A DNA stretch of 64,000 bases from NCBI GenBank assembly GCA_004299235.1, contig SCQL01000028.1, positions 248,001 to 312,000 of the forward strand, read 5' to 3'. The first letter of the stretch is position 1. Each line of letters begins with the position of its first letter. The notes beneath the pieces were generated by a model that was given only the letters and a program-made list of their open reading frames with translations, did no database searches and had not been told where the DNA came from. The stretch comes from a bacterium. GTDB taxonomy: Bacteria; Chloroflexota; Dormibacteria; Dormibacterales; Dormibacteraceae. Positions 1 to 64,000 of this stretch are shown here, piece after piece. Made by a program: the position numbers and the translations under genes.

Positions 1-126
1 CTGCACCCACCGTTCGAACGGCAGCTCCTCGCCGTGGGCCTCGTAGACCTCGAGCCACGAGCGGTAGATGGGCTCCTCGGTGTCGAGAATCAGCCCGTCG
101 AAGTCGAAGACGAGGGCACGGATCAC
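1..126 (-). CDS. HAD-superfamily hydrolase, N-terminal part (cut by window edge)
   Basis: The reverse strand opens with GTG at 126 and stays open to the window edge (42 codons). The N-terminus contains LVFDFDGLILDTE, the HAD motif I with the two catalytic aspartates, followed by a cap-domain-like helix. This is the beta-phosphoglucomutase/phosphoglycolate-phosphatase subgroup of HAD phosphatases; the substrate cannot be told from the fragment. A TAGCTT hexamer (133-138, reverse strand) ends 6 nt before the GTG, so the mRNA may be leaderless. The gene is divergent from the DUF2254 gene. Confidence 0.85.
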   Translation of the reverse strand, partial: MIRALVFDFDGLILDTEEPIYRSWLEVYEAHGEELPFERWVQ

Positions 127-193
127 GGCCACAAGCTAACCACGGCGTGCCAATCGCTTAGGATCGCCGTGGCCGTGTGCTGGGTTTCGTTCG

Positions 194-1879
194 GTGGCTG
201 ACGGAGCGGGGATGCCGCGCTCGCGTCAGGCGGACCAGAGCCGCGCCCGCGGCTGGCTCAGGGCCGCTCTGCCCGGCCTTGCGCTCGTCGCCTTCGCCGT
301 CATGCTCGTCGTCCTTTTCGGCTTCCTGGACGCCATCCATTACCACTCGATCAAGGACTTCTTCTACCCGGATCCCACGGCCGCGGCCGGAACGCTCGGA
401 CTGGTCGGCAGCGCCGAGGGTGTGACCCTCTCCATCGTCATCGTCTCGGTCGTCTTCGGCATCCAGACCACCTCCTCGCGGTATTCGCCGCGCATCATCG
501 GCATCTTCATCCGCAACCCGCTGAACGCCCTGGTGCTCAGCTTCGCGCTGGCCTCGATCCTCTACACGTTCCTCGTTCGCTCAGAGGTCAAGGTCGACTA
601 CGTGCCCCTGTGGAGCGTCGCCGCCGCCGAGGTCTTCGCCCTCGTCAACTTCGCCATCCTGCTGCCCTACGTCGGCTACGTCTTCGAGGTGATGCGCGCC
701 GAGACCCTGGTGAGCAGCATCATGAGGCGCGCCCGTCGCAAGCTGCGAGGTTCGGTCAACAGCCCGCACAGCCGCCGTCGCCGCACCGAGCTGATGACGT
801 CCATCGCCCAGGTGACGGACATCGCCTTCGGCTCGATCCAGCTCGGTGACATGCCGGTCTGCGTGCTGAGCATCGAGGTGCTCGGCAAGTTCCTCGCCGA
901 GGACTACCTCACCGTCAAGAAGGACTTTCCGGCGGACTGGTTCCAGGTGGGCCATGCGGAGCTGCCCGGATCGTCCGACCAGATCCTGGCCGAGGTGAAC
1001 CGCGCCGGGACCTGGTTCGCCTACACGGTGATGTCCAGCTTCGTCGACATGGTCGGGCTGACACCCGTGCATCGCAAGGAGGCCGTGCACGCCATCGCCG
1101 TCGCCACCCGCAGCGCCGGCCTGGCCGCCATTCGGGCCGGCGATGCAGAAACGGCGGAGCTCTGCATGCGCTTCTTCAACACCTACCTGCGCGCGGCGAT
1201 CAACCAGTCGGCGCCCCGGTTCGCCTCGACGATCATGAACGAGTACCGCAGGTTCGCCATCGGCGCGCTCGAAGCGCGCCCGGACCTGGCCGTCGAAGCC
1301 GCGGCCCATCTGCTCCGCTACGGCCGGCACTTCGACGAGGCTGGGATGCCGGCCACGTTCGGAGCCGCGGCCGAGGATGTCGCCGACCTGGCCATCGAGG
1401 CCAGGGCGCGCGACCCCGAGGTCTCTCATCGCCTGGCCCTCCTGCTCGTCAGGAATCTCCTGGAGCTGATCCCAAACGCGCGCCCGATCGGCCTCAACGG
1501 GCTGTTCAAGGGTGTCGCCAAGCTCACCTTCTGGGCCATGGCCGCCGAGCAAAAGGACATCGCGCGCATCCTGATCGAGGGCATCGCGGCCGCACCGCCC
1601 GACTTCGTCGACGCGGCGTTGGACCGCATGGAGTCGATGCGGAACGGGCTCTTCTGGGAGGTCAACGAGCGCGTGATCTCATTCGACTGGGTGGAGGAGC
1701 CGCTTCGCGTCGAGATCCCCCGGCTGCGTGCGGCGCTGCGCCGGGCCAAGGCTTCCGGGCACGGCCTGGCGATCGAGCTGGAGGCGGAGCCCGCGGTTCC
1801 CCAGGACCTGGTCAAGCCGGGGCCGCGCGGCGTCCCGACGCCCACCGCGGCGCCGGCTAGCGCCGAGCCGGCTGGTTGA
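194..1879 (+). CDS. DUF2254-family predicted membrane protein
   Basis: The 561-residue protein has about four hydrophobic segments in its first 170 residues (about 25-47, 75-95, 108-128, 138-165). It has the DUF2254-like stretch with SSRYSPRIIGIF just after the second segment, then a long soluble helical C-terminal domain. Function of the family is unknown. The start is GTG 194; an in-frame ATG at 212 (residue 7) is an alternative. A TAGGAT hexamer at 159-164 could be the -10 element. The last 23 bp overlap the 3' end of the convergent truncated-haemoglobin gene. The proline/alanine-rich tail after residue 530 is probably disordered. Confidence 0.75.
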   Translation: MADGAGMPRSRQADQSRARGWLRAALPGLALVAFAVMLVVLFGFLDAIHYHSIKDFFYPDPTAAAGTLGLVGSAEGVTLSIVIVSVVFGIQTTSSRYSPRIIGIFIRNPLNALVLSFALASILYTFLVRSEVKVDYVPLWSVAAAEVFALVNFAILLPYVGYVFEVMRAETLVSSIMRRARRKLRGSVNSPHSRRRRTELMTSIAQVTDIAFGSIQLGDMPVCVLSIEVLGKFLAEDYLTVKKDFPADWFQVGHAELPGSSDQILAEVNRAGTWFAYTVMSSFVDMVGLTPVHRKEAVHAIAVATRSAGLAAIRAGDAETAELCMRFFNTYLRAAINQSAPRFASTIMNEYRRFAIGALEARPDLAVEAAAHLLRYGRHFDEAGMPATFGAAAEDVADLAIEARARDPEVSHRLALLLVRNLLELIPNARPIGLNGLFKGVAKLTFWAMAAEQKDIARILIEGIAAAPPDFVDAALDRMESMRNGLFWEVNERVISFDWVEEPLRVEIPRLRAALRRAKASGHGLAIELEAEPAVPQDLVKPGPRGVPTPTAAPASAEPAG

Positions 1880-2243
1880 TCATCGCCGTCGAAGCCTTCT
1901 CGAAGTAGTCGACCAACGCCTTGCGCAACGCGGGCGCCAGGTCCATTGACTCGACCGCCGCCACCATGTGACCGAGCCAAGCATCACGCTCCGCACGGCC
2001 GATGATGAAGGGCTGGTGCCGCAGCCGCAGACGCGGATGGCCGCGACGCTCCTCGTAGGTGCGCGGCCCTCCCCAGAACTGAATCAGGAAAAGAGCCAGA
2101 CGCTCGGTCGCCCCCGCGAGGTCCTCCTCGGGGTACATCGGCCGCAGCAGCGGATCGCTCGCGACGCGGGCGTAGAACCGCTCCACGAGCAGCCAGAAGG
2201 CCGGCTCGCCGCCCGCGAGCTCATAGAGGCTGCGGTTCAGCAT
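1857..2243 (-). CDS. glbO: Group II truncated haemoglobin
   Basis: This 128-residue protein has the usual length of a 2-on-2 globin. It carries the family pattern: FYARVASDPLLRPMYPE in the B-C region, ALFLIQFWGGP (with TrpG8-side features of group II), then RLRLRHQPFIIG, where the His is the proximal haem ligand in the family, and a C-terminal helix ending in a Tyr-Phe-Glu segment. Such globins bind O2 and handle peroxide or NO. It lies 30 nt downstream of an MFS exporter on the same strand and overlaps the DUF2254 gene tail to tail. Confidence 0.92.
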   Translation of the reverse strand: MLNRSLYELAGGEPAFWLLVERFYARVASDPLLRPMYPEEDLAGATERLALFLIQFWGGPRTYEERRGHPRLRLRHQPFIIGRAERDAWLGHMVAAVESMDLAPALRKALVDYFEKASTAMINQPARR

Positions 2244-2273
2244 GGTTGCCGCCAGGGAACGCTCACGTGCGGA

Positions 2274-3485
2274 TCACCGGCTCGCGGGCCTGGCGGCCAG
2301 GCCGACCTGCCCCTCCTGTTGCACCGCGTGGCGCTCCATCTCCGCTTCGGTCGGCAGGAACCAGGCGATCGCGATGGTGGCAATGACCAGGATGACGTGC
2401 GTCATCAGCGACCTCTGCAGCCCGATCGCGTCGGCGATCGCGCCGTTGATCGGTACGCCGATCGCCCCGGTCACGAAACCCAGACCCATCACCAGTCCTG
2501 AGGCGAGTCCGGCGCGCGCCACCATGAGCTGCTGCGCCATCAGGAGCATCAGCGGCGCGGTGGATGCGGCCAGCACCCCGATGAGGATCGCACTCGCGAA
2601 CGCCCACGGTCCCGGATACGCGGTGTAGAGGAGGATCGCGGGCACGCTCAGCACCAGGGTGACCAGGATCACGGTGCGACGGCCGTAGCGATCGGCGAGA
2701 GTGCCGCAGCCGACGGTGCCGATCGCGCTCGCCAGCACCAGCGTCGTCGCGAGTGGACCGTAGAACTCCGGGCCGTATCCGAGCTGCTTGTACCAGGTGG
2801 GGGTGAAGGCCTGGAAGACGAAGACGGTCCAGCTGCGCGACATCATCACGCCGATCACCATGGCCAGGGCGAAGACGGGCACCGCCCGCGCCGAGGCCGC
2901 CTCCAATTTCACCGTGTTGGCGGCGGCATGCACATGACCGCGCATGCGCCACAGGAGATAGCCGCCGGTGGCGATGCCGGGGATGACCAGCAGGCCCGTG
3001 CCGCGCATGCCGAGGGCGCCAAAGGCGAGGATGCCGATCAGCGGGCCGACGGCCACACCAACCGTCCCGGCCGTGACGTACACGGACATGCCGAAGCTGC
3101 GCCGCCAAGCCGGCAGGAGGTCGCGGACGTCGAGCGCGCCGAGCGGGTGAAAGGCGCCGGACCCCAGACCCGAGGCCATCGCCAGAGCGACCAGAAGAGG
3201 GAAGCTCGTGACGAATCCGACGGTCGCGAATGTGAGCGCGGTCCAGATCAGCGCGAGCCCGGTCAGGCGAGTCCCGAAGCGATCGGCAAGCACGCCGAAA
3301 AGCGGCTGGGAGATCGCGGCCATCCCGCTGTAGGCGAGGCTGACCAGCCCGACGGTCGCGAGGCTCAGATTGAACCTCCCGATCAGCACCGGGTAGAGCA
3401 CGGGGATGACGCCCACGTAGGTGTCCACCGTCAGGTGGCCGAGCATCAATGTCAGCAGCCTGCCGTGACGCAGAAAGTCCCTCAC
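2274..3485 (-). CDS. MFS transporter, fosmidomycin-resistance (Fsr)-like
   Basis: 403 residues with about 12 hydrophobic segments. The N-terminal LGHLTVDTYVGVIPVLYPVL and the GVLADRFGTR loop 2-3 signature place it with the MFS exporters; FHPLGALDVR resembles the FHP-(x)-A motif of Fsr-type drug exporters. A second RYGRRT loop (LADRYGRRTVILV) occurs between helices 8 and 9. The start is GTG 3485. It is probably an efflux pump in the cytoplasmic membrane; the substrate is unknown. The haemoglobin gene follows after 30 nt, so the two may be co-transcribed. Confidence 0.85.
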   Translation of the reverse strand: MRDFLRHGRLLTLMLGHLTVDTYVGVIPVLYPVLIGRFNLSLATVGLVSLAYSGMAAISQPLFGVLADRFGTRLTGLALIWTALTFATVGFVTSFPLLVALAMASGLGSGAFHPLGALDVRDLLPAWRRSFGMSVYVTAGTVGVAVGPLIGILAFGALGMRGTGLLVIPGIATGGYLLWRMRGHVHAAANTVKLEAASARAVPVFALAMVIGVMMSRSWTVFVFQAFTPTWYKQLGYGPEFYGPLATTLVLASAIGTVGCGTLADRYGRRTVILVTLVLSVPAILLYTAYPGPWAFASAILIGVLAASTAPLMLLMAQQLMVARAGLASGLVMGLGFVTGAIGVPINGAIADAIGLQRSLMTHVILVIATIAIAWFLPTEAEMERHAVQQEGQVGLAARPASR

Positions 3486-3591
3486 CGCGCGCCCCCCATC
3501 TCCCTGCTAAGGGTAGTGGCGCGCCCGGCGAGGCTTCGACTGTTCGGGAGCGGAGGCGAAGGCGAAGGGCCGGCGTGTCTGCGTACCGCCG

Positions 3592-5331
3592 TCAGGCGAG
3601 GACCTCGCGCCTGGCCGACAGGCGCTCGATCTCCTCGGCACGGTCGCGGTCGAAGCCTTCGTCCAGGCCGAGCCTCAGGAGGCGCGCGATCTGGAGCGCG
3701 GAATGCAGCCGCGGGACGTAAACGAAATCCGCACCAGCCTCGTAGAACTGCAGGGCCTGCGGTATGTGCTCGGTCGTGAGCATGACCCGCGCCTTCGGAC
3801 AGTTGGCGCGAATGTTGCGCAGCAACCTCAAGTTGCTGGTGCCGCGGAGGATGTCGTCGGTGATGCTCGAGACGACCAGCCGCGCCTCTTCGATGCCGGC
3901 GTGGCGCAGGGTGTCGGCGTGGGCCACATCGCCATAGATGCAGCTGATTCCACGCTGGCGAAGCTCACGCATCACCTTCGGATTGAAGTCGACGACCAGG
4001 ACCTTGCTGAGGAATTCAGCGGCCGCGCCCGGCTCGCCGTCGTGCTCGAACTCGTGCAGGATCGAGCTTGCATCGCGGAAGAAGCCGAGGAATACGACCG
4101 TCTCGTGCCGTGCCTCGCTCTTTTCGGGGGCGGTGGCGGCCGCGTCGAGGTCCTTGACGCGCAGCAGCTTCAACAAGCGGCTCACCGTCCTCTGCACGGT
4201 GTGGCTCGCATTGATCATGTAGGTCGAGGCGACGGAGGTGATGGCGAACGTGATGATCACGATGGTCACCACATCGGGGCCGATCTGGTGCCGGGCGAGG
4301 CCCAGCGATGCGATCACGATCGAGAACTCACTGACCTGGGCGAGGTTGATCGCCGGGAGCAGGCTCGTCCTGTGACCGAGGCGCAGGGCGTAGAGGATGG
4401 GGACGACCGCAAGGCGGCTGACGATCACGAAGCCGGAGGCGGCCAGGGCGATGGCCACGACCTCCAGGCTCGGCACCGTGATCTGCATGCCCAGCGCGAC
4501 GAAGAACAGCGTGACGAAGAAGTCCCTGATGCTGACGGCCTTGGCCATGACATCGAGGTTGTAGGGGAACGTCGAGAGGCTGATGCCGGCGATCAGAGCG
4601 CCCATCTCACGCGACAGGCCGATGAAGCTCGCGACGCCGGCGAGGAAGAAGCACCACGCCAGGGCGCTGACGAGCACCAGCTCCGGCGCTTTCGCGACCG
4701 CGCGGAAGAGGTGCGGCAGCACGTATTTCGAGAGGGCCAATCCCCCGACGACGAGCAGGGCGCCTTTCCACAACGAGAACGCCAGCGGCAGCAGGTTGGG
4801 GTTCTCGATGTTCGGCTGCACGGCGATCATGGCGACCGCCCACAGGTCCTGGATGACGAGGACCCCCAGGGTGATCCGGCCGGGCAGCGTGTCCAGCTCG
4901 AACTTGTCGTACAGCAGCTTGACCACGACCAGCGTGCTGGACAGGCTCATGCACGCCGCCAGGTACAGCAGGGCATAGTTCCCCTGCGTGACGCGCTCGC
5001 CGAGAACGGCGAAGAAACCCAGCCCCAGCGCGATGCAGATCGGGACCTGCAGGGCGCCCGTCAGCAGGACGGCCGGACCGGCGGAGGCGAGCTTCTTGAG
5101 GTCGATCTCCAGGCCGATGATGAAGAGCAGCAAGATCAGTCCGATCTCGGCCACGGTGGCGATGCTGGCCTGGTTGGTGACGAAGTTCAGGCCGACCGGG
5201 CCGATGACCACTCCCGTCAGGAGATAGGCGAGGATCAGCGGCTGGCGCAGCCGCCAGCCGACGAGGGCCAGCAGCGCGGCAGCGCCGACGCAGATCCCGA
5301 TGCTCGACAGCAGGTCGGTCGGCGCTGTCAA
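3592..5331 (-). CDS. CPA2-type cation:proton antiporter with C-terminal TrkA-N-like domain (KefB family)
   Basis: About 12 membrane segments form the Na+/H+ exchanger domain (residues about 5-385), with LILAYLLTGVVIGPVGL, GLEIDLKKL and FFVALGMQITVP typical of Kef/CPA2 proteins. Residues about 430-560 form a RCK/TrkA-N-like Rossmann domain. Its usual GxGxxG loop reads VFLGFFRDASS, so nucleotide binding may be altered or lost. The open frame runs upstream to 5436 but the first 35 residues are Arg-rich. The best start is TTG 5331, whose last two bases are shared with the TGA of the preceding dehydrogenase stub (TTGA). It likely exports K+ or Na+. Confidence 0.85.
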   Translation of the reverse strand: MTAPTDLLSSIGICVGAAALLALVGWRLRQPLILAYLLTGVVIGPVGLNFVTNQASIATVAEIGLILLLFIIGLEIDLKKLASAGPAVLLTGALQVPICIALGLGFFAVLGERVTQGNYALLYLAACMSLSSTLVVVKLLYDKFELDTLPGRITLGVLVIQDLWAVAMIAVQPNIENPNLLPLAFSLWKGALLVVGGLALSKYVLPHLFRAVAKAPELVLVSALAWCFFLAGVASFIGLSREMGALIAGISLSTFPYNLDVMAKAVSIRDFFVTLFFVALGMQITVPSLEVVAIALAASGFVIVSRLAVVPILYALRLGHRTSLLPAINLAQVSEFSIVIASLGLARHQIGPDVVTIVIITFAITSVASTYMINASHTVQRTVSRLLKLLRVKDLDAAATAPEKSEARHETVVFLGFFRDASSILHEFEHDGEPGAAAEFLSKVLVVDFNPKVMRELRQRGISCIYGDVAHADTLRHAGIEEARLVVSSITDDILRGTSNLRLLRNIRANCPKARVMLTTEHIPQALQFYEAGADFVYVPRLHSALQIARLLRLGLDEGFDRDRAEEIERLSARREVLA

Positions 5332-5462
5332 CGTCTTGGCGAGGCCGCGCCGGACTGGGTCAACCCGTGGGCGACGGCTCGGCCGATTCCGCCGCCGCCG
5401 ACGACAACCGCCACCCTTCGCGTAAAGGCGCCGCACGGGGGTTGCTCGATAGCGGCGCTCAT
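5328..5462 (-). pseudogene. Short-chain dehydrogenase N-terminal stub (44 codons), start-stop coupled to antiporter
   Basis: An ATG at 5462 opens a 44-residue frame containing VAVVVGGGGIGRAVAHGL, the beta1-loop-alphaA NAD(P) site of short-chain dehydrogenases (TGxxxGIG with the first Thr replaced by Val-Gly). The frame then ends in ASPRR and a TGA at 5328-5330 that overlaps the TTG start of the antiporter gene. No catalytic Ser-Tyr-Lys part follows. It is either the remnant of a deleted dehydrogenase whose 5' end now leads the antiporter mRNA, or a chance resemblance. Translation of the stub could feed the antiporter by coupling. Confidence 0.45.
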
Positions 5463-5517
5463 GGTGGACACCGGCCGCATTCTATTCATCGGGACCGCCG
5501 GCTGAGGCGGCGAGGGT

Positions 5518-6195
5518 TCAGCTGCCGGGGGCTGCGATGGACGGCCGCCCGCCGGATGTGACCTCGAGGTCCGCCCACATCCCGCTCGCTTCACTGCCGC
5601 CGACCAGCGACGCGATGCGGTAGCTGCCCCTGGAGGGCTCGAACACGAAGCTCGCCGACTGTCCGGGATCAAGGCCCCGCGTGGGATCGGGCGTCGACCA
5701 GGACGGCTGGAGCGGTTTGAGGTCGTGCTCGCCGGCGACGACCGCGCAGGAGTTGGGAACGGTGCCGCGATTCTCGCACTGGACGGTGAGCTGCCAGCCG
5801 GCCGGGATGGTGATCACCAGGCCGCCATAGCTGTAGCCGTTGTAGTTGAACTGCGAGTCGGTGGCCGGGTGGCCCGCGATCAGCGTGACGATGGCCGTGC
5901 GCGCCGCCGGGTCGGACTGAAAGTACTTGGCCGGGTCGGGCGGGGTGCCCGGACCGGTTCCCAACACCGGGTCGCAGGCGGCGATGCCTAGGAGGATGGC
6001 TCCGAGCGCCACGATGCATGCCGCGCGGCGCCGGATATGATCCCGGGAGATGCCACCTGGCGGCGACCCGACGTCCGAACGGCGCCCACCTCGGTTGGTG
6101 ACCTGGTGGGAAAGCCTGGAGACGTGGCTGCAGCTCTCAATCTCGTTCCCGGTCTTTGCCGTGCTCACATTCCTCATCAACGTCGGACCCTTCAA
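5518..6195 (-). CDS. Sulfocyanin-like cupredoxin lipoprotein lacking copper ligands
   Basis: A lipoprotein signal (RRRAACIVALGAILLGIAAC) precedes a cupredoxin-type domain. FNYNGYSYGGLVITIPAGW and VQCENRGTVPNS match the sulfocyanin pattern, and the C-terminal loop reads YRIASLVGGSEASGMW. In copper-binding relatives the last loop carries Cys-x4/5-His-x4-Met and the earlier loop a His before Ser. Here Asn replaces the first His, Ala/Ser replaces Cys and Ser replaces the second His; only Met remains. The true start is unclear: no ATG, GTG or TTG lies just before the signal peptide, and the frame's first 48 residues overlap a divergent gene. Confidence 0.6.
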   Translation of the reverse strand: MKGPTLMRNVSTAKTGNEIESCSHVSRLSHQVTNRGGRRSDVGSPPGGISRDHIRRRAACIVALGAILLGIAACDPVLGTGPGTPPDPAKYFQSDPAARTAIVTLIAGHPATDSQFNYNGYSYGGLVITIPAGWQLTVQCENRGTVPNSCAVVAGEHDLKPLQPSWSTPDPTRGLDPGQSASFVFEPSRGSYRIASLVGGSEASGMWADLEVTSGGRPSIAAPGS

Positions 6196-6298
6196 CCAAC
6201 CGATTCTCCGCTCGATCCTCTACGGGCTCTTCGAGGGAGCCGTGCTCAGCGGATTGATGGCGGTCGCCACGGCGACCGAGCGCGCCCGCCGTAAGTAG
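6050..6298 (+). CDS. Small two-helix membrane protein, unknown
   Basis: 82 residues; two hydrophobic segments (about 29-46 and 58-74) separated by a short loop with NQPILRSILYG, and a basic tail (RARRK). I do not recognise the family. The start is ATG 6050, preceded at once by GGGAG; GTG 6098 is another option. It is followed after one nucleotide by the secreted-protein gene, so the two are probably an operon. Its 5' end overlaps the poorly defined start of the divergent cupredoxin-like gene. Confidence 0.55.
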   Translation: MPPGGDPTSERRPPRLVTWWESLETWLQLSISFPVFAVLTFLINVGPFNQPILRSILYGLFEGAVLSGLMAVATATERARRK

Positions 6299-6299
6299 A

Positions 6300-6800
6300 T
6301 TGCGCTCGATCCGAGTCTGGCTGCAGGCCCCGATCGCGCTCGTCCCGGCGGTGGTGGCGCTGGGCGCGAGCTGCGCCTTCGGGACGCCGGCGACTTTCAG
6401 CCTGAGCAATGTCTCGGTTGACTCCACCTACGCCTGCCCGCCCGGGGCGAACAACGCCGCCTACGACCTTCACGCCACGATCGATGCCCACAACGGAACG
6501 TCCAACCTGGTGACGATCGAGTCGGTGGGCGCGGTCATGATCCTGGCCGCGGTCAAGGGCGCATGGCTAGAGCACGTCGGAGACAGGTACGACGCCGGCC
6601 GTGTCGCGTTCACGCCGAGCACGGTCGGCGCCGGCACGGACGGCCAACTGAAAGTGACGGTGCCGAGCGCGTGCACCAACCAGGCGCGGGCCACGCGGGC
6701 GTCCGATTACGGCGAATACTCCGTCGAGTTCACCGTGACGACGTCCGCCGGCAAGTTCATGGTCCAGAGCCGGAACCGCCACCGCATCGCCGCCGCCTGA
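6300..6800 (+). CDS. Secreted or membrane-anchored hypothetical protein
   Basis: The frame starts at TTG 6300, one base after the stop of the previous gene, and encodes 166 residues. Residues 1-30 look like a signal peptide (basic start, hydrophobic core, then GASCAFG; the Cys may be a lipidation site although the lipobox is not perfect). The rest is beta-rich with Thr/Val alternation, similar in feel to small Ig-like or FxLYD-type extracellular domains, and has two further Cys (residues about 45 and 121) that could pair. No catalytic motif is visible. Confidence 0.6.
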   Translation: MRSIRVWLQAPIALVPAVVALGASCAFGTPATFSLSNVSVDSTYACPPGANNAAYDLHATIDAHNGTSNLVTIESVGAVMILAAVKGAWLEHVGDRYDAGRVAFTPSTVGAGTDGQLKVTVPSACTNQARATRASDYGEYSVEFTVTTSAGKFMVQSRNRHRIAAA

Positions 6801-6846
6801 GCCCCAGCCGTCATCGAGGCGGGTCCTGCAGCCAGGCCTGTCGATT

Positions 6847-7596
6847 TCAGGCCAGGTTTCCGTACAGCTGAGGTTGCTGCGTCGGCGCCGTCGAGCCGTC
6901 CGGACCCGCCTCGCTGGTGATCGCCATCTCCGTGTAGCCCGCGAGCGCGCGATTGACCACGACCACCTTCGCGCCATTGGCGTCAGGCACGAACACGGCC
7001 GCGGCCTCCGCTCGTCCGCCCGCCGCGATCAGCCACACCTCATAGACGCGGCCGGCGGGCAGCGCGGGCAGGCCGCTGAAATCGACCAGCGCGATCCCGT
7101 CGCTCTTCAGGTCGATGACCGTGGCCCTGGCGCCCGCCAGCCCCTGGTGTCCGACCAGGGTGAAGCGCGCCACCTGGTTGGCGGCCGGCGGGGGCGAGCC
7201 GCGGCCGGCCAGCTCGCCCCCGACCAGGCCGGCCAGGAGCGCGATCAGAACCGCGGCCGCGGCCGCATACGCCGGCACCCGATCGCGGATGCGCATCTCC
7301 AACGGCCGCGACGGCCGCGACACCGGCCGGACCTTGCTCCACGTTCGGCTCGGTGCGGTGGTCGCCCCACGCGAAGCCGCCGCGGCGGCCAGCACCCGCT
7401 CGCGCAGGCGGTCCGGCGGAGCGACCTCCTCGACGACCAGCGGCAGAGCGCCCACCGTCCGCCGCAGGCGGCCGGCGGTCTCGCGGCAGCTCGAGCACCC
7501 CTCGAGGTGAATCCGCACGTCCTCGGCGTCCGGCTGTTCGAGGGCGCCGAGCACCCACGCCGCGACCGAGCTTTCGAGCGCTTCGTGTTCAGACAT
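6847..7596 (-). CDS. Anti-sigma factor, RskA-like with zinc-binding N-terminus
   Basis: 249 residues. The N-terminal domain has HLEGCSSC (residues about 29-36), the His-x3-Cys-x2-Cys site of ZAS-type anti-sigma factors. It is followed by a single membrane helix (about residues 112-130, YAAAAAVLIALLAGLVGG) and an extracytoplasmic anti-sigma-K domain with GLPALPAGRVYEVWLIA. It should hold the sigma factor encoded just upstream; the two genes overlap by 8 bp. The signal is likely redox or envelope stress by analogy with SigK/RskA, which is inference. Confidence 0.9.
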   Translation of the reverse strand: MSEHEALESSVAAWVLGALEQPDAEDVRIHLEGCSSCRETAGRLRRTVGALPLVVEEVAPPDRLRERVLAAAAASRGATTAPSRTWSKVRPVSRPSRPLEMRIRDRVPAYAAAAAVLIALLAGLVGGELAGRGSPPPAANQVARFTLVGHQGLAGARATVIDLKSDGIALVDFSGLPALPAGRVYEVWLIAAGGRAEAAAVFVPDANGAKVVVVNRALAGYTEMAITSEAGPDGSTAPTQQPQLYGNLA

Positions 7597-8170
7597 CGAC
7601 CAGGCCCCTACCCTTCAGGTACGAGCTCAGCTTCTCGAGCCCCAGTCGCATGCGGCCCTTGACCGTGCCGAGCGGCACCCGCGTCATCTCCGCGATCTCG
7701 CGCTGGGAGTAACCGCCGAAGTACGCCAGCTCGACCGCCTGCCGCTGCTCGGACGGAAGGTTGGCGAGCGCCTCACGAACGGCGCTGCGCTCGAGCGCCA
7801 GGGAAACCTCACGCCATGGGTCCGAGCGCGCACCCGCGGCGGCCATGGCCGGCTGCAGCTCCAGCTCCCGGCGCTCGTGCGCGCCGCGCCCGCGCAGGTA
7901 GTCGATCGAGCGGTTTCGCACCGCGGTGAGCAGCCATGCGCGCAGGGAGCCACGTTGAGGGTCGAAGCTCCCGGCACCGTTCCAGACGTTCAAGAACGCC
8001 TCTTGCACCGCATCCTCGGCCCGGCCCGGGTCGCCAAGGATCCGCATCGCGATCCCATAGGCGAGGCGCGAATACCGGTCGTACAGGGCCGCCAGCGCGT
8101 CCTGGCTCCCCGCCGCCAGTGCGGTGATGAGCTCGTGGTCAGCCACTCCATCGGCGGGCCCGGTTCCCAT
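7589..8170 (-). CDS. ECF RNA polymerase sigma factor (SigK-like)
   Basis: 193 residues with the two sigma domains of ECF factors. Region 2 contains LAYGIAMRILGDPGRAEDAVQEAFLNVW and LLTAVRNRSIDYLR (-10 recognition). Region 4 contains LPSEQRQAVELAYFGGYSQ and the helix-turn-helix REIAEMTRVPLGTVKGRM (-35 recognition). The start is ATG 8170. Its 3' end overlaps the anti-sigma gene by 8 bp, the usual arrangement of a sigma/anti-sigma switch, and it probably drives its own promoter. Confidence 0.93.
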   Translation of the reverse strand: MGTGPADGVADHELITALAAGSQDALAALYDRYSRLAYGIAMRILGDPGRAEDAVQEAFLNVWNGAGSFDPQRGSLRAWLLTAVRNRSIDYLRGRGAHERRELELQPAMAAAGARSDPWREVSLALERSAVREALANLPSEQRQAVELAYFGGYSQREIAEMTRVPLGTVKGRMRLGLEKLSSYLKGRGLVDV

Positions 8171-8204
8171 CTACCCGGTGCGTCGAGGGGGCGCCGCCAT
8201 GCGA

Positions 8205-8560
8205 TCACCCGCCCTGGAGGACATGGGAAGCACCCTGCGGGTCTAAAAGCTCCTCCTCGCCCTGCTCGTCGTCGAAGAGGTACATCGCCAGCGCGTCGAC
8301 CTCCTCCTGCGTCTTCACACCCTTGCCGACGGGGACCCACGCGCGCTCGAGCACCCAGCGATCGACCCGTTGGGCTTTCTCGTTGCCGGTGAGCCACTCC
8401 TTGGCCGAGTTGTAGTAAAAAGCGTAATGACGGCGTTCGTCTTTGATGATCCGGCCAGCAGGTCCTTCAACACCGGGTGGCCGGACTTGCGGGTCAGGGC
8501 TGCATACCGGGTGTCCAGCTTCCTGGACTCCTCCTTGTAGAACTGGAGGCTGAAGCTCAT
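8205..8560 (-). pseudogene. Ferritin-like (desaturase-type) protein, one-base frameshift
   Basis: An ATG at 8560 with a strong ribosome site (AAGGAGGGAGAG) starts MSFSLQFYKEESRKLD, which continues to GHPVLKDLLAG. At about 8450-8455 the match moves to the next frame: IIKDERRHYAFYYNSAKEWL and onward to TGA 8205. Joined, the two parts read as one ferritin-like chain with ExxH (DERRH). Adding one G to the GG at 8452-8453 would restore LLARIIKDE. The loss is in a short GC run, so either a sequencing error or a real mutation is possible. Intact, it would be about 118 residues, short for the family. Confidence 0.65.
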
Positions 8561-8830
8561 CTCTCCCTCCTTCTTCCCGCCGCGGTTGCGGTCTTCAGCT
8601 CATACGGAAGGCCCGGCGCACCGGATCATTCTGCCCCCCGATCCCGGCAGGTTCACAGCCTCCTCACGCGCCCCGCTGAGGCTTGGGCGGCAGCGTCGTG
8701 GCCACGCTCGAGACGGGCGAATCCAATCGCGGAGGAGACGAGATGAACGGTGCACGGAGGCCGGAAGCGGCCGGGCTCGATGTTGGTGAGAGGGGTCGCC
8801 GGCGCCTGCCGCGCTGCCCCCGCCGCGGGC

Positions 8831-9742
8831 TCATCCGAAAAGCTGCCTCGCCACGAACAGCACGTTCGCGGGTCGCTCCGCGAGCCTGCGCAGGTACCAC
8901 GCATACCAGGTCTCGCCGTACGCGATGAGGTCTTTGACCGTGTAGCCCTCAGAACCCAGCCGCAAGAGCTCGCTGGTGCGGATGCCATAGAGCATGTTGA
9001 CCTCGATCTGGGCGCGCTCGAGGCCGAGGGCGTCGCCGAACCGCGTCACTCGGCCGACCAGCTCCACGTCGTGCGTGCCGAGCACGAGTCGCAACCGGTC
9101 GTGCTTGACCTCCGGCAGCATGAGCGAGCAGAGGGCCAGGTAGTTGGCGTCGACGTCGCGCTTGGCCGCAAACGCCCGGTCGGGCGGCTCGGCATATGCC
9201 CCCTTGACGAGCCTGATCGCCGGCTTCAGCGGTAGCAGCCTCGCCACGTCCGCCGCGGTGCGGTACAGGTAGGCCTGCAGGCAGATGCCGGTTCGGGGAT
9301 GGTCGCGGCGCAGGCGGGCGTAGAGATCGACGGTCGGGCCGGTGTAGGCGCTCCCCTCCATGTCGATCCACAGGAAGCTCTTCGCCCTCTCGGCCGCTCT
9401 CGCCAACCGCTGCAGGTTGGCGAGGGCCGCGGCGGCGTCGATGTCCAGGCCCAGCTGGGTCGGCTTGACGGAGATCTCGGCCGCGACGCCGGCGGAGGCG
9501 GCGAGGACGGTCTCGTAGTGCTCGACCACCGCCGCCGCCTCCTCCAGGCCGCGCACGTTCTCACCCAGACGGGTGAAGAGCGAGCCGATCCCCAGGGCCT
9601 TGAACTCGATCGCCGCCCGCAACGCGCTGTCGAAACCCTCACCGGGCATGAAGCGCCTGACCGCTCGGCGCGCGAATCCCCAGCGAGGGACGTGCGACGA
9701 CAGCCATGGGTTCTGGGCGCACCACAAGAGAAAGCGCCTCAT
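8831..9742 (-). CDS. Proline dehydrogenase (monofunctional)
   Basis: 303 residues, the length of stand-alone FAD proline dehydrogenases. Family blocks in order are SLFTRLGENV, ISVKPTQLGLD (substrate/FAD pocket), WIDMEGSAYT, GICLQAYLYRT, IRLVKGAYAEP (catalytic barrel, KGAY) and a C-terminal region with ANVLFVARQLFG. The enzyme oxidises proline to pyrroline-5-carboxylate and passes electrons to quinone. No P5C dehydrogenase lies nearby. The gene follows the ABC importer genes on the same strand with a 12-nt gap, so it may be read through from them. Confidence 0.93.
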   Translation of the reverse strand: MRRFLLWCAQNPWLSSHVPRWGFARRAVRRFMPGEGFDSALRAAIEFKALGIGSLFTRLGENVRGLEEAAAVVEHYETVLAASAGVAAEISVKPTQLGLDIDAAAALANLQRLARAAERAKSFLWIDMEGSAYTGPTVDLYARLRRDHPRTGICLQAYLYRTAADVARLLPLKPAIRLVKGAYAEPPDRAFAAKRDVDANYLALCSLMLPEVKHDRLRLVLGTHDVELVGRVTRFGDALGLERAQIEVNMLYGIRTSELLRLGSEGYTVKDLIAYGETWYAWYLRRLAERPANVLFVARQLFG

Positions 9743-9754
9743 CGACCGGGACGG

Positions 9755-10795
9755 CTACTCGCCGGCTGCTTTGATGCGGACCGGTCGCTCACCTGCCGCC
9801 ACCATCCCGTGAAGGTCGGCGGCGGCAACGTGACAGGCGGCGGTGTGCTCCGGGCGCAGCAGCCGCAGTTGTGGCGTGACGAGACGGCACTCTTCGATGG
9901 CGTAGGGGCAACGCGATCGGAAACGGCATCCTTCACCTGGGTCCACCACGCGCGGTGGCTCCGCGACGTCCGACGACGCCGGCAATGATATGGGGGCGCG
10001 CGGATCGGGGACCGCCGAGAGCAGCAGCTGCGTGTAGGGATGCTTGGGGTGGGCGAGCACGTCCTCGACCGGGCCGCTCTCGGCGATCTGGCCCGCGTAC
10101 ATGACGATGAGGCGATCGGCCACGTACCTCGCGCTGGCGATGTCGTGGGTGATGTAGAGGAACGAGATGCCCTCCGTCCGCCGGAGCGAGGACATCAGGT
10201 TGAGCACCCCGATGCGCACGGAAACGTCGAGCATCGAGACGGGCTCGTCGGCGAGGATCAGCTCGGGACGGCAGGCCAACGCCTGCGCGAAGCCGACCCG
10301 CTGGCGCTGCCCGCCGCTCAGCTCGTAGGGGTACTTGCTCAGGAACTCCGAGCCGGGCGCGAGACCGACCGATTCGAACAGGCGCGCGGCCACCTCCTCT
10401 CGAGCGGCCTTCCCCAGGTCAGGACGGTGCAGCAGCAGAGCACGCATCAGCCCGTGCGACACGCGGTACACGGGACTCAGTGACCCGTACGGGTCCTGAA
10501 ACACCATCGGGACGCGCCCGCGGTAGGCGAGGACCTCCGAGCGCGAGCGCAGCTCGCTCAGGCGGCGGCCGTGGAAGTAGACGTCGCCTCGCGTCGGCCT
10601 GTAGACGCGAGCCAGGAGCCGGGCGACCGTGCTCTTGCCGCTGCCGCTCTCGCCCACGAGGGCGACGATCTCGTTGGCGCCGACGGTCAGGTTGATGTCA
10701 TCGACACCATGGAGGAACCGGCGCGAGAACATCCCACCCAGCCGGAAGTGCTTGGTGAGGCCGGCCGTCTCCAGGAGCGGTGTGTCAGGGGTCAT
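9755..10795 (-). CDS. Opp/Dpp-type ABC transporter ATPase, second subunit (OppF-like)
   Basis: Walker A GESGSGKST, signature LSGGQRQRVGF, Walker B LILADEPVSMLD and the C-terminal oligopeptide-transporter tail with Cys pattern (GCRFRSRCPYAIEEC). The frame extends to 10831, but ATG 10795 (MTPDTPLLETAGL) gives the standard N-terminus and overlaps the upstream gene by 11 bp; this makes 346 residues. It pairs with the ATPase encoded just upstream to power import through the two permeases. Confidence 0.92.
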   Translation of the reverse strand: MTPDTPLLETAGLTKHFRLGGMFSRRFLHGVDDINLTVGANEIVALVGESGSGKSTVARLLARVYRPTRGDVYFHGRRLSELRSRSEVLAYRGRVPMVFQDPYGSLSPVYRVSHGLMRALLLHRPDLGKAAREEVAARLFESVGLAPGSEFLSKYPYELSGGQRQRVGFAQALACRPELILADEPVSMLDVSVRIGVLNLMSSLRRTEGISFLYITHDIASARYVADRLIVMYAGQIAESGPVEDVLAHPKHPYTQLLLSAVPDPRAPISLPASSDVAEPPRVVDPGEGCRFRSRCPYAIEECRLVTPQLRLLRPEHTAACHVAAADLHGMVAAGERPVRIKAAGE

Positions 10796-11786
10796 CGGCG
10801 TACAGGTGGCAGCGGACAAGGTCGTGCTCACGGACGTAGAAGGGCGGCTCGTCGGAGAGGCATCGGGGCATCACCGATGGGCATCGCGTGTGGAAGCGGC
10901 AACCTGAAGGCGGATGTGAGAGCTCCGGCGGGCTGCCGGCGATGCCCACCAGCCGCTGCTTCGGCCCGCTGATCGAGGGAAAGGATTGCATCAGGCCTTG
11001 CGTGTACGGATGCTTCGGGTCGGCGAAAACGGCCCGAGTGTCCCCGATCTCGACGACCTGGCCGGCGTACATGACGGCGAGCCGATCGGAGAAATGGCTC
11101 ACCAGCGACATGTCGTGGGTGACGAACACCGCCGCAAACCCGATCCGTCGCTGCAGGTCTTTGATCTGCAGCATCAGCGATCGCTGCGCGACGACGTCGA
11201 GCGCCGAGGTCGGCTCGTCCATGATCACGAGCTCGGGCGTGAAGACCAGGGCCATCGCGATCATGGCTCTCTGGCGCATGCCGCCGCTGAGCTGGTGCGG
11301 ATAGCTGCCCAGGTGCATGGGATCGATCCCCACGAGCCGCATCACCTGCTCAGATCGCTCGCTGATCGTCTTCGCGGGCAACCGTTCGTGCGCTTCGATG
11401 GCGTCCCGCAGCTGCGCCCCGATCGTCATCACGGGGTTGAGGGCGTTCATCGCGCTCTGCATCACGACGGAGTAGTCGCGCCAGCGGAGGTGTCGCAGCT
11501 CGGATTCACTGAGCGAGACCATGTCCCGGCCGGCAAACCGGACGGTTCCCGCGGTGATCATCGCCGGCGGGCTCAACAGGCGCGCGATGGCGAACAGCAG
11601 GGTTGATTTGCCGCATCCCGACTCACCGACGATGCCCAGGAACTCGCCCCGATCGAGGTCGAGGGACACGCTGTCCACGGCGCGAACCGGGCCCTTGTCA
11701 CTGAGGTAGTCGACGCTCAGGTCCCGGACCTCGAGCACGGTGGTGGACGGGGCGCCTCGCGCTCGCCCGGCTGCCGTCGCGATCAT
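10785..11786 (-). CDS. Opp/Dpp-type ABC transporter ATPase, first subunit (OppD-like)
   Basis: 333 residues. Walker A GESGCGKST, Q-loop VVMQSAMNALNPV, signature LSGGMRQRAMIAMAL, Walker B LVIMDEPTSALD, H-loop FVTHDM, and the family C-terminal extension with Cys residues (SGCRFHTRCPSVMPRC) that binds a cluster in some relatives. The start codon overlaps the permease stop by 4 bp (ATGA-type coupling). It is part of the five-gene importer. Confidence 0.94.
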   Translation of the reverse strand: MIATAAGRARGAPSTTVLEVRDLSVDYLSDKGPVRAVDSVSLDLDRGEFLGIVGESGCGKSTLLFAIARLLSPPAMITAGTVRFAGRDMVSLSESELRHLRWRDYSVVMQSAMNALNPVMTIGAQLRDAIEAHERLPAKTISERSEQVMRLVGIDPMHLGSYPHQLSGGMRQRAMIAMALVFTPELVIMDEPTSALDVVAQRSLMLQIKDLQRRIGFAAVFVTHDMSLVSHFSDRLAVMYAGQVVEIGDTRAVFADPKHPYTQGLMQSFPSISGPKQRLVGIAGSPPELSHPPSGCRFHTRCPSVMPRCLSDEPPFYVREHDLVRCHLYADDP

Positions 11787-12703
11787 CGCCTCCTCCTGAC
11801 CGGCCGCAGCGCTGGGTTGCTGATCTCGTCAAACGCGTAGTTGAGGAGCGCGAACGCCGCCCCGAGGCAGGCGATGCAGACGCCCGGCGCCAGCACCCAC
11901 AGCGGAGAGCCCGCCAGGAGCGCGCCGTTGTTCTCCGCCCAGTGCAGCATGGTGCCCCAGCTGAGGTCGTAGGTGTCGCCGAGGCCGATGAACTGGAGCC
12001 CGGCGGCCGCCAGCACCGCGTAGAGGGCGGCGCCCAGGAAGATCGCGACGATCAGCGAAGTCATCGTCGGCAGGACTTCGAAGACGATGATGTAGAGACT
12101 GCGCTCACCTCGGACCCGCGCCGCCTCCAGGAATTCGCGATTGCGTAGAGACAACGCCTGCGACCTCAGCTGCCGCGCGCCGTACGACCAGCCGGTGACG
12201 ACGATCACCGCGATCAGCACCGCCACCCCGCCGCTTTTCGCATAGGCGGCGACCACGATCATCAAGGGCAGCGTCGGGATGACCAGGAAGACGTCGGTGA
12301 ACAGGTTCAGCGCGTGGTCCCACAGCCCGCCCAGGTAAGCGGCCGACACACCGACGAGGACTGAGATCAAAGTCGCCATGACGCCCGCGGCGACGGCAAG
12401 GAAGAGCGACTGCCTGGTTCCCCAGACGAGCTGCGAGAAGATGTCCTCACCGTTACCCGTGGTGCCGAGCAGGTGCTCGCGCGAGGGACCGAGTATCTGC
12501 CCGAAAGCAAGGGAGTGCGGGTCATATGGGGCGATGGAGCCGGCGAAGATCGCCACCAGCGCGAAGCCCGCGAGCAGGATCGCGCCGGTCATCGCCTTGC
12601 GGTTCGACAGCAGCGCGCGGGCCAGGCCGGCCAGAACCCGGGAGCGGCTCGGGCCGATCGGCGATCGGGCCGGGGTCTGGCCGGCGATCATGCGGACGCT
12701 CAT
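11783..12703 (-). CDS. Opp/Dpp-type ABC permease, DppC-like
   Basis: 306 residues with six membrane segments and the binding-protein-dependent transport EAA loop near residue 190 (FLEAARVRGERSLYIIVFEVLPT). The N-terminal DppC-type region has LGPSREHLLGTTGNGEDIFSQLVWG, the classic LGTDxxGRDxxSR element. It partners the DppB-like permease, which ends 3 nt upstream. Confidence 0.94.
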   Translation of the reverse strand: MSVRMIAGQTPARSPIGPSRSRVLAGLARALLSNRKAMTGAILLAGFALVAIFAGSIAPYDPHSLAFGQILGPSREHLLGTTGNGEDIFSQLVWGTRQSLFLAVAAGVMATLISVLVGVSAAYLGGLWDHALNLFTDVFLVIPTLPLMIVVAAYAKSGGVAVLIAVIVVTGWSYGARQLRSQALSLRNREFLEAARVRGERSLYIIVFEVLPTMTSLIVAIFLGAALYAVLAAAGLQFIGLGDTYDLSWGTMLHWAENNGALLAGSPLWVLAPGVCIACLGAAFALLNYAFDEISNPALRPVRRRR

Positions 12704-12706
12704 CGG

Positions 12707-13690
12707 CTACGCCGCCTCGCGGGTCCGCGGGTCGAGCCAGGCGGTCAGCATGTCAGCGGCGAGCACGGCCACGAGCACGGCCACGGTGATGAGCAGGAAC
12801 AGGGCCTGCATCAGCGCGAAGTCCTCGTTGTTGACCGCCTGGAGGAGCATGAAGCCCAGGCCGGGATAGTTGAAGACGATCTCGACCAGGATGGCGCCGC
12901 TGATGACGAAGCCCAGCGACATGGCGAAGCCTGTCAGGTTGGGCAGGATGGCGTTCCGCCCGGCGTACATCAGCATGATGCGAATCGGCGACAGCCCCTT
13001 CGCCCGCGCCATCTTCACGTAGTCCTCGGCGAGCGTCGTGATCATCGTGTTGCGCATGGTCAGGATCCAACCCCCGATGGAGGTGACCACGATCGTCAGC
13101 GCGGGCAGGAAGGCGTGCCAGATGACGTCGCCGGCGAATGCCCACGACAGGTTGATCGACGAGTCCACCTGGTAGCCGAAGCCCAGGGGGAACCACGGCC
13201 ACGTGATGGAGAAGAGCAGCAGGCAGAGCATGCCGATCCAGAAATAGGGAAAGGCGGAGATGACGATGAAAACCGGCGGGAGGATGGCGTCGAGAAAACC
13301 GCCCCGCCGCCAGGCGCTGAGCATGCCGACGAGGGTCCCGAGGACGAAAGCGATGACCGTCGCCGTGCCGACCAGGCCGACGGTCCAGGGCAGGCCCAGC
13401 ATGATCACCTTGCCCACCGACGACGGGAAGAACGTGAGCGAGGTGCCGAAGTTGCCCTGGAGCGTGTTGCCGAGGTACTGCAGGTACTGCTGCAAAGCGT
13501 TCTGATCGGTGTGGATGCCGAATGCGATCTCCATGGTCTTGACCGCCTGAGGGTTCGCACGGCCGTGGAATCGGACCAGCATCGCCTCGGCTGGGTTGCC
13601 GGGCATGAATCGCGGGAGGAGGAAGTTGATCGTGAGCGCGGCCCACAGCGTGATGACGAAAAACTCGAGCCGCCGCACGAGGTAGCTCAT
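12707..13690 (-). CDS. Opp/Dpp-type ABC permease, DppB-like
   Basis: 327 residues with six membrane segments, N-terminal MSYLVRRLEFFVITLWAAL and the EAA loop YVKMARAKGLSPIRIMLMYAGRNA. The periplasm-facing segment with MPGNPAEAMLVRFHG is characteristic of DppB/OppB. It lies 84 nt downstream of the binding-protein gene. Confidence 0.94.
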   Translation of the reverse strand: MSYLVRRLEFFVITLWAALTINFLLPRFMPGNPAEAMLVRFHGRANPQAVKTMEIAFGIHTDQNALQQYLQYLGNTLQGNFGTSLTFFPSSVGKVIMLGLPWTVGLVGTATVIAFVLGTLVGMLSAWRRGGFLDAILPPVFIVISAFPYFWIGMLCLLLFSITWPWFPLGFGYQVDSSINLSWAFAGDVIWHAFLPALTIVVTSIGGWILTMRNTMITTLAEDYVKMARAKGLSPIRIMLMYAGRNAILPNLTGFAMSLGFVISGAILVEIVFNYPGLGFMLLQAVNNEDFALMQALFLLITVAVLVAVLAADMLTAWLDPRTREAA

Positions 13691-13774
13691 GCTCGGACCC
13701 AGCCTACCGGCTGGGCAAGGACGGCGGACCTCCGGCGCGCGCCGAACGTCTCGCCGCCCTTGCCATGGCTCTGC

Positions 13775-15442
13775 CTAGCTCGTCTTGTAGAGATGGAGGA
13801 GGACGACCTCCCAGTCAGGTAGGTTCCACGGCGCCGGAGCCGCGTACTGGTCCGACGGGGTGGGCCACCCCGCGAAACCCTTGGTCGTCCATTCGTACCA
13901 GGCCACGCCCTCGGTGACCGGGATGACCGGCACGTCTTCGAGCATGATCCCTTCGACCTGGTTCATCAGCTTGTGCTGCTGCGCCGGATCGGTGGTCGCC
14001 CCGAACTGGTCGAGGAGCGAGTCGAGGGCGGGATTCTTGTACCGCCCGTAGTCACCCGCCGCGGTCTGGCCGATGTCCGCCGTGGTCGCGCTGTGCAATG
14101 TGTTGCGGAGCTCGTAGTAGGGCGACGGCCCCGGCGGGGTCGCCAGCGAACCGTAAGCGAGCTGGAAATTGCCGTTGAACAGGTTGTTGAAGTAATCGTT
14201 GCTGGACTGATCCACGACCTTGAGGTCAATCCCCACCTGCTTGAAGTTGGACTTGACCACCTCCAGCGACGCATCCCAGTCGGTGTAGCCGGCGATGCTG
14301 ATGACCGTGAAGGACAGCGCCTTCCCCGAGCTGTCGGCGAAGATCCCGGAGCTGTTCTTGGCGTAGCCCGCCCCCTGGAGGAGGGACGCCGCCTTGGTGG
14401 GATCGAACTTGTAGCTGTATTTCGAGAGCTGGCCGCTGTCGAGCCAGCTGGTGAAGGTCGGGGTCAGAACCCCGGTCTGGTTGCCGGCCGGCTCGTACCC
14501 GTACTCGCCCTTCTGCGAAACGCTGCCCCGGTCGATGCTGAAGGCCAGCGCCTGCCGGACCGCCTTGTTGTTCAGCGGCGGCGCCGTCTGGTTCAGCCAC
14601 AGATCGATGTTGTCGATGGGCGGGAACCAGTAGTGGTTGTGCGCCTTGTCCTTGGCGACGTAGTAGGTGTCGATGTTGGGGATGAACTGGCCGCCCCACT
14701 GCGCCTGGCCGGCGGCCAGGAACTGGTTCGCGGGATCGTTGTCGGTGAACGCGGGGTAGTTGACCGTCTGGAGGTACGGCAGCCCTTTCTGCCAGTAGGT
14801 GGGGTTGCGGCTGTAGCTGATGTTCTGCGGCGTGCACTGGCCGACCGTGAACGGGCCGGTGCCGATCGGGCTGGGATCGTTCTCTCCGACGGGGTCCTTG
14901 ATGGTCGACCAGATGTGCTGCGGCACGATGGGGACCTGGTCGGCGATCTGGTAGAGGTACGGCACCGCGGACTGGGCGAAGGTCATGAGGACCTTGTCGG
15001 ACCCCTCCTGCGTCACGCTCGAGAGCACCGACCACACCGACTGCAGGTCGAGGGCGGAGTTCTGCTTGATGAGGTTGAAGGTGTAGACGACGTCGGCCGC
15101 GGAGAACGGCTGGCCGTCACTCCACTGGACGCCAGACCGGATCGTGAACGTCAGCGACTTGCTGTCCGAGCTCCACTGGTAGGCGCTGGCGAGCATGGGT
15201 GTCTTCTTGTCGCTGAGCAGGTTGTCGTAGACGAGCGGCTCGTAGACGATGCCGAAGCTGAGTCCGTTAACCGAAGCGTTGAACGGGTTGAAGCCGCAGG
15301 CCCAGAGCCCACCGCTTTCGTTGTCGATCGTGAGCACGCCGCCGGTCGCCGGCTTGACGCCGCCTGAGCTCCCGGAGCCGCCGCACGCGGCGACGATCAG
15401 GCACGCCAGCAACCCAAAGACCAGATACCGATGCTTTGTCAT
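13775..15442 (-). CDS. Family 5 extracellular solute-binding lipoprotein of the ABC importer
   Basis: ATG 15442 follows a good ribosome site (TGAGGAGGT) and starts a lipoprotein signal ending in CLIVAACGGSG, so the mature protein is anchored at Cys about 20; the upstream extension of the frame is not used. The 555 residues contain the SBP_bac_5 features YTFNLIKQNSALDL, GTGPFTVGQC and LNNKAVRQALAFSIDR. Family 5 binders carry peptides but also oligosaccharides (for example cello-oligosaccharide binders of Thermotoga). The neighbouring ROK regulator, GH4 glycosidase and kinase favour a sugar ligand; that is inference. Confidence 0.9.
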   Translation of the reverse strand: MTKHRYLVFGLLACLIVAACGGSGSSGGVKPATGGVLTIDNESGGLWACGFNPFNASVNGLSFGIVYEPLVYDNLLSDKKTPMLASAYQWSSDSKSLTFTIRSGVQWSDGQPFSAADVVYTFNLIKQNSALDLQSVWSVLSSVTQEGSDKVLMTFAQSAVPYLYQIADQVPIVPQHIWSTIKDPVGENDPSPIGTGPFTVGQCTPQNISYSRNPTYWQKGLPYLQTVNYPAFTDNDPANQFLAAGQAQWGGQFIPNIDTYYVAKDKAHNHYWFPPIDNIDLWLNQTAPPLNNKAVRQALAFSIDRGSVSQKGEYGYEPAGNQTGVLTPTFTSWLDSGQLSKYSYKFDPTKAASLLQGAGYAKNSSGIFADSSGKALSFTVISIAGYTDWDASLEVVKSNFKQVGIDLKVVDQSSNDYFNNLFNGNFQLAYGSLATPPGPSPYYELRNTLHSATTADIGQTAAGDYGRYKNPALDSLLDQFGATTDPAQQHKLMNQVEGIMLEDVPVIPVTEGVAWYEWTTKGFAGWPTPSDQYAAPAPWNLPDWEVVLLHLYKTS

Positions 15443-15515
15443 CCCCGATACCTCCTCAGGCTCGTGTTGCCCGTGACGCGACCTGGTCCGAGTCGAAGCT
15501 GCGGAGCCGGTCGGC

Positions 15516-16778
15516 TCATCCCGCGACCTCCTGCACCTGCCGCCCTGGGGCACGTGAAAAAACCCTCTCCCGGGCCACCTCCAGGGCGATCGCCACCGCC
15601 CCGCGGAGGACGGCGTCCTCGCCCAGAGCAGACACCGCCACCCGCGGCCGGAACGGGAGCAGCTGGCGGAGCTCGCGCTCGATCGGCTCGAGCAGCAGGT
15701 CTCCATTGCGGCCGATCCCGCCTCCCAGGATCACCAGCTCCGGGTCGAGCACGGGCGCCACGGTCGCGATGGCCAGCGCCAGCCGCGACGCCTCGGCCTC
15801 CACCACCCGTGACGCGACCGCGTGCCCACGGCGGGCAGCGGTGAAGATGCGTTCGGGACTGAGCGGCATTCGCATGCCGTACTGGCGGGCGATGCGCACC
15901 ACCCCCGCCGCCGCCGCCGCCTCCTCGAAGGCGCCTCGGCGCCGGTTGGCGGGGTCGCGAGGGTCGCCCATCCCCAACGGCATGTACGCGACCTCCCCGG
16001 CCGCGCCGTGCGCACCGCGATAGAGCTGGCCGTCGATCACCAGCGCCATGCCGATACCGGTGCCGACGGACAGGAGCACGAAGTTGTCGACGTTGCGACC
16101 GTGGCCGTGAGCTCGCTCGGCCAGGGCCGCGAGGTTGACGTCGTTCTCGAAGTTGACGTTGGTGCCGAGCTCTTCGCGCACGGCCTCGACCAGGCCGTGA
16201 CGGCCCCAACCGGGGAGGTTTGGGGCCATCGCGACGTGGCCGTGCGTGGGATCGAAGACCCCCGGGCTGCCGAGCACCGCGTGAGTCACCTGCGACCATT
16301 GCACGCCGGCCTCGCCCGCCAGTCGCCGCGCGATCCCGCCAACCTGTCCGATGAGGGCCTTGGCGCTGCCGACCTTCGCTCGCTCATCGCGGCGGGCCAC
16401 GATGTTGCCGGCGATGTCTGCGATCGCCGCTCGCACCCAGACGCGCCCGACGTCGAGGCCGACCACCCAGCCCGCGGCGGGGTTCAGCTCGTACAGCAGG
16501 GCGCTCGGGCCGCGCTCGCCTCGCGAGCGGCCGACCTCCCGCACGAGCCCGGCATCCAGCAGGCCCGTCAAGGCCAGCGACACGGTGGGCTTGGAAAGGC
16601 CGCACACGCGTGCCACCTGGGCCCGTGAGAGCGGGCCCTGCCGGTGGATCACGTCGAGGACGGTGCGCTCATTGATCGCCCGCAACAGGCTCGGCGTGCC
16701 GACCGTGATGCTCCGGTCTCGAAGCAGGCGACCCTCCTGAAGCGTCTCGTTGTTGCGGACCCTTGACAGCAGATCCAT
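15516..16778 (-). CDS. ROK-family transcriptional repressor (NagC/XylR type)
   Basis: 420 residues. An N-terminal winged helix (residues about 33-95) has RAQVARVCGLSKPTVSLALTGLLDAGLV as the recognition helix region. The ROK sugar-kinase fold follows, with VVGLDVGRVWVRAAIAD, VLLSVGTGIGMALVIDG, and GAHGAAGEVAYMPLG, but the region after it (DPRDPANRRRG) lacks the usual Cys-rich zinc motif CxCGxxGC. Loss of this motif is odd for ROK proteins. It sits between the importer genes and the GH4 glycosidase on the same strand, with a palindrome directly before its start codon. Confidence 0.92.
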   Translation of the reverse strand: MDLLSRVRNNETLQEGRLLRDRSITVGTPSLLRAINERTVLDVIHRQGPLSRAQVARVCGLSKPTVSLALTGLLDAGLVREVGRSRGERGPSALLYELNPAAGWVVGLDVGRVWVRAAIADIAGNIVARRDERAKVGSAKALIGQVGGIARRLAGEAGVQWSQVTHAVLGSPGVFDPTHGHVAMAPNLPGWGRHGLVEAVREELGTNVNFENDVNLAALAERAHGHGRNVDNFVLLSVGTGIGMALVIDGQLYRGAHGAAGEVAYMPLGMGDPRDPANRRRGAFEEAAAAAGVVRIARQYGMRMPLSPERIFTAARRGHAVASRVVEAEASRLALAIATVAPVLDPELVILGGGIGRNGDLLLEPIERELRQLLPFRPRVAVSALGEDAVLRGAVAIALEVARERVFSRAPGRQVQEVAG

Positions 16779-16779
16779 A

Positions 16780-16798
16780 GTTAGGAAGAATTCCTTAC
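16780..16798. promoter_or_regulatory. Palindromic operator candidate for the ROK repressor
   Basis: A 19-bp inverted repeat with perfect 8-bp arms around a 3-bp spacer, of the form GTnAGGAA-nnn-TTCCTnAC, begins two bases before the ROK start codon. Its placement fits autorepression. A weaker relative, TTAAGGAA followed by TGCCTGAT, lies at 18169-18186 by the start of the sugar kinase gene. Confidence 0.65.
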
Positions 16799-16852
16799 GG
16801 AACCGTAGACCAACCGGGCGCGGCCGTCAAGAGTCTTGTTGGCCGGCGACCA

Positions 16853-18133
16853 CTAACTTCTGGGGAAGAAACGGGCCAGATGTCCCCGGTTCGCCTCGAG
16901 CAGAGCATCCAGCAGGGCGGTCGCCACGCTGTAGCGGCCGACGAGCGGGTTCGCGAGCAGCGCCTTGAGGGCGGCCTGGCGATCGCCGTTGATGGCGGCT
17001 TGAACAGTCAACCTTTCGTACGCCTTCACCTGCTGGACCAGCCCGAGCATCTCCGGCGGAAGGGGATCGAGCCGGCGCGGGTGCGCGCCGTCGGCCTCGA
17101 TGCGCGCCGGGATCTCGACGACGGCATCGGCGGGCAGGTCCGGGAGGGCTCCCTCGTTGCGGATGTCGACCACCTGTTGGTCTCCCGTTCCGGCCTGGAG
17201 GGAGGCGATGAGCTGCGCCGCCGCCTCGCTGTAGTACGCCCCCCCACGCTGCTCCAGAAGCTTGGGCTTTGCCGTGAGCGCGGGATCGCGGTACAGCTCC
17301 AGCAGCCGCCGCTCGATCGCCATGACCTCCTCCGCCCTCGACCGCTTCGAGCCCGAGAGCTGCTCTTTCAGGACCTCATCGGTCGAGTAGTAGTACTTCA
17401 GGTAGTAAGAGGGGATCGCCCGCAGCAGCTGGACCATGCCGGCGGGGATCCCGATCTCGCGGGCGATGGCGTCGGCCGACCGGTCGATCAGCTCGGGCAG
17501 GCGGTCGACGCCGTCGACCAGGGCCGCCCGCTCCCAGGTCAGATGATTGAGGCCGACATGCTCGAGCAGCACGCGTTCCGGCGTCACGTCCAGGAAACGG
17601 GCGATCTGGCGCTGGAAGCCCATGGCGGAGTTGCACAGGCCGATCGCGCGGTGTCCCTGGTCGAGTAGCGCCTGCATGACGATGCCCACCGGGTTGGTGA
17701 AATCGACGAGCCACGCGTCCTTGGCACCGCGCCGAGCGGTCTCCTCCGCGATCTCGAGGACGACCGGGACCGTGCGGAGCGCTTTCGCGAAGCCCCCCGG
17801 CCCCGTGGTCTCCTGTCCGACGCAGCCGAATTCCAGGGGGAGCGTTTCGTCGAGCAATCGCGCCGCCTGGCCTCCGACCCGGAGCTGAACGATGACGAAG
17901 CTGGCTCCATCGAGCGCGCGAACGCGGTCAGGGGTCAGGACGAGGCGGCCCGGCCATTCATGCTTGTCGAGGATGCGCTGGGCGAGCCCGCCGACGACGG
18001 ACAGACGTTCCGCGTCTATGTCGAAGAGGACGAGCTCGTCGACGGGCAGACGCTCACGATGAGAGTGGAAGCCTTCGATGAGCTCCGGCGTGTACGTGCT
18101 GCCGCCACCGACGACGGCGATCTTTACGCCCAC
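16853..18133 (-). CDS. GH4 family glycosidase (6-phospho-beta-glucosidase type)
   Basis: Starting at GTG 18133, the 426-residue protein begins VGVKIAVVGGGSTYTPELIEG, the NAD site of GH4 enzymes. The family blocks QLRVGGQAARLLDE, GCVGQETTGPGGFAKALRT, FTNPVGIV, GLCNSAMG (metal-binding Cys) and VGLNHLTW (metal-binding His) are all intact. GH4 enzymes use NAD+ and a divalent metal in an oxidation-elimination mechanism, often on 6-phospho-glycosides. The frame continues to 18490, but that part is antisense to the kinase gene. No PTS gene is visible, so a phosphorylated substrate would need the adjacent kinase. Confidence 0.92.
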   Translation of the reverse strand: MGVKIAVVGGGSTYTPELIEGFHSHRERLPVDELVLFDIDAERLSVVGGLAQRILDKHEWPGRLVLTPDRVRALDGASFVIVQLRVGGQAARLLDETLPLEFGCVGQETTGPGGFAKALRTVPVVLEIAEETARRGAKDAWLVDFTNPVGIVMQALLDQGHRAIGLCNSAMGFQRQIARFLDVTPERVLLEHVGLNHLTWERAALVDGVDRLPELIDRSADAIAREIGIPAGMVQLLRAIPSYYLKYYYSTDEVLKEQLSGSKRSRAEEVMAIERRLLELYRDPALTAKPKLLEQRGGAYYSEAAAQLIASLQAGTGDQQVVDIRNEGALPDLPADAVVEIPARIEADGAHPRRLDPLPPEMLGLVQQVKAYERLTVQAAINGDRQAALKALLANPLVGRYSVATALLDALLEANRGHLARFFPRS

Positions 18134-18141
18134 GACCGCGC

Positions 18142-19188
18142 ATGGTACGCGAAAATAGGTCGGAATTGTTAAGGAAGTTGCCTGATAGCAGCCTGATCCT
18201 CGCCGTCGACGGAGGGGCCTCGAAGACCGACGTGGCGCTGATCGACGCCGGGGGCAACATCGTCGGCGCGGCGCGCCGCGCGGGTTCGACCAACTTCGGC
18301 CTCGGCAGCAACGGTTCACTCGAGGCGCTCGAGAAGGCCGTGGCCGTGGCGAGCCGGAACGGCGGCCTCGACGCCTCCCGAAAGCCCATCGCCGGCATCG
18401 GCGTTTACTGCCTGGCCGGCGCCGACATCCCGGCCGACTACCGCCGGATCGCGGCGGAGCTAGAGGGCCGGGGTTGGACGCGGAAGACACTCGTTCGCAA
18501 CGACACCCTCGCCGTGCTCCGGGCAGGCACCGACCGCGGATGGGGTGTCGCCGTCGTCTTCGGGACGGGCATGAACTGCGCCGGCATCGGCCCTGGCGGC
18601 AGGTCCGTGCGGTTCCCCGCCTTCGGCGAACTTTCCGGCGACAGGGCTCACGGCGGCGGCTGGCTGGGCCGCGCCGCGTTGGGGTCGGCCATCCGCGCCC
18701 GCGACGGACGCGGCCCGCGCACGATGCTGGAGCGCCTGGTGCCCGAGCACTTCAGCATGTCGCGCCCCACGACGGTGATGGAGGCGGTGTACGTCGGCCG
18801 CCTCGATGCCGGGCGGCTGAGCGAGCTTTCGCCGGTCGTGTTCAGCGCTGCGGCTCAGGGCGATCAGGTCTCGCAAAGGCTGATCGATGAGATGGCCGAT
18901 GAGGTCGTGGCCACCGCGGGTGCGGCGATCCGCCGCCTCCATGTCGCCTCGCGCGACGTCCATGTGGTGCTCGGCGGAGGCGTCTTTCGGAGCCGGGACA
19001 AGCGGTTGCTGACGCGTGTCCGGACCGGGATCGAAGCGATCGCCCCGAAGGCGGACCTCCGCCTGCTCGAGGCTCCACCCGTTCTGGGCGCGGCCCTGAT
19101 CGGCCTGGACGAGGTCGGGGCCGGGCCGCTCGCACGAGAGCGCCTCCGGGTGGTGCTGACCCACAAACGCCTGCTGGCGAAGGGCTGA
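18142..19188 (+). CDS. BadF/BadG-family sugar kinase (N-acetylglucosamine kinase-like)
   Basis: 348 residues with the ASKHA phosphate-1 motif LAVDGGASKTDVALID, the phosphate-2 region VAVVFGTGMNCAGIG, the family element ELSGDRAHGGGWLG and the adenosine motif HVVLGGGVFRS. Such kinases phosphorylate N-acetylglucosamine or related amino sugars. ATG 18142 is only 9 bp from the divergent GH4 start; TTG 18166 or TTG 18178 (just after AAGGAAG) would leave room for promoters and is plausible. Together with GH4 and the importer it suggests import, phosphorylation, then hydrolysis of a di- or oligosaccharide. Confidence 0.88.
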   Translation: MVRENRSELLRKLPDSSLILAVDGGASKTDVALIDAGGNIVGAARRAGSTNFGLGSNGSLEALEKAVAVASRNGGLDASRKPIAGIGVYCLAGADIPADYRRIAAELEGRGWTRKTLVRNDTLAVLRAGTDRGWGVAVVFGTGMNCAGIGPGGRSVRFPAFGELSGDRAHGGGWLGRAALGSAIRARDGRGPRTMLERLVPEHFSMSRPTTVMEAVYVGRLDAGRLSELSPVVFSAAAQGDQVSQRLIDEMADEVVATAGAAIRRLHVASRDVHVVLGGGVFRSRDKRLLTRVRTGIEAIAPKADLRLLEAPPVLGAALIGLDEVGAGPLARERLRVVLTHKRLLAKG

Positions 19189-19208
19189 GACCGCCCGGAA
19201 GTGAGAAT

Positions 19209-19230
19209 GGCGCCCGCTCGCGCGGGCGCC
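19209..19230 (+). terminator. GC hairpin after the kinase gene
   Basis: A perfect 9-bp stem (GGCGCCCGC with GCGGGCGCC) and a TCGC loop lie 20 nt after the kinase stop. There is no U-tract, so termination efficiency is uncertain. Confidence 0.5.
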
Positions 19231-19284
19231 TTGGAGTCTCGCTGGTCTCCTGAAGCCATAAGGCCTATCCTGTCCGGACCATTG

Positions 19285-19761
19285 GTGATCCGCAGCCACC
19301 TGGCCGCCTTCTCGAGCGGTGAAGCGCGCCGAGCGCTGGAGGGCCTGCCCCGCGCCGGCGACTACGAGGTCGAGATCAGGCCGCTGCGGTATCGATGGGC
19401 ACCGCACCTGGCCGCCCGCTGCGAATTCGAGGAGCGGCGCATCGTGCTGCAGGTGCCGATTCCGTTCCGGCCGTTCAAGGAGCCGGTGGTGTTCGCCGCC
19501 CGGCGCAAGCGGGGCCAAGGGCTGCGGTTTGCCTGGGCATCGGAGACGGTCCTGTTTCGTGGGCGCCGGGACGTGCTTCGGTTTCTGTACTGCCACGAGT
19601 GGATGCACTGGTACCTGCGCGAGGTCCTGGGCAGGCGCTCGGCCGCCGAGACCGCGTGCGACCGGTTCGCATTGCGGAACTTCAGGCGGCGCGCCGTGTC
19701 GACTGAAGACGCGGACGCCGCGATCAAGCGGCCGCGCTCGAAGGCGCACGCGTCGGGCTGA
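19285..19761 (+). CDS. Small HEWMH-motif putative metalloprotease-like protein
   Basis: 158 residues from GTG 19285 (TTG 19282 is next to it; the frame opens at 19201 but crosses the GC hairpin and is unlikely to be used there). Residues about 98-118 read LRFLYCHEWMHWYLREVLG, an HExxH zinc-binding helix, followed by ETACDRFALRNF, which could supply a third ligand as in SprT-like or minimal gluzincin proteins. The N-terminal half is beta-rich. The context gives no substrate. A TATCCT at 19266-19271 is a likely -10. Confidence 0.6.
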   Translation: MIRSHLAAFSSGEARRALEGLPRAGDYEVEIRPLRYRWAPHLAARCEFEERRIVLQVPIPFRPFKEPVVFAARRKRGQGLRFAWASETVLFRGRRDVLRFLYCHEWMHWYLREVLGRRSAAETACDRFALRNFRRRAVSTEDADAAIKRPRSKAHASG

Positions 19762-19786
19762 GGACCGCCGTCCTCACCCCCGCCGG

Positions 19787-20449
19787 CTAGAAGCGGCGAC
19801 CGCGGACGTGCTCGATCGAAAAGCTCGCCGTGTCGGCGATCAGCATCACCGCCATGACCCCCGCCTCGACCGGGTCGGTGACGACGAGATCGGCAGCGTC
19901 TGGCACCGAGCCGGCCATGTTGGTGCAGACGACGATGATCCCCGCCTCCCTGATCTCACGCACCGCGTTGCTGATGTCGCCACCCATCAGCGCGCCGGCG
20001 AGCACCAGAGCGCGAGCGCGGTGCAGCCGGGCCACCGCCCGGACGGCGTCGGCCAGCTGCTCCTCCCCCACCAAGGGGATGGTGTCGACTGAGATGCGCT
20101 CCCCGCGGATGTTGTGGCGGTCGGCCTCGGACACGGCGCCCTGCGCCACCATTCCGACCTGCGCCCCGCCGCCGATCACGATCACGCGCTTGCCGTAAAT
20201 GGTCTGGAACGTCGGCACGATGCCGACCTTCGTAACGCCTTCGACGGCCTCGAGGTCAGCCACGAGTCGAGCGCCGTCCGGAGCGCCCGTGACCTCCAGG
20301 TGGAGCTCCGCCACCGCCTCTTTATGCGCGCCGCCTGCCACGTAGGTGATATTCGCCCCATGCCGGAAGATCGTCTCGGCCACGCGGTAGAGAACGCCGG
20401 GCTGGTCGCGAGATTCGACGAGAAGACCCAGGATCTCGGGCGCGGCCAT
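19787..20449 (-). CDS. ACT-domain protein with DUF5612-like C-terminal domain
   Basis: From ATG 20449 the 220-residue protein begins with an ACT domain (EILGLLVESRDQPGVLYRVAETIFRHGANITYVAGG) and continues with a second domain holding RVIVIGGGAQVGMVAQGAVSEADRHN and IREAGIIVVCTNMAGSVPDAADLVVTDPVEAGVMAVML. This ACT plus DUF5612 arrangement is best known from archaea. ACT domains bind amino acids; the second domain resembles a nucleotide or ligand-binding Rossmann fold. The frame opens earlier at 20494. It diverges from the cimA leader, so a role in branched-chain amino-acid sensing is possible but unproven. Confidence 0.75.
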   Translation of the reverse strand: MAAPEILGLLVESRDQPGVLYRVAETIFRHGANITYVAGGAHKEAVAELHLEVTGAPDGARLVADLEAVEGVTKVGIVPTFQTIYGKRVIVIGGGAQVGMVAQGAVSEADRHNIRGERISVDTIPLVGEEQLADAVRAVARLHRARALVLAGALMGGDISNAVREIREAGIIVVCTNMAGSVPDAADLVVTDPVEAGVMAVMLIADTASFSIEHVRGRRF

Positions 20450-20551
20450 ATGGGGAGGATACCCGCTCGCGAAGAGGCTCTGTCTGCACGCCACTAACCC
20501 GCGCGCTGCTTTTTGGCATCGGCATCCATACCCGCCGCCGGCCTGATGCCC

Positions 20552-20557
20552 TAGGCT
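20552..20557 (+). promoter_or_regulatory. -10 element of the cimA leader transcript
   Basis: TAGGCT (TANNNT type) ends 9 nt before the ATG of the leader peptide. There is no ribosome-binding site in between, so the leader peptide is probably translated from a leaderless 5' end. No clear -35 is visible. Confidence 0.5.
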
Positions 20558-20566
20558 TTTTCCGTA

Positions 20567-20623
20567 ATGCCCAACAGGCGCTCAATCGCGATCGAGATTA
20601 GCTGGGGAGGTCCCCCGACTTAG
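20567..20623 (+). CDS. Isoleucine-rich leader peptide of cimA (18 aa)
   Basis: ATG 20567 to TAG 20621-20623 encodes MPNRRSIAIEISWGGPPT. Three of five consecutive residues (7, 9, 11) are Ile, using codons at 20585, 20591 and 20597. cimA, downstream, makes citramalate for isoleucine synthesis, so the control codons match the pathway product. The last six codons (20603-20620) form the 5' arm of an antiterminator, so a ribosome reaching the stop codon would cover it. This is the layout of classical ribosome-mediated attenuation. Confidence 0.7.
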   Translation: MPNRRSIAIEISWGGPPT

Positions 20624-20680
20624 CGCACGCCGCTGATGTCGTCGGACCTCCCGGCCAGGAAAGGGTCGGGAGGTTTTTTT
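20605..20680 (+). terminator. Attenuator: antiterminator / intrinsic terminator pair before cimA
   Basis: Terminator: an 11-bp stem (20646-20656 with 20664-20674, one G-U) and a 7-nt loop, ending in a run of seven T (20674-20680). Antiterminator: 20605-20613 (GGGAGGTCC) pairs perfectly with 20644-20652 (GGACCTCCC), plus 3 more pairs (20617-20619 with 20641-20643), and takes the left arm of the terminator. The right arm also contains GGGAGG (20668-20673), the only good ribosome site for cimA ATG 20681, so the hairpin would block translation as well as transcription. Confidence 0.8.
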
Positions 20681-22288
20681 ATGTCCAGCCAAGCCACAGC
20701 CAGAAGAAGCTCGGAAGCAAGACGGCGGATCGTCGTGTACGACACGACCCTGCGCGACGGTGCGCAGGGTCCGGCCGTGTCTTTCTCAGCCGGCGACAAG
20801 TTGCGGATCGCCCGCACGCTCGACCAGCTCGGGTTCGACTACGTCGAGGGCGGCTTCCCCGGCTCCAACCCTAAGGATGAGGAGCTGTTCGCCGGCCTGG
20901 CGGCCCGTCCCCTGAAGCGCGCCCGCCTGGCCGCCTTCGGCGCCACCCGGCGGGCCGGCGGCCGCTGCGAGGACGACGCCAATCTCGGCGCGCTCGTCCG
21001 CAGCGGCGCCCCGGTCTGGACGCTCGTCGGCAAGAGCGATGCCTGGCAGGTGAGCACCGTGCTCCAGACGACGACGAGCGAGAACCTGGCGATGGTCGAG
21101 GAGTCGGTGGCCTATGGGGCCGGCCTCGGCCGTGAGCTGATCTTTGACGCCGAGCACTTCTTCGACGGATTCGCCCGGGACGCCGAGTACGCCATCGAGG
21201 TCTGCCTGGCGGCCGCCCGCGCCGGCGCGGCGTGGGTGGTCCTCTGCGATACCAACGGCGGCAGCCTGCCGGCCGAGATCGGGCGTGGCGTCGAGGCGGT
21301 GGTCGATGCCCTTCGCCGGCTCGACCGGCCCGTGCGGGTGGGCATCCACTGCCACAACGACTGCGAGCTCGCGGTCGCCAACACGCTGGAGGGTGTCAAG
21401 GCCGGAGCGGACATGGTCCAGGGCACGATCAACGGCTACGGTGAACGCTGCGGCAACGCCAACCTGGTTTCCGTGGTCGCCAACCTCGTCCTCAAGCTCG
21501 GGCTGGAGGCCCTGCCGCCGCAGTCGCTGAGCAAGTTCAGCGACCTGTCCCGGACGGTGGCGGAGATAGCCAACCTTGCGCTGCCACTCCAGCAGCCCTT
21601 CGTCGGGCACGGCGCTTTCGCCCACAAGGGAGGGCAGCACGTGGCGGCGGTGCTGCGCCATCAGGACTCCTACCAGCACATCGCACCGGGCGCGGTGGGC
21701 AACGAGCCGCGAGTCCTGGTGTCCGAGCTGTCCGGTCGGGGCAACGTCCTCGCCAAGGCACGCGAGTTCGGGTTGGAGCTCGACCGCGACGACCCCCAGA
21801 CCCGGTCGCTCGTCCAGCATCTGAAGGAGCTGGAGCACCGCGGTTACTCGTACGAGGCGGCGGATGCATCGTTTGAGATGCTCGTGCGGCGACTGCAGCC
21901 TGGCTACACGGCGCCCTGGACCGTGGCCGACTTCACGACGCAGGTGCGCAAGAACGGCGGGTCCGTGAATGCCGAGGCGACGGTCAAGGTGGAGGTCGAC
22001 GGCACGGTTTACCACACGGCCGCGTCCGGCAACGGTCCGGTCAACGCGCTGGACGCCGCCCTCCGAAAGGCTCTCAGCCCGCGGTTTCCAGGCCTGCGCG
22101 CGGTGAGCCTGCATGACTACAAGGTCCGCATCCTCGACGGCGACACGGGGACGGCGGCGACGACGCGAGTGCTGGTCGAGTCAGGCAAAGGGCTCAAGCG
22201 CTGGACCACGGTCGGGTGTTCGAGCAACATCATCGAGGCTTCGCTGCTCGCCCTGATCGACTCGCTGGAGTATGCGCAGTACGCCTGA
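20681..22288 (+). CDS. cimA: (R)-citramalate synthase
   Basis: 535 residues from ATG 20681. Starting at upstream ATG 20636 would run through the terminator and is rejected. Motifs: IVVYDTTLRDGAQGP (metal and 2-oxoacid site), VEGGFPGSNPKDEE, CDTNGGSLP, GIHCHNDCELAVANTLEG (HxHN metal site), and a C-terminal LeuA-type regulatory domain (KVEVDGTVYHTAASGNGPVNALD). The GGFPGSNPKD and HQDSYQHIAPGAVGNEPRV elements are those of CimA rather than LeuA. The enzyme joins pyruvate and acetyl-CoA to citramalate, a threonine-independent entry to isoleucine; the C-terminal domain usually mediates feedback by Ile or Leu. Confidence 0.9.
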   Translation: MSSQATARRSSEARRRIVVYDTTLRDGAQGPAVSFSAGDKLRIARTLDQLGFDYVEGGFPGSNPKDEELFAGLAARPLKRARLAAFGATRRAGGRCEDDANLGALVRSGAPVWTLVGKSDAWQVSTVLQTTTSENLAMVEESVAYGAGLGRELIFDAEHFFDGFARDAEYAIEVCLAAARAGAAWVVLCDTNGGSLPAEIGRGVEAVVDALRRLDRPVRVGIHCHNDCELAVANTLEGVKAGADMVQGTINGYGERCGNANLVSVVANLVLKLGLEALPPQSLSKFSDLSRTVAEIANLALPLQQPFVGHGAFAHKGGQHVAAVLRHQDSYQHIAPGAVGNEPRVLVSELSGRGNVLAKAREFGLELDRDDPQTRSLVQHLKELEHRGYSYEAADASFEMLVRRLQPGYTAPWTVADFTTQVRKNGGSVNAEATVKVEVDGTVYHTAASGNGPVNALDAALRKALSPRFPGLRAVSLHDYKVRILDGDTGTAATTRVLVESGKGLKRWTTVGCSSNIIEASLLALIDSLEYAQYA

Positions 22289-22294
22289 ACGGGC

Positions 22295-23557
22295 TCAGCC
22301 CGCTTTCGCGTGCGCCTTGTATTCCTGGGCGACGTGGCCTGCCAGCCGCTGCAGCGCTTTCGCGGGCGGGCTCGAGGGAGCGCCGGCGACCAGGACCTCG
22401 CCCGTGACCGCGGCTCGATCAAACCGGGCGCCGTCGTGGACGATCTCATGCTCCATCGGCCGCCCGATCACCCGCTCCGCGTCGGCACGCGTGACCACGG
22501 GCCGCGGGCGGGGGTGATTGAGAACGAGGCTCACGTTGCCGGCCGAGATCTTCAGCACCTTCTCGAACACCTCGAGCAGCTCGGTGGTGTCCTTCAGGGC
22601 GGGCAGCTCAGGCGTCACCACCAGCAGGACACGGCTGGCCCGTTCAAGGACGCCGAGCGTCACCTCAGTGAGCGCGACGCCGAGGTCGACGACGACGTAG
22701 GAGAACGTTTTCTCGAGCACGTCCAGGGTCCGCTGCACCACCTCGGGCGTGACGAGCTCGGACTGCTCGACCTTGAGCGTGCCGGGCAGGACCACCGCGC
22801 CGGACGGATGGTGGAGGCAGGCGCTGAGGAGTGATTCTTCGAAGCGATCCCCCTCCCCCGTTCTCTGACTGAGCGCCACGCAGCCTGTCGGAACGAGGTT
22901 GGCGACCAGCGCCGCATGGTTGTACGGCAATCCCAGATCCAGGAGGACGCACTCACCGCGGTGCTTCATGCCGAGCGACACGGCCAGGTTCACGGCAATG
23001 CTCGTCTTGCCGGAGCCGCCCTTGACCGAGTAGATCGCCACCACCATCCCATGGTGCTCAGGCGAGACGGCCTGCGCCCGCGCCACCAGCTGCGAGATAC
23101 CCTGCCGCCGCTGTTCGACCAGGCGCACGAGCTCCAACCGCGCCGGAGAGCCGGCGGCCAGCACGGCATCGACCGCGGCGCGATCAAGCTCGAGCAGCTC
23201 GCAATCCTCTGTGGCCGTGACCGAGGCTGCCTGGGCCAGGGCCTGGTCCGTGGTCAACGCGCTGACGCCAAAGAAATCGCCGCTCGACAGCATCGCGACG
23301 GTCACGCTGTGACCGGGCGCCCACTGCGCGCGGACTTCGCACCGACCGCTCTGGAGGATGAAGATGCGGTTGGAGAGCTCACCCTGACGCAGGATCAGCG
23401 TGCGCGCTCCGGCTCGCCGCGGACGCAGCTTGCGCGCCAGGCGGCGCAGGTCGGCGTCGGGCAGAGTGAAGAAGATCGAGATGCCCTGGAGGAGCTGGAG
23501 CCGCTGTTCGACGACCGTGCCTTCGCTGGCCGGCTCGGAGCGCTCGTCGGTCTTCAC
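22295..23557 (-). CDS. Cyclic-nucleotide-binding domain fused to CpaE/MinD-like ATPase
   Basis: 420 residues. Residues about 18-140 form a Crp-type cNMP-binding domain (LRRLARKLRPRRAGARTLILRQGE, FFGVSALTTDQ) without an HTH. From about 172 a deviant Walker A (YSVKGGSGKTSIAVNLA) opens a MinD/CpaE ATPase with LLDLGLPYN, VVVDLGVAL and VLNHPRPR. CpaE-like ATPases place pili or chemosensory clusters. Fusion to a ligand-binding cap suggests localisation controlled by a small ligand. The start codon is coupled (4-bp overlap) with the end of the downstream REC gene (23554); the stop lies 6 nt from the cimA stop. Confidence 0.85.
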   Translation of the reverse strand: MKTDERSEPASEGTVVEQRLQLLQGISIFFTLPDADLRRLARKLRPRRAGARTLILRQGELSNRIFILQSGRCEVRAQWAPGHSVTVAMLSSGDFFGVSALTTDQALAQAASVTATEDCELLELDRAAVDAVLAAGSPARLELVRLVEQRRQGISQLVARAQAVSPEHHGMVVAIYSVKGGSGKTSIAVNLAVSLGMKHRGECVLLDLGLPYNHAALVANLVPTGCVALSQRTGEGDRFEESLLSACLHHPSGAVVLPGTLKVEQSELVTPEVVQRTLDVLEKTFSYVVVDLGVALTEVTLGVLERASRVLLVVTPELPALKDTTELLEVFEKVLKISAGNVSLVLNHPRPRPVVTRADAERVIGRPMEHEIVHDGARFDRAAVTGEVLVAGAPSSPPAKALQRLAGHVAQEYKAHAKAG

Positions 23558-23946
23558 TTTCCGGCCCGCCCCGGTCGCCGGATCCGCTTCCGGACCTCGG
23601 CGCGCAGCACGGCGGGACTGACAGGTTTGGCGATGAACGCCTCGCAGCCCGCGGCGAGGGCCGCCCGTTCGTGCAGCGGCATCGTGTGCGCGGTGAGCGC
23701 CACGACTGGGATCGCGGCCGTGGCCGGGTCGGATTTGAGCTCCCTCGTGAGCTCGAGTCCGCCCATCCCGGGAAGCTCGATGTCCATGAGGATCAGATCC
23801 GGTGGGCGGCGGCCGATCAGCCTGAGCCCCTCTTCGGCTGATACCGCTCCGATGACGGCGAAACCCTCACGTTCCAGGGTCGCGGTGGCCAGCAGCCGGC
23901 TTGCCTCGTCGTCTTCGACGATCAGGATCAGCTGCTTACGGGTCAT
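23554..23946 (-). CDS. Single-domain response regulator
   Basis: 130 residues, one receiver domain: acidic pair IVEDDEAS, phospho-acceptor Asp in LILMDIELPGMGG, Thr/Ser switch VVALTAHT, and Lys in FIAKPVS. No output domain. GTG/ATG usage is normal (ATG 23946). It probably relays phosphate from the hybrid kinase in the same gene run to a partner protein, perhaps the CpaE-like ATPase whose gene overlaps it by 4 bp. Confidence 0.92.
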   Translation of the reverse strand: MTRKQLILIVEDDEASRLLATATLEREGFAVIGAVSAEEGLRLIGRRPPDLILMDIELPGMGGLELTRELKSDPATAAIPVVALTAHTMPLHERAALAAGCEAFIAKPVSPAVLRAEVRKRIRRPGRAGK

Positions 23947-23965
23947 GCGCGGCCGCCCGGGAGCA

Positions 23966-24346
23966 CTAGGGCGGAGTCGGCAGGAACTTACGAACCTCGC
24001 TGGCGAATGTTCTGGTGTCGATCGGCTTTGAGATGTAGCCCGAGCAGCCTGCCGCCAGCGTCCGCTCCCGGTCGCCGGACATCGCCAGGGCGGTGAGGGC
24101 GACGATGGGGATGTGCGCCGTGGCCGGGTCGGACCTCAGCTGTCGCGTGAACGAGAGGCCGTCCTGTCCGGGCAGCTGCACGTCCATCAGGATGAGGTCG
24201 GGGGCGCAGTCGTTGAGCAGCACCCTGGCCTCCTCCGACGAGGCGGCCACGTCGACCCGATAGCCCTCCCGTTCGAGCACCGAGGACGCGAGCAGCTGGT
24301 TGGCTTCGTTGTCCTCGACCAAAAGGATCAGGGTGTCCTTGCTCAT
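23966..24346 (-). CDS. Single-domain response regulator
   Basis: 126 residues, a receiver domain with LLVEDNEANQ, LILMDVQLPGQDGL, VALTALAMSGD and YISKPID. Its start overlaps the hybrid-kinase stop by 4 bp. It is about 45% identical by eye to the next regulator downstream, so the pair probably arose by duplication. Confidence 0.92.
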   Translation of the reverse strand: MSKDTLILLVEDNEANQLLASSVLEREGYRVDVAASSEEARVLLNDCAPDLILMDVQLPGQDGLSFTRQLRSDPATAHIPIVALTALAMSGDRERTLAAGCSGYISKPIDTRTFASEVRKFLPTPP

Positions 24347-26961
24347 CGCCGGTTGCCGTTCGTGATGACCACTTGCCTGAGCAATTCCAACAGATCTGAC
24401 GCGCCGGTGGAGCCGCGCCGGAGGATCGTCGAAACATGGCCGTTCAGCTGCCGGATGTCGGCGTCGGTCAGGTTCTTCGCCGTCAGGACCATGATCGGAA
24501 TGGCCCGCGTGGATTCATCCGCACGCAGCGCCTCAACCACATCGAAGCCCGTCACCTCCGGCATCATAAGGTCGAGCAAAACGAGGTCCGGCCCCAACGT
24601 CTTCGCCAGCTCGATGGCCTCCTTGCCGCCGGCGGCGACCACGACGTCGAACCCGGCCGGCACGAGGACCCGCCGCAGCCAGTCGCGGTTGGCCTCCTCA
24701 TCGTCGACGACCAGGACTGTGAGCTTCTCGCCGCCCTTTTGCTTCAGGTTGAACCTCGCCAGCCGGCTCATGAGCTCTGCGGCCTGGACCGGTTTGACGA
24801 AATAGTCCAGCGCCCCCAGGGCGACCCCCAGCTCGGGGTTGTCGACGACGCTGACCACGATGACCGGAATGTCCATCGTCGCCTCATCGCGCTTCAACCT
24901 CGTCAGGACCTCCCACCCGTCGAGGTCTGGCAGGAGGATGTCGAGGGTGATGGCGGCCGGCCGGTCGTCGTGCGCTTTGATCAGTGCCTCGGTGCCGGTG
25001 CGGGCGACCTCGGTCTTGAATCCCGACCGTTCGATCTGCCGCGTGAGCAGCTCGGCCGCGCCCGGGTCGTCCTCGACGACCAGGACGAGCGGCCGGTGGT
25101 CGCCCGCGCTCACCCGGCCCGCGGGCGCCGGCGGCGCGGGCGCTGGCGCCATCGCGCGGCGAGGCTCGGTGGGCAGGGTGAGGGTGAAGACGCTCCCCTT
25201 GCCCAGCTCGCTGACGAGCCGGACGTCGCCGCCGTGCAGGTTGGCGAAGCGCCGGGTCAGCGTCAGCCCGAGCCCGGTGCCCGGCTGCTGCCGGCCGACC
25301 CCGGAATCGACCTGCTGGAACTCGTTGAACACGCGCTCCTGGTCCTCGCCGGCGATGCCGATCCCGTTGTCGGCGACGGCGACCTCGACCGCATCGGCCA
25401 GACGTTGCGCCTGGATGGTCACGACGCCGCCCTCCGGCGTGAACTTGACCGCGTTGGAGAGCAGGTTGAGCAGCATCTGCTTGAACTTCCCCGGGTCCAC
25501 CGTGATCTCGCCGGCGTCGACCTCCCCGGGCTTGATCTGGATCTGCTTCTGTGCCGCCAGCGGCTCGACCGTGCTGAGCACCTGCTGCACGACCTCGGCG
25601 ACCGACACGGTTTGCAGTCGAAGCTCCATCTGACCGGCCTCGATCTTCGAGAGGTCGAGGATGTCGTTGATCAGGCCGAGCAGGTGCTTCCCACTGGAAT
25701 GGATCTGCTCGAGGAACCGCTTCCGGGTGGCGGGTGGGTACTGACCGTTGTTGGCGTCGATCAGCAGCTCGGAAAAGCCCAGGATCGCGTTGAGCGGAGT
25801 TCGAAGCTCGTGGCTCATGCTGGCCAGAAACACGCTCTTGTGGCGGTTGGCATCCTGGAGGCGGGCGTTGCTCTCCTTGAGCTGGGCGACGAGGTGCATC
25901 CGGTCCAGGGCGGTGACGAAAGCGCTCATCAGCTGCTGCACGCGGCTCATCTCGTCTCCGCCGAAGCTCGGGCTGAACGGACCCGCGAGAACGACCAGGG
26001 TCCCCGAGCCGGAAAGCCCGGCGATGGGCAGCGTGAGGACGGTGGCCTCCGCACCGGCGATCGCGACGCGACTCACACCGTAGTGGAGCTCGGGAAGCCG
26101 AGCCTTCAACTCGCCGATCTGATCCTCTTCGAGGCCGCGCGTCGCGCGCAGGGTGCCGTCGTCAGCAAAGCTCGCCGCCGCCCCGCCGCCCACGATCCGC
26201 ATGGCCCATTCGAGAGCCCGGTTGGCGAGCGCGTCTCGATCGTCGCTGAGCAGGAACTGCTCCATGAACGCCCGCAATCCCTCTTCTTCGGAGGCGCGCC
26301 ACTGGCGCCGCAGCCAGGCTGGGGGGGAAAAACTGACGTACAGCAGCGGGACGATGGCGATGACCAGCACCTGGATCACGACCTGCGCCACGGGGTTGTT
26401 GGCGACCTCTCCGGCCAGGACCGCGAACAAAAGGATCGCCACGATCCCGGCGAAGCCGATGCTCAGGGAGCGCAACCGCCATGCCTGGACCGCCGGCACA
26501 CCGCGCGCGACGAGCCAGAAGCGCACGGTCGGTTCGACCACCAGAGCCGCCCAGACCAGGACGAGCGCGATGGCGGCCCCGGTCTCGACGTCGAGATGGG
26601 CAATTCCCGCGGCGACCAGGACCTGGGCCGCCAAAAACACCGCGACCGCGGCCACCGTGGCCACGAGCGCGACGATGTGCCACGTCCGGGTCAGCGGGAT
26701 CAGGGAGCCCCGATATCGAAGCAGGGCGTAGCCCGAGCCGACGAAAGCGAAGAGGCTGACCTGCGTCAGCGCAGGTGAGGTGAGATGCAGGAGTGAGGTG
26801 ATCCGGCCGAACGACGAGACCAGGGCGAGCAGGACGATCGCCAGCGCGAGGAACCCCACCGAGGGGTCTCGGCGGCGCACCCAGGTCACGGCGGTGAGGA
26901 CACCCAGGAGCAGGAACGCCAGGGCGCTGATGTTCTGCAGGTAGGGCAGGAGGTCTTTCAT
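24343..26961 (-). CDS. Hybrid sensor histidine kinase with two C-terminal receiver domains
   Basis: 872 residues from ATG 26961 (the frame extends to 27207 but that part is antisense-like). About seven hydrophobic segments in residues 8-240 are followed by a GAF-like region (about 265-375), HisKA with the phospho-acceptor His in SMSHELRTPLNAILGFSE (about 381), and HATPase (NAVKFTPEGG, VADNGIGI, GTGLGLTLTRRF). Two receivers start near 625 (LVVEDDPGAA) and 748 (VLVVDDEEANRDWL). The REC-HD-GYP gene precedes it by 7 nt and two lone receivers follow, so it is likely the hub of a phosphorelay. Confidence 0.93.
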   Translation of the reverse strand: MKDLLPYLQNISALAFLLLGVLTAVTWVRRRDPSVGFLALAIVLLALVSSFGRITSLLHLTSPALTQVSLFAFVGSGYALLRYRGSLIPLTRTWHIVALVATVAAVAVFLAAQVLVAAGIAHLDVETGAAIALVLVWAALVVEPTVRFWLVARGVPAVQAWRLRSLSIGFAGIVAILLFAVLAGEVANNPVAQVVIQVLVIAIVPLLYVSFSPPAWLRRQWRASEEEGLRAFMEQFLLSDDRDALANRALEWAMRIVGGGAAASFADDGTLRATRGLEEDQIGELKARLPELHYGVSRVAIAGAEATVLTLPIAGLSGSGTLVVLAGPFSPSFGGDEMSRVQQLMSAFVTALDRMHLVAQLKESNARLQDANRHKSVFLASMSHELRTPLNAILGFSELLIDANNGQYPPATRKRFLEQIHSSGKHLLGLINDILDLSKIEAGQMELRLQTVSVAEVVQQVLSTVEPLAAQKQIQIKPGEVDAGEITVDPGKFKQMLLNLLSNAVKFTPEGGVVTIQAQRLADAVEVAVADNGIGIAGEDQERVFNEFQQVDSGVGRQQPGTGLGLTLTRRFANLHGGDVRLVSELGKGSVFTLTLPTEPRRAMAPAPAPPAPAGRVSAGDHRPLVLVVEDDPGAAELLTRQIERSGFKTEVARTGTEALIKAHDDRPAAITLDILLPDLDGWEVLTRLKRDEATMDIPVIVVSVVDNPELGVALGALDYFVKPVQAAELMSRLARFNLKQKGGEKLTVLVVDDEEANRDWLRRVLVPAGFDVVVAAGGKEAIELAKTLGPDLVLLDLMMPEVTGFDVVEALRADESTRAIPIMVLTAKNLTDADIRQLNGHVSTILRRGSTGASDLLELLRQVVITNGNRR

Positions 26962-26968
26962 CGATACC

Positions 26969-27928
26969 TCAGGCGGCGCCGAGGCGCTGAAGGGCGGGTA
27001 TCTCGCTGGCGAACAGGTCGACCATCTCGGGATCCCACTGCGTCCCGGCGCCGTCGACCAGCACCGCGACCGCCTCCTCGACCGAGCGGCGGGCGCGATA
27101 CGGACGGTCGTTGACCAGCGCGTCGTACGCGTCGCAAACCGAGACGATCCGGGCCAGGCGCGGAATCTCTTGACCCCGAAGGCCGTCGGGATACCCACGC
27201 CCGTCATATCGCTCGTGGTGGTGGCGGATGATCGGCAGGAGGCTGGACCCGGAATGCAGCGGCCGCACGATGCTTTCGCCGATGGCCGGGTGGGCCTGCA
27301 TGCGCGCCGTTTCGAGGCCGTCGAGCGGGCCGGGCTTGAGCAGGATGGCGTCGGGCACGCCGATCTTGCCGATGTCGTGGATGATCCCGCCGCGGTACAG
27401 GGCGTCGAGCGCGACCTCGGGCAGTCCGAGCCGCCTGCCCACGTGCCGGGCCGACTCGCCCACGCGCTGGGTGTGCCGCTCGGTGAAGGCGTCCTTGGCC
27501 TCGACCGCGGCGGCGAGGGCGAAGATCACCTGCTCCGCGCTGTCGAGCGTGTTGTACAGCGCCTTGAGCCGCAGGGCGGATCTGACCCGTGCCACCAGTT
27601 CGACCCGCTCGACCGGTTTGGTCATGAAGTCGTCGGCGCCCGACTCGAGTGCGGTCACCCGATCGTCGGTCTGGTATGAAGCCGTGATCATGACCACCGG
27701 CAGCAGACGGCCCCGAGGCATGGCCTTGATGCGGCGGCAGACCTCATAGCCGTCCAGCCCCGGCATCTGGACGTCCAGGAGGACGAGGTCGGGCGGTTCG
27801 GTCTCGATCAGGTCGAGGGCGGCGGCGCCGTCCTCGGCCAGCAGCACCTCGCAGTCGATCTCATCCAGGTAGGCGTTGATCAGTTCGCGGTTGGCCGCTC
27901 CGTCGTCAACCACCAGGACGACCGGCAT
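26969..27928 (-). CDS. Response regulator with HD-GYP c-di-GMP phosphodiesterase domain
   Basis: 319 residues. The N-terminal receiver (VVDDGAANRELI, LVLLDVQMPGLDGYEV, MITASYQTDD, FMTKPVE) is followed by an HD-GYP domain with IIHDIGKIGVPDAILLKPG, HPAIGESIV, HHERYDGRGYPDGL and VCDAYDAL. The HD, HHE and GYP elements are intact, so it should hydrolyse c-di-GMP. First gene of the signalling run that reads leftward to 22295; its upstream region (27950-28010) is AT-richer and contains TACAAT on the reverse strand. Confidence 0.94.
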   Translation of the reverse strand: MPVVLVVDDGAANRELINAYLDEIDCEVLLAEDGAAALDLIETEPPDLVLLDVQMPGLDGYEVCRRIKAMPRGRLLPVVMITASYQTDDRVTALESGADDFMTKPVERVELVARVRSALRLKALYNTLDSAEQVIFALAAAVEAKDAFTERHTQRVGESARHVGRRLGLPEVALDALYRGGIIHDIGKIGVPDAILLKPGPLDGLETARMQAHPAIGESIVRPLHSGSSLLPIIRHHHERYDGRGYPDGLRGQEIPRLARIVSVCDAYDALVNDRPYRARRSVEEAVAVLVDGAGTQWDPEMVDLFASEIPALQRLGAA

Positions 27929-28069
27929 GCCCCCTCAAAGCCTCCCTCTGCCCATTGTTAAGTCAAACCCCCGACTTCGGATTGTAGTGTTAATCGATCG
28001 GATCCGACCCGGCTTAGGGCTTGGGTCAGCTCCAGGGCGCACCGGGGCGGGCGCGAGCGGCACCCGCGC

Positions 28070-29473
28070 TCAGGCGATGTCGGCTCGAGACTCCGCGGCC
28101 CTGGGGCCGCTCAGTGCCGGGCGCCACGCGGCGATGGCCTGCTTCAGCTGGGCGTTGCCGCCCACCAGGTCGCCCCGACTCTCCAGGATCTCGGCGTAGG
28201 CGACGTGGGCCCGGCTCAAGCGCTCACGCGCGCCGCACTTTTCCAGGATCTCAAAGGCCGTCTGAAACTCGGCGCCGGCCCGGACGTCGTCGCCGCCGGC
28301 GGCCGCCACGCGACCGATCCAGGTGTGCGCGGTGCCGGCGGTGGCCAGCTCCGCCACTTTTTCGGCGACTTCCAGCCCTTCCGCAGCGAGCCGGCCGGCT
28401 CGCGCATGCTCCCCACGCGCAAAGCACAGCTCGCACAGGCTCAAGAGGACCTCTGCCTTCCCGGTATCGACTCCCGAATCCTCGAACAACCGAAGCGAGC
28501 GGGTCAGGTGCCGCTGGGCCTCAGGAAACTCGCCGCGCCGGAAGAGGACCAATCCGAGGTTGTTTTCGGATCGAGCGAGGGAGATGCGATCGTCCAGCGT
28601 CTCGTGAATCGCGAGTGCGCGATGGGCGTAGTTGGCTGCCTGGTTGAGCTGGCCCACCTCCTGGTAGGCGAAGCTGAGACCGCTGTACATGATCGAAAGC
28701 CGCCGCAGGTCCTGGACCACATCACCCGCCGCGATCGCCTGCTCGTAGCTGTCGATGGCCGCCGGCCAGTCCTGGTTGGTGGCGTAGACGCCGCCCAGGA
28801 TGGCGAGCAGCCGGGCCTCGGTGATCCGCGGCACCGGGACGAGCGAGCGGCACAGCCGCAGGGCGTCTTCGGCGAGCGAAAGCGCGCTGGGATCCTGCAT
28901 GAGGTAGGCCGCCGACGCTTCGCTGCCCATGCACTCCGCCGTCATCAGGGAATCGCCGACCTCCTCGAAATGTCTCCTGGCGGCCGAGGCGAGGCGCCGT
29001 GCAGCCGCCGGCTGCGCCAGGCGCAGGTGCGCGCTCGCCATCAGGTGCTTGAGGCGCGCGTCGGCCTCCGCATCGTGCTTCTGGCTGAGCGCAGCCTCGC
29101 CCGCGGCCAGCGCCCCCGCCGCATCGCCAACGGCGATCAGGCGCTCCAGCTCCGCCGTCCCGGCTGAGGATCGAGGCTCCATGGTGCTCGGCCGAGCCAG
29201 GAAGTAGTCGAGGGGCCGCCCCGTGCGCTCGGCGATGAGCTTGAGCGTCTCCATCGACGGCTTCGCCTTCCCGGTCTCGACGAAGTAGATGGCCGTCCGG
29301 CTGATCGCATCGCCCGCCACCTGGCCGAGGCTCAGCCCGGCCTCCATCCTTGCCTGTTTGACCGAGCCCGGCTTGATCTCGACCCCGCGCCGGCGCCCCC
29401 GGCGACCCGAGGCGATCTTCCCATCCCGTCTCGGAGCGTCGGTTCCGGAAGGGTGCGTGAGCACCTCTGACAT
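28070..29473 (-). CDS. XRE-type HTH plus TPR-repeat regulator (RRNPP-like receptor candidate)
   Basis: 467 residues. Residues about 33-90 are an XRE helix-turn-helix (VKQARMEAGLSLGQVAGDAISRTAIYFVETGKAKPSMETL, split here for description only as helices 1-4). The remaining 370 residues are alpha-helical TPR repeats, with recognisable units such as AEARLKHLMASAHLRLAQP, AIDSYEQAIAAGD, NYAHRALAIHETL and EAQRHLTRSLRLFEDSG. Helix-turn-helix plus TPR is the build of peptide-sensing RRNPP regulators. A micro-gene for an exported 32-residue peptide lies 66 bp upstream on the same strand. The gene has its own promoter and may be leaderless. Other XRE-TPR proteins sense no peptide, so the role is a hypothesis. 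Confidence 0.85.
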   Translation of the reverse strand: MSEVLTHPSGTDAPRRDGKIASGRRGRRRGVEIKPGSVKQARMEAGLSLGQVAGDAISRTAIYFVETGKAKPSMETLKLIAERTGRPLDYFLARPSTMEPRSSAGTAELERLIAVGDAAGALAAGEAALSQKHDAEADARLKHLMASAHLRLAQPAAARRLASAARRHFEEVGDSLMTAECMGSEASAAYLMQDPSALSLAEDALRLCRSLVPVPRITEARLLAILGGVYATNQDWPAAIDSYEQAIAAGDVVQDLRRLSIMYSGLSFAYQEVGQLNQAANYAHRALAIHETLDDRISLARSENNLGLVLFRRGEFPEAQRHLTRSLRLFEDSGVDTGKAEVLLSLCELCFARGEHARAGRLAAEGLEVAEKVAELATAGTAHTWIGRVAAAGGDDVRAGAEFQTAFEILEKCGARERLSRAHVAYAEILESRGDLVGGNAQLKQAIAAWRPALSGPRAAESRADIA

Positions 29474-29480
29474 TGATATC

Positions 29481-29509
29481 AGCTTATCTGAGATTGCCTC
29501 ACTTCACAA
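29481..29509 (-). promoter_or_regulatory. Promoter of the XRE-TPR regulator
   Basis: On the reverse strand: TTGTGA (29504-29509), a 17-bp spacer, and TAAGCT (29481-29486), which ends 7 nt before ATG 29473. The spacing predicts a transcription start at or near the A of the start codon. Confidence 0.6.
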
Positions 29510-29538
29510 AGATGAATTGACGACAGTGGTAAAGGGGA

Positions 29539-29637
29539 TTAGGGGCAGCAGGGCACGGAGCCGCCGGCGCCGGCGCTAACCGCCAGCGTCAAGACCATCG
29601 TCGCCGCCAGGATCGCGGCGTACAGAAACTTTCGCAT
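29539..29637 (-). CDS. Exported micro-peptide (32 aa), candidate signal peptide pheromone
   Basis: A strong ribosome site (AAGGAGG) lies 8 nt before ATG 29637; the frame ends at TAA 29539-29541. The product has a basic start (MRK), a hydrophobic core (residues 4-20) and a c-region ending Ala-Gly-Ala, a typical signal-peptidase I site. Cleavage there would leave GGSVPCCP. A second ATG at 29641 in another frame is too close to the ribosome site. Length, export signal, short polar tail and position next to an XRE-TPR gene all fit the precursor of an RRNPP peptide. It could instead be a short secreted peptide of other use. Confidence 0.6.
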   Translation of the reverse strand: MRKFLYAAILAATMVLTLAVSAGAGGSVPCCP

Positions 29638-29705
29638 TCATCTCACCTCCTTTTCGGCACAGACCAGTGCCAGGGTCCGGGGTTCCGAAATCGCCGAACG
29701 GAGGA

Positions 29706-30038
29706 TCAAGCGACGTTGGCGGCGGCGACGCTGGCCGGGAACCTGGCCCACAAGCGGCCGGCGAGGCCCCAAGCCATCGCCGCCAGCTTCACCCCAGCCA
29801 AAACCGCAGCCACCACGCCGAGTCGCAGGACGAGATCGTCAGCTGGCGAGGGGAACGTGCCCAGCGCGATCGCCGATGGCAGCGCCGCCAGCGCCATCGC
29901 GGCGGCGGCGACGAGGAGGATGGCGCATGCAAGCCCAGGCCTGGGCTCGGCGAGCCCGGCAGCATCCTCGTCGACGAGGGCTGGCTCGTCCCAGCGGCAG
30001 TCGCCGTATGTGCCTTCGATGAGCAGTCTCTCCCACAC
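29706..30038 (-). CDS. Small membrane protein upstream of the micro-peptide gene
   Basis: 110 residues from GTG 30038 (GGAG 8 nt upstream). A polar, acidic N-terminus of about 35 residues is followed by two hydrophobic segments (about 37-58 and 72-92) and a short basic part. I do not recognise the family. It is the first of three same-strand genes (membrane protein, peptide, XRE-TPR regulator) and begins 49 bp from a large inverted repeat. A role in peptide export or processing is conceivable but no protease motif is visible. Another frame (29789-30055) is the less likely reading. Confidence 0.5.
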   Translation of the reverse strand: MWERLLIEGTYGDCRWDEPALVDEDAAGLAEPRPGLACAILLVAAAAMALAALPSAIALGTFPSPADDLVLRLGVVAAVLAGVKLAAMAWGLAGRLWARFPASVAAANVA

Positions 30039-30086
30039 ATAGCCGTCTCCAGCACCCCTCGCGGCCCTGCTACAAGTTACTGCCCG

Positions 30087-30122
30087 CCTATGTTAACTGA
30101 GAATTGCATGAATTAACATAGG
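30087..30122. promoter_or_regulatory. Perfect 10-bp inverted repeat between divergent signalling genes
   Basis: CCTATGTTAA (30087-30096) and TTAACATAGG (30113-30122) are exact inverse copies separated by 16 bp of AT-rich sequence. The centre-to-centre distance of the arms is 26 bp, about two and a half helical turns. It lies between the start of the small membrane protein (30038, reverse) and the PAS kinase (30135, forward), so a bound regulator could control both. The XRE-TPR protein is the obvious candidate. Confidence 0.65.
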
Positions 30123-30134
30123 CTGTGAGGAGAA

Positions 30135-32348
30135 GTGGCCAGGAATACTTCTCCCGTGCATGCCTCCTCGGGTCGCCACAGCCGGCCGGCCGGACGAACC
30201 TCCACGCCGTCGCCGGGTTTGAGTCTGACCATGACCGGCGCCGGCTTCCGTCGCTGGCGAGCGTTCACGGCCGGGGCGACGATCGCCGCCTGCCTGGCCG
30301 CGGCGTTCGTCGCCTGGACGGCGCTGCGGATCGGCGGCGACCGGGCCACGATCGCTGTCGACGACGTCGGCGAGGCGGTGGCGGCGCTGATCGCGGCCGC
30401 CAGCTGCGCCCTCGCCGCCGGCCGCGCCTCGGACCGGATCCGCCTCGCGTGGTCGCTGTTCGCGATCTCGGCCGCCACTTGGGGGATCGGCGAGGTCGTC
30501 TGGTCGGTGTACGAGGTCGGCCTGGGGGTCAGCGTCCCCTTCCCGTCATGGGCTGACGCTGGGTACCTATCAGCCATCCCGTTGGCCATCGGCGGGGTCT
30601 TCGCCTTCACCCCGGCTCCAAGCCGGTTGACCAGCCGTGGAGAGGCACTCCTGGCCGGGGCGATAGTCGCCCTCTCGCTGCTGTTCGTCGCCTGGTCGCT
30701 CGGCCTCGCCCGGGTCTACCTGATTTCGCCCGCCTCGCCCGCGGCCCAGCTGATCGGACTGGCGTACCCGCTCGGCGACATCATCACGATCACCGTCCTG
30801 ACGCTTGCGCTGCGGCGCGGAGCGGCCAGCGCGAACCTCGGCCGCATGCTGCTGCTGCTTGGCGGCCTGGCCGCCAACGCAAGTGCCGACAGCGCTTTCG
30901 CCTACCTCACCGCCAACGGCTCGTACGGGGCCCTCGGCGACCTGCTCGATGCGGGTTGGGTGATCGGTTACCTGATGATCGCGCTGGCCCCGCTGTGGCC
31001 GGCGGCGGACCATCGCCGCGCCGCGGTCGAAGGGCCGATCGAGCTCTGGCAGCTGGCGCTGCCGTGGGTCGCGTTGCTCATGGCGGCCGTCACGGCCATA
31101 TGGCTGGCGGCGACCGACCAGCTCCTGGATCGCTTCTCGACCGTACTCGCGGGAGGCATCGGAATCCTGCTCGTGGGCAATCAGCTGCTCTCTCACCGCG
31201 ACTCGCTCGACCTGCTTCGCCAGAGTCAGCGGACCGAAGCCCGCCTGCAGCGCCGGACCACGCTCCTCAATGAGATCATCGCCCGCGCGCCGCTGGGCAT
31301 CGCCCGCGTGACTCCGGACATGAACATCGTCGACGCGAACCCTCGCCTGGGATCGCTACTGCACACCGAACCCGTGGAAATGATCGGCACGCCGGTTGCG
31401 AGTTACCTGCACCCGGACGAGTTCACGCGCGTCTTCGCCCTGTTCCAACCGCTCTGGAATGGTGCCGTGGACACCATCGAATCGGACAGCAAGGCGATCC
31501 GCAAGGACGGCACCACCGTCTGGCTGCACTGGAGCGCGACGAGCGTGAGGAACGCGGCCGGCAAGGTCGCGTACTTCCTGGCGATGTACGAAGACGCCGA
31601 CGCCGAGCACGCCGCCAACGAGGCGGCGATGGCCCACCTCGCGGGGCTCGAGCGGTTGAATGAGCTGAAGAGCGAGTTCGTCGCCCTGGTCAGCCACGAG
31701 TTTCGCACTGCCCTGGTCGGCATCCAGGGCTTCAGCGAGATGATCCGCGACGAAGACCTCCTGATGGAAGAGATCAAGGGATTCGCCGGCGACATCAACA
31801 AGGACGCGGAGCGGCTCAACCGGATGATCAACGACATGCTCGACCTCGACCGCATCGAGGCCGGCCGTCTGGTCATGCGCATCGCGCCCTTGAATCTCAA
31901 CCTGGTGGTCGAGGAGGCGGTCGAGCGAGCCCGCGCCATCAGCTCACGGCACGACATCACGACCCGCCTTGATCACGCTCAGCCGATCGTGCAAGGCGAC
32001 TCGGATCGCCTCACCCAGGTGCTCTCCAACCTGCTGAGCAACGCGATCAAGTACTCGCCTGACGGCGGCGAGATCACGGTCACGAGCCAGGTCAGTGACG
32101 GTCACGTCGAAATCGGCGTGCGAGACCACGGGATCGGAATCACGCCCGACTTCCAGAAGCGCCTTTTCGGGCGCTATGAGCGATATGAGAAGACGAGCAG
32201 CAAGATCATCGGCACCGGGCTCGGCCTGGCGATCACCCGTCAGATCGTCGAGATGCACGGAGGGCGCATCTGGGTGGACAGCTGTGCCGGCTCAGGCACC
32301 GAGTTCCACTTCACGCTGCCGCTGGGGCACGCACGGGGAGCCGGATAG
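30135..32348 (+). CDS. Membrane-bound PAS sensor histidine kinase
   Basis: 737 residues from GTG 30135, preceded by GAGGAG. Residues about 40-350 contain eight to nine hydrophobic segments forming an integral membrane sensor. A PAS domain follows (about 375-490: ARAPLGIARVTPDMNIVDANPRL split as core strands, then DGTTVWLHWSATSV), then HisKA with ALVSHEFRTALVGIQGF (phospho-His about 520) and HATPase with NLLSNAIKYSPDGG, VRDHGIGI and GTGLGLAITRQI. In HisKA the usual Pro after FRT is Ala. The response-regulator gene follows after 2 nt and is the likely partner. Confidence 0.93.
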   Translation: MARNTSPVHASSGRHSRPAGRTSTPSPGLSLTMTGAGFRRWRAFTAGATIAACLAAAFVAWTALRIGGDRATIAVDDVGEAVAALIAAASCALAAGRASDRIRLAWSLFAISAATWGIGEVVWSVYEVGLGVSVPFPSWADAGYLSAIPLAIGGVFAFTPAPSRLTSRGEALLAGAIVALSLLFVAWSLGLARVYLISPASPAAQLIGLAYPLGDIITITVLTLALRRGAASANLGRMLLLLGGLAANASADSAFAYLTANGSYGALGDLLDAGWVIGYLMIALAPLWPAADHRRAAVEGPIELWQLALPWVALLMAAVTAIWLAATDQLLDRFSTVLAGGIGILLVGNQLLSHRDSLDLLRQSQRTEARLQRRTTLLNEIIARAPLGIARVTPDMNIVDANPRLGSLLHTEPVEMIGTPVASYLHPDEFTRVFALFQPLWNGAVDTIESDSKAIRKDGTTVWLHWSATSVRNAAGKVAYFLAMYEDADAEHAANEAAMAHLAGLERLNELKSEFVALVSHEFRTALVGIQGFSEMIRDEDLLMEEIKGFAGDINKDAERLNRMINDMLDLDRIEAGRLVMRIAPLNLNLVVEEAVERARAISSRHDITTRLDHAQPIVQGDSDRLTQVLSNLLSNAIKYSPDGGEITVTSQVSDGHVEIGVRDHGIGITPDFQKRLFGRYERYEKTSSKIIGTGLGLAITRQIVEMHGGRIWVDSCAGSGTEFHFTLPLGHARGAG

Positions 32349-32350
32349 CG

Positions 32351-32788
32351 ATGAGCGGGCGCGTGCTGATCGTGGACGACGAGCCGGCGAACCTGTTGCT
32401 TCTGGAGAGCTACCTGGCCGGCACCGTGGACGTGATCCGTGTGCTGAGCGACTCACGCCAGGTCGAGCAGGTCTTCGCCGAATTCGAACCCGACCTGCTC
32501 CTGCTCGACCTGCACATGCCCGACCCCGACGGGCTGGAGGTGCTGCGCCGCCTCCGCAGCGCGCGGTTGAGCCTCGGCTTCCTCCCCGTCATCGTGCTCA
32601 CCGGGGACACCGGGCATGTGGCGCGAAACAGCGCCCTCATCCTGGGCGCGGACGAATTCCTGATCAAGCCTCTCGACCGGCAGGAGGTCGTCCTGCGCGT
32701 CCGCAACCTGCTTCAGACCCGCCAGCTTTACGTCGATCTGGCCAGAGCCAACGCGGCGTTGCAGGACCAGGCCCAACCGCCCAAATAG
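32351..32788 (+). CDS. Response regulator, receiver domain only
   Basis: 145 residues with IVDDEPANLLLLESYL, phospho-acceptor Asp in LLLLDLHMPDPDGLEV, VIVLTGDTG and FLIKPLD, then about 20 residues of helix without an output domain. ATG 32351 lies 2 nt after the kinase stop. It may act by protein-protein contact or feed an HD-GYP partner (one is at 36242). Confidence 0.93.
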   Translation: MSGRVLIVDDEPANLLLLESYLAGTVDVIRVLSDSRQVEQVFAEFEPDLLLLDLHMPDPDGLEVLRRLRSARLSLGFLPVIVLTGDTGHVARNSALILGADEFLIKPLDRQEVVLRVRNLLQTRQLYVDLARANAALQDQAQPPK

Positions 32789-32946
32789 GCCGAGTCACAC
32801 CCGGTTCATGACGGGAGACTCAAATTCGCGACAATTGCAGTTCCGCGGCCGATCGCTGTCAAGGCAGCCGAAGGTCCCGGGGCGCGCGAGAGCGGCGCTC
32901 GGGCCGGGCGAGCCCTGGGCGCGCATTCACGGGGAGGGCGGATTTT

Positions 32947-34320
32947 ATGGCGACAACGACCACCAAAGAGGTGCCGGCCGCGCGCGTCGCGGAACTCATC
33001 CAGGGTGAGGAGGAACGCTTCCGCCAGGCGCGGCCGCGCTCCCATCAGCTGTGGACGGAGGCTCGTGGCGTGCTGCCGCGCGGCGTCCCCTCGTCGTTCC
33101 AAGACGCCTCCCCGCAGCCGATATTCATGGCCCGCGGGCGCGGTAGCCGGGCGTGGGACGTGGACGGGAACGAGTACGTCGACTTCCACAACGGCTTCGG
33201 CGTCATGGTGGTCGGCCACGCGCATCCCAAGATCGTCGACGCGGTCAGCCGCCAGATCGCCCAGGGCTCGCACTTCGCGCAGCCGGTCGAGGATGGCGTG
33301 GTCGTGGCGCGCGAGCTGGCCCGCCGATTCGGTCAACCGAAGTGGCGGTTCACCAACTCGGGGACCGAATCGACACTAGACGCGGTCCGGATCGCCCGCG
33401 GCTTCACCGGCCGCGAGCGGCTGATCAAGATCGAGGCCTCCTACCACGGCCACCATGACGCGCTCATGGTCTCGGTCGAGCCACCGCCCGCCCTGATGGG
33501 CGCGGCCGACGCCCCGGCCTCGGTCCCGCAGAGCGAGGGCATCCCCGCCGCCATCGTCGCGCTGACGACGGTCGTGCCCTTCAACGACCCGGCCGCCCTG
33601 GAGAAGGCGTTCGCGCGGCACCGCGATGAAGTGGCCGCGGTGATCGTCGAGCCCGCGATGATGAACGTCGGCATCGTGCTGCCCGACCGCGGCTATCTCG
33701 ACGCGATCAAGGAGATCGCCCACCGCCACGGCGCGCTGTTGATCTTTGACGAGGTCAAGACCGGCGTGACGATCGCGCCCGGCGGCGCCACCGAGCGCTT
33801 CGGCACCACCCCCGACCTGGTGGCGCTGGCCAAGGCCATCGGGGGTGGGCTTCCGTGCGGCGCAGTGGGCGGGCGCGAGGACGTGATGGCGGTGATCGAG
33901 GACAAGCGCGTCGCCCAGATGGGCACGTTCAACGGCAACCCCCTGACCATGGCCGCCTCCAGGGTGACGCTGCTGGAGATCCTGGACCCGGCCGCGTACG
34001 CGCATTTCGACGCCCTGGCCGAGTCGCTGCAGGGCGGGTTGGACGCGATCATCGCCGAACACGAGCTGCCTTTTCACGTCACCACGCTGGCTGCGCGCGG
34101 CGGCATGACCTATCGCGCCCGCCGGGTTCGCAACTACCGCGACTACCTCGAGATCGACAGGTCGCTCGCCTACCTGAGCTGGCTGTACCAGTGCAACCGC
34201 GGCGTGCTCATGGCGCCCGGCGCCGAGGAGAACTGGACCCTGTCAGTCCAGCACTCGGTCGACGACGTTCAGCGATACGTCGACAACTTCGCCGAGATGG
34301 CCAAAGACCTGCGTTCCTGA
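32947..34320 (+). CDS. Class III aminotransferase, glutamate-1-semialdehyde aminotransferase-like
   Basis: 457 residues. PLP-fold motifs are FTNSGTESTLDAVRIAR, IEASYHGHHDAL, VIVEPAMMNVG, LLIFDEVKTGV (cofactor Asp) and LVALAKAIGGGLPCGAVGG (Schiff-base Lys). The closest family by sequence is GSA aminotransferase (HemL), but the 40-residue N-terminal extension, DEVKTG in place of DEVMTGFR, and its position away from the hem operon suggest another substrate. It is followed after 4 nt by a ureohydrolase, so an amino or guanidino compound is a possible substrate. The upstream 158 nt (32789-32946) contain no gene. Confidence 0.85.
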   Translation: MATTTTKEVPAARVAELIQGEEERFRQARPRSHQLWTEARGVLPRGVPSSFQDASPQPIFMARGRGSRAWDVDGNEYVDFHNGFGVMVVGHAHPKIVDAVSRQIAQGSHFAQPVEDGVVVARELARRFGQPKWRFTNSGTESTLDAVRIARGFTGRERLIKIEASYHGHHDALMVSVEPPPALMGAADAPASVPQSEGIPAAIVALTTVVPFNDPAALEKAFARHRDEVAAVIVEPAMMNVGIVLPDRGYLDAIKEIAHRHGALLIFDEVKTGVTIAPGGATERFGTTPDLVALAKAIGGGLPCGAVGGREDVMAVIEDKRVAQMGTFNGNPLTMAASRVTLLEILDPAAYAHFDALAESLQGGLDAIIAEHELPFHVTTLAARGGMTYRARRVRNYRDYLEIDRSLAYLSWLYQCNRGVLMAPGAEENWTLSVQHSVDDVQRYVDNFAEMAKDLRS

Positions 34321-34324
34321 TCGG

Positions 34325-35341
34325 GTGGGCAACGCTCGGCCGCGCACCGGAGGCATGTTCGGACCTGACGTGACCTTCCTCGGCGTGGAGCGGTGCGACC
34401 TCGACCAACCCTCCACTTTCGAAGGTGCGGAGGTCGTGATCATCGGCGCGCCCTATGACGCCGGCGCCTCGTATCGCGCCGGGGCGCGCTTCGGGCCCAA
34501 GATGATCCGGACCACCGACTACCTGCCCCACGACTCGTCGCGACCGCACCTGGCGCTTCGCGTCGACCCGCTCCGGCAGCTGCGTGTGGTGGATGCCGGC
34601 GACATCGAGATGCCCGGTGTCGAGGCCAGGGTGCCGCTGGACGCCCTCGAGAACGCGGTGCGGATGGCGACCGAAGCCGGGGCGATCCCGTTGATCCTGG
34701 GCGGCGATCACACGATCACCTGGCCGAACGTGACGGGCGTCGCGCGCGCCAAGGGCTGGGGCCGCGTGTCGGTGATCCATTTCGACGCGCACGCAGACGC
34801 CGGCTCGATCCAATTCGGCAGCCTGATCGGCCACGGGCTGCCCATGCGCCGGCTCATCGAGTCCGGCGCGTGCCGCGGCGACCGCTTTCTCCAGATCGGC
34901 CTGCGCGGCTACTGGCCGGAGCCGGAAACCCTGCGGTGGATGGCCGAGCAGCGCATGCGGTCGTTCGAGATGCACGAGGTGGTGCGGCGCGGCCTCGACG
35001 CGGTGCTCGAGGAGGCGTTCGCCATCGCCGTCGACGACTGCGATGGCGTTTTCGTCTCCGTCGACCTGGATGTGGTCGACCCCGGCATGGCGCCGGGGAC
35101 CGGCACGCCCGAACCCGGCGGGCTGACGGGCCGCCAGCTGCTGGACGCCGTGCGACGCATCGCGATCGAGCTGCCGGTGGTCGGGATCGACGTGGTCGAG
35201 GTGTCACCGCCCTACGACGCGGCCGAGATCACCGCCTTCCTCGCCAATCGGGTCGTGCTGGAGATGCTTTCCGGGATCGCGTTTCGCCGGCAGGGCGGCA
35301 CCTGGGCCTCGATCCCCGGCACCCTCCTGGAGGGCCGTTAG
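34325..35341 (+). CDS. Agmatinase/arginase-family ureohydrolase
   Basis: 338 residues from GTG 34325 (ATG 34355 is an in-frame alternative). Manganese-site motifs are LILGGDHTITW, VIHFDAHADAG and VFVSVDLDVVDPGMAPGTGTPEPGG, all intact. The family cleaves guanidino groups to urea (agmatine, arginine, guanidinobutyrate, guanidine and others). After DAHAD the usual Thr/Leu-Ser-His-G is SIQFGSLIGHG, consistent with a non-arginase specificity. It forms a two-gene unit with the aminotransferase and overlaps the convergent oxidoreductase gene by 4 bp. Confidence 0.9.
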   Translation: MGNARPRTGGMFGPDVTFLGVERCDLDQPSTFEGAEVVIIGAPYDAGASYRAGARFGPKMIRTTDYLPHDSSRPHLALRVDPLRQLRVVDAGDIEMPGVEARVPLDALENAVRMATEAGAIPLILGGDHTITWPNVTGVARAKGWGRVSVIHFDAHADAGSIQFGSLIGHGLPMRRLIESGACRGDRFLQIGLRGYWPEPETLRWMAEQRMRSFEMHEVVRRGLDAVLEEAFAIAVDDCDGVFVSVDLDVVDPGMAPGTGTPEPGGLTGRQLLDAVRRIAIELPVVGIDVVEVSPPYDAAEITAFLANRVVLEMLSGIAFRRQGGTWASIPGTLLEGR

Positions 35342-36168
35342 CCCAAGAACGGCTGGATCAGCCGGCCGAGCTCCTCGAGCTTGGTGAGCGCCAGGTCCCT
35401 GCCGTCAGGCGGGACGTAAAAGATGCACCGTTCGACCCCCGCTTCAGCGACTCGCTCGATGTCGGCGGCCGTGGCTTTCGGGTAGTACGAGACCGGTATG
35501 TGGCCGCGGCCCGCCGCCTCCGCCAGCTCGCGGAGCTCGGGGATCCGCTCGATGACGTCGCCGCGATTCGGCATCCAGCCGTCGGCGTAGCGCACCACAC
35601 GCTCCAGGATCTTCGGGCCGCTGCCTCCCAGGACGACGGGCGGGTGCGGCCTCTGGACCGGCTTCGGCCAGCTCCACAGGGGGCCGAAGTCGACCATGTC
35701 GCCGTGGTACTCGGCTTCCTCCCAGGTCCAGATGGCCTTCATCGCCTCGACGCGCTCACGCATGAGCTGCCATCGCCGGCGGAAGTCCGTGCCGTGGTCG
35801 GCCATCTCTTCGCGATTCCAGCCGCCACCGATACCGAAGATGAACCGGCCGTTGGAGATGCGGTCCACGCTGGCGACCTCCTTGGCGGTGTGGATCGGAT
35901 CGCGCTGGGACACCAAGCAGATGCCGGTGGCCAGCAGCAGCGTCCTCGAAGCCAGCGCCGCCGCGGTCAGCGCGATGAACGGGTCGAGCGTGTGCCAGTA
36001 GTGCTTGGGGAGCTCCGCGCCGCCCGGCCACGGAGTCTGCCGGTTCGCCGGGATGTGCGAATGCTCGGCGACCCACAGCGACTCGAATCCCAGCTGCTCG
36101 GCGGCCGGCGCCAGCTCCGACATCGAGATCGCGTAGTCGGTGGGAAAGATGGCGACGCCGAACTTCAT
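35338..36168 (-). CDS. LLM-class flavin-dependent (probably F420-dependent) oxidoreductase
   Basis: 276 residues forming a bacterial-luciferase-like barrel. It starts MKFGVAIFPTDYAISMSELA, with LGFESLWVAEHSHIP, TGICLVSQRDPIHTAKEVAS, SNGRFIFGIGGGWNREE and RPHPPVVLGGSGPKILERV. The SxGRFxxGxGxGW element is typical of the F420-using subgroup. The substrate is unknown. If F420 is used, the organism must make this deazaflavin, which points to Actinomycetota, Chloroflexota or relatives. Confidence 0.9.
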   Translation of the reverse strand: MKFGVAIFPTDYAISMSELAPAAEQLGFESLWVAEHSHIPANRQTPWPGGAELPKHYWHTLDPFIALTAAALASRTLLLATGICLVSQRDPIHTAKEVASVDRISNGRFIFGIGGGWNREEMADHGTDFRRRWQLMRERVEAMKAIWTWEEAEYHGDMVDFGPLWSWPKPVQRPHPPVVLGGSGPKILERVVRYADGWMPNRGDVIERIPELRELAEAAGRGHIPVSYYPKATAADIERVAEAGVERCIFYVPPDGRDLALTKLEELGRLIQPFLG

Positions 36169-36241
36169 TCTTTAATGGTGACGGGTCGCCGCCCGCGGCA
36201 CGGTTCAGCCTCGGGCGACACGAACGCGAAACGCAGCCGGC

Positions 36242-36838
36242 TCAAACCGCCCGAAGCGTCGCCGAATCGAGAGCCCGCAGCAGCGCGCCGACGACTCTGG
36301 GGTCGAGGCGCTCGACCGCCTCCTCCAGCAGCACCCGACGCGCCGCCCACGGACTGCAGGCTTTCCGGTACGGCCGGTCGGACGTCAGCGCGTCGTAGGT
36401 GTCGGCGACGGCCACGATGCGCGCTTCGATCGGGATGGCTTCGCCCACGAGCCCGTATGGGTAGCCGCTGCCGTCCAGGCGCTCGTGGTGGTAGAGCACG
36501 GCGCCCACCTCGCGCTTCGCCTGGGCGCCACCCCCGAAGATCGAGAGGCCCATCTCGGGATGCGTCTTGACGAGGGTCCACTCGGACTCGTCGAGCGAAG
36601 AGCCCTTGCCGAGGATGGCGTCCGGGACGCCGAGCTTGCCGACGTCATGCAGGAGGCCCGACCGCGCCAGCACGCGAAGCTCGGCCGCGGTCATCGCCAG
36701 CTCACGCCCGATGCGCACGCACAGCTGCGCGACACGACGGTTATGGCCGAGCGCTTCGCGATCCTTGACCAAGAGGCCAAGCGCCACGACCTCGTCGAGC
36801 CAGCCTTCGAAATGCGGTGCCGGCGAGCGTGCAACCAC
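36242..36838 (-). CDS. Stand-alone HD-GYP domain protein (c-di-GMP phosphodiesterase)
   Basis: 198 residues, start GTG 36838 with GGGAGGG 9 nt upstream. Motifs are GLLHDVGKLGVPDAILGKG, KTHPEMGLSI, YHHERLDGSGYPYGL and VADTYDALTSDRPYR; the HD, HHE and GYP residues are present. There is no receiver or sensor domain, unlike the REC-HD-GYP protein at 26969. It may be driven by one of the unpaired response regulators. Confidence 0.93.
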   Translation of the reverse strand: MVARSPAPHFEGWLDEVVALGLLVKDREALGHNRRVAQLCVRIGRELAMTAAELRVLARSGLLHDVGKLGVPDAILGKGSSLDESEWTLVKTHPEMGLSIFGGGAQAKREVGAVLYHHERLDGSGYPYGLVGEAIPIEARIVAVADTYDALTSDRPYRKACSPWAARRVLLEEAVERLDPRVVGALLRALDSATLRAV

Positions 36839-36852
36839 AGGGACGCCCTCCC

Positions 36853-36873
36853 ACGAGGCCTGCCGGGCCTCGT
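36853..36873 (-). terminator. Hairpin between the SelW-like and HD-GYP genes
   Basis: Perfect 8-bp stem (ACGAGGCC with GGCCTCGT) with a 5-nt loop, downstream of the SelW-like gene on its strand. There is no U-tract; it could also shape the 5' leader of the HD-GYP mRNA. Confidence 0.4.
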
Positions 36874-36939
36874 TACCGAACAGCAGATTGCGCTAGTACC
36901 ACAACGATCGACCGGGCGCCCCGGGTCGCACCCGGCCGG

Positions 36940-37224
36940 TTACGGGGTCGAGGAATTGCGCCAATCCAGCGGCGGGCCCAGCTTCTTTTCGAACAGTGCG
37001 GCCACCTCCCCACGGTTGGGGAAGCGGCGCAGCTTGGCCTTACTGAACACCCGCTCCCCGTCGAGGGTGACCTCGAAGCGGCCGCCGCTGCCGCTTCGCA
37101 GCTCGACGGCGCGCATGATCGGCGCCCACCGGCTCAGAAGCTCGTTCGCCAGGCTCACGGCCTGCTCCAGGTGGTCTCAAGGAACGCAAAACTCGATCTG
37201 CGCCTCGTGCAAGGGAGTGATCAT
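36940..37224 (-). CDS. SelT/SelW/SelH (Rdx) family selenoprotein with in-frame UGA
   Basis: From ATG 37224 the frame reads IEFCVP, then TGA (37177-37179), then DHLEQAVSLANELL and on to the family C-terminus (SGSGGRFEVTLDGERVFSKA, RFPNRGEVAALFEKKLG), stopping at 36940. Rdx proteins have a CxxC or CxxU thioredoxin-like site exactly here, so the UGA takes the place of the second redox residue. Read as Sec the protein has 94 residues, the normal length. The downstream part alone (from GTG 37158) would lack the active site. A hairpin 13 nt after the UGA could be its SECIS. TATCAT (37237-37242, reverse) may be the -10. Confidence 0.8.
37150..37164 (-). other. Candidate bacterial SECIS hairpin of the SelW-like gene
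   Basis: CAGGC and GCCTG form a 5-bp stem with loop CGTGA, starting 12 nt after the UGA. Bacterial SECIS elements lie in the coding region just after UGA, with a small loop containing G and U. The element is short, so the call rests mostly on position. Confidence 0.4.
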
Positions 37225-37293
37225 TGCCTGCCCACGATGATACCCAGCGGCGGGAGGTGGCCTGGGTCAGAGAGCTTGCCGCGGCACGCCAGG

Positions 37294-38490
37294 TCAGGAG
37301 AGGGTGAGCCGGGTCAGCCTCCACAACCGGCCCGGCGGGTAGAGCGGGCCGGCGGTCACCAGCGGGACGTCCAGGCTGTAATCGCCCAGCACCACGTGCT
37401 CACTGCCCTCACGGGTGCCTGCCGGCAAGGGCCTGTCGACGACGATCGCGCCGGCGTCCAGGCGCTGGCGCAGCACCATGCCCGGCCACTCAGCCAGGTC
37501 GACGTCCACGGTCGACACCAGGTCGGTCTGACCGCCCCACGGTGTGGTGTAGCTGGCGATCGACTGGTTCCGCGCGATGACACGGCGGACGTGAAGGGCC
37601 GGCTGCATCGAGGCGATGAGCGCCCTGGCGGCCGAGAACGCGACGGCCAGGGTGGGCTGGCCCATGACGCAGCCGTAGATGACGATCGGGTGGCCGTCAA
37701 CCGGCACGCTGGCGGCGAAGAGGAAATTGGCGCCGTCCTTCAAACCGGAACCCGTCTTGATGCCGATGATCCCGCTCTGGCCGAGCACGCCGTCGACGTT
37801 GTAGACCGTACCCGCCACGGGCAGCTCGGCCTGGGCCATGCCGACGATCTGCGCAAAGACCGGTTGCTTCATGGCGGCCATGCCCAGGGCCACCAGGTCG
37901 GCCGGCGTGCTCGTGGTGCCGGCCGACGCCCCGCTCGTGTCCGCGAACGTCGTGTGCGTCAGGTGCAGCTCCCGTGCGCGGGCGTTCATCTTGGCGACGA
38001 AAGCGTCGATCGTCCCCGCATCCCATCGCGCGAGCGTTTCGGCCAGGTTGTTGCCGGAGGGGATGAGCATTCCCTGCAGGGCCTGGAGCTCGGTGAGCTG
38101 CTCGCCGGCCTGGACCCGGACCACGGACTGCCTGTCCGCCAGGTCGGCCCTGTAGCCGTCGACGTCAACTTGGTCGATCGTGATGAGAGGACCCGGGTCG
38201 TTCTTCTGGAGCGGCTTGTCCTCGAGGATGACCAGCGCCGTCATCACCTTGGTCACGCTCGCGGGCGGGATCGGCTGCTCGTCACCGGAGCTGGCGACCA
38301 GGCCCAGGTCCGAAACGCCCAACGCCCCCGAGCCTCGGCTCGGCCACGAAATGCTGGGAGCCGTGCCCGGCACGGCGTCTGACGCGGGCAGCGACCCCCT
38401 GGCGGCGACGGCGGGGATCGGACGCAGGTAGTTCCAGGCGGCCAGGCCGGCAACGGCCAACAGCAGCACCACCCCGATCCGCAGCCGCAT
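37294..38490 (-). CDS. D-alanyl-D-alanine carboxypeptidase (peptidase S11, PBP5/6 type)
   Basis: 398 residues from ATG 38490; the longer frame to 38562 is not needed. The N-terminal hydrophobic segment (RIGVVLLLAVAGLAAWNYL) is a membrane anchor or signal. The serine-enzyme motifs are SVTK (PPASVTKVMTAL), SGN (IPSGNN) and KTG (GIKTGSGL). The enzyme trims the peptidoglycan pentapeptide outside the membrane. There is no C-terminal amphipathic anchor helix visible. Confidence 0.93.
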   Translation of the reverse strand: MRLRIGVVLLLAVAGLAAWNYLRPIPAVAARGSLPASDAVPGTAPSISWPSRGSGALGVSDLGLVASSGDEQPIPPASVTKVMTALVILEDKPLQKNDPGPLITIDQVDVDGYRADLADRQSVVRVQAGEQLTELQALQGMLIPSGNNLAETLARWDAGTIDAFVAKMNARARELHLTHTTFADTSGASAGTTSTPADLVALGMAAMKQPVFAQIVGMAQAELPVAGTVYNVDGVLGQSGIIGIKTGSGLKDGANFLFAASVPVDGHPIVIYGCVMGQPTLAVAFSAARALIASMQPALHVRRVIARNQSIASYTTPWGGQTDLVSTVDVDLAEWPGMVLRQRLDAGAIVVDRPLPAGTREGSEHVVLGDYSLDVPLVTAGPLYPPGRLWRLTRLTLS

Positions 38491-38519
38491 GGAGGCAAAC
38501 CATAGCGAACCGGCTGCGG

Positions 38520-39434
38520 CTAACCCAGGGCGGCGCCCTCGGTCACGGATCGCCTCGGCCATCGATGCCGGGCCGATTCCGCGACGCGGACGGCGACGTA
38601 GGTGGCGAACGCCAGCGAGGTGATGAAGAAGCTGACCGGGTGGGGTGAGTAGTAGGCGATCGCGAGCCCCAGCCAGGTGAAGACGAGCGCCAACCCGACG
38701 CCCGTGAGGATCGCGGCCAGCGGCCGGCTGGTGAAACGCACGGCGATCGCCGCCGGCGTGACGATCAGAGCGAAGATCAACAGCACGCCCACCACCTGAA
38801 CCGCCTCGGTGACCGCCACCGCCAGGATCGCCATGAAGGCGATGGACAGCGCGGTGACCGGCACACCCTTGGCGCTGGCCAGCTCCTCGTCCACCGACGC
38901 GAAGAGCATTGGGCGGTAGACCGCGACCAGGCCCCCGACCGTGACCAGCCCGGCGACGAGCGAGACCACCACGTCGCCGGAGCTGATGCCGAGGATCTCA
39001 CCGAATAGCAGGGCGTACGCCTCGGTCGCGTAGCCCCGGTACAGCGAGATGAACAGCACGCCTAGACCGAGCGTCCACGCAAGCACGATGCCGATCGTCA
39101 CGTCGCGGCCCCGCAGGCGGCTGCCGAGCGCGCCGATCGTCACCCCGCTCGTCAGGGTGAAGGCCAGCAATCCGAAAACCGGGTTGAGACCGAGGACCAC
39201 CGCGCCGGTCGCCCCGGCGAAGCCGATGTGAGAAAGGGCGTGGGCGGCGAACGCGGAGCTCCTCAAGACGACGAAGTAGCCGATCGCGCCGGCCACCACC
39301 GCGACGATGGTCCCCGCCTCGAAAGCGTGGACCATGAACTCGTAGTGGAAGAGGGCGGCGAGGTCGTCGAACAGGTTCCAGCTGAGCTGCGGCGAGCTGT
39401 TGGCGATGGTGAGATGCACGGCCAGCTCACGCAT
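38520..39434 (-). CDS. znuB: Metal (zinc/manganese) ABC transporter permease
   Basis: 304 residues from ATG 39434, overlapping the ATPase gene by 8 bp. Eight to nine membrane segments form an ABC-3 family permease: FVVLRSSAFAAHALSHIGFAGA, LFGEILGIS, VGVLLIFALIVTPAAIAVRF. The family imports Zn2+ or Mn2+; pairing with a Zur-like regulator favours zinc. Confidence 0.9.
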   Translation of the reverse strand: MRELAVHLTIANSSPQLSWNLFDDLAALFHYEFMVHAFEAGTIVAVVAGAIGYFVVLRSSAFAAHALSHIGFAGATGAVVLGLNPVFGLLAFTLTSGVTIGALGSRLRGRDVTIGIVLAWTLGLGVLFISLYRGYATEAYALLFGEILGISSGDVVVSLVAGLVTVGGLVAVYRPMLFASVDEELASAKGVPVTALSIAFMAILAVAVTEAVQVVGVLLIFALIVTPAAIAVRFTSRPLAAILTGVGLALVFTWLGLAIAYYSPHPVSFFITSLAFATYVAVRVAESARHRWPRRSVTEGAALG

Positions 39435-40236
39435 GCGGATGGCTGACCTCCTCTTCGAGCCCGACCACGAACACGCGCCCACGGCTGTCCTTCAGCACCT
39501 CGACCGGCGAGGAGTAGATCTCAGACAGGCGCTGGGAGGTGATGATCTCTGACGGCCGGCCCATCGCGAGCCTGCCGTGGGCGATGTACAGGACATGGTC
39601 GATGTACGGCAGGAGCGGATTCACGTCGTGCGCGATGAGCAGCACGGTCAGGCCGCGGTCGCGTGCGACGTCGCTGATGAGCTGGACGATGGCGCCCTGG
39701 TGGCGCACGTCGAGATGCGACAGGGGCTCGTCCATCAAAAGAAGACGTGGCCCGCCGACCAGGGCCTGCGCGAGCAGCAACCTCTGCTGCTCCCCTCCCG
39801 ACAGGCGTCCGAGCTGGCGGTCCGCGTAACCGCCCGCGCCGACCGCGGCAATCGATGCGTCCGACGCCGCCACCGCTCGGGCGCGCCCGTTGATGCGCAC
39901 TCCCCAGCGGTGGCCGTCCACTCCCAGCCCGACGAAATCCCGACCTCTCATCGAGAGCTCGGGGTCGAATGCGGAACCCTGCGGGATATAGCCGATGCTC
40001 GGGTTGCCGCGACGCGGGGGCGCGCCCAAGACCTCCAGCCGGCCGGCAGCCGGCTCCAGCCGGCCGAGGATCAGCCTGATCAGGGTCGACTTGCCGGCGC
40101 CGTTCGGGCCCAGGACCGCGCTGAACGAGCCGGTCGGAATGGAGAACGTGGCGCCCGCCCAGATCGGGTGCGCACCGTAGCTCGCGGCCAGGCTGTGCGC
40201 GGCGATCGCGACGCCCGCCTCGCTCTGGCGGCTCAT
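39427..40236 (-). CDS. znuC: Metal (zinc/manganese) ABC transporter ATPase
   Basis: 269 residues: Walker A GPNGAGKSTLIRLILG, signature LSGGEQQRLLLAQAL, Walker B LLLMDEPLSHLD, H-loop LIAHDVN. A 20-residue insert near residue 115 (GVDGHRWGVRINGRARAVAA) is longer than in many ZnuC proteins. The start overlaps the binding-protein gene stop by 4 bp. Confidence 0.92.
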   Translation of the reverse strand: MSRQSEAGVAIAAHSLAASYGAHPIWAGATFSIPTGSFSAVLGPNGAGKSTLIRLILGRLEPAAGRLEVLGAPPRRGNPSIGYIPQGSAFDPELSMRGRDFVGLGVDGHRWGVRINGRARAVAASDASIAAVGAGGYADRQLGRLSGGEQQRLLLAQALVGGPRLLLMDEPLSHLDVRHQGAIVQLISDVARDRGLTVLLIAHDVNPLLPYIDHVLYIAHGRLAMGRPSEIITSQRLSEIYSSPVEVLKDSRGRVFVVGLEEEVSHPHA

Positions 40237-41213
40237 CGCGCGGCGGCCAGCGCGCTCTCGAGGCTGACGAGCTGAGCGACCTGCCAGTCCTGAAACAAGG
40301 CGCCGTCCGGATGGAGGGTTTCCGATACGCCCACGGACGGAATGTGATGCGCCGCCGCGATCTGCCTGATGTTGGTCGTCACGGCGGTCGCCGTCTGCAC
40401 GTTGTAGAGCAGGACTTTGATGTGGTTGCCCGCGACCTGGTCCTGGAAGGTGACCACGGCCGAGGCCGGCGGGTCATTGCCCTGGGCGACGGCGTCCATG
40501 AATTCCGGCGGGGTGGTGAGCGCGAGCCCAAGCGCTGAAGCCATGTACACGACGACGCTTTCGGTCGAGCCAATCGGCGTGCCGCCGAACCTGTGCTTGA
40601 TTGCGGCGATCTCGTCCAGGTAAGGCTTGAGCGCAACGGCGAAATCCCGCCGTCGCTGGTCGAAGTAGCCGGCGTCGCCGGGGTCGATCGACCTGTAGGC
40701 GGCTGTGATCCTGTCCGCGACGGCGACGACGTAGGCCGGGTCGTACCAGAAATGCGGGTTGTCCCCGGCCTTGCGCCCCAGGAGCTCCGCCACGTTCAGC
40801 ACCTGGCGGTGATCGCTCCCGCCCGCCTCGAGCAGCTTGCGGCCCCAGTCGTCGTAGCCGGCGCCGTTGAGGATGACCAGGTCCGCTTCGGCGAATGCAC
40901 GCGCGTCGTTGGTGCTGCTCTCGTATTCGTGCGGGTCCGCGTTCGGGTCCGTGACCACGCTCTGGACATCGACCTTCGAACCACCGAGCTGGCCGGCGAT
41001 GCTGCCCCAGAAGCTCTCGCCGGCCACGACGTGGACCGAGCCCGATGGGCTCTGGGCCGATCCACCGCACGCGACCGCGAGGACGAGCAGGCAAGCTGCC
41101 AGCGCCGTCTGGCCGGCAGCTCGCACGGCGCGCGCCCGGCTGACCCAAAGGCGCCCGGCGCGCGCCCGGCTGACCCAAGGGCGCCCTGCGCGCGCCCGGC
41201 CCGTCCCACCCAT
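40233..41213 (-). CDS. znuA: Metal ABC transporter substrate-binding lipoprotein
   Basis: 326 residues from ATG 41213. The long basic n-region is followed by ALAACLLVLAVACGGS (lipobox). The mature protein has cluster-A1 features: VVAGESFWGSIAGQLGG, VTDPNADPHEYE and AGDNPHFWYDPAYV with the metal-binding His residues, and VSETLHPDG near the end. The His-rich loop of many ZnuA proteins is absent. The n-region contains two copies of a 10-residue repeat encoded by a 30-bp tandem DNA repeat. Confidence 0.9.
   Translation of the reverse strand: MGGTGRARAGRPWVSRARAGRLWVSRARAVRAAGQTALAACLLVLAVACGGSAQSPSGSVHVVAGESFWGSIAGQLGGSKVDVQSVVTDPNADPHEYESSTNDARAFAEADLVILNGAGYDDWGRKLLEAGGSDHRQVLNVAELLGRKAGDNPHFWYDPAYVVAVADRITAAYRSIDPGDAGYFDQRRRDFAVALKPYLDEIAAIKHRFGGTPIGSTESVVVYMASALGLALTTPPEFMDAVAQGNDPPASAVVTFQDQVAGNHIKVLLYNVQTATAVTTNIRQIAAAHHIPSVGVSETLHPDGALFQDWQVAQLVSLESALAAAR
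41122..41200. repeat. 30-bp tandem repeat in the znuA signal-peptide region
   Basis: Two near-identical 30-bp units (41131-41160 and 41161-41190, 2 differences) with a partial copy on each side. In frame they give RARAGRPWVS and RARAGRLWVS, so the copy number lengthens the basic n-region without a frame change. Confidence 0.85.
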
Positions 41214-41268
41214 GGCGCAAGAGTATTGCACAACTGACTTGCGCAACCCTTTTGCGTATATTGCTCTC
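41213..41268. promoter_or_regulatory. Shared znuA/zur promoter with 13-bp-spaced TTGCGCAA-like repeats
   Basis: Four similar 8-mers start exactly 13 bp apart: TGGCGCAA (41213), TTGCACAA (41226), TTGCGCAA (41239, a perfect palindrome) and TTGCGTAT (41252). TATATT (41257-41262) is a good -10 for zur and ends 6 nt before its GTG. Regulator binding here would block both znuABC and zur. The motif is not the standard Zur box, so it may be a lineage-specific operator. Confidence 0.6.
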
Positions 41269-41688
41269 GTGGCCAGGCCAAGCCCCGTCAGCGACCGGGT
41301 CAAAGAGCTGTTCGCGGCCGGGCGCGGACAGGCGGCGCCGCCCCACCTCGAGCGCCGCCACCTCTGGTCGATCGACGAGCTGCACGAGGCGGTGGTCAAG
41401 GCGCTCGGCGCGGCCGATTACTCCACCGTGTTCAGGGCGGTGTCGAGCCTGGAAAAGGACGGCCTCGTCCACCGCGTCGACATCGGCGACGGCAAGGTGC
41501 ACTACGAGCTGGCGGACGAGCACCACGAGCACATCCGGTGCGACGCCTGCGGGCGGGTCGTCGAGGTCCCAGGCTGCGTGCTCGAGAACGCCTCCTCGGC
41601 CGTGAGGAGCAGCACCGGGTTCAAGGTCACCAGCCACCAGCTGCTCTTCGGCGGCATCTGCCCGGACTGCGCCGCGTTCCATAAGTAG
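41269..41688 (+). CDS. zur: Fur-family regulator, probably zinc-responsive (Zur)
   Basis: 139 residues from GTG 41269; the long upstream frame is antisense to znuA. A winged helix (WSIDELHEAVVKALGAADYSTVFRAVSSLEKDGLV) is followed by the dimer domain with YELADEHHEHIRCDACGRVVEVPG and ICPDC, the two CxxC pairs of the structural zinc site, and HHEH for regulatory metal. It is divergent from znuABC, which identifies zinc as the likely metal. The mRNA is probably leaderless. Confidence 0.88.
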   Translation: MARPSPVSDRVKELFAAGRGQAAPPHLERRHLWSIDELHEAVVKALGAADYSTVFRAVSSLEKDGLVHRVDIGDGKVHYELADEHHEHIRCDACGRVVEVPGCVLENASSAVRSSTGFKVTSHQLLFGGICPDCAAFHK

Positions 41689-41736
41689 CCGCCAGGCTGC
41701 GAGCTCAGCACCGCGTCGAGCCGTATCCTGCCAGCA

Positions 41737-42768
41737 GTGAAAGCGCTGGTCAAAGCCGGGGCCGGGCCGGGTCTGTGGCTCCAGGACGTGCCTGAACCGA
41801 AGCCCGGCCCAGGCGAGGTCCTGATCCGCGTCCTGCGCACCGGGATCTGCGGCACCGATCTGCACATCGAGCAGTGGAACGAGTGGGCGCAGGCGACGAT
41901 TCATCCGCCTCTGGTCATCGGGCACGAGTTCGTCGGCGAGGTGGTGCGGCTGGGCGAGGGCGTCGCCTCCGTGCACCCCGGCGAGATCGTCGGCGCCGAG
42001 GGCCACATCGTCTGCGGCCGCTGCCGCAACTGCATGGCCGGGCGCCGTCACCTATGTGCGAACACCAAGGGGATCGGCGTGCAGCGCGATGGCGCGTTCG
42101 CGGAGTTCATCGTCATGCCCGCGGGCAACCTCTGGCCGCACCTGACCAAGATCGACCTCGACGTCGCCGCCATCTTCGATCCGTTCGGCAACGCGGTCCA
42201 CACCGCCACCCAGTTCCGGGTCGTCGGCGAGGATGTGCTGGTCACGGGCGCCGGCCCCATCGGCATCATGGCGGCGCAGGTCGCCCGTCACAACGGCGCC
42301 CGGTTCGTCGTCATCACCGACGTGAGCGACTACCGGCTCGAGCTTGCGCGCAAGGCCGGCGTGACGCTGGCCGTCGACGCCCGCACGACGACACTGGCGC
42401 AGGTGCAGGCTCAGCTGGGCATGAAAGAGGGCTTTGATGTCGGCTTCGAGATGTCCGGCCAGCCCAGCGCGCTGCGCGACATGATCGCCAACATGTCACA
42501 CGGCGGCCGCATCGCCATCCTCGGCCTGCCAGACCACGAATTCGCCATCGACTGGACGCAGGTGGTCTTCAAGATGCTCACGGTCAAAGGCGTGTACGGC
42601 CGCCAGATCTTCGAGTCCTGGTACGAGATGTCCGTGTTCACGCAGACCGGCCTGGACATCTCGCCGGTCATCACGCACCGCTTTCCGTATCACCAGTTCG
42701 AGCAGGCCTTCGCCGTGGCGCACTCAGGTCGGTGCGGCAAGGTCGTGCTGGACTGGACGGCGACCTAG
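41737..42768 (+). CDS. tdh: L-threonine 3-dehydrogenase
   Basis: 343 residues from GTG 41737, 7 nt after a TATCCT -10 (41724-41729). A medium-chain zinc dehydrogenase: GICGTDLHI (catalytic Cys), GHEFVGEV, four-Cys structural zinc lobe ([18 protein letters not shown]), [18 protein letters not shown] site, and TDH-specific [16 protein letters not shown] and [12 protein letters not shown]. It oxidises threonine to 2-amino-3-ketobutyrate, which the next gene product cleaves. Confidence 0.95.
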
Positions 42769-42782
42769 CCCGGAGTTCTGCC

Positions 42783-44024
<1,242 letters not shown>

Positions 44025-44048
44025 GCTCCGTCTGAGACACTGGCGGCG

Positions 44049-44324
44049 GTGCGCGGCTTCATCTTCGGGCTCGTCCTCATCGCGGCCCTGGCCTTGACCA
44101 TCCTGTCGCTGAGGCCGGGCGGCATGCGGCGGCAGCTAACCTTCGCCGCCCGCCGCCTTCGGATCGTCCTGGTGCTCGGCGGGATCTTTCTGGCCGGCTC
44201 CACGATCATCCGGCTTGCCTTCCCCGAGGGACCGGTCGCGGACTACGGACCTTCTGCCCTCGCCATCCTCCTGGGCGTGACGTTCCTGGTCGTCGCGCAG
44301 GACCCCACCGCCGCCAAGCGGTAG
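44049..44324 (+). CDS. Small membrane protein, unknown
   Basis: 91 residues from GTG 44049. Three hydrophobic stretches (about 4-20, 39-58, 66-84) with basic loops. No known motif. It follows kbl by 24 nt and may be part of the same transcript. It faces the gnd gene tail to tail. Confidence 0.55.
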   Translation: MRGFIFGLVLIAALALTILSLRPGGMRRQLTFAARRLRIVLVLGGIFLAGSTIIRLAFPEGPVADYGPSALAILLGVTFLVVAQDPTAAKR

Positions 44325-44331
44325 CCGGGCG

Positions 44332-45774
44332 CTACTCGATGCGGACCTCGGTCCCATCCTGGGCCCAGCGCGTGTGGAACGCCCCATCGCGATCCAGGCG
44401 GTGGTAGGTGTGCGCCCCGAAATAGTCGCGCAGGCCCTGGATGAGATTGGCCGGGCCGCGAGCACGCCTGTACCCGTCGTAGTAGGCGAGCGACGAGGCG
44501 AACGCGGGGATCGGCACGCCCCGATCCACCGCCTGGTTGACGACCCGCCGCCACGGCCCCTGCGCGGCCGCCAGCGCCGCCTGGAAAAAAGGAGCGAGCA
44601 TCAGGTTCGGCAGCTCGGGCGATTCGGCGTAAGCCTCTTTGATGCGATCGAGGAACTGGGCCCGGATGATGCAGCCGCCCCGCCAGATCGTCGCCAGCGC
44701 GCCGAGGTCGAGATCCCACCCGTACTCTTTCGAACCCGCCCTCAGGTGCTCGAACCCCTGCGCGTAGGCCACGATCTTGGCGGCGTACAGCGCGTCCCTG
44801 ACGTCGTCGATCAGTCCGGGATCCGCCTTGGCCGGCCCACTCACCGGCGGCCCCGCGAGGATGCCCGAAGCTTGAACCCGCTCCGCCTTCTGGCTCGAGA
44901 GCATGCGGGCGAAGACGGCCTCGGTGATTCCGGTCAGCGGCACGCCGAGCTCGAGCGCGGACTCGCTCGTCCATCGGCCGGTGCCTTTCTGCTCGGCCTG
45001 GTCGATGATCGCGTCGACCAGGGCCGACCGCGGACCATCGTCGCGCTGGGCCAGGACGCCGGCCGTGATCTCGATCAGGTAGGACTGGAGCCGGCCCTCA
45101 TTCCACTCGCGGAAGACGGATGACAGCTGCGCCGGCGTCAGCCCAAGCGCCTCGCGGAGGAGGTCATAGGTCTCGGCGATCAGCTGGATGTCCGCGTACT
45201 CGATGCCGTTGTGGACCATCTTGACGAAATGGCCCGCGCCGTCGGGGCCGATGTAGGCGCAGCACGGGACGCCGTCGACCTTGGCGGACATCGCGGTCAG
45301 CATCGCCTCGACGCGCTGGTATGACTCGCGGCTTCCGCCCGGCATGATGCTCGGCCCGCGCAGGGCGCCCTCCTCCCCACCCGAGACGCCGGCGCCGATG
45401 AAGCCGAACCCGGCCTTCTCCGCGGCGGCGGCGCGGCGCCGCGTGTCGTGGAAGAGCGAGTTGCCTCCGTCGATGATCGTGTCACCGGGCTCGAGCACCT
45501 TGGACAGCGAATCGATCGCTTCGTCGACCGCTGATCCGGCTTTCACCATCAGGAGGATGGCTCTTGGGGGCTTGAGGATCCGAGCGAGCTCATCCAGGGA
45601 ACCGGCGGGGCGCAAGTCACCTTCGCCGCCGTGTGCGGCCATGAAGTCGTCGGTGCGCTGTTGCGTGCGGTTGTAAACGGCGACGCGGACCCCGCGCGAG
45701 GCGAGATTGCGCGCCAGGTTCTGGCCCATCGTGGCCAGGCCGACGACCCCTAACTCCTGCCGTTGCATCTGCAC
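44332..45774 (-). CDS. gnd: 6-phosphogluconate dehydrogenase (decarboxylating)
   Basis: 480 residues, full length for the family. LGVVGLATMGQNLARNLASRG is the NADP site, then GAGVSGGEEGALRGPSIMPGG, KMVHNGIEYADIQLIAE (catalytic Lys and Asn) and GRWTSESALELGVPLTGI, RAQFLDRI near the C-terminus. It converts 6-phosphogluconate to ribulose 5-phosphate in the pentose phosphate pathway. ATG 45774 or ATG 45768 are both possible starts. Confidence 0.96.
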   Translation of the reverse strand: MQMQRQELGVVGLATMGQNLARNLASRGVRVAVYNRTQQRTDDFMAAHGGEGDLRPAGSLDELARILKPPRAILLMVKAGSAVDEAIDSLSKVLEPGDTIIDGGNSLFHDTRRRAAAAEKAGFGFIGAGVSGGEEGALRGPSIMPGGSRESYQRVEAMLTAMSAKVDGVPCCAYIGPDGAGHFVKMVHNGIEYADIQLIAETYDLLREALGLTPAQLSSVFREWNEGRLQSYLIEITAGVLAQRDDGPRSALVDAIIDQAEQKGTGRWTSESALELGVPLTGITEAVFARMLSSQKAERVQASGILAGPPVSGPAKADPGLIDDVRDALYAAKIVAYAQGFEHLRAGSKEYGWDLDLGALATIWRGGCIIRAQFLDRIKEAYAESPELPNLMLAPFFQAALAAAQGPWRRVVNQAVDRGVPIPAFASSLAYYDGYRRARGPANLIQGLRDYFGAHTYHRLDRDGAFHTRWAQDGTEVRIE

Positions 45775-45819
45775 AGGTTATTCGGAGCCGGCCGCGCGCA
45801 AGGCGCCCTGATGAATCGG

Positions 45820-45984
45820 TCAGCCGCCGTGGGGATGCGGCTGCGGCTTGGACTGAGCCAGGGCGACGTTCAGGCACTCGTGGCAGATCACGTGCCGGCA
45901 CTCGGGCTCCTCGCAATACGCGCAGACCTCAACTGTCTTGCCGCACGTCGCGCACCTGATGGCGGTGGCCACCTTCTCGCTCAA
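45820..45984 (-). CDS. 54-residue zinc-knuckle microprotein
   Basis: TTG 45984 follows GGAGGGGAAAG and overlaps the stop of the rhodanese-CBS gene (TTGA). The product has CATCGKTVEVCAYC and then C-R-H-V-I-C-H-E-C, i.e. seven Cys and two His in 28 residues, enough for two zinc sites of a zinc-ribbon or treble-clef type, followed by a His/Pro tail. I do not recognise the family. Coupled translation suggests that it works with the rhodanese product. Confidence 0.7.
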   Translation of the reverse strand: MSEKVATAIRCATCGKTVEVCAYCEEPECRHVICHECLNVALAQSKPQPHPHGG

Positions 45985-46667
45985 CTTTCCCCTCCGGCCA
46001 ACCGTGTCGCGTCCGCCTTCAGCAGCAGGCCCACGAGCCTGCCGTCCGAAGTCGTGACCGGCGAGCTTTCGAGATCATGCTCGACCATGAAGCGGGCCAT
46101 CTCCTTGATCGAGACATAGGGGCGGAAGGTGCTCGGGCCGGGCCGCATAGCCTGCTCCATCATCAGGTCGGGGTCCTGGTCGAGCTGCTTCGACCGCAGC
46201 AGGCCCAGCACCACCCGCTCGTCGTTGATCACGACCGCGGCCTCCCAGCCCGCCGCGCGGGCCCGATCGCGGACATCACCGAGCCGGTCCGTCAGGCCGC
46301 AGACGGGAACGTCCTTGCGAGAGACGTCGCCCGCGCGTGGATGGCGTGAGTTCTCACCTTCGGTCGGCAGACCGGCGGCCATCCAGTCGAGCTTCCCCGC
46401 CTTGTACTCATAGACTTCCCGGAAGCCCAGCGTCTCGAGCCGCGCCGCGGCCCTTGGCGCCATGTCTCAAGCGGAGTCCCAGCAGTAGACGATGATCGCC
46501 CGGTTGCGGTCGAGCGTCGCCGCCTCCTTCTCGAGATGGCGCAGCGGGTGGCTGACCGCGCCCGGTAGGTGATCCTCCGCGTATTCCTCCGCCGGCAGGA
46601 CCTCGACCAGTTGAGCGCCTCGCTCGACCATCCCCTGGACCTGTGCGCGGTCGATCCGCGTCGTCAT
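45981..46667 (-). CDS. Rhodanese-CBS fusion with UGA at the catalytic cysteine (candidate selenoprotein)
   Basis: ATG 46667 opens a rhodanese domain (VEVLPAEEYAEDHLPGAVSHPL, then IVYCWDSA). A TGA (46467-46469) follows, and the same frame continues DMAPRAAARLETLGFREVYEYKAGKLDWMAAGLPTEG. The related actinobacterial-type family reads YCWD-x-x-C-D-(L/M)-S-P-R-A-A, where Cys starts the CxxxxR active loop. UGA stands exactly at that Cys. After the rhodanese domain two CBS motifs follow (residues about 115-228). Read through, the protein has 228 residues. A 7-bp hairpin follows the UGA. If UGA were a stop, both halves would be useless fragments. Confidence 0.8.
46437..46453 (-). other. Candidate bacterial SECIS hairpin of the rhodanese-CBS gene
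   Basis: A 7-bp stem (GGGCCGC with GCGGCTC, one G-U) with loop GGC begins 13 nt after the UGA. Position and loop G fit bacterial SECIS elements; high GC makes chance hairpins common. Confidence 0.4.
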
Positions 46668-46713
46668 CTCGAGTCCAATGCTAGACGCCGCTCACGGCCG
46701 TGCGTGCACCACC

Positions 46714-47766
46714 TCACCAGGTGCGGGTCACCTTGTTGAGCGCTCGCGGCCGGTCCGGATCGATGCCGCGGGCGAGGGCGACGCGGTGCGCCAGAAGCTG
46801 CCCCAGGACGGCGAGGGTGAGCGGCGTGAGCTCCTCCGGCAGCCCGGAGTCGATGCCGACCATGATCGCCGGCCCGGCGCCTGCCGCCGCGCCGTCGAAA
46901 AGCTTGATGGTGCGGCATCCCTGATCGGAAAGACGGCGGCCGAGGGCTTCCAGATCGGCCGACACCGCTCCTCCCCCGTTGACCACGAGCACGGGGAGGC
47001 CGGCCTCGACCAGCGCGATCGGCCCGTGCTCGAAATCGGCTACCGACCACGCGCGGGCGAGCACGTAGCTGGTTTCGGTGAGTTTGAGCGCGATCTCCTC
47101 CGCGGTCGAGAAATTGAAGCCGCGACCGAGCACCACGGCCCGCGGTCCCAGCAGCGCGGGGACGAGGCGCTCGAGCTCTGGATCCCGCTCGAGGGCATGC
47201 CCCAGCGCGCGAGGGACTTGCTGCAGCGCTGCCTCGAAAGCGGGATCAGGGTCGATCGCCTGGGAGATGAGGGCGAGCGCGAGCAGGCTGGCGGTGTACG
47301 TCTTCGATGCGGGCACGCTGCGTTCAGGACCTGCCCCGAGCGGAAGCACCAGCTCGGCAGCCTGGGCCAGCTTTGAATCCGGCGCATTCGTCAACGCCAG
47401 CGTGATCGCCCCCTGGCGCGCCGCCTCCTCGATGACCGCGACGACGTCCGGCGACGCCCCGGACTGCGAGATGCCGATCACGCACTGCCGATCGAGCCGG
47501 GGTGGGCTGGCGTAGTGGGTGAACAGCGACGGCGCGGCCAGCGACACCAGCGCCCGGTTGCGACGACCGAAGAGGTACTTGGCGTAGAGCGCGGCATGGT
47601 CCGAGCTGCCTCGGGCCGCGATCACGAATCCATGCGGCTGCGCGGTGCGAACCCGATCGGCGATCGCCGCCACCGTGGCGCGGCTGCCGGCCAGCATCCG
47701 CGCTGCGAGCCGCGGCTGCTCTTCGATCTCCTCTCGAAAGCGACTCACGTCCAAAGCCGGCCCCAC
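46714..47766 (-). CDS. SIS-domain protein, glucosamine-6-phosphate synthase isomerase-like
   Basis: 350 residues with two SIS domains as in the isomerase half of GlmS: FVIAARGSSDHAALYAKYLF, CVIGISQSGASPDVVAVIEEA, VLGRGFNFSTAEEIALKLTET and ADFEHGPIALVE. The glutaminase domain is missing, so it is more like AgaS/FrlB or a sugar-phosphate deaminase or isomerase. It might process amino-sugar phosphates made by the kinase at 18142, though the genes are far apart. Confidence 0.9.
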   Translation of the reverse strand: MGPALDVSRFREEIEEQPRLAARMLAGSRATVAAIADRVRTAQPHGFVIAARGSSDHAALYAKYLFGRRNRALVSLAAPSLFTHYASPPRLDRQCVIGISQSGASPDVVAVIEEAARQGAITLALTNAPDSKLAQAAELVLPLGAGPERSVPASKTYTASLLALALISQAIDPDPAFEAALQQVPRALGHALERDPELERLVPALLGPRAVVLGRGFNFSTAEEIALKLTETSYVLARAWSVADFEHGPIALVEAGLPVLVVNGGGAVSADLEALGRRLSDQGCRTIKLFDGAAAGAGPAIMVGIDSGLPEELTPLTLAVLGQLLAHRVALARGIDPDRPRALNKVTRTW

Positions 47767-47789
47767 GACCTCAGGATCACGGCCGCAGT

Positions 47790-49379
47790 CTATGCCTGGG
47801 TCGACGGCACCGGCTCACCCGTGGTTGCCGGCTCAGCCTCTGGTGTGCCGGCCGCCGCGTTACGGATCCCGGCCGCGTTGACCAGTGCCCCCACCAGCAG
47901 CAGGCCAGCCCCGATGAACATGGCGATGTGGAACGACCCCGTCGAGGCGTCGCGCACCACCGCGACCAGGTTGGGGTCCGGCGGCCGGTTCAGCGGGCTG
48001 ACCTGGCCGCGGAAGCCGCTCGAGGAGACGTCGACGCCCGCGAGCCGTGACGCCAGGGCGGCGTAGAAGTTGGCGGTGAGAAACACGAAGATCAGCGCGC
48101 CCGCCAGCTGCGGGCCGACGCGCGAGATCGCGTTGTTGATCGCCGAGCCGACGCCCGAGTTGCGGACCGGCACCGAGGTCATCAGAGCAGTCGTGAGCGG
48201 GGCCACCATGATCATCAGGCCGATGCCGAAGATGACCGAGCCGGGCAGGAAGTCGACCGCATACGAAAGCGGCGGGAGGTAGCTGCCGGGATCCGCCGGC
48301 TGCAGCTGCCACGGGGTGCTGCTCGAGGGCACGCGTGCCAACCACAGGACGCCCAGGGCCATGATGGCGGGCCCGGCGACCATGAACCATCGCGGTCCGT
48401 ACCTTGCCGCCAGGCTGCCGAAGCGGGCGGAGAAGAAGATCAGAAACAGCGTCCCGGGGATGCCGCCGGCGCCGGCAGCCGCCGCGGTGTAGCCGATGGT
48501 GCCCTGCTGGAAGAGGACCAGGTAGTAGAAGGTGACGTACAGCGCGCCATAGATCAGAAGCGTGGACAGGTTCGTCACCGCGAAGTTGCGCGAGCGGAAG
48601 AGCGGCAACGGGATCAGCGGATGCGCCGAGCGCATCATCAGGATGGGCAGGGCGACGGTCGCCACCACGCCGGCGGCGAGGGCGACGTACCCGAGCGGGT
48701 CGCGCCAGTCCCGCTGCTGGCCGTAGATGGTGCCGAAAGCAAGGCCGCCGACGGCCACGGCGACGACGGCGGCGCCGAGCCAATCGAAGTGGGGGGACGC
48801 CTGGTCGTCACGGCTCTCCGGGACGTGCCTCCAGGCCGCCCAGACGGCCAGCCCCACCAGCGGCACATTGATCAGGAACGCCGCGCGCCAAGAGATCGTA
48901 TCCACGAGGAGGCCGCCGAGCACCGGTCCCAGGATCGTGGTCGCCCCGGAAGCCCCCGCCCAGATACCGAACGCGCGGCCCTGCTCCTCACCGGAGAAGT
49001 TGGCGGTCAGCAGGGCCAGCGAGCCGGGGACGAGCATCGCGCCCGCGGCACCCTGCAGGATGCGGAACAGGACGAGCAGCTCCATGCTGGGGGCGAGACC
49101 GCACAGCACCGACGTGGCGCCGAAACCGACCAGCCCCCACAGGAACATCCGGCGCCGGCCGTAAAAGTCGCTGAGGGCGCCGGCCAGGATGAGCAGCGCG
49201 CTCAGCGTCAGGAGATACGCGTTGTAGACGTACGACTGGCCCTCGAGCACGCCGAGGAAGGCTCGCGGGAGATCCCGTCCGATCCGCGGCAGCGCGACGT
49301 TGACCACGGTCGAGTCGAGAAAGACGATGCCCGACCCGAGCACCGCCGCGGCGAGGATCCAGCGCCGTGTGCCCCTCAT
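47790..49379 (-). CDS. DHA2-type MFS multidrug exporter (EmrB/QacA family)
   Basis: 529 residues from ATG 49379 (the frame to 49478 is Arg/Gly-rich and untypical). About 14 membrane segments. Motifs: GIVFLDSTVVNVALPRIG (motif D1), LSDFYGRRRMFLWG (motif A), FRILQGAAGAMLVPGSLAL and GPVLGGLLVDTISWRAAFLINVP (motif C). A typical proton-driven drug or metabolite exporter. Confidence 0.93.
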   Translation of the reverse strand: MRGTRRWILAAAVLGSGIVFLDSTVVNVALPRIGRDLPRAFLGVLEGQSYVYNAYLLTLSALLILAGALSDFYGRRRMFLWGLVGFGATSVLCGLAPSMELLVLFRILQGAAGAMLVPGSLALLTANFSGEEQGRAFGIWAGASGATTILGPVLGGLLVDTISWRAAFLINVPLVGLAVWAAWRHVPESRDDQASPHFDWLGAAVVAVAVGGLAFGTIYGQQRDWRDPLGYVALAAGVVATVALPILMMRSAHPLIPLPLFRSRNFAVTNLSTLLIYGALYVTFYYLVLFQQGTIGYTAAAAGAGGIPGTLFLIFFSARFGSLAARYGPRWFMVAGPAIMALGVLWLARVPSSSTPWQLQPADPGSYLPPLSYAVDFLPGSVIFGIGLMIMVAPLTTALMTSVPVRNSGVGSAINNAISRVGPQLAGALIFVFLTANFYAALASRLAGVDVSSSGFRGQVSPLNRPPDPNLVAVVRDASTGSFHIAMFIGAGLLLVGALVNAAGIRNAAAGTPEAEPATTGEPVPSTQA

Positions 49380-49580
49380 TCGATCCGGGTCCCCCGGCCT
49401 GGCGCCCCGGGTTCGTCCGCGCCCGGTGCCGCCAGGTCGTCGACACCGGCCGCCTTGGCCCCCATTTCGGTGTCCCAAGCGCCGGTTTCAGGCCTAGACT
49501 TCGCCCGACGCCCAAGGGGCGTCGCCAGTACAGGTCGCGAGTGCAGGCAAGGCCCATTTGCACCGGAGGGAGGTAGCAAA

Positions 49581-50951
49581 ATGGTCACGCTCACCATCGA
49601 CAGGCTACGAGAGCAGGTACGCGGGGAGGTGATCGCAGCCGAGGACGAAGGCTACGAGCAGGCCCGGCAGGTCTACAACGCGATGATCGACAAGCGGCCG
49701 GCCGTGGTCGTGCGACCGGTCAATGCCGGCGACGTGATGGCGGCGGTCAATTTCGCCCGCGAGGGCGACCTCGACCTTTCGATTCGCGGCGGCGGGCACA
49801 GCGTGCCCGGCTTCGGCACCTGCGATGGCGGCGTCGTCATCGACCTGTCTCGGATGCGCGGGGTGCGTGTCGACCCCGCGAAGCAGACGGCGCGGGCTGA
49901 GGGCGGAGCGACGTGGGGCGATTTCAACGCGGCGACGCACGCGTTCGGGCTGGCGACGACGGGCGGGATCATCTCCACCACCGGAGTCGCCGGCCTGACG
50001 CTGGGCGGGGGCATCGGCTACCTGGCCCGCGGTTTTGGGCTGTCATGCGACAACCTCGTGTCGGCGGACGTGGTGACCGCTGATGGCAGATTCCAGGTCG
50101 CGAGCGACAGGGAGAACGAGGACCTGTTCTGGGCCATCCGCGGTGGTGGCGGCAACTTCGGCGTCGTGACTTCGTTTGAGTTCCGAGTTCACCCGCTGGC
50201 GAACATCTACGGCGGACCCATGTTCTACGAGCTCACGCACGCCAAGGACGTGCTGCACTTCTACCGCGAATACATCGCCACGGCGCCGGAGGAGATGGGC
50301 GCCTTCCCGGCTTACCAGATCGCGCCACCGTTGCCGTTCATCCCGGAGAAGCGGCATGGCGACACCTTCATCGCGCTGGTGGCGGCCTGGGCGGGCCCGG
50401 TGGACCAGGGAGAGCGCGCGCTCAAGCCTTTCCACGACGTGGCGCCGGTGGTGGCCGAGATGGTCGGCCCGATGCCCTATCCCGCGCTGAACAGCGCGTT
50501 CGACGCCCTGGTGCCGCCCGGCCTCCAGCACTACTGGAAGGCCAATTTCGTCAAGGGCCTGAGCGACAAGGCCATCGAGGCTCACGTCCAGCACGGCCCC
50601 AAGGTGCCGGTCGTCAACTCGACCATGCACATCTACCCGATCAACGGCGCCTGCCACCGGGTGGCGCCTGATGAGACCGCGTTCGCCTATCGCGATGCCA
50701 ACTTCGCCACCGTGATCGCGGGGATGTGGCCCGACCCGGCCCAGAACAAGGCCAACATCGCCTGGGTGCGCGACTACTACGACGCCACGGCGCCCCACTC
50801 CGAAGCCGGCGGCTACGTCAACTTCATGGCCGAAGACGACCAAGGCCGGATCAAGGCGAACTACAAGGGCAACTACGAGCGCCTGGTCGACATCAAGAAG
50901 AAGTACGACCGCGACAACCTCTTCCACATGAACCAGAACATCAGGCCCTGA
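49581..50951 (+). CDS. FAD-linked oxidoreductase with berberine-bridge C-terminus
   Basis: 456 residues from ATG 49581, behind GGAGGGAGGT; the long upstream frame is a shadow of the exporter gene. The VAO-type FAD domain has LSIRGGGHSVPGFGTCDGGVVIDLS, in which the His is the residue that binds FAD covalently in relatives, TTGVAGLTLGGGIGYLARGFG and IRGGGGNFGVVTSFEF. A BBE segment closes the protein (YKGNYERLVDIKKKYD, NLFHMNQNI). The second (Cys) flavin link of bicovalent enzymes is not at its usual place. The substrate is unknown; sugars or phenolics are typical. Confidence 0.92.
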   Translation: MVTLTIDRLREQVRGEVIAAEDEGYEQARQVYNAMIDKRPAVVVRPVNAGDVMAAVNFAREGDLDLSIRGGGHSVPGFGTCDGGVVIDLSRMRGVRVDPAKQTARAEGGATWGDFNAATHAFGLATTGGIISTTGVAGLTLGGGIGYLARGFGLSCDNLVSADVVTADGRFQVASDRENEDLFWAIRGGGGNFGVVTSFEFRVHPLANIYGGPMFYELTHAKDVLHFYREYIATAPEEMGAFPAYQIAPPLPFIPEKRHGDTFIALVAAWAGPVDQGERALKPFHDVAPVVAEMVGPMPYPALNSAFDALVPPGLQHYWKANFVKGLSDKAIEAHVQHGPKVPVVNSTMHIYPINGACHRVAPDETAFAYRDANFATVIAGMWPDPAQNKANIAWVRDYYDATAPHSEAGGYVNFMAEDDQGRIKANYKGNYERLVDIKKKYDRDNLFHMNQNIRP

Positions 50952-50979
50952 CGCGATGGCCTGAGACCCTCACCCATCA

Positions 50980-51003
50980 GCCCTCCCCCGCCGGGGGGAG
51001 GGC
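50980..51003. terminator. Bidirectional terminator hairpin
   Basis: A perfect 10-bp stem (GCCCTCCCCC with GGGGGAGGGC) and a GCCG loop lie between two convergent genes, 28 nt after one stop and 4 nt from the other. Confidence 0.65.
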
Positions 51004-51007
51004 CGGC

Positions 51008-51541
51008 TCACGCGAGGGTGAAGTCGGCTGTCACCTCGACACCGTGACGCAGCGTCTGCAGGGTCGAGCAGTAGCGCTCCGCGCTCGCAAGCAGGCGCTT
51101 CGCGCGCTCGGCGTCAACGCCCTCTTTGACTCTCACGTGCGTGCGCATCTCGATCCCGGTCGCGCCCACGGGGACGTCGCGATCGAGGCCCATCGTGCCT
51201 CGGAAGTCCCAATGTATGCGGACGTCGACCTGCACCGACTCCAGCTCTAGGCCCAGGTTGGCGGCCACCGACCGCAACGTGCTCTCCTCGCAGATCGCCA
51301 GCGCGCTCGCGAGGATGTCGCCCGAGCAGGGAGTGTCCCCGGCGCCACCGGCGGCGGGGTGCAGACCGGCGCGGATGGTGACGTCTGGGAACTCCACCGG
51401 GGAGACCGCGCAGTGCCTGGGGTCGGTCAGGTCGCTCGGGACGCTGCGAGCTTCGGTGACCACCAGAGCGGACATCGGGTCGGCGCGGTACCGGTCTTTC
51501 AACGGGGCCTGCACGCTTCTGAGGTCGAGGCTGTATGGCAT
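51008..51541 (-). CDS. OsmC-family protein
   Basis: 177 residues. The two redox Cys of the OsmC/Ohr family are visible in GDTPCSGDILASALAICEESTL and ERYCSTLQTL. The N-terminal part (SALVVTEARSVPSDLTDPRHCAVSP) is typical of the OsmC subgroup. Such proteins reduce organic hydroperoxides with thiols. A third Cys in ALAICEES is common in the subgroup. Confidence 0.88.
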   Translation of the reverse strand: MPYSLDLRSVQAPLKDRYRADPMSALVVTEARSVPSDLTDPRHCAVSPVEFPDVTIRAGLHPAAGGAGDTPCSGDILASALAICEESTLRSVAANLGLELESVQVDVRIHWDFRGTMGLDRDVPVGATGIEMRTHVRVKEGVDAERAKRLLASAERYCSTLQTLRHGVEVTADFTLA

Positions 51542-51566
51542 CCGCCCATTGTGATCGGCGCGGCTC

Positions 51567-52505
51567 CTACTTGAGGGCGTTCGGCGGCCCCGGCCTCCAC
51601 AGGTGAGCAGCCTGGACCACGATCACCGCCGCCAGCACGAGCAGGCCACCGAACATCTGGAGGATGGAGAGACGGTCCTTCAGCACGACGACCGCGAGCA
51701 GCACCGTCACCACCGGCTCCCAGGTGCTGAGCAGAGCGGCGCGAGCGGCGCCGATGCGCGGCAGGCCCCCCATGAACATCGAGATCGCGAGCATCGTCGG
51801 GAACAGGGCGATGCCCACTCCCACGGCCCATTGAGTGGCGTTTCCGGGCGGTGCCAGCTGGTGGTTGAGGGCCGCCAGGAAGCAGAATGCCGCGGCCGCG
51901 CCGGTGATGATGACGGCGCTGGCGGCCACCGCCGGCACCGAGCTCATGACCCGCTCGCCGATGAGGATGTAGGCGGTGTAGATCGTGGGCGAGGCGATGG
52001 CGAACACCAGCGCCCAGGCGATCCGGAAGTGCGCGCCGCCCACCAGCATCGCCACACCGCCGAAGCTCGCCGCCAGCGCGATCCCATGCCAGGCGGAAAC
52101 CGAGCGGCGGAGGAACAGCCACCCGGCGAGGACGACCAGGCTCGGATAGATGTAGGCGATGAGCACGACCAGCGAGGCCGGCAGCGAGCGCAGGGCGATG
52201 AAGTACGTCAGCGACTGGGCCGTGTAGACGAACGCGCCAAGAGCCAGGAGCGTGATCAGCCGGCGCCGTTCGAGACGCAGAGGGTTCTGGCCCAGGGCGG
52301 CGGCCAGGACCAGCATTCCGATCGCGGCCAGGACAAACCGGAACGCCAGCGTCTGCTCCGTCCCCAGGCCCGCGGCATAGCCGATTTTCCCGAAGATCGC
52401 CAGCGTCCCAAAGCCCGTCGCGGAGATGAGGACCATGGCGGTTCCCATCCACTGGGTCTGGAGGGGTGGCGACGTCACCGCGTCAACGGTGCGCGTTGGC
52501 GTCAT
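51567..52505 (-). CDS. EamA/DMT-family exporter
   Basis: 312 residues with ten hydrophobic segments arranged as two EamA repeats: LISATGFGTLAIFGKIGYAAGL at the start of the first and FAIASPTIYTAYILIGERVM in the second, with ALLSTWEPVVTVLLAVVVLKDRLSILQMFGGLLVL near the end. Probably a metabolite exporter; no substrate can be assigned. Confidence 0.92.
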   Translation of the reverse strand: MTPTRTVDAVTSPPLQTQWMGTAMVLISATGFGTLAIFGKIGYAAGLGTEQTLAFRFVLAAIGMLVLAAALGQNPLRLERRRLITLLALGAFVYTAQSLTYFIALRSLPASLVVLIAYIYPSLVVLAGWLFLRRSVSAWHGIALAASFGGVAMLVGGAHFRIAWALVFAIASPTIYTAYILIGERVMSSVPAVAASAVIITGAAAAFCFLAALNHQLAPPGNATQWAVGVGIALFPTMLAISMFMGGLPRIGAARAALLSTWEPVVTVLLAVVVLKDRLSILQMFGGLLVLAAVIVVQAAHLWRPGPPNALK

Positions 52506-52659
52506 GGGTCAGAGCAGGCCTAAGACGTTTGGAGCCGGATGCCTCAGACCGCGGCAGGCGGCCGAGCACCATCCCGACTCTTCAGGCATGAGCACACACG
52601 CTACCAGCGACGCGGCGGCGGCGAGGAGCGCAAGGCCCCACCTGCCGGTGCTCGCCGCC

Positions 52660-53898
52660 CTAGCCGGCCGCCACGGTCGGTGTGGCCGTTGGCGCACCGC
52701 GTGCCTCGATCATCAATGCTCCGACCCCGGCGGCGAGCAGGGCGGCCGCGGCGTACACGTAGAACGCCGCCTGGATCCCGGCCGTGGACCACGCGACGCC
52801 TCCCAATATGGGGCCGATCATCACCCCCAGGTTCTCGAACTCGCCGAACAGGCCCATGAACAGAGCGTGGCGCCGGCGAGGCATCGATTCCGCAATCCAG
52901 GCCGTCGCGGCCGGCCAGATGAGCGATGCGCCCAGGGCGCGGATGGCGGCGCCCAGGATCACCTGGCCGAATCCCCCCGCGGTCGCATACGCGACGAAAC
53001 CGGCGGCCGACAGGATGCCGCCCGCGATCATCGTCGGCTTGCGACCCCACCGATCCGACGCGCCGCCGCCGGGCACGAGGAGCACGCCGCCAAGCAGGCC
53101 CGCGGCCAGCATCGCGGCGCCGGCGCTCGCCGCGGACAGGCGCAGGTGACTGGTGACCAGCAAGGGCAGCAGGGCGAGCTCGCCCCCGGCCCCGACCTCG
53201 AACAGCAACACCAGCGACGCCGTCACCGCCAGGACCCGCCCGACGCTGGCGCCTCCGCGCGATGCCTGGGTACGAGCGTCGTCCTCCGCGCTCCAGCTGT
53301 TTCGATGCGCCTCGTGGGAGTACCTCTTGAAGACCCAAAGAGCAAGGGCGCTCGACACGGCCGGCAGGACGGCGGCGGCGTAGAGCACGTCGCGAATCGG
53401 AAAGTGGTCGATGAGCTGGCCGCCCACGCCCGCACCCACCGCCTCGGCCATCACCCACTGCGCCGTGAGGAGCGCCAGGCCGGTGGCGCGCAGCCGGGCG
53501 TGCAACGCCGTGCCGAGATATGAGCGGGCGATCGGGCCGACCGCGACCATCATTCCCGACGCGAGCAGGTAGGCGACCGCAATCATGAGAACCGAGTCGG
53601 CGCGTGCCAGCAAGACGACGCACACGGCATACAGGAGCTGCGAGACGACCAGCGGCCCGCGATACCCGACGCGGTCCGCCAGCATGCCCCACAGCCACTC
53701 GAATGTCAGCATCCCGAGGCCGTACATCGACAGCGTCACCCCGATCTGGTTCGGGTTCGCGTGCAGCTGCCGGAGCTCCAGCGGCACGCAGATCTGCGTC
53801 AGGCCGGTGGCCAGCGTCGAGAAGGTCAAAGCGGCGACCAGGCCGCCGCTCCGGCTGCGGATCAGGGACTCGGCGATGGTCGCAACCATAGGTGACAT
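52660..53898 (-). CDS. MFS transporter
   Basis: 412 residues if started at ATG 53898 (the frame reaches 53922; ATG 53889 is also possible). Twelve membrane segments, loop signatures GMLADRVGYRGPLVV and GGASDRWGRKPTMIAGG, and a central cytosolic loop of about 30 residues (KRYSHEAHRNSWSAEDDART). The substrate is unknown. Its start region is close to the divergent hem-operon promoter (53946), so the two may share control. Confidence 0.88.
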   Translation of the reverse strand: MSPMVATIAESLIRSRSGGLVAALTFSTLATGLTQICVPLELRQLHANPNQIGVTLSMYGLGMLTFEWLWGMLADRVGYRGPLVVSQLLYAVCVVLLARADSVLMIAVAYLLASGMMVAVGPIARSYLGTALHARLRATGLALLTAQWVMAEAVGAGVGGQLIDHFPIRDVLYAAAVLPAVSSALALWVFKRYSHEAHRNSWSAEDDARTQASRGGASVGRVLAVTASLVLLFEVGAGGELALLPLLVTSHLRLSAASAGAAMLAAGLLGGVLLVPGGGASDRWGRKPTMIAGGILSAAGFVAYATAGGFGQVILGAAIRALGASLIWPAATAWIAESMPRRRHALFMGLFGEFENLGVMIGPILGGVAWSTAGIQAAFYVYAAAALLAAGVGALMIEARGAPTATPTVAAG

Positions 53899-53945
53899 CG
53901 ACCATGGCGGGCGGCGGCCCACCGATAGCTTTCGACAGTTTTCAC

Positions 53946-53951
53946 GATAAT
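53946..53951 (+). promoter_or_regulatory. -10 element of the hem operon
   Basis: GATAAT ends 7 nt before GTG 53959 in an AT-rich patch, consistent with a leaderless mRNA for the regulator-hemCDBQEH operon. No convincing -35 is visible. Confidence 0.5.
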
Positions 53952-53958
53952 TTGCAAG

Positions 53959-54606
53959 GTGAAGCCTCTGGCCTCCTCCAGCCGTCCCCTATGGCTCAGC
54001 CTGGGTGAGGCAAGCCGCGTCCTGGGCATCACGCCGGCGACCCTGCGCCGGTGGGCCGATCACGGAGATGTCGCCACCTTCGTCACCCCCGGCGGACACC
54101 GGCGCTTTCCCCGCACGGTCATCGAGGCCCTGGTGCCTCAACCACCCAGCCGCCGCCCGCCACTCACCGGCGCCACCGCCCGCCGGGTGGCCCTGACCTA
54201 CCGGCGAGCCAAACCCCCCGGCCGGCGCCCGGCCGCATGGCTGGCCGCGCTCTCGGCGGCAGAGCGCGCTGAGTTCCACCGACGCGGCCACCGGCTGATC
54301 GCTCTGCTGCTCGACCACCTGAACGAAGAGGAAGGCCATCAATCCACCGGGAGGCTCGCGGAGGCTGCCGAGACCGCGGCGGAGCACGGCCGGCGCGCGG
54401 CGGCGGTCGGCTCGTCCCTCTCGGAAACGGTGGAGGCCTTCGTGCGGTTCCGCGGCGCGTTCATCGGTGAGCTCGCCGGCATCGCGCGCCGCCGGCGGCT
54501 CGACACGCGACAGGCGACGGCGCTGCTGGTCGAGGCCGAGGACGCGGTCGACCAGCTCCTGGTGGCGCTGATGAACGGGCACGCGTCGGTGACGTTCGAA
54601 TCGTGA
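53959..54606 (+). CDS. MerR-like HTH regulator, first gene of the hem operon
   Basis: 215 residues from GTG 53959. The N-terminal domain has LSLGEASRVLGITPATLRRWADHGD and VTPGGHRRFPRTVIEAL, an excisionase/MerR-type HTH. A proline/arginine-rich linker leads to a four- or five-helix C-terminal domain (RRGHRLIALLLDHLNEEE, SSLSETVEAFVRFRGAFIGELAG) resembling RsbR-type non-haem-globin or sensor domains. Its stop overlaps the hemC start by 4 bp (GTGA), so it is made together with the heme enzymes and may sense haem or a precursor; that role is inference. Confidence 0.8.
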   Translation: MKPLASSSRPLWLSLGEASRVLGITPATLRRWADHGDVATFVTPGGHRRFPRTVIEALVPQPPSRRPPLTGATARRVALTYRRAKPPGRRPAAWLAALSAAERAEFHRRGHRLIALLLDHLNEEEGHQSTGRLAEAAETAAEHGRRAAAVGSSLSETVEAFVRFRGAFIGELAGIARRRRLDTRQATALLVEAEDAVDQLLVALMNGHASVTFES

Positions 54607-55487
54607 GGCTCAAGCTGGGCACCCGCGGGTCGCGGCTGGCGCTGGTTCAAAGTGAGCTCATCGCGGAGCGGCTCCGCGGCCAGGGCCACGTGGTCGAGCT
54701 GGTGCCGATCGTGACCGAGGGCGACATCCGCCCGGTCGACATGTCACCCGGCGAGGGCGTATTCGTCGCCGCCATCGCCCGAGCTCTGATCGCGGGCGAC
54801 GTCGACATCGCCGTCCACAGCGCCAAAGACGTACCTCTCGAGGAAGAGTCCGAGCTGGTCATCGCCGCCTATCCCGAGCGGGCGGACCCACGCGACGCCC
54901 TGGTGACCAAGGCCGGTGGTGGATCGCTGGCATCGCTGCCTCGGGGGGCGACGATCGGCACCGACAGCCCGCGACGGACAGGCTTCCTCAGGGCCGCCCG
55001 GCCGGATCTTCGCCTGGTTCCACTGCACGGCAACGTCGAGACGCGATTGCGAAGGCTCGATGCCGGCGAGGTCGACGCGCTCGTCCTCGCCGCCGCGGGG
55101 CTCGACCGCCTCGGTCGAGGCGATCGCATCGACCAGCGTCTGGACCCTGAGCTGGTCACCCCCGCCCCGGCGCAGGGAGCGCTGGCGATCCAGGCTCGAC
55201 GAACCGACCTCCGGCTGGTCGAGATGCTCGCGGCCGCCGACGGGCGCGAGGTCCGGCTGGCGGTCGAAGCGGAGCGCGAGGTCCTGAAGGCGACGGGCGG
55301 CACCTGCCGCGCACCGGTCGGAGCCCTGGCGTCCGTTGACGGCAGCACCTTTTCGATGATCGTCGCCGGCGTCAACAGCGACGGCACCGACAGGCGGATG
55401 CAGCGGATTTCGGGAGCCTGCCACCAGGCCATCGAGCTGGCGGGCGCCGCCGGGCGGCGGCTGGCCGCGGAGGTCGCGCTGCGATGA
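54603..55487 (+). CDS. hemC: Hydroxymethylbilane synthase (porphobilinogen deaminase)
   Basis: 294 residues from GTG 54603. LKLGTRGSRLALVQSELIAE, VHSAKDVP, IGTDSPRR, HGNVETRLRRLDAGEVDALVLAAAGLDRLG and GGTCRAPVGA are family blocks; the last holds the Cys that carries the dipyrromethane cofactor. It joins four porphobilinogens. It overlaps hemD by 4 bp. Confidence 0.96.
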   Translation: MRLKLGTRGSRLALVQSELIAERLRGQGHVVELVPIVTEGDIRPVDMSPGEGVFVAAIARALIAGDVDIAVHSAKDVPLEEESELVIAAYPERADPRDALVTKAGGGSLASLPRGATIGTDSPRRTGFLRAARPDLRLVPLHGNVETRLRRLDAGEVDALVLAAAGLDRLGRGDRIDQRLDPELVTPAPAQGALAIQARRTDLRLVEMLAAADGREVRLAVEAEREVLKATGGTCRAPVGALASVDGSTFSMIVAGVNSDGTDRRMQRISGACHQAIELAGAAGRRLAAEVALR

Positions 55488-56191
55488 CGGCGATTCTCGT
55501 CACGCGCCCAGGTGGCGACGCAGACCCGATGGTGCGAGCGCTCGAGGGCCGCGGCTACCGGGTGCATGCGGTCCCGACCGTGGTCACCGAACCGCTGGCG
55601 TTCGATGTGGCCGGCCTCGATGCCTTCGACTGGATCGTCGTCACGAGCGCGGCGGGCGTCGGCGCCCTGAGGGCGCTTCCGGCCGGTCCAAAATGGGCCG
55701 CGGTCGGGAAGGCCACGGCGCAGGCGCTGCGGGCCAGGGGTGTGAAGGTCGCGGTGGTGCCACCGGCTTCGAACGGTGCGGCGCTGGCGGGCCTGATTCC
55801 CGACGTTGCGGGCAAGCGCGTCCTGCTGGTGCGCGCTTCGGCCGCCGCACGGGATCTTCCCGACCAGCTGCGCCGGCGGGGCGCCACGGTCGAAGAGGTG
55901 ACCGCCTACACCACCAGTGAAGGACCGGAGTCCTCGGCCGCCCCGCTGCAGGCCGCGCTATCCGACGCCGACCTCGAGGCCGTCGTCTTCGCCTCCGGCT
56001 CGGCGATCCGCGGTTTCCTCGCCCTCGGCGGCACGGCCCGCTGGCCCGCGATCACGATCGGCCCGCGCACCACCGCCACCGCCCGCGAACATGGCTTCCA
56101 CGTGGTCGCCGAAGCGGAGGCCCAGAGCGCCGATGCGCTAGCGCTCGCGGTTGTCCGCGCTGTGCCCCTGAAGGAGAAGAACCGTGCGTGA
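55484..56191 (+). CDS. hemD: Uroporphyrinogen-III synthase
   Basis: 235 residues with the weakly conserved HemD two-lobe pattern: ILVTRPGGDADPMVRALEGRGY, FDWIVVTSAAGVGAL, PDVAGKRVLLVRASAAARDLPDQLRRRGA, VEEVTAYTT and VVFASGSAIRGFLAL. It closes hydroxymethylbilane with D-ring inversion. The hemB start lies 8 bp inside its end. Confidence 0.92.
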   Translation: MTAILVTRPGGDADPMVRALEGRGYRVHAVPTVVTEPLAFDVAGLDAFDWIVVTSAAGVGALRALPAGPKWAAVGKATAQALRARGVKVAVVPPASNGAALAGLIPDVAGKRVLLVRASAAARDLPDQLRRRGATVEEVTAYTTSEGPESSAAPLQAALSDADLEAVVFASGSAIRGFLALGGTARWPAITIGPRTTATAREHGFHVVAEAEAQSADALALAVVRAVPLKEKNRA

Positions 56192-57194
56192 TGTCCTGCC
56201 GACGCGAAATGTCGATGTCCCGCGCGCGGAGCGCCCGCGCCGCCTTCGCGCCAATCCCGCCCTGCGCGCGCTCGTCCGTGAGACCCGACCCTCCCCCGCC
56301 CAGCTGGTGGCTCCGATCTTCGTCGTGTCCGGCCGCCACCGCCGCGAGGAGATCTCATCCCTCAAAGGGCACTCGCGACTCAGCCCCGACCTGGCGCTCG
56401 AGGAGGCAGACCGTCTTGCGCGCCTGGGAGTCGGCGGCGTGCTCCTATTCGGCATCCCGGACGTCAAGGATCCCGATGGGCGGGCGGCCGCCGACCGCAA
56501 CGGCCCGGTGGCGGAGGCGCTGCACCGGCTCAAGTCCGAGAAGCTACCGCTTGCCCTGGTCGCCGACGTGTGCCTGTGCGAGTACACGACCCATGGTCAC
56601 TGCGGGGTCCTGAACGGCGAGACGGTGGACAACGACGCGACCCTGCCGATGCTGGCCGAGGCCGCGATCGTGTACGCGGAGTCGGGTGCGGACATCCTCG
56701 CGCCGAGCGCGATGATGGACGCTCAGGTGGCCGCGCTCCGCTCGGGCCTGGACGGGGCCGGGCTCGAGGGCGCCGCCATCATGGCGTACGCCTCCAAGCA
56801 TGCATCCAGCCTGTATGGACCGTTCCGCGACGCCGCCGGATCCACCCCCGGATTCGGCGATCGCAAGTCCTACCAGATGGACCCCGCGAACGGGCGCGAA
56901 GCGCTGCGCGAGCTCGAGCTGGACGCCCTGGAGGGAGCGGACGTCCTCATGGTCAAGCCGGCCATCACCTCACTCGACCTCCTCGCACACGCCCGCGATC
57001 GCTTTGACCTGCCGCTGGCCGCCTACCAGGTGAGTGGCGAGGCGGCGATGATCGAAGCGGCCGCCGAGCGCGGTTGGATCGACCGCCGCGGCGCCATCCT
57101 TGAATCGCTCACCGCGATCATTCGCGCCGGCGCCGGAATCGTCGTTACCTACTTCGCGGCGGAGGCCGCGGCCTGGTTGAAGGAGACCCCATGA
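56184..57194 (+). CDS. hemB: Delta-aminolevulinic acid dehydratase (porphobilinogen synthase)
   Basis: 336 residues from GTG 56184. Metal-type site DVCLCEYTTHGHCG (three-Cys zinc class), Schiff-base Lys in IMAYASKHASSLYGPFR and in VLMVKPAITSLDLL, substrate site AYQVSGEAAMI. It condenses two ALA into porphobilinogen. It overlaps hemQ by 4 bp. Confidence 0.97.
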   Translation: MRDVLPTRNVDVPRAERPRRLRANPALRALVRETRPSPAQLVAPIFVVSGRHRREEISSLKGHSRLSPDLALEEADRLARLGVGGVLLFGIPDVKDPDGRAAADRNGPVAEALHRLKSEKLPLALVADVCLCEYTTHGHCGVLNGETVDNDATLPMLAEAAIVYAESGADILAPSAMMDAQVAALRSGLDGAGLEGAAIMAYASKHASSLYGPFRDAAGSTPGFGDRKSYQMDPANGREALRELELDALEGADVLMVKPAITSLDLLAHARDRFDLPLAAYQVSGEAAMIEAAAERGWIDRRGAILESLTAIIRAGAGIVVTYFAAEAAAWLKETP

Positions 57195-57871
57195 CCGACA
57201 CCCGATTCGTACACGCTCTCGCCCTCGGGCTCGACCCGGCCTGGCGGCGCCTTTCAGAAGTGCAACGATGCGAGACTGCCAAGGACCTCGAGGCGGCCGT
57301 GATCGCCAGCTCGGAGGTGACCACGCACACCTATTCGATGGTCGGGCTCCAGGCCGGCTGTGAGCTGCTGCTGTGGAGCCTCGCACCGTCGATCGAGGGG
57401 CTCGAGGAGAAGGCCGCCGCCGTGCTCCGGTCCGGAATGGGTCGATGGATGAGCGTGAAGGAGAGCTTCCTCGGCATCATCCAGGGCTCCCAGTACGTCA
57501 AGAAACCGACCCCACAGGAGCAATCACTGTTCAGCGGCGAGCGCGCTCGGTACCTGGTCGTCTATCCATTCACCAAGAGCGCCGACTGGTACCTGCTCGG
57601 CCGCGAAGCGCGCCAGGGAATCATGAACGAGCACATGCGCATCGGCCATGACTATCCCTCGGTGCGACAGCTCCTGGCCAACAGCTTCGGCGTCGACGAC
57701 ATGGACTTCCTGGTCGCGTATGAGACCGACGACCTGCCGCAATTCGGCGACCTCGTCCGCGCCCTCCGGGGGACCGAAAGCCGGCGGTCGACGGTGCGAG
57801 ACACGCCGATACTGACCGGGGTCCATCGCTCCATCGCCGAGATCACCGCTCTGCTGGGCGCGCGCGATTGA
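57191..57871 (+). CDS. hemQ: Coproheme decarboxylase (chlorite dismutase-like HemQ)
   Basis: 226 residues. The Cld/HemQ blocks SSEVTTHTYSMVGLQAGCELLLW, YLVVYPFTKSADWYLL, MNEHMRIGHDYPSVRQLL (proximal His) and SFGVDDMDFLVAYETDD are present. There is no chlorite-dismutase distal Arg context, so HemQ is the likely function: decarboxylation of coproheme to haem b as the last step of the coproporphyrin-dependent pathway. Its position inside the hem operon supports this. Confidence 0.94.
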   Translation: MTDTRFVHALALGLDPAWRRLSEVQRCETAKDLEAAVIASSEVTTHTYSMVGLQAGCELLLWSLAPSIEGLEEKAAAVLRSGMGRWMSVKESFLGIIQGSQYVKKPTPQEQSLFSGERARYLVVYPFTKSADWYLLGREARQGIMNEHMRIGHDYPSVRQLLANSFGVDDMDFLVAYETDDLPQFGDLVRALRGTESRRSTVRDTPILTGVHRSIAEITALLGARD

Positions 57872-58896
57872 GCCGTTTTCTCGAGGCCGCGCACCGGCGG
57901 CCGGTGGACGTAACGCCGATCTGGCTCATGCGTCAGGCCGGCCGCTCTCTGCCTGAATACCGCGCGCTCCGCGAGCGCTGGACCCTGGTCGATATCGTCG
58001 CCCAGCCCGAGCTGTGCGCGGAGGTGACCCTGCAGCCGGTCCGGAGGCTGGGCGTCGATGCCGCCGTCATGTTCGCGGACATCATGCTGCCGCTGCGCGG
58101 CATGGGGGTCGACTTCGAGCTCGTCGAGAACGTCGGGCCGGTCATCGCGCGGCCGATCGCCAGCCCGGCGGACGTCGACCGCCTGCGCGTGGCCGCGGGC
58201 GATGAAGCGGCGCCTCAGGTGATCACAGCGGTCCGCCAGGTGGTCGCGGAGTCGCCGGTGCCGGTGATCTGCTTTTCCGGCGCGCCCTTCACCCTGGCCA
58301 GCTACCTGATCGAGGGCCGGCCCAGCCGCGACTTCGCCAAGGTCAAGGCGTTCATGTACTCAGAACCCAAAGCCTTCGACACGCTGCTCGGCAAGCTGGC
58401 GGCGACGATGGCGCATTACCTGCAAGCGCAGGTCGCCGCCGGAGCCGGCGCGATCCAGCTGTTCGACTCCTGGGTCGGCGCGCTCGCGGTCGAGGACTAC
58501 GAGACCAGGGTCCTACCCCACACCCGCTCGATCTTCGAAGCCCTGGCCACGCTCGGCGTGCCGCGGGTCCACTTCGGCACCAACACCGCCGCGCTGCTGA
58601 AGCCGATCGCGTCGGCCGGACCGGACATCGTGTCGCTGGACTGGCGGGTGCCGCTGGACGCCGGTTGGGAAGCGGTCGGGCACGACCGCGGCGTCCAGGG
58701 CAACCTCGACCCGGCGGTGCTGCTCGGTCCCGCGGACCTGGTGCGTGAGCGGGCTGGCGACATCCTGCGCCGGGCGGGCGGCAGGCCCGGGCACATCTTC
58801 AACCTCGGCCATGGCGTGCTGCCCTCCACGCCGCTCGAGAATCTCCAGCTGCTGGTCGAGACCGTGCACGAGTGGGAGGCGGCACGTGTCGCTTGA
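57868..58896 (+). CDS. hemE: Uroporphyrinogen decarboxylase
   Basis: 342 residues from TTG 57868, sharing bases with the hemQ stop (TTGA). Motifs PIWLMRQAGRSLPEYR, MFADIMLPLRGMG, ICFSGAPFTLASYLIEG, QLFDSWVGAL, HFGTNTAALL and FNLGHGVLPSTPLENLQ are all conserved. It makes coproporphyrinogen III. Confidence 0.96.
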   Translation: MSRFLEAAHRRPVDVTPIWLMRQAGRSLPEYRALRERWTLVDIVAQPELCAEVTLQPVRRLGVDAAVMFADIMLPLRGMGVDFELVENVGPVIARPIASPADVDRLRVAAGDEAAPQVITAVRQVVAESPVPVICFSGAPFTLASYLIEGRPSRDFAKVKAFMYSEPKAFDTLLGKLAATMAHYLQAQVAAGAGAIQLFDSWVGALAVEDYETRVLPHTRSIFEALATLGVPRVHFGTNTAALLKPIASAGPDIVSLDWRVPLDAGWEAVGHDRGVQGNLDPAVLLGPADLVRERAGDILRRAGGRPGHIFNLGHGVLPSTPLENLQLLVETVHEWEAARVA

Positions 58897-59761
58897 GGCG
58901 GGGACGGGCGTGCTCTGCATGGCGTACGGCAGCCCGCAGGCACAGACCGAGATCGAGGCCTACTACACACACATCCGCGGCGGCCGCCGCCCTTCGGCCG
59001 AGGCTCTGCGGGAGCTGACCGCGCGCTACAGCGCCATCGGCTCGTCGCCGCTCACCGAGATCACGCGCGCCCAGGCGCGTGCGCTTGCAGACCGGCTCGG
59101 CGTTCCGACCTTCGTCGGCATGAAGCACGCGCGGCCGTTCATCGCCGAGGGCGCGGCCGACGCGAAGAAGGCGGGCATCCAGCGGCTGGTCGGGCTGCCG
59201 CTGGCGCCGCACTTTGCCGAGATGAGCTCGGGCAGCTACAGGCGGGCGCTGGCCGAGGCGTGGGACAAAGAGCTCGTCTTCATTCCCGGGTTTCACGATC
59301 ACCCCGCATTCATCGCGGCGGTTCGCGGGCTGCTGGCCGAGGCCCTCGCCGAGTCGTGGCCCGACCGCCTCTTCTTCACCGCCCACAGCCTGCCGGCGCG
59401 CATCGTCACCGAGGGTGACGGTTACCACGATCGGCTCCTCGAGAGCTGCCGGCTCGTGGCCGTGGAGATGCGGCTGCCGGAGTGGGAGTTCGCGTTCCAG
59501 TCGGCAAGCACCACGGGTGAGCCCTGGCTAGGGCCCGACCTTCTCGACGCGGTGGCGCGATCGGGCGCACGCGACGTGCTGGTGTGCCCGATCGGGTTCG
59601 TCGCCGACCACCTGGAGGTCTTGTACGACCTCGACTTCGAGGCCCAGGCTTTCGCGCGATCCCAAGGCATCCGCATCCGGCGAACAGCCTCGTTCAACGT
59701 GCGTCCGGAGTTCATCGACGCGCTCGCGGCCGCGGTGCGGAACGCCCTACACCCCGGATGA
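58886..59761 (+). CDS. hemH: Coproporphyrin ferrochelatase
   Basis: 291 residues from GTG 58886, overlapping hemE by 11 bp, with GGGAGG upstream. Family blocks are GVLCMAYGSP, YTHIRGG, TARYSAIGSSPLTEITRAQ, FFTAHSLPARI (catalytic His), FAFQSASTTGEPWLGPD and VCPIGFVADHLEVLYDLD (catalytic Glu). In an operon with hemQ it should insert iron into coproporphyrin III rather than protoporphyrin IX. The oxidase (hemY/cgoX), hemA and hemL are not in the window. Confidence 0.94.
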   Translation: MSLEAGTGVLCMAYGSPQAQTEIEAYYTHIRGGRRPSAEALRELTARYSAIGSSPLTEITRAQARALADRLGVPTFVGMKHARPFIAEGAADAKKAGIQRLVGLPLAPHFAEMSSGSYRRALAEAWDKELVFIPGFHDHPAFIAAVRGLLAEALAESWPDRLFFTAHSLPARIVTEGDGYHDRLLESCRLVAVEMRLPEWEFAFQSASTTGEPWLGPDLLDAVARSGARDVLVCPIGFVADHLEVLYDLDFEAQAFARSQGIRIRRTASFNVRPEFIDALAAAVRNALHPG

Positions 59762-59788
59762 CCTCGGAGTTACCTTTAGGCACCAAGA

Positions 59789-60274
59789 GTGACGGCACCC
59801 ACAGCGCAGGCGCTTCTGGCCGAGGCGGCCGAGACGGGAGAGGACCTGGAGACGGTCGCGCGCGGATTGCTGGCCAGGCTCGTCGAGCTAACCGGCCTGA
59901 GCTCGATCTACCTGGCCGAGACCAGGCTGCTGGAGGATGAGCAGCGAATCCTCTTCTCCTGCAACACGAGCGACGTGTTTCACATCCCCGAGGACGTCAC
60001 CCTTCCATGGTCCGAAGGAGTGTGCCGCTTCGTCGTCGAGGGCGGGCCGCAATACACGGACGACGCGCAAAAGGTGTTCCCCAAGAGCAGCGTCGCCCGG
60101 CTGCTCGACATCCGCACCTTCGTCTCGTACCCCGTCTTCACCTCGGAAGGCAGGTTCTTCGGCACTTTGTGCGGGGCGAGCAAGGAGTCCATCCAGATCG
60201 AAGAAGGGATCCTCGACCTGATGCGCGAGTGCGCCCGCTTGTTGGGTCAGCGCCTGACCAAGGCCCGGCCTTGA
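59789..60274 (+). CDS. GAF-domain protein
   Basis: 161 residues from GTG 59789, a single GAF domain (LVELTGLSSIYLAE, SEGVCRFVVEGGPQY, IRTFVSYPVFTSEGRFFGTLCGAS). No output domain is attached. It may be a free redox or ligand sensor like fRMsr, but the Cys pattern of methionine sulfoxide reductase is not evident. Its stop overlaps the next gene's TTG start (TTGA), so the two are co-translated. Confidence 0.85.
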   Translation: MTAPTAQALLAEAAETGEDLETVARGLLARLVELTGLSSIYLAETRLLEDEQRILFSCNTSDVFHIPEDVTLPWSEGVCRFVVEGGPQYTDDAQKVFPKSSVARLLDIRTFVSYPVFTSEGRFFGTLCGASKESIQIEEGILDLMRECARLLGQRLTKARP

Positions 60275-61152
60275 AGCTGCTGATGTTCATGGAAAACGGC
60301 GGCCGGCGGTTGGGCGTGCTGCGCCCCGGACACCCTGACGAGGTCATCGACCTCTCCGAGCACCGAAAGGTGGCGCCGGACATCCAAGCGCTCATCGACG
60401 CGGGTGATGCCGGACTGGAGGCGGCGCGCGCGGTGGTGTCATCAGGCCGGGTGAAGCCCCGCCGGCTCGAAGACCTGGTGCTTCTGCCTCCGCTCGACCC
60501 GCCGCGCGGCAACATCATCGCCATGGGCCGCAACTATCAGAAGCACGCCGAGGAGACCGCACACGGCAAGCCGGCCTCTCCGCCGACGATCTTCACCAAG
60601 GCGATCACCAGCATCACGGCGCCCCACGCCGATATCGCCCTCGATCCGTCCATCAGCGATGCGCTCGATTGGGAGGTCGAGCTGGGCGTGGTCATCGGCA
60701 AGCAGGGCGTCAACATCAAGCGCCAGGTCGGTCTCAGCCACGTCTTCGGCTACGTCGTGCTCAACGACGTGAGCGCCCGCGACATCCAGCACGGCTGGGG
60801 CGGCCAGTACTTCAAGGGCAAAAGCCTGGATCGCTCTTGCCCTGTCGGCCCTTGGGTCGTGACCAAGGATGAGGTCGCCGACGTTCAGGCGCTGGCGCTG
60901 CGGCTGCGAGTCAACGGCGTGACCAAGCAGGACGGCAACACCCGCGACATGATCTACCCGGTCGACGCCATCATCGAGTGGGCGTCCAGGGGCATGACCC
61001 TGCTGCCCGGCGCGTTGATCGCGACCGGCACACCGGACGGGGTGGGTTTTGCTCGTACTCCGCCGGAGTTCCTCCGGCCGGGCGACACCATGGAGTCGGA
61101 GGTCGAAGGCATCGGGCGCCTGCGAAACCGGATCGTGCCGGCGGCCGGCTGA
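60271..61152 (+). CDS. Fumarylacetoacetate hydrolase-family protein
   Basis: 293 residues from TTG 60271. The C-terminal FAH domain has IIAMGRNYQKHAEE, DWEVELGVVIGKQG (metal-binding Glu residues), FGYVVLNDVSARDIQ, KSLDRSCPVGPWVVT and LIATGTPDGVG. Members hydrolyse C-C bonds of acylpyruvates or decarboxylate oxaloacetate; the substrate is not known. The upstream frame to 60007 is a shadow of the GAF gene. Confidence 0.92.
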   Translation: MKLLMFMENGGRRLGVLRPGHPDEVIDLSEHRKVAPDIQALIDAGDAGLEAARAVVSSGRVKPRRLEDLVLLPPLDPPRGNIIAMGRNYQKHAEETAHGKPASPPTIFTKAITSITAPHADIALDPSISDALDWEVELGVVIGKQGVNIKRQVGLSHVFGYVVLNDVSARDIQHGWGGQYFKGKSLDRSCPVGPWVVTKDEVADVQALALRLRVNGVTKQDGNTRDMIYPVDAIIEWASRGMTLLPGALIATGTPDGVGFARTPPEFLRPGDTMESEVEGIGRLRNRIVPAAG

Positions 61153-61168
61153 GGGCGAAGCCCTCGGC
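61148..61168. terminator. Terminator hairpin between convergent genes
   Basis: A 9-bp stem (one U-G pair) capped by a GAA loop, overlapping the FAH stop codon. It sits in the gap between the FAH gene and the aquaporin gene. No U-tract is present. Confidence 0.5.
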
Positions 61169-61218
61169 TCAGGTCCGCGTTCTAAGTCTCGCGGCCCGAA
61201 CCCTCAACTAGTAGGCGT

Positions 61219-61887
61219 TCAGCGCTCCGATTTCTCGGGGGCCACGGGTGCGGCGGGCGTCTGGACGGAGTGGATCCCGGCGGCGATCACCGCCCCGGCC
61301 AGCGGTCCGACGATGTAGAGCCAGAGGTCCGACCACGACCCGTGGTCGAAGATCGCTGCGGCCACCGTCGCCCCCACGCCGACCGCCGGGTTGAACGCCG
61401 CGCCGGAAATCGGTCCGACGGCAAACGCGCCCGCGGTGACGGTGAGACCGATCGCCAGCCCGTAATAGGAATTGCCGGCCGTGGCCTTGGTCGCGGCCGT
61501 GTTGAGGACCACGATGACGAGGGCCGCGGTGAAGACGAGCTCCGCGGACAGCGCTGAGAGCCAGGACGTGGCCGTGCCCGGATGGATGCCCGGAGTGTGC
61601 GCGATGAGCGCGTAGCCGAATGCGAACGCCAGGACGCCCCCGACCAGCTGCGCGGCCCAGTACGCGGCCATCGTGCGAGCGTCGATCACCCGGCGAAGGA
61701 ACAGGCCGAATGAGATCGCCGGGTTGTAGTGCGCTCCGGAGATGTGACCACCCATGTAAACCATGGCCATCAGTCCGACTCCAATCGCCAGCGGCGCCAG
61801 CTGGCCGGCGGAACCCGACATGGCGATGACGATCATGAAGACGAAGGAGCCAACCAGCTCGGTCAGCAGCTTGGCTCGAAGTGTCAT
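61219..61887 (-). CDS. Aquaporin (MIP family)
   Basis: 222 residues from ATG 61887; the longer frame to 63000 is antisense to the aldolase gene. Six membrane segments and both pore loops: GAHYNPAISFGLF (first NPA) and GAAFNPAVG (second NPA). The residue after the second NPA is Val, not the Arg of the usual selectivity filter (NPAR), so pore selectivity may differ from orthodox water channels. Confidence 0.92.
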   Translation of the reverse strand: MTLRAKLLTELVGSFVFMIVIAMSGSAGQLAPLAIGVGLMAMVYMGGHISGAHYNPAISFGLFLRRVIDARTMAAYWAAQLVGGVLAFAFGYALIAHTPGIHPGTATSWLSALSAELVFTAALVIVVLNTAATKATAGNSYYGLAIGLTVTAGAFAVGPISGAAFNPAVGVGATVAAAIFDHGSWSDLWLYIVGPLAGAVIAAGIHSVQTPAAPVAPEKSER

Positions 61888-62004
61888 GCGCCGTAATGGT
61901 AGAGGTCCGCATGGTGAGCACGACCTGGGTCGTCGCGCGCCCGCCGTCCGATTCGCCGGCCGGGCCCAGCTCGTCATTCGGGCGCGCGAGTAGCCTTTTA
62001 GCCG

Positions 62005-62916
62005 GTGTTCAAGATCGAAGAGCTGACCGGGGTGATGACCGCCCTGGTCTCGCCACTCCACCAGGACGGCACGGTGGACGAGGCCGCGATCGGACGGCTG
62101 GTCGAGCACGTCCTCGCCGGTGGAGTGCATGGATTGCTGTCGCTCGGCTCGACCGGCGAGGCCACCTCGCTCGACGAGACAGCGCGACGACGGCTTCTGT
62201 CCGGTGTGGTGGAAGCTGCAGGCGGGCGCGTGCCGGTCATCTGCGGCGTCGCGCAGAGTCACCTGGCGGCGGCCGGCAGCGAGGTGGAGGCAGCCGCGCG
62301 TCTCGGCGCCGACGCGGCGCTGGTCGCCCCACCTTTCTTTTACCCCATCGACCAGGCCACCCTGCTGGCCTTCTACCGGCGGCTGGCCGACCACAGCTCG
62401 ATTCCGATCCTGCTGTACAACATCCCCGGGTTCACCAAGGTCGCGGCCGAGCCGGCCACCGTCGCCACCCTGGCGCGGGAGGGCGCCATCGCCGGCATCA
62501 AGGATTCCAGCCGCGATTTCGAATATTTCGAAGCCGTCTGCATCGCCACCCGCGGCCTCCCGAACTTCCGCATCTTCATCGGCAGCGACACCATGCTGCT
62601 GGCCGCGCTCGCGATGGGCGGCGCGGGCACGATCTGCGGCGCCGCCAACGTGGCTCCGCAGTGGGTGGTGCGCACTTACAACGACTTCCGCCGCGGCGAC
62701 ATGACCGCCGCCCGCGCCGGCCAGGACGCCCTGTATCAGCTCGTGATGGCGGTCCGCGGCGGCGTGTTCCCGGCCGCGATCAAGTCGGCGTTGCATCTCC
62801 AGGGCATCTGCGATCCATGGACGGCGCCACCCGGGCAGCCGCTGGACGAGCAAGCCGAGGCCGGTCTCAGAGAGCGACTGGAGCATTGGGGACTCCTGAT
62901 GGCGGCGACCGCCTGA
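62005..62916 (+). CDS. DapA/NanA-family aldolase or dihydrodipicolinate synthase-like protein
   Basis: 303 residues from GTG 62005, 8 nt after TAGCCT. TIM-barrel motifs are GLLSLGSTGEATSLDE, ILLYNIPGFTK (catalytic Tyr), AGIKDSSRDFEYF (Schiff-base Lys) and IFIGSDTMLLAALAMGG. Whether it makes dihydrodipicolinate for lysine or cleaves a sugar acid cannot be decided; the lack of other lysine genes nearby slightly favours a catabolic aldolase. Confidence 0.9.
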   Translation: MFKIEELTGVMTALVSPLHQDGTVDEAAIGRLVEHVLAGGVHGLLSLGSTGEATSLDETARRRLLSGVVEAAGGRVPVICGVAQSHLAAAGSEVEAAARLGADAALVAPPFFYPIDQATLLAFYRRLADHSSIPILLYNIPGFTKVAAEPATVATLAREGAIAGIKDSSRDFEYFEAVCIATRGLPNFRIFIGSDTMLLAALAMGGAGTICGAANVAPQWVVRTYNDFRRGDMTAARAGQDALYQLVMAVRGGVFPAAIKSALHLQGICDPWTAPPGQPLDEQAEAGLRERLEHWGLLMAATA

Positions 62917-63053
62917 CCGCGTAGATCTGTGTCGCGATTCATGCACTCGCGCAGGGTTCGACTCGGGGCGGCGTGTCTGCGTCATGTGGCGCGTGGGCAA
63001 GGCTCTTTAACCGGCCCCTCTGACTCCAGGCGGGCCGCTATTCTCGAGACCAG

Positions 63054-63890
63054 ATGATCCTGTCCATCGGTGACCTGGTCCTAGACATCACGATCCTTCC
63101 CGACGGTCCGCTGCGGCTGGACGATGATCGCCCGGCCACCATCACCGTCGGCGGCGGCGGCCAGGCCGCGAACTTCTGCGCCTGGACGGCGGCGCTCGGG
63201 GAGCCGGTTCGACTGGTGACGAGAGTCGGTGACGACGATCGGGGACGGCGGTTGGTGACCGACCTCGAGGCTCTGGGGGTCGAAGTTTGCGCGGTGTGGG
63301 CGCAGGACCCCACCGGCGCGATCGCGGTCCTGGTCGGGCCCGGCGGCCAGCGCACCATGGCCACGCAGCGCGGCGCCAGCGTCGGGCTCAGTCCCCACGA
63401 CCTCCGCGAGGAGTGGTTCGGCGGCGTACAACTGATCCACGTTCCCGCCTACTCCTTCTTCATGAACCCCCTCGCGGCGGCCGCCCGGGCCGCCATCGCC
63501 AAGGTTCGCGACGGTGGCGGCATGCTCTCAATGGACCTCTCATCGGTCGCCGGCTTGAACGAATACGGCCCGGCGCGAATGGCTTACGACCTCGCTCGCC
63601 TGGCGCCCGAGCTGCTGTTTGCGACCGTGGCCGAAGCCACAACCATCGGCGTCCCGCTGGCGGACCTGGCCCAGGTGCCGGTGGTCAAGCTGGGCGCGTC
63701 AGGGTGCAGGGTTTTCGGCCAAGAGATACTCGCGCCACCGGTGGATGAGATCGACGCCACCGGCGCCGGCGACGCTTTCGCGGCGGCATTCTGCGCCGCG
63801 TGGCTGCACGGCGCACCGCCGATCGAGGCCGCCCGACGCGCTGTGGTCGTGGCCTCGGAGGCGGTCGCCCGAGTCGGGGCCCGGCCCTGA
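63054..63890 (+). CDS. psuK: PfkB-family kinase, probably pseudouridine kinase
   Basis: 278 residues from ATG 63054 (TATTCT at 63039-63044 ends 9 nt upstream). Ribokinase fold: ITVGGGGQAANFCAWTAALG near the start and DATGAGDAFAAAFCAAWLHG (anion hole and catalytic Asp). PfkB kinases act on many sugars; the next gene begins like pseudouridine-5'-phosphate glycosidase, which makes PsuK the best call. Confidence 0.8.
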   Translation: MILSIGDLVLDITILPDGPLRLDDDRPATITVGGGGQAANFCAWTAALGEPVRLVTRVGDDDRGRRLVTDLEALGVEVCAVWAQDPTGAIAVLVGPGGQRTMATQRGASVGLSPHDLREEWFGGVQLIHVPAYSFFMNPLAAAARAAIAKVRDGGGMLSMDLSSVAGLNEYGPARMAYDLARLAPELLFATVAEATTIGVPLADLAQVPVVKLGASGCRVFGQEILAPPVDEIDATGAGDAFAAAFCAAWLHGAPPIEAARRAVVVASEAVARVGARP

Positions 63891-63934
63891 GTGGGCTCCG
63901 AACCCAAGGTTCGAGGGGCGTGCCGGGATCGCCG

Positions 63935-64000
63935 ATGAGCGACCTGCTGCAGATCTCGCCCGAGGTCGCCGAGGCACTGGACCGGCGGCGACCCGTGGTC
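63935..64000 (+). CDS. psuG: Pseudouridine-5'-phosphate glycosidase, N-terminal part (cut by window edge)
   Basis: ATG 63935 opens a frame of 22 codons to the edge: MSDLLQISPEVAEALDRRRP then VV. PsuG proteins begin with (L/I)xISPEVAxAL followed by a PVVALEST strand, which fits. With the upstream kinase it would form the psuK-psuG pair that turns pseudouridine into uracil and ribose 5-phosphate. Confidence 0.7.
   Translation, partial: MSDLLQISPEVAEALDRRRPVV

Follow-up and report, generated by a model that had tools for sequence, protein, structure and literature searches.

The closest described counterparts of the leader reported here are attenuators of Actinobacteria. The ilvBNC leader of Corynebacterium glutamicum (ilvL; ilvB-II motif; PMC10272879, PMC11857589) likewise combines a short leader ORF with competition between an antiterminator and a terminator. 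Its transcript begins a single base away from the leader start codon (PMC11857589), which makes the leader leaderless, as is likely at the locus described below. In contrast to that locus, it serves acetolactate synthase in another phylum and carries mixed Ile, Val and Leu codons, and an additional 150 nt or so before the structural gene keep the terminator arm apart from the ribosome site of that gene. The ilvB1NC leader of Mycobacterium tuberculosis (PMC13236596) is alike in logic: it has LVVI codons, and a ribosome at the stop codon masks the antiterminator so that the terminator forms, but it is 166 nt long and precedes another gene. Leader peptides with terminators are also described before trp, ilvB and leuS in Actinobacteria (PMC1262725), where in the LEU element a run of leader codons pairs with the leuA ribosome site; this element, however, is a proposed pseudoknot before leuA, and no cimA case is included (PMC1262725). 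T-box leaders (RF00230) read tRNA charge as well, but bind the tRNA directly, have a conserved structure of about 220 nt and lack a leader peptide. Among open PMC papers, none was found to describe an attenuator or leader peptide for cimA.

We analysed the region upstream of cimA in the window, i.e., the whole 64,000-nt stretch of DNA under study. The sequence features point to a genuine leader-peptide attenuator, a classical type of switch; its novelty appears to lie in the gene (cimA) and the lineage, in a one-piece design with the ribosome site at its end, and in a frame common to genes with different sensing codons.

Distribution of the element in the host's family

The protein encoded downstream of the leader scores well above the isopropylmalate synthase models with TIGR00977 (Table 1). 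The earlier note had proposed that control codon and product agree, as citramalate synthase belongs to isoleucine synthesis, and this agreement extends to the 29 of 29 family members with an Ile leader. Close CimA orthologues (77–89% identity) were found in many genomes of the host's family (f1) by a protein search of 61 genomes, and the element precedes cimA in all 22 loci with a readable upstream region. R1, a covariance model built on the 3' portion of the element and trained on cimA leaders only, matched 29 of 42 family genomes at E < 1e-18, and the seven further leaders that were read out are all at cimA. Every family genome with an assembled cimA 5' end (29/29) has the leader, the two hairpins, the T tract and the ribosome site, which argues that the element is not a product of chance. 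Family genomes without the element showed no full cimA orthologue in the protein search, except for genomes with a 3' fragment only or outside that search (G025, G065). The leader of the soil MAG Chloroflexi bacterium CF_54 (L031) is the same as that of G008. Within the host genome, R1 detected the cimA site (and its antisense strand) and no further copy at E 0.1; pattern GGAGGTTTTTNNNATG had no match there, an uninformative result because the pattern asks for one base more than the real GGAGG-T7-ATG spacing. Outside the host's family, R1 matched 15 genomes of a sister (second) family within the class, with E values of 5e-5 to 2e-11 and never at cimA.

Table 1. Features of the cimA leader in the window and of related or functionally comparable leaders at other loci.
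Feature	Location	Strand	Evidence or remark
-10-like box TAGGCT, 9 nt 5' of leader ATG	20552..20557	+	TANNNT spacing in relatives
Leader ORF, MPNRRSIAIEISWGGPPT followed by stop	20567..20623	+	homologous ORFs in 29/29 family members
Control codons Ile-Ala-Ile-Glu-Ile (ATC GCG ATC GAG ATT)	20585..20599	+	conserved Ile positions in relatives
Possible small local hairpin GGGG/CCCC (anti-antiterminator)	20604..20616	+	most relatives, absent in L017
Antiterminator 5' arm GGGAGGTCC, within last leader codons (9 bp with 3' arm)	20605..20613	+	folding; covariation in pooled alignment
Inner antiterminator stems around leader stop codon	20616..20641 (20616-20619/20638-20641, 20620-20625/20631-20636)	+	folding; covariation across families
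Antiterminator 3' arm GGACCTCCC, with CCTCCC doubling as terminator 5' arm	20644..20652	+	folding; pooled alignment
Terminator hairpin, 10 bp	20647..20673 (20647-20656 with 20664-20673)	+	folding; covariation in pooled alignment
GGGAGG, cimA ribosome-binding site within terminator 3' arm	20668..20673	+	GGAGG invariant in 22 aligned relatives
T7 tract, ends at cimA start codon	20674..20680	+	invariant in 22 aligned relatives
cimA, citramalate synthase	20681..22288	+	TIGR00977, 638.5 bits (cut-off 450)
Met-coded attenuator frame before second threonine synthase gene (sister family)	L145, L147-L156, L176-L178; e.g. L152 about 270-390		R1 match
Same frame before small subunit-like ORF (ilvN) and acetolactate synthase (ilvB), Ile/Val leader MCSTRIRGIVGPGGSRT	L146/L158, G039:C16:37093		
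Host ilvB leader with Val/Leu/Ile codons (VVLLGLLGLIGLV; MVGSARDFVVLLGLLGLIGLVQSGARAT) and terminator	L141 1339-1424 / L159		separate from the cimA leader
T-boxes before cimA, other Chloroflexota	L044 2697-2945, L091 2686-2945, L095 2635-2939		
Ile-rich leader (MSAGLIASPNSIIIRIIAGISISIIRYMETLAVGRE) before cimA, uncultured Anaerolineae MAG	L062 2711-2890		sequence unrelated to the host's leader

Competing hairpins and the cimA ribosome site

The antiterminator folds with -31.5 kcal/mol (z -6.0) and the terminator, folded alone, with -20.1 kcal/mol (z -3.9); the whole leader has a z of -2.96, and none of 200 shuffles was as stable. Both structures are mutually exclusive, as the strand 20647-20652 is common to them. 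The 11-bp terminator stem with T7 that had been described before the cimA ATG is present, with ten pairs including one G-U, or eleven when A20646-U20674 is counted. For the antiterminator, a structure of 9+3 bp had been proposed, of which the 9-bp stem stands, whereas the inner stems exceed 3 bp and include the stop codon. Judging by its occurrence among relatives (Table 1), the local GGGG/CCCC hairpin is possibly an optional part.

Covariance of both stems had been suggested as a check. Within the host's family alone the stems hardly covary and the key arms are invariant, because GGGAGG/CCTCCC/GGGAGG is common to antiterminator, terminator, ribosome site and Gly-Gly codons. After pooling of the cimA leaders with the leaders of the sister family, both stems covary, and the score was reached by none of 500 shuffles. 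Exchanges in the pooled alignment include C-G to U-A at two positions of the antiterminator as well as C-G to G-C and G-C to A-U in its inner stem; 18 cells of the antiterminator are changed on both sides, and 98.6% of antiterminator and 96.7% of terminator cells are paired.

The GGGAGG that forms the terminator 3' arm was correctly recognized as the ribosome site of cimA, whose ATG at 20681 lies 7 nt 3' of it and directly after T7. Because ribosome site and terminator arm coincide, a second, translational lock on cimA is a reasonable reading of this arrangement. Such a lock might even be the entire device, with a hairpin that hides the ribosome site, a leader ribosome that opens the hairpin, and termination at T7 that is secondary or absent. 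A lock needs what is seen in the relatives, namely GGGAGG as terminator 3' arm and an ATG directly after the T tract. It does not need T7, however, and the unbroken T7 behind the 10-bp, GC-rich stem is invariant (Table 1) and a T tract is retained in the sister family too, which makes purely translational attenuation improbable compared with transcription attenuation.

Leader ORF and control codons

The 18-codon ORF with Ile-Ala-Ile-Glu-Ile that the earlier note had recognized starts with the ATG at 20567, ends with the TAG at 20621-20623 and is conserved throughout the family. Its Ile codons at 20585 (ATC), 20591 (ATC) and 20597 (ATT) are 21, 15 and 9 nt 5' of the GGAGG of the antiterminator arm. 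Counted from this GGAGG, 29/29 leaders have Ile at -9, 27/29 have it at -15 and 25/29 at -21, numbers that derive from related genomes and thus represent non-independent trials. Ile accounts for 83 of 391 codons (21%) in 22 leaders as compared to 2.4% in CimA, and the cimA leader is devoid of Val and Leu codons. Family leaders show synonymous ATC/ATT exchange at Ile positions -21 and -27, differ in length by whole codons (17 to 29 aa) and drift in their non-Ile residues (MRNRIAIGIEISRGGPPT, MRKQPTIIGIVISRGGSPT, MFKQIGIIKIARGGFPT). Relatives that keep the hairpin and lose the ORF or its Ile codons were searched for and not found in the family, every relative retaining hairpin, ORF and at least three Ile codons.

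A plain terminator or ribosome-site hairpin next to a fortuitous, untranslated short ORF would explain the ORF tail GG-x-x-T-stop, which is forced by RNA pairing within the family. Such an arrangement would not be expected to fix Ile at three positions upstream of the pairing region along with synonymous codon exchange and whole-codon length changes, or to place Met at -9 and -15 in 14 of 14 sister-family leaders (such as MSTPSSITMMMRRGGFRT and MLTPRVVLATMIMPRGGFRT), and is very improbable. A translated leader fits these patterns, and its translation is likely leaderless, because a Shine-Dalgarno sequence upstream of the ORF is absent in all 29 family leaders examined and a TANNNT box lies 7-10 nt 5' of the leader start in 26/29 relatives (1.1 expected). 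Two of the three exceptions have the box one base further away (L006, L124).

Three further observations concern the leader and its promoter. The last control codon (window 20597-20599) is ATT in 28/29 leaders, while cimA itself uses ATC twelve times, ATA once and ATT not at all; this preference may reflect a rare-codon effect or an RNA constraint. Two leaders from different genera, L010 and L139, are each lengthened in frame by about 30 bases of similar sequence (CGCCGGGCGCGCGCAGGGCGC), placed after the first Ile codons and ahead of the antiterminator arm; this insert may be a small repeat. Family cimA promoters have a conserved stretch ATTTGG...CCATRC (window 20508-20532) about 35-55 bases 5' of the presumed start, possibly an operator or an unusual -35 element.

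Ribosome position and proposed mechanism

Nascent-RNA folding was modelled for 29 Ile leaders and 15 sister-family leaders at the point where the middle strand is made and the last arm is not, with everything up to the ribosome front (+13 from the A-site codon) hidden. The mean probability of the antiterminator was 0.98-1.0 for A-site codons at least 15 nt 5' of GGAGG, remaining at 0.93 or above for ribosome fronts of +11 to +17, and was 0 at the stop codon. For the A-site codon 9 nt 5' of GGAGG it ranged from 0.94 to 0, depending on the footprint. The effective Ile codons would be the first and the second, since on the third the ribosome already reaches into the antiterminator arm. Full-length equilibrium folding with masked ribosome positions was tried and set aside as non-discriminating, since the terminator usually wins even with the ribosome at Ile codons, also in the window RNA. 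This preference implies that the switch must act kinetically, as in other attenuators. Understood as a kinetic decision, the geometry suggested by the earlier note, in which a ribosome waiting at the first two Ile codons frees 20605-20613 and one at the stop codon covers it, agrees with the masked nascent folding. In untranslated leader RNA the antiterminator would form according to folding, and repression would hence depend on efficient leader translation.

Direct sensing of isoleucine through a leader-binding RNA or protein (riboswitch-like, or T-box) is hardly credible even though a T-box precedes cimA in distant Chloroflexota, given that the window leader has no Rfam match at gathering score (with the limit raised to E 1, it matches an unrelated sRNA, E 0.34, and nothing else), that no T-box (RF00230) was found in the window by the same search that detects T-boxes before other cimA genes, and that the leader, only about 114 nt long, consists nearly entirely of the ORF and two hairpins.

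The cimA leader very probably acts as a ribosome-mediated transcription attenuator of cimA, with charged tRNA-Ile as the signal. RNA polymerase would start at or next to the leader ATG, and a ribosome would load on the leaderless 5' end and follow the polymerase. With ample Ile-tRNA, the ribosome would arrive at the stop codon and cover the antiterminator 5' arm; no antiterminator would form, CCTCCC would pair with GGGAGG, and transcription would end in T7, just 5' of cimA. With scarce Ile-tRNA, the ribosome would wait at the first or second Ile codon and leave this arm free, the antiterminator would form before the terminator 3' arm is made, and the polymerase would read on. In the read-through RNA the GGGAGG ribosome site would be unpaired, allowing cimA translation. 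We infer transcription start, termination, isoleucine response and the added translational effect from these sequence features.

Other control of cimA and branched-chain genes

The ilvB gene of the host has a leader of its own (Table 1), which is probably leaderless too; the host genome uses mixed codons for the shared enzyme (ilvB) and Ile only for cimA. T-boxes precede cimA in other Chloroflexota with scores of 93 (L044), 83 (L091) and 84 bits (L095), the latter two being below the gathering score. The cimA leader of the Anaerolineae MAG has an antiterminator (GGTTGGGAGA/TCTCCCAACC) that is opposed to a terminator (CCCACCGG/CCGGTGGG). No real DNA relatives of this leader were found in 400 genomes of the phylum; the single match, 26 nt inside a coding gene, was rejected. 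Several genomes of the second family have cimA directly 3' of the end of another gene (leuB-like), without a leader. By sequence, several devices of unrelated kind would couple cimA to the charging of tRNA-Ile, namely leader peptides of at least two designs and T-boxes.

Outside these groups, a Planctomycetaceae MAG (L101 2800-2970) has a possible branched-chain leader ending in VVLIRVVIR, then a terminator and cimA, and a Deltaproteobacteria MAG (L094 2798-2975) has an Ile-rich small ORF (TSIINTIIIIM) and a terminator before cimA.

The same frame before other genes

At twelve sister-family loci the ORF behind the leader was read as well. Ten encode a threonine synthase N-terminus (two of the ten checked by model, NF006050/TIGR00260), one (L149) encodes a protein that looks like threonine synthase if TTG is taken as the start codon, and the twelfth differs; at L176-L178 the leader alone was read. 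Two full thrC genes occur in four of the sister-family genomes that were checked (G047, G055, G089, G041), one of the two with the Met-coded leader. The host genome has two thrC genes as well, the second without such a leader. A search of 11 genomes from either family found no MetX (best score 31 bits), and Cys/Met-metabolism PLP enzymes are present. We regard a Met-controlled ThrC paralogue that would work in methionine synthesis as a lead; Met control of a plain threonine synthase would be hard to explain. The frame at the acetolactate synthase genes of G039 carries Ile/Val codons; the small subunit there has no NCBIfam model match and was named ilvN by position and resemblance.

Common to these loci are the leader tail GG-x-x-T-stop, the antiterminator and a terminator in which one arm doubles as the gene's ribosome site. 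This hairpin frame may be one inherited module in which sensing codons and target gene would have been exchanged (Ile/cimA in the host's family, Met/second thrC-like in the sister family, Ile/Val/ilvN-ilvB in one genome). The doubling of ribosome site and terminator arm forces much of the sequence that the two families have in common, which bears on the choice between inheritance and convergence.

Weak R1 matches in G013 (rplJ, 24 bits), G245 and G132 (28-29 bits) were rejected as terminators or attenuators of other kinds that do not clearly represent this element. The rplJ leader (L140, G013:C147:5304-5381) has the layout seen at cimA, one terminator arm serving as ribosome site with the ATG immediately behind it. 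The G245 leader with MPRFFWGYYYFTF (L174 219-360), from another member of the phylum, is an aromatic leader, MPRFFWGYYYFTFSRHPGGLGMA, before a gene resembling DAHP synthase. The G132 leader (L175 200-370), likewise from elsewhere in the phylum, is Phe-rich (MRLFFFLPAPP...) and has a terminator.

Implications

With the cimA leader, a lineage that has seen hardly any experimental work provides an attenuator that is compact, complete and strongly conserved, and the switch should express cimA only under isoleucine shortage. As the amino acid that a gene serves can be predicted from its sensing codons, the frame could be used to assign pathway roles, and its Met-coded version before the second thrC is a hint on the role of that enzyme. 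If the frame is indeed one inherited module, the Met codons predict that the second ThrC paralogue functions in methionine, not threonine, synthesis.
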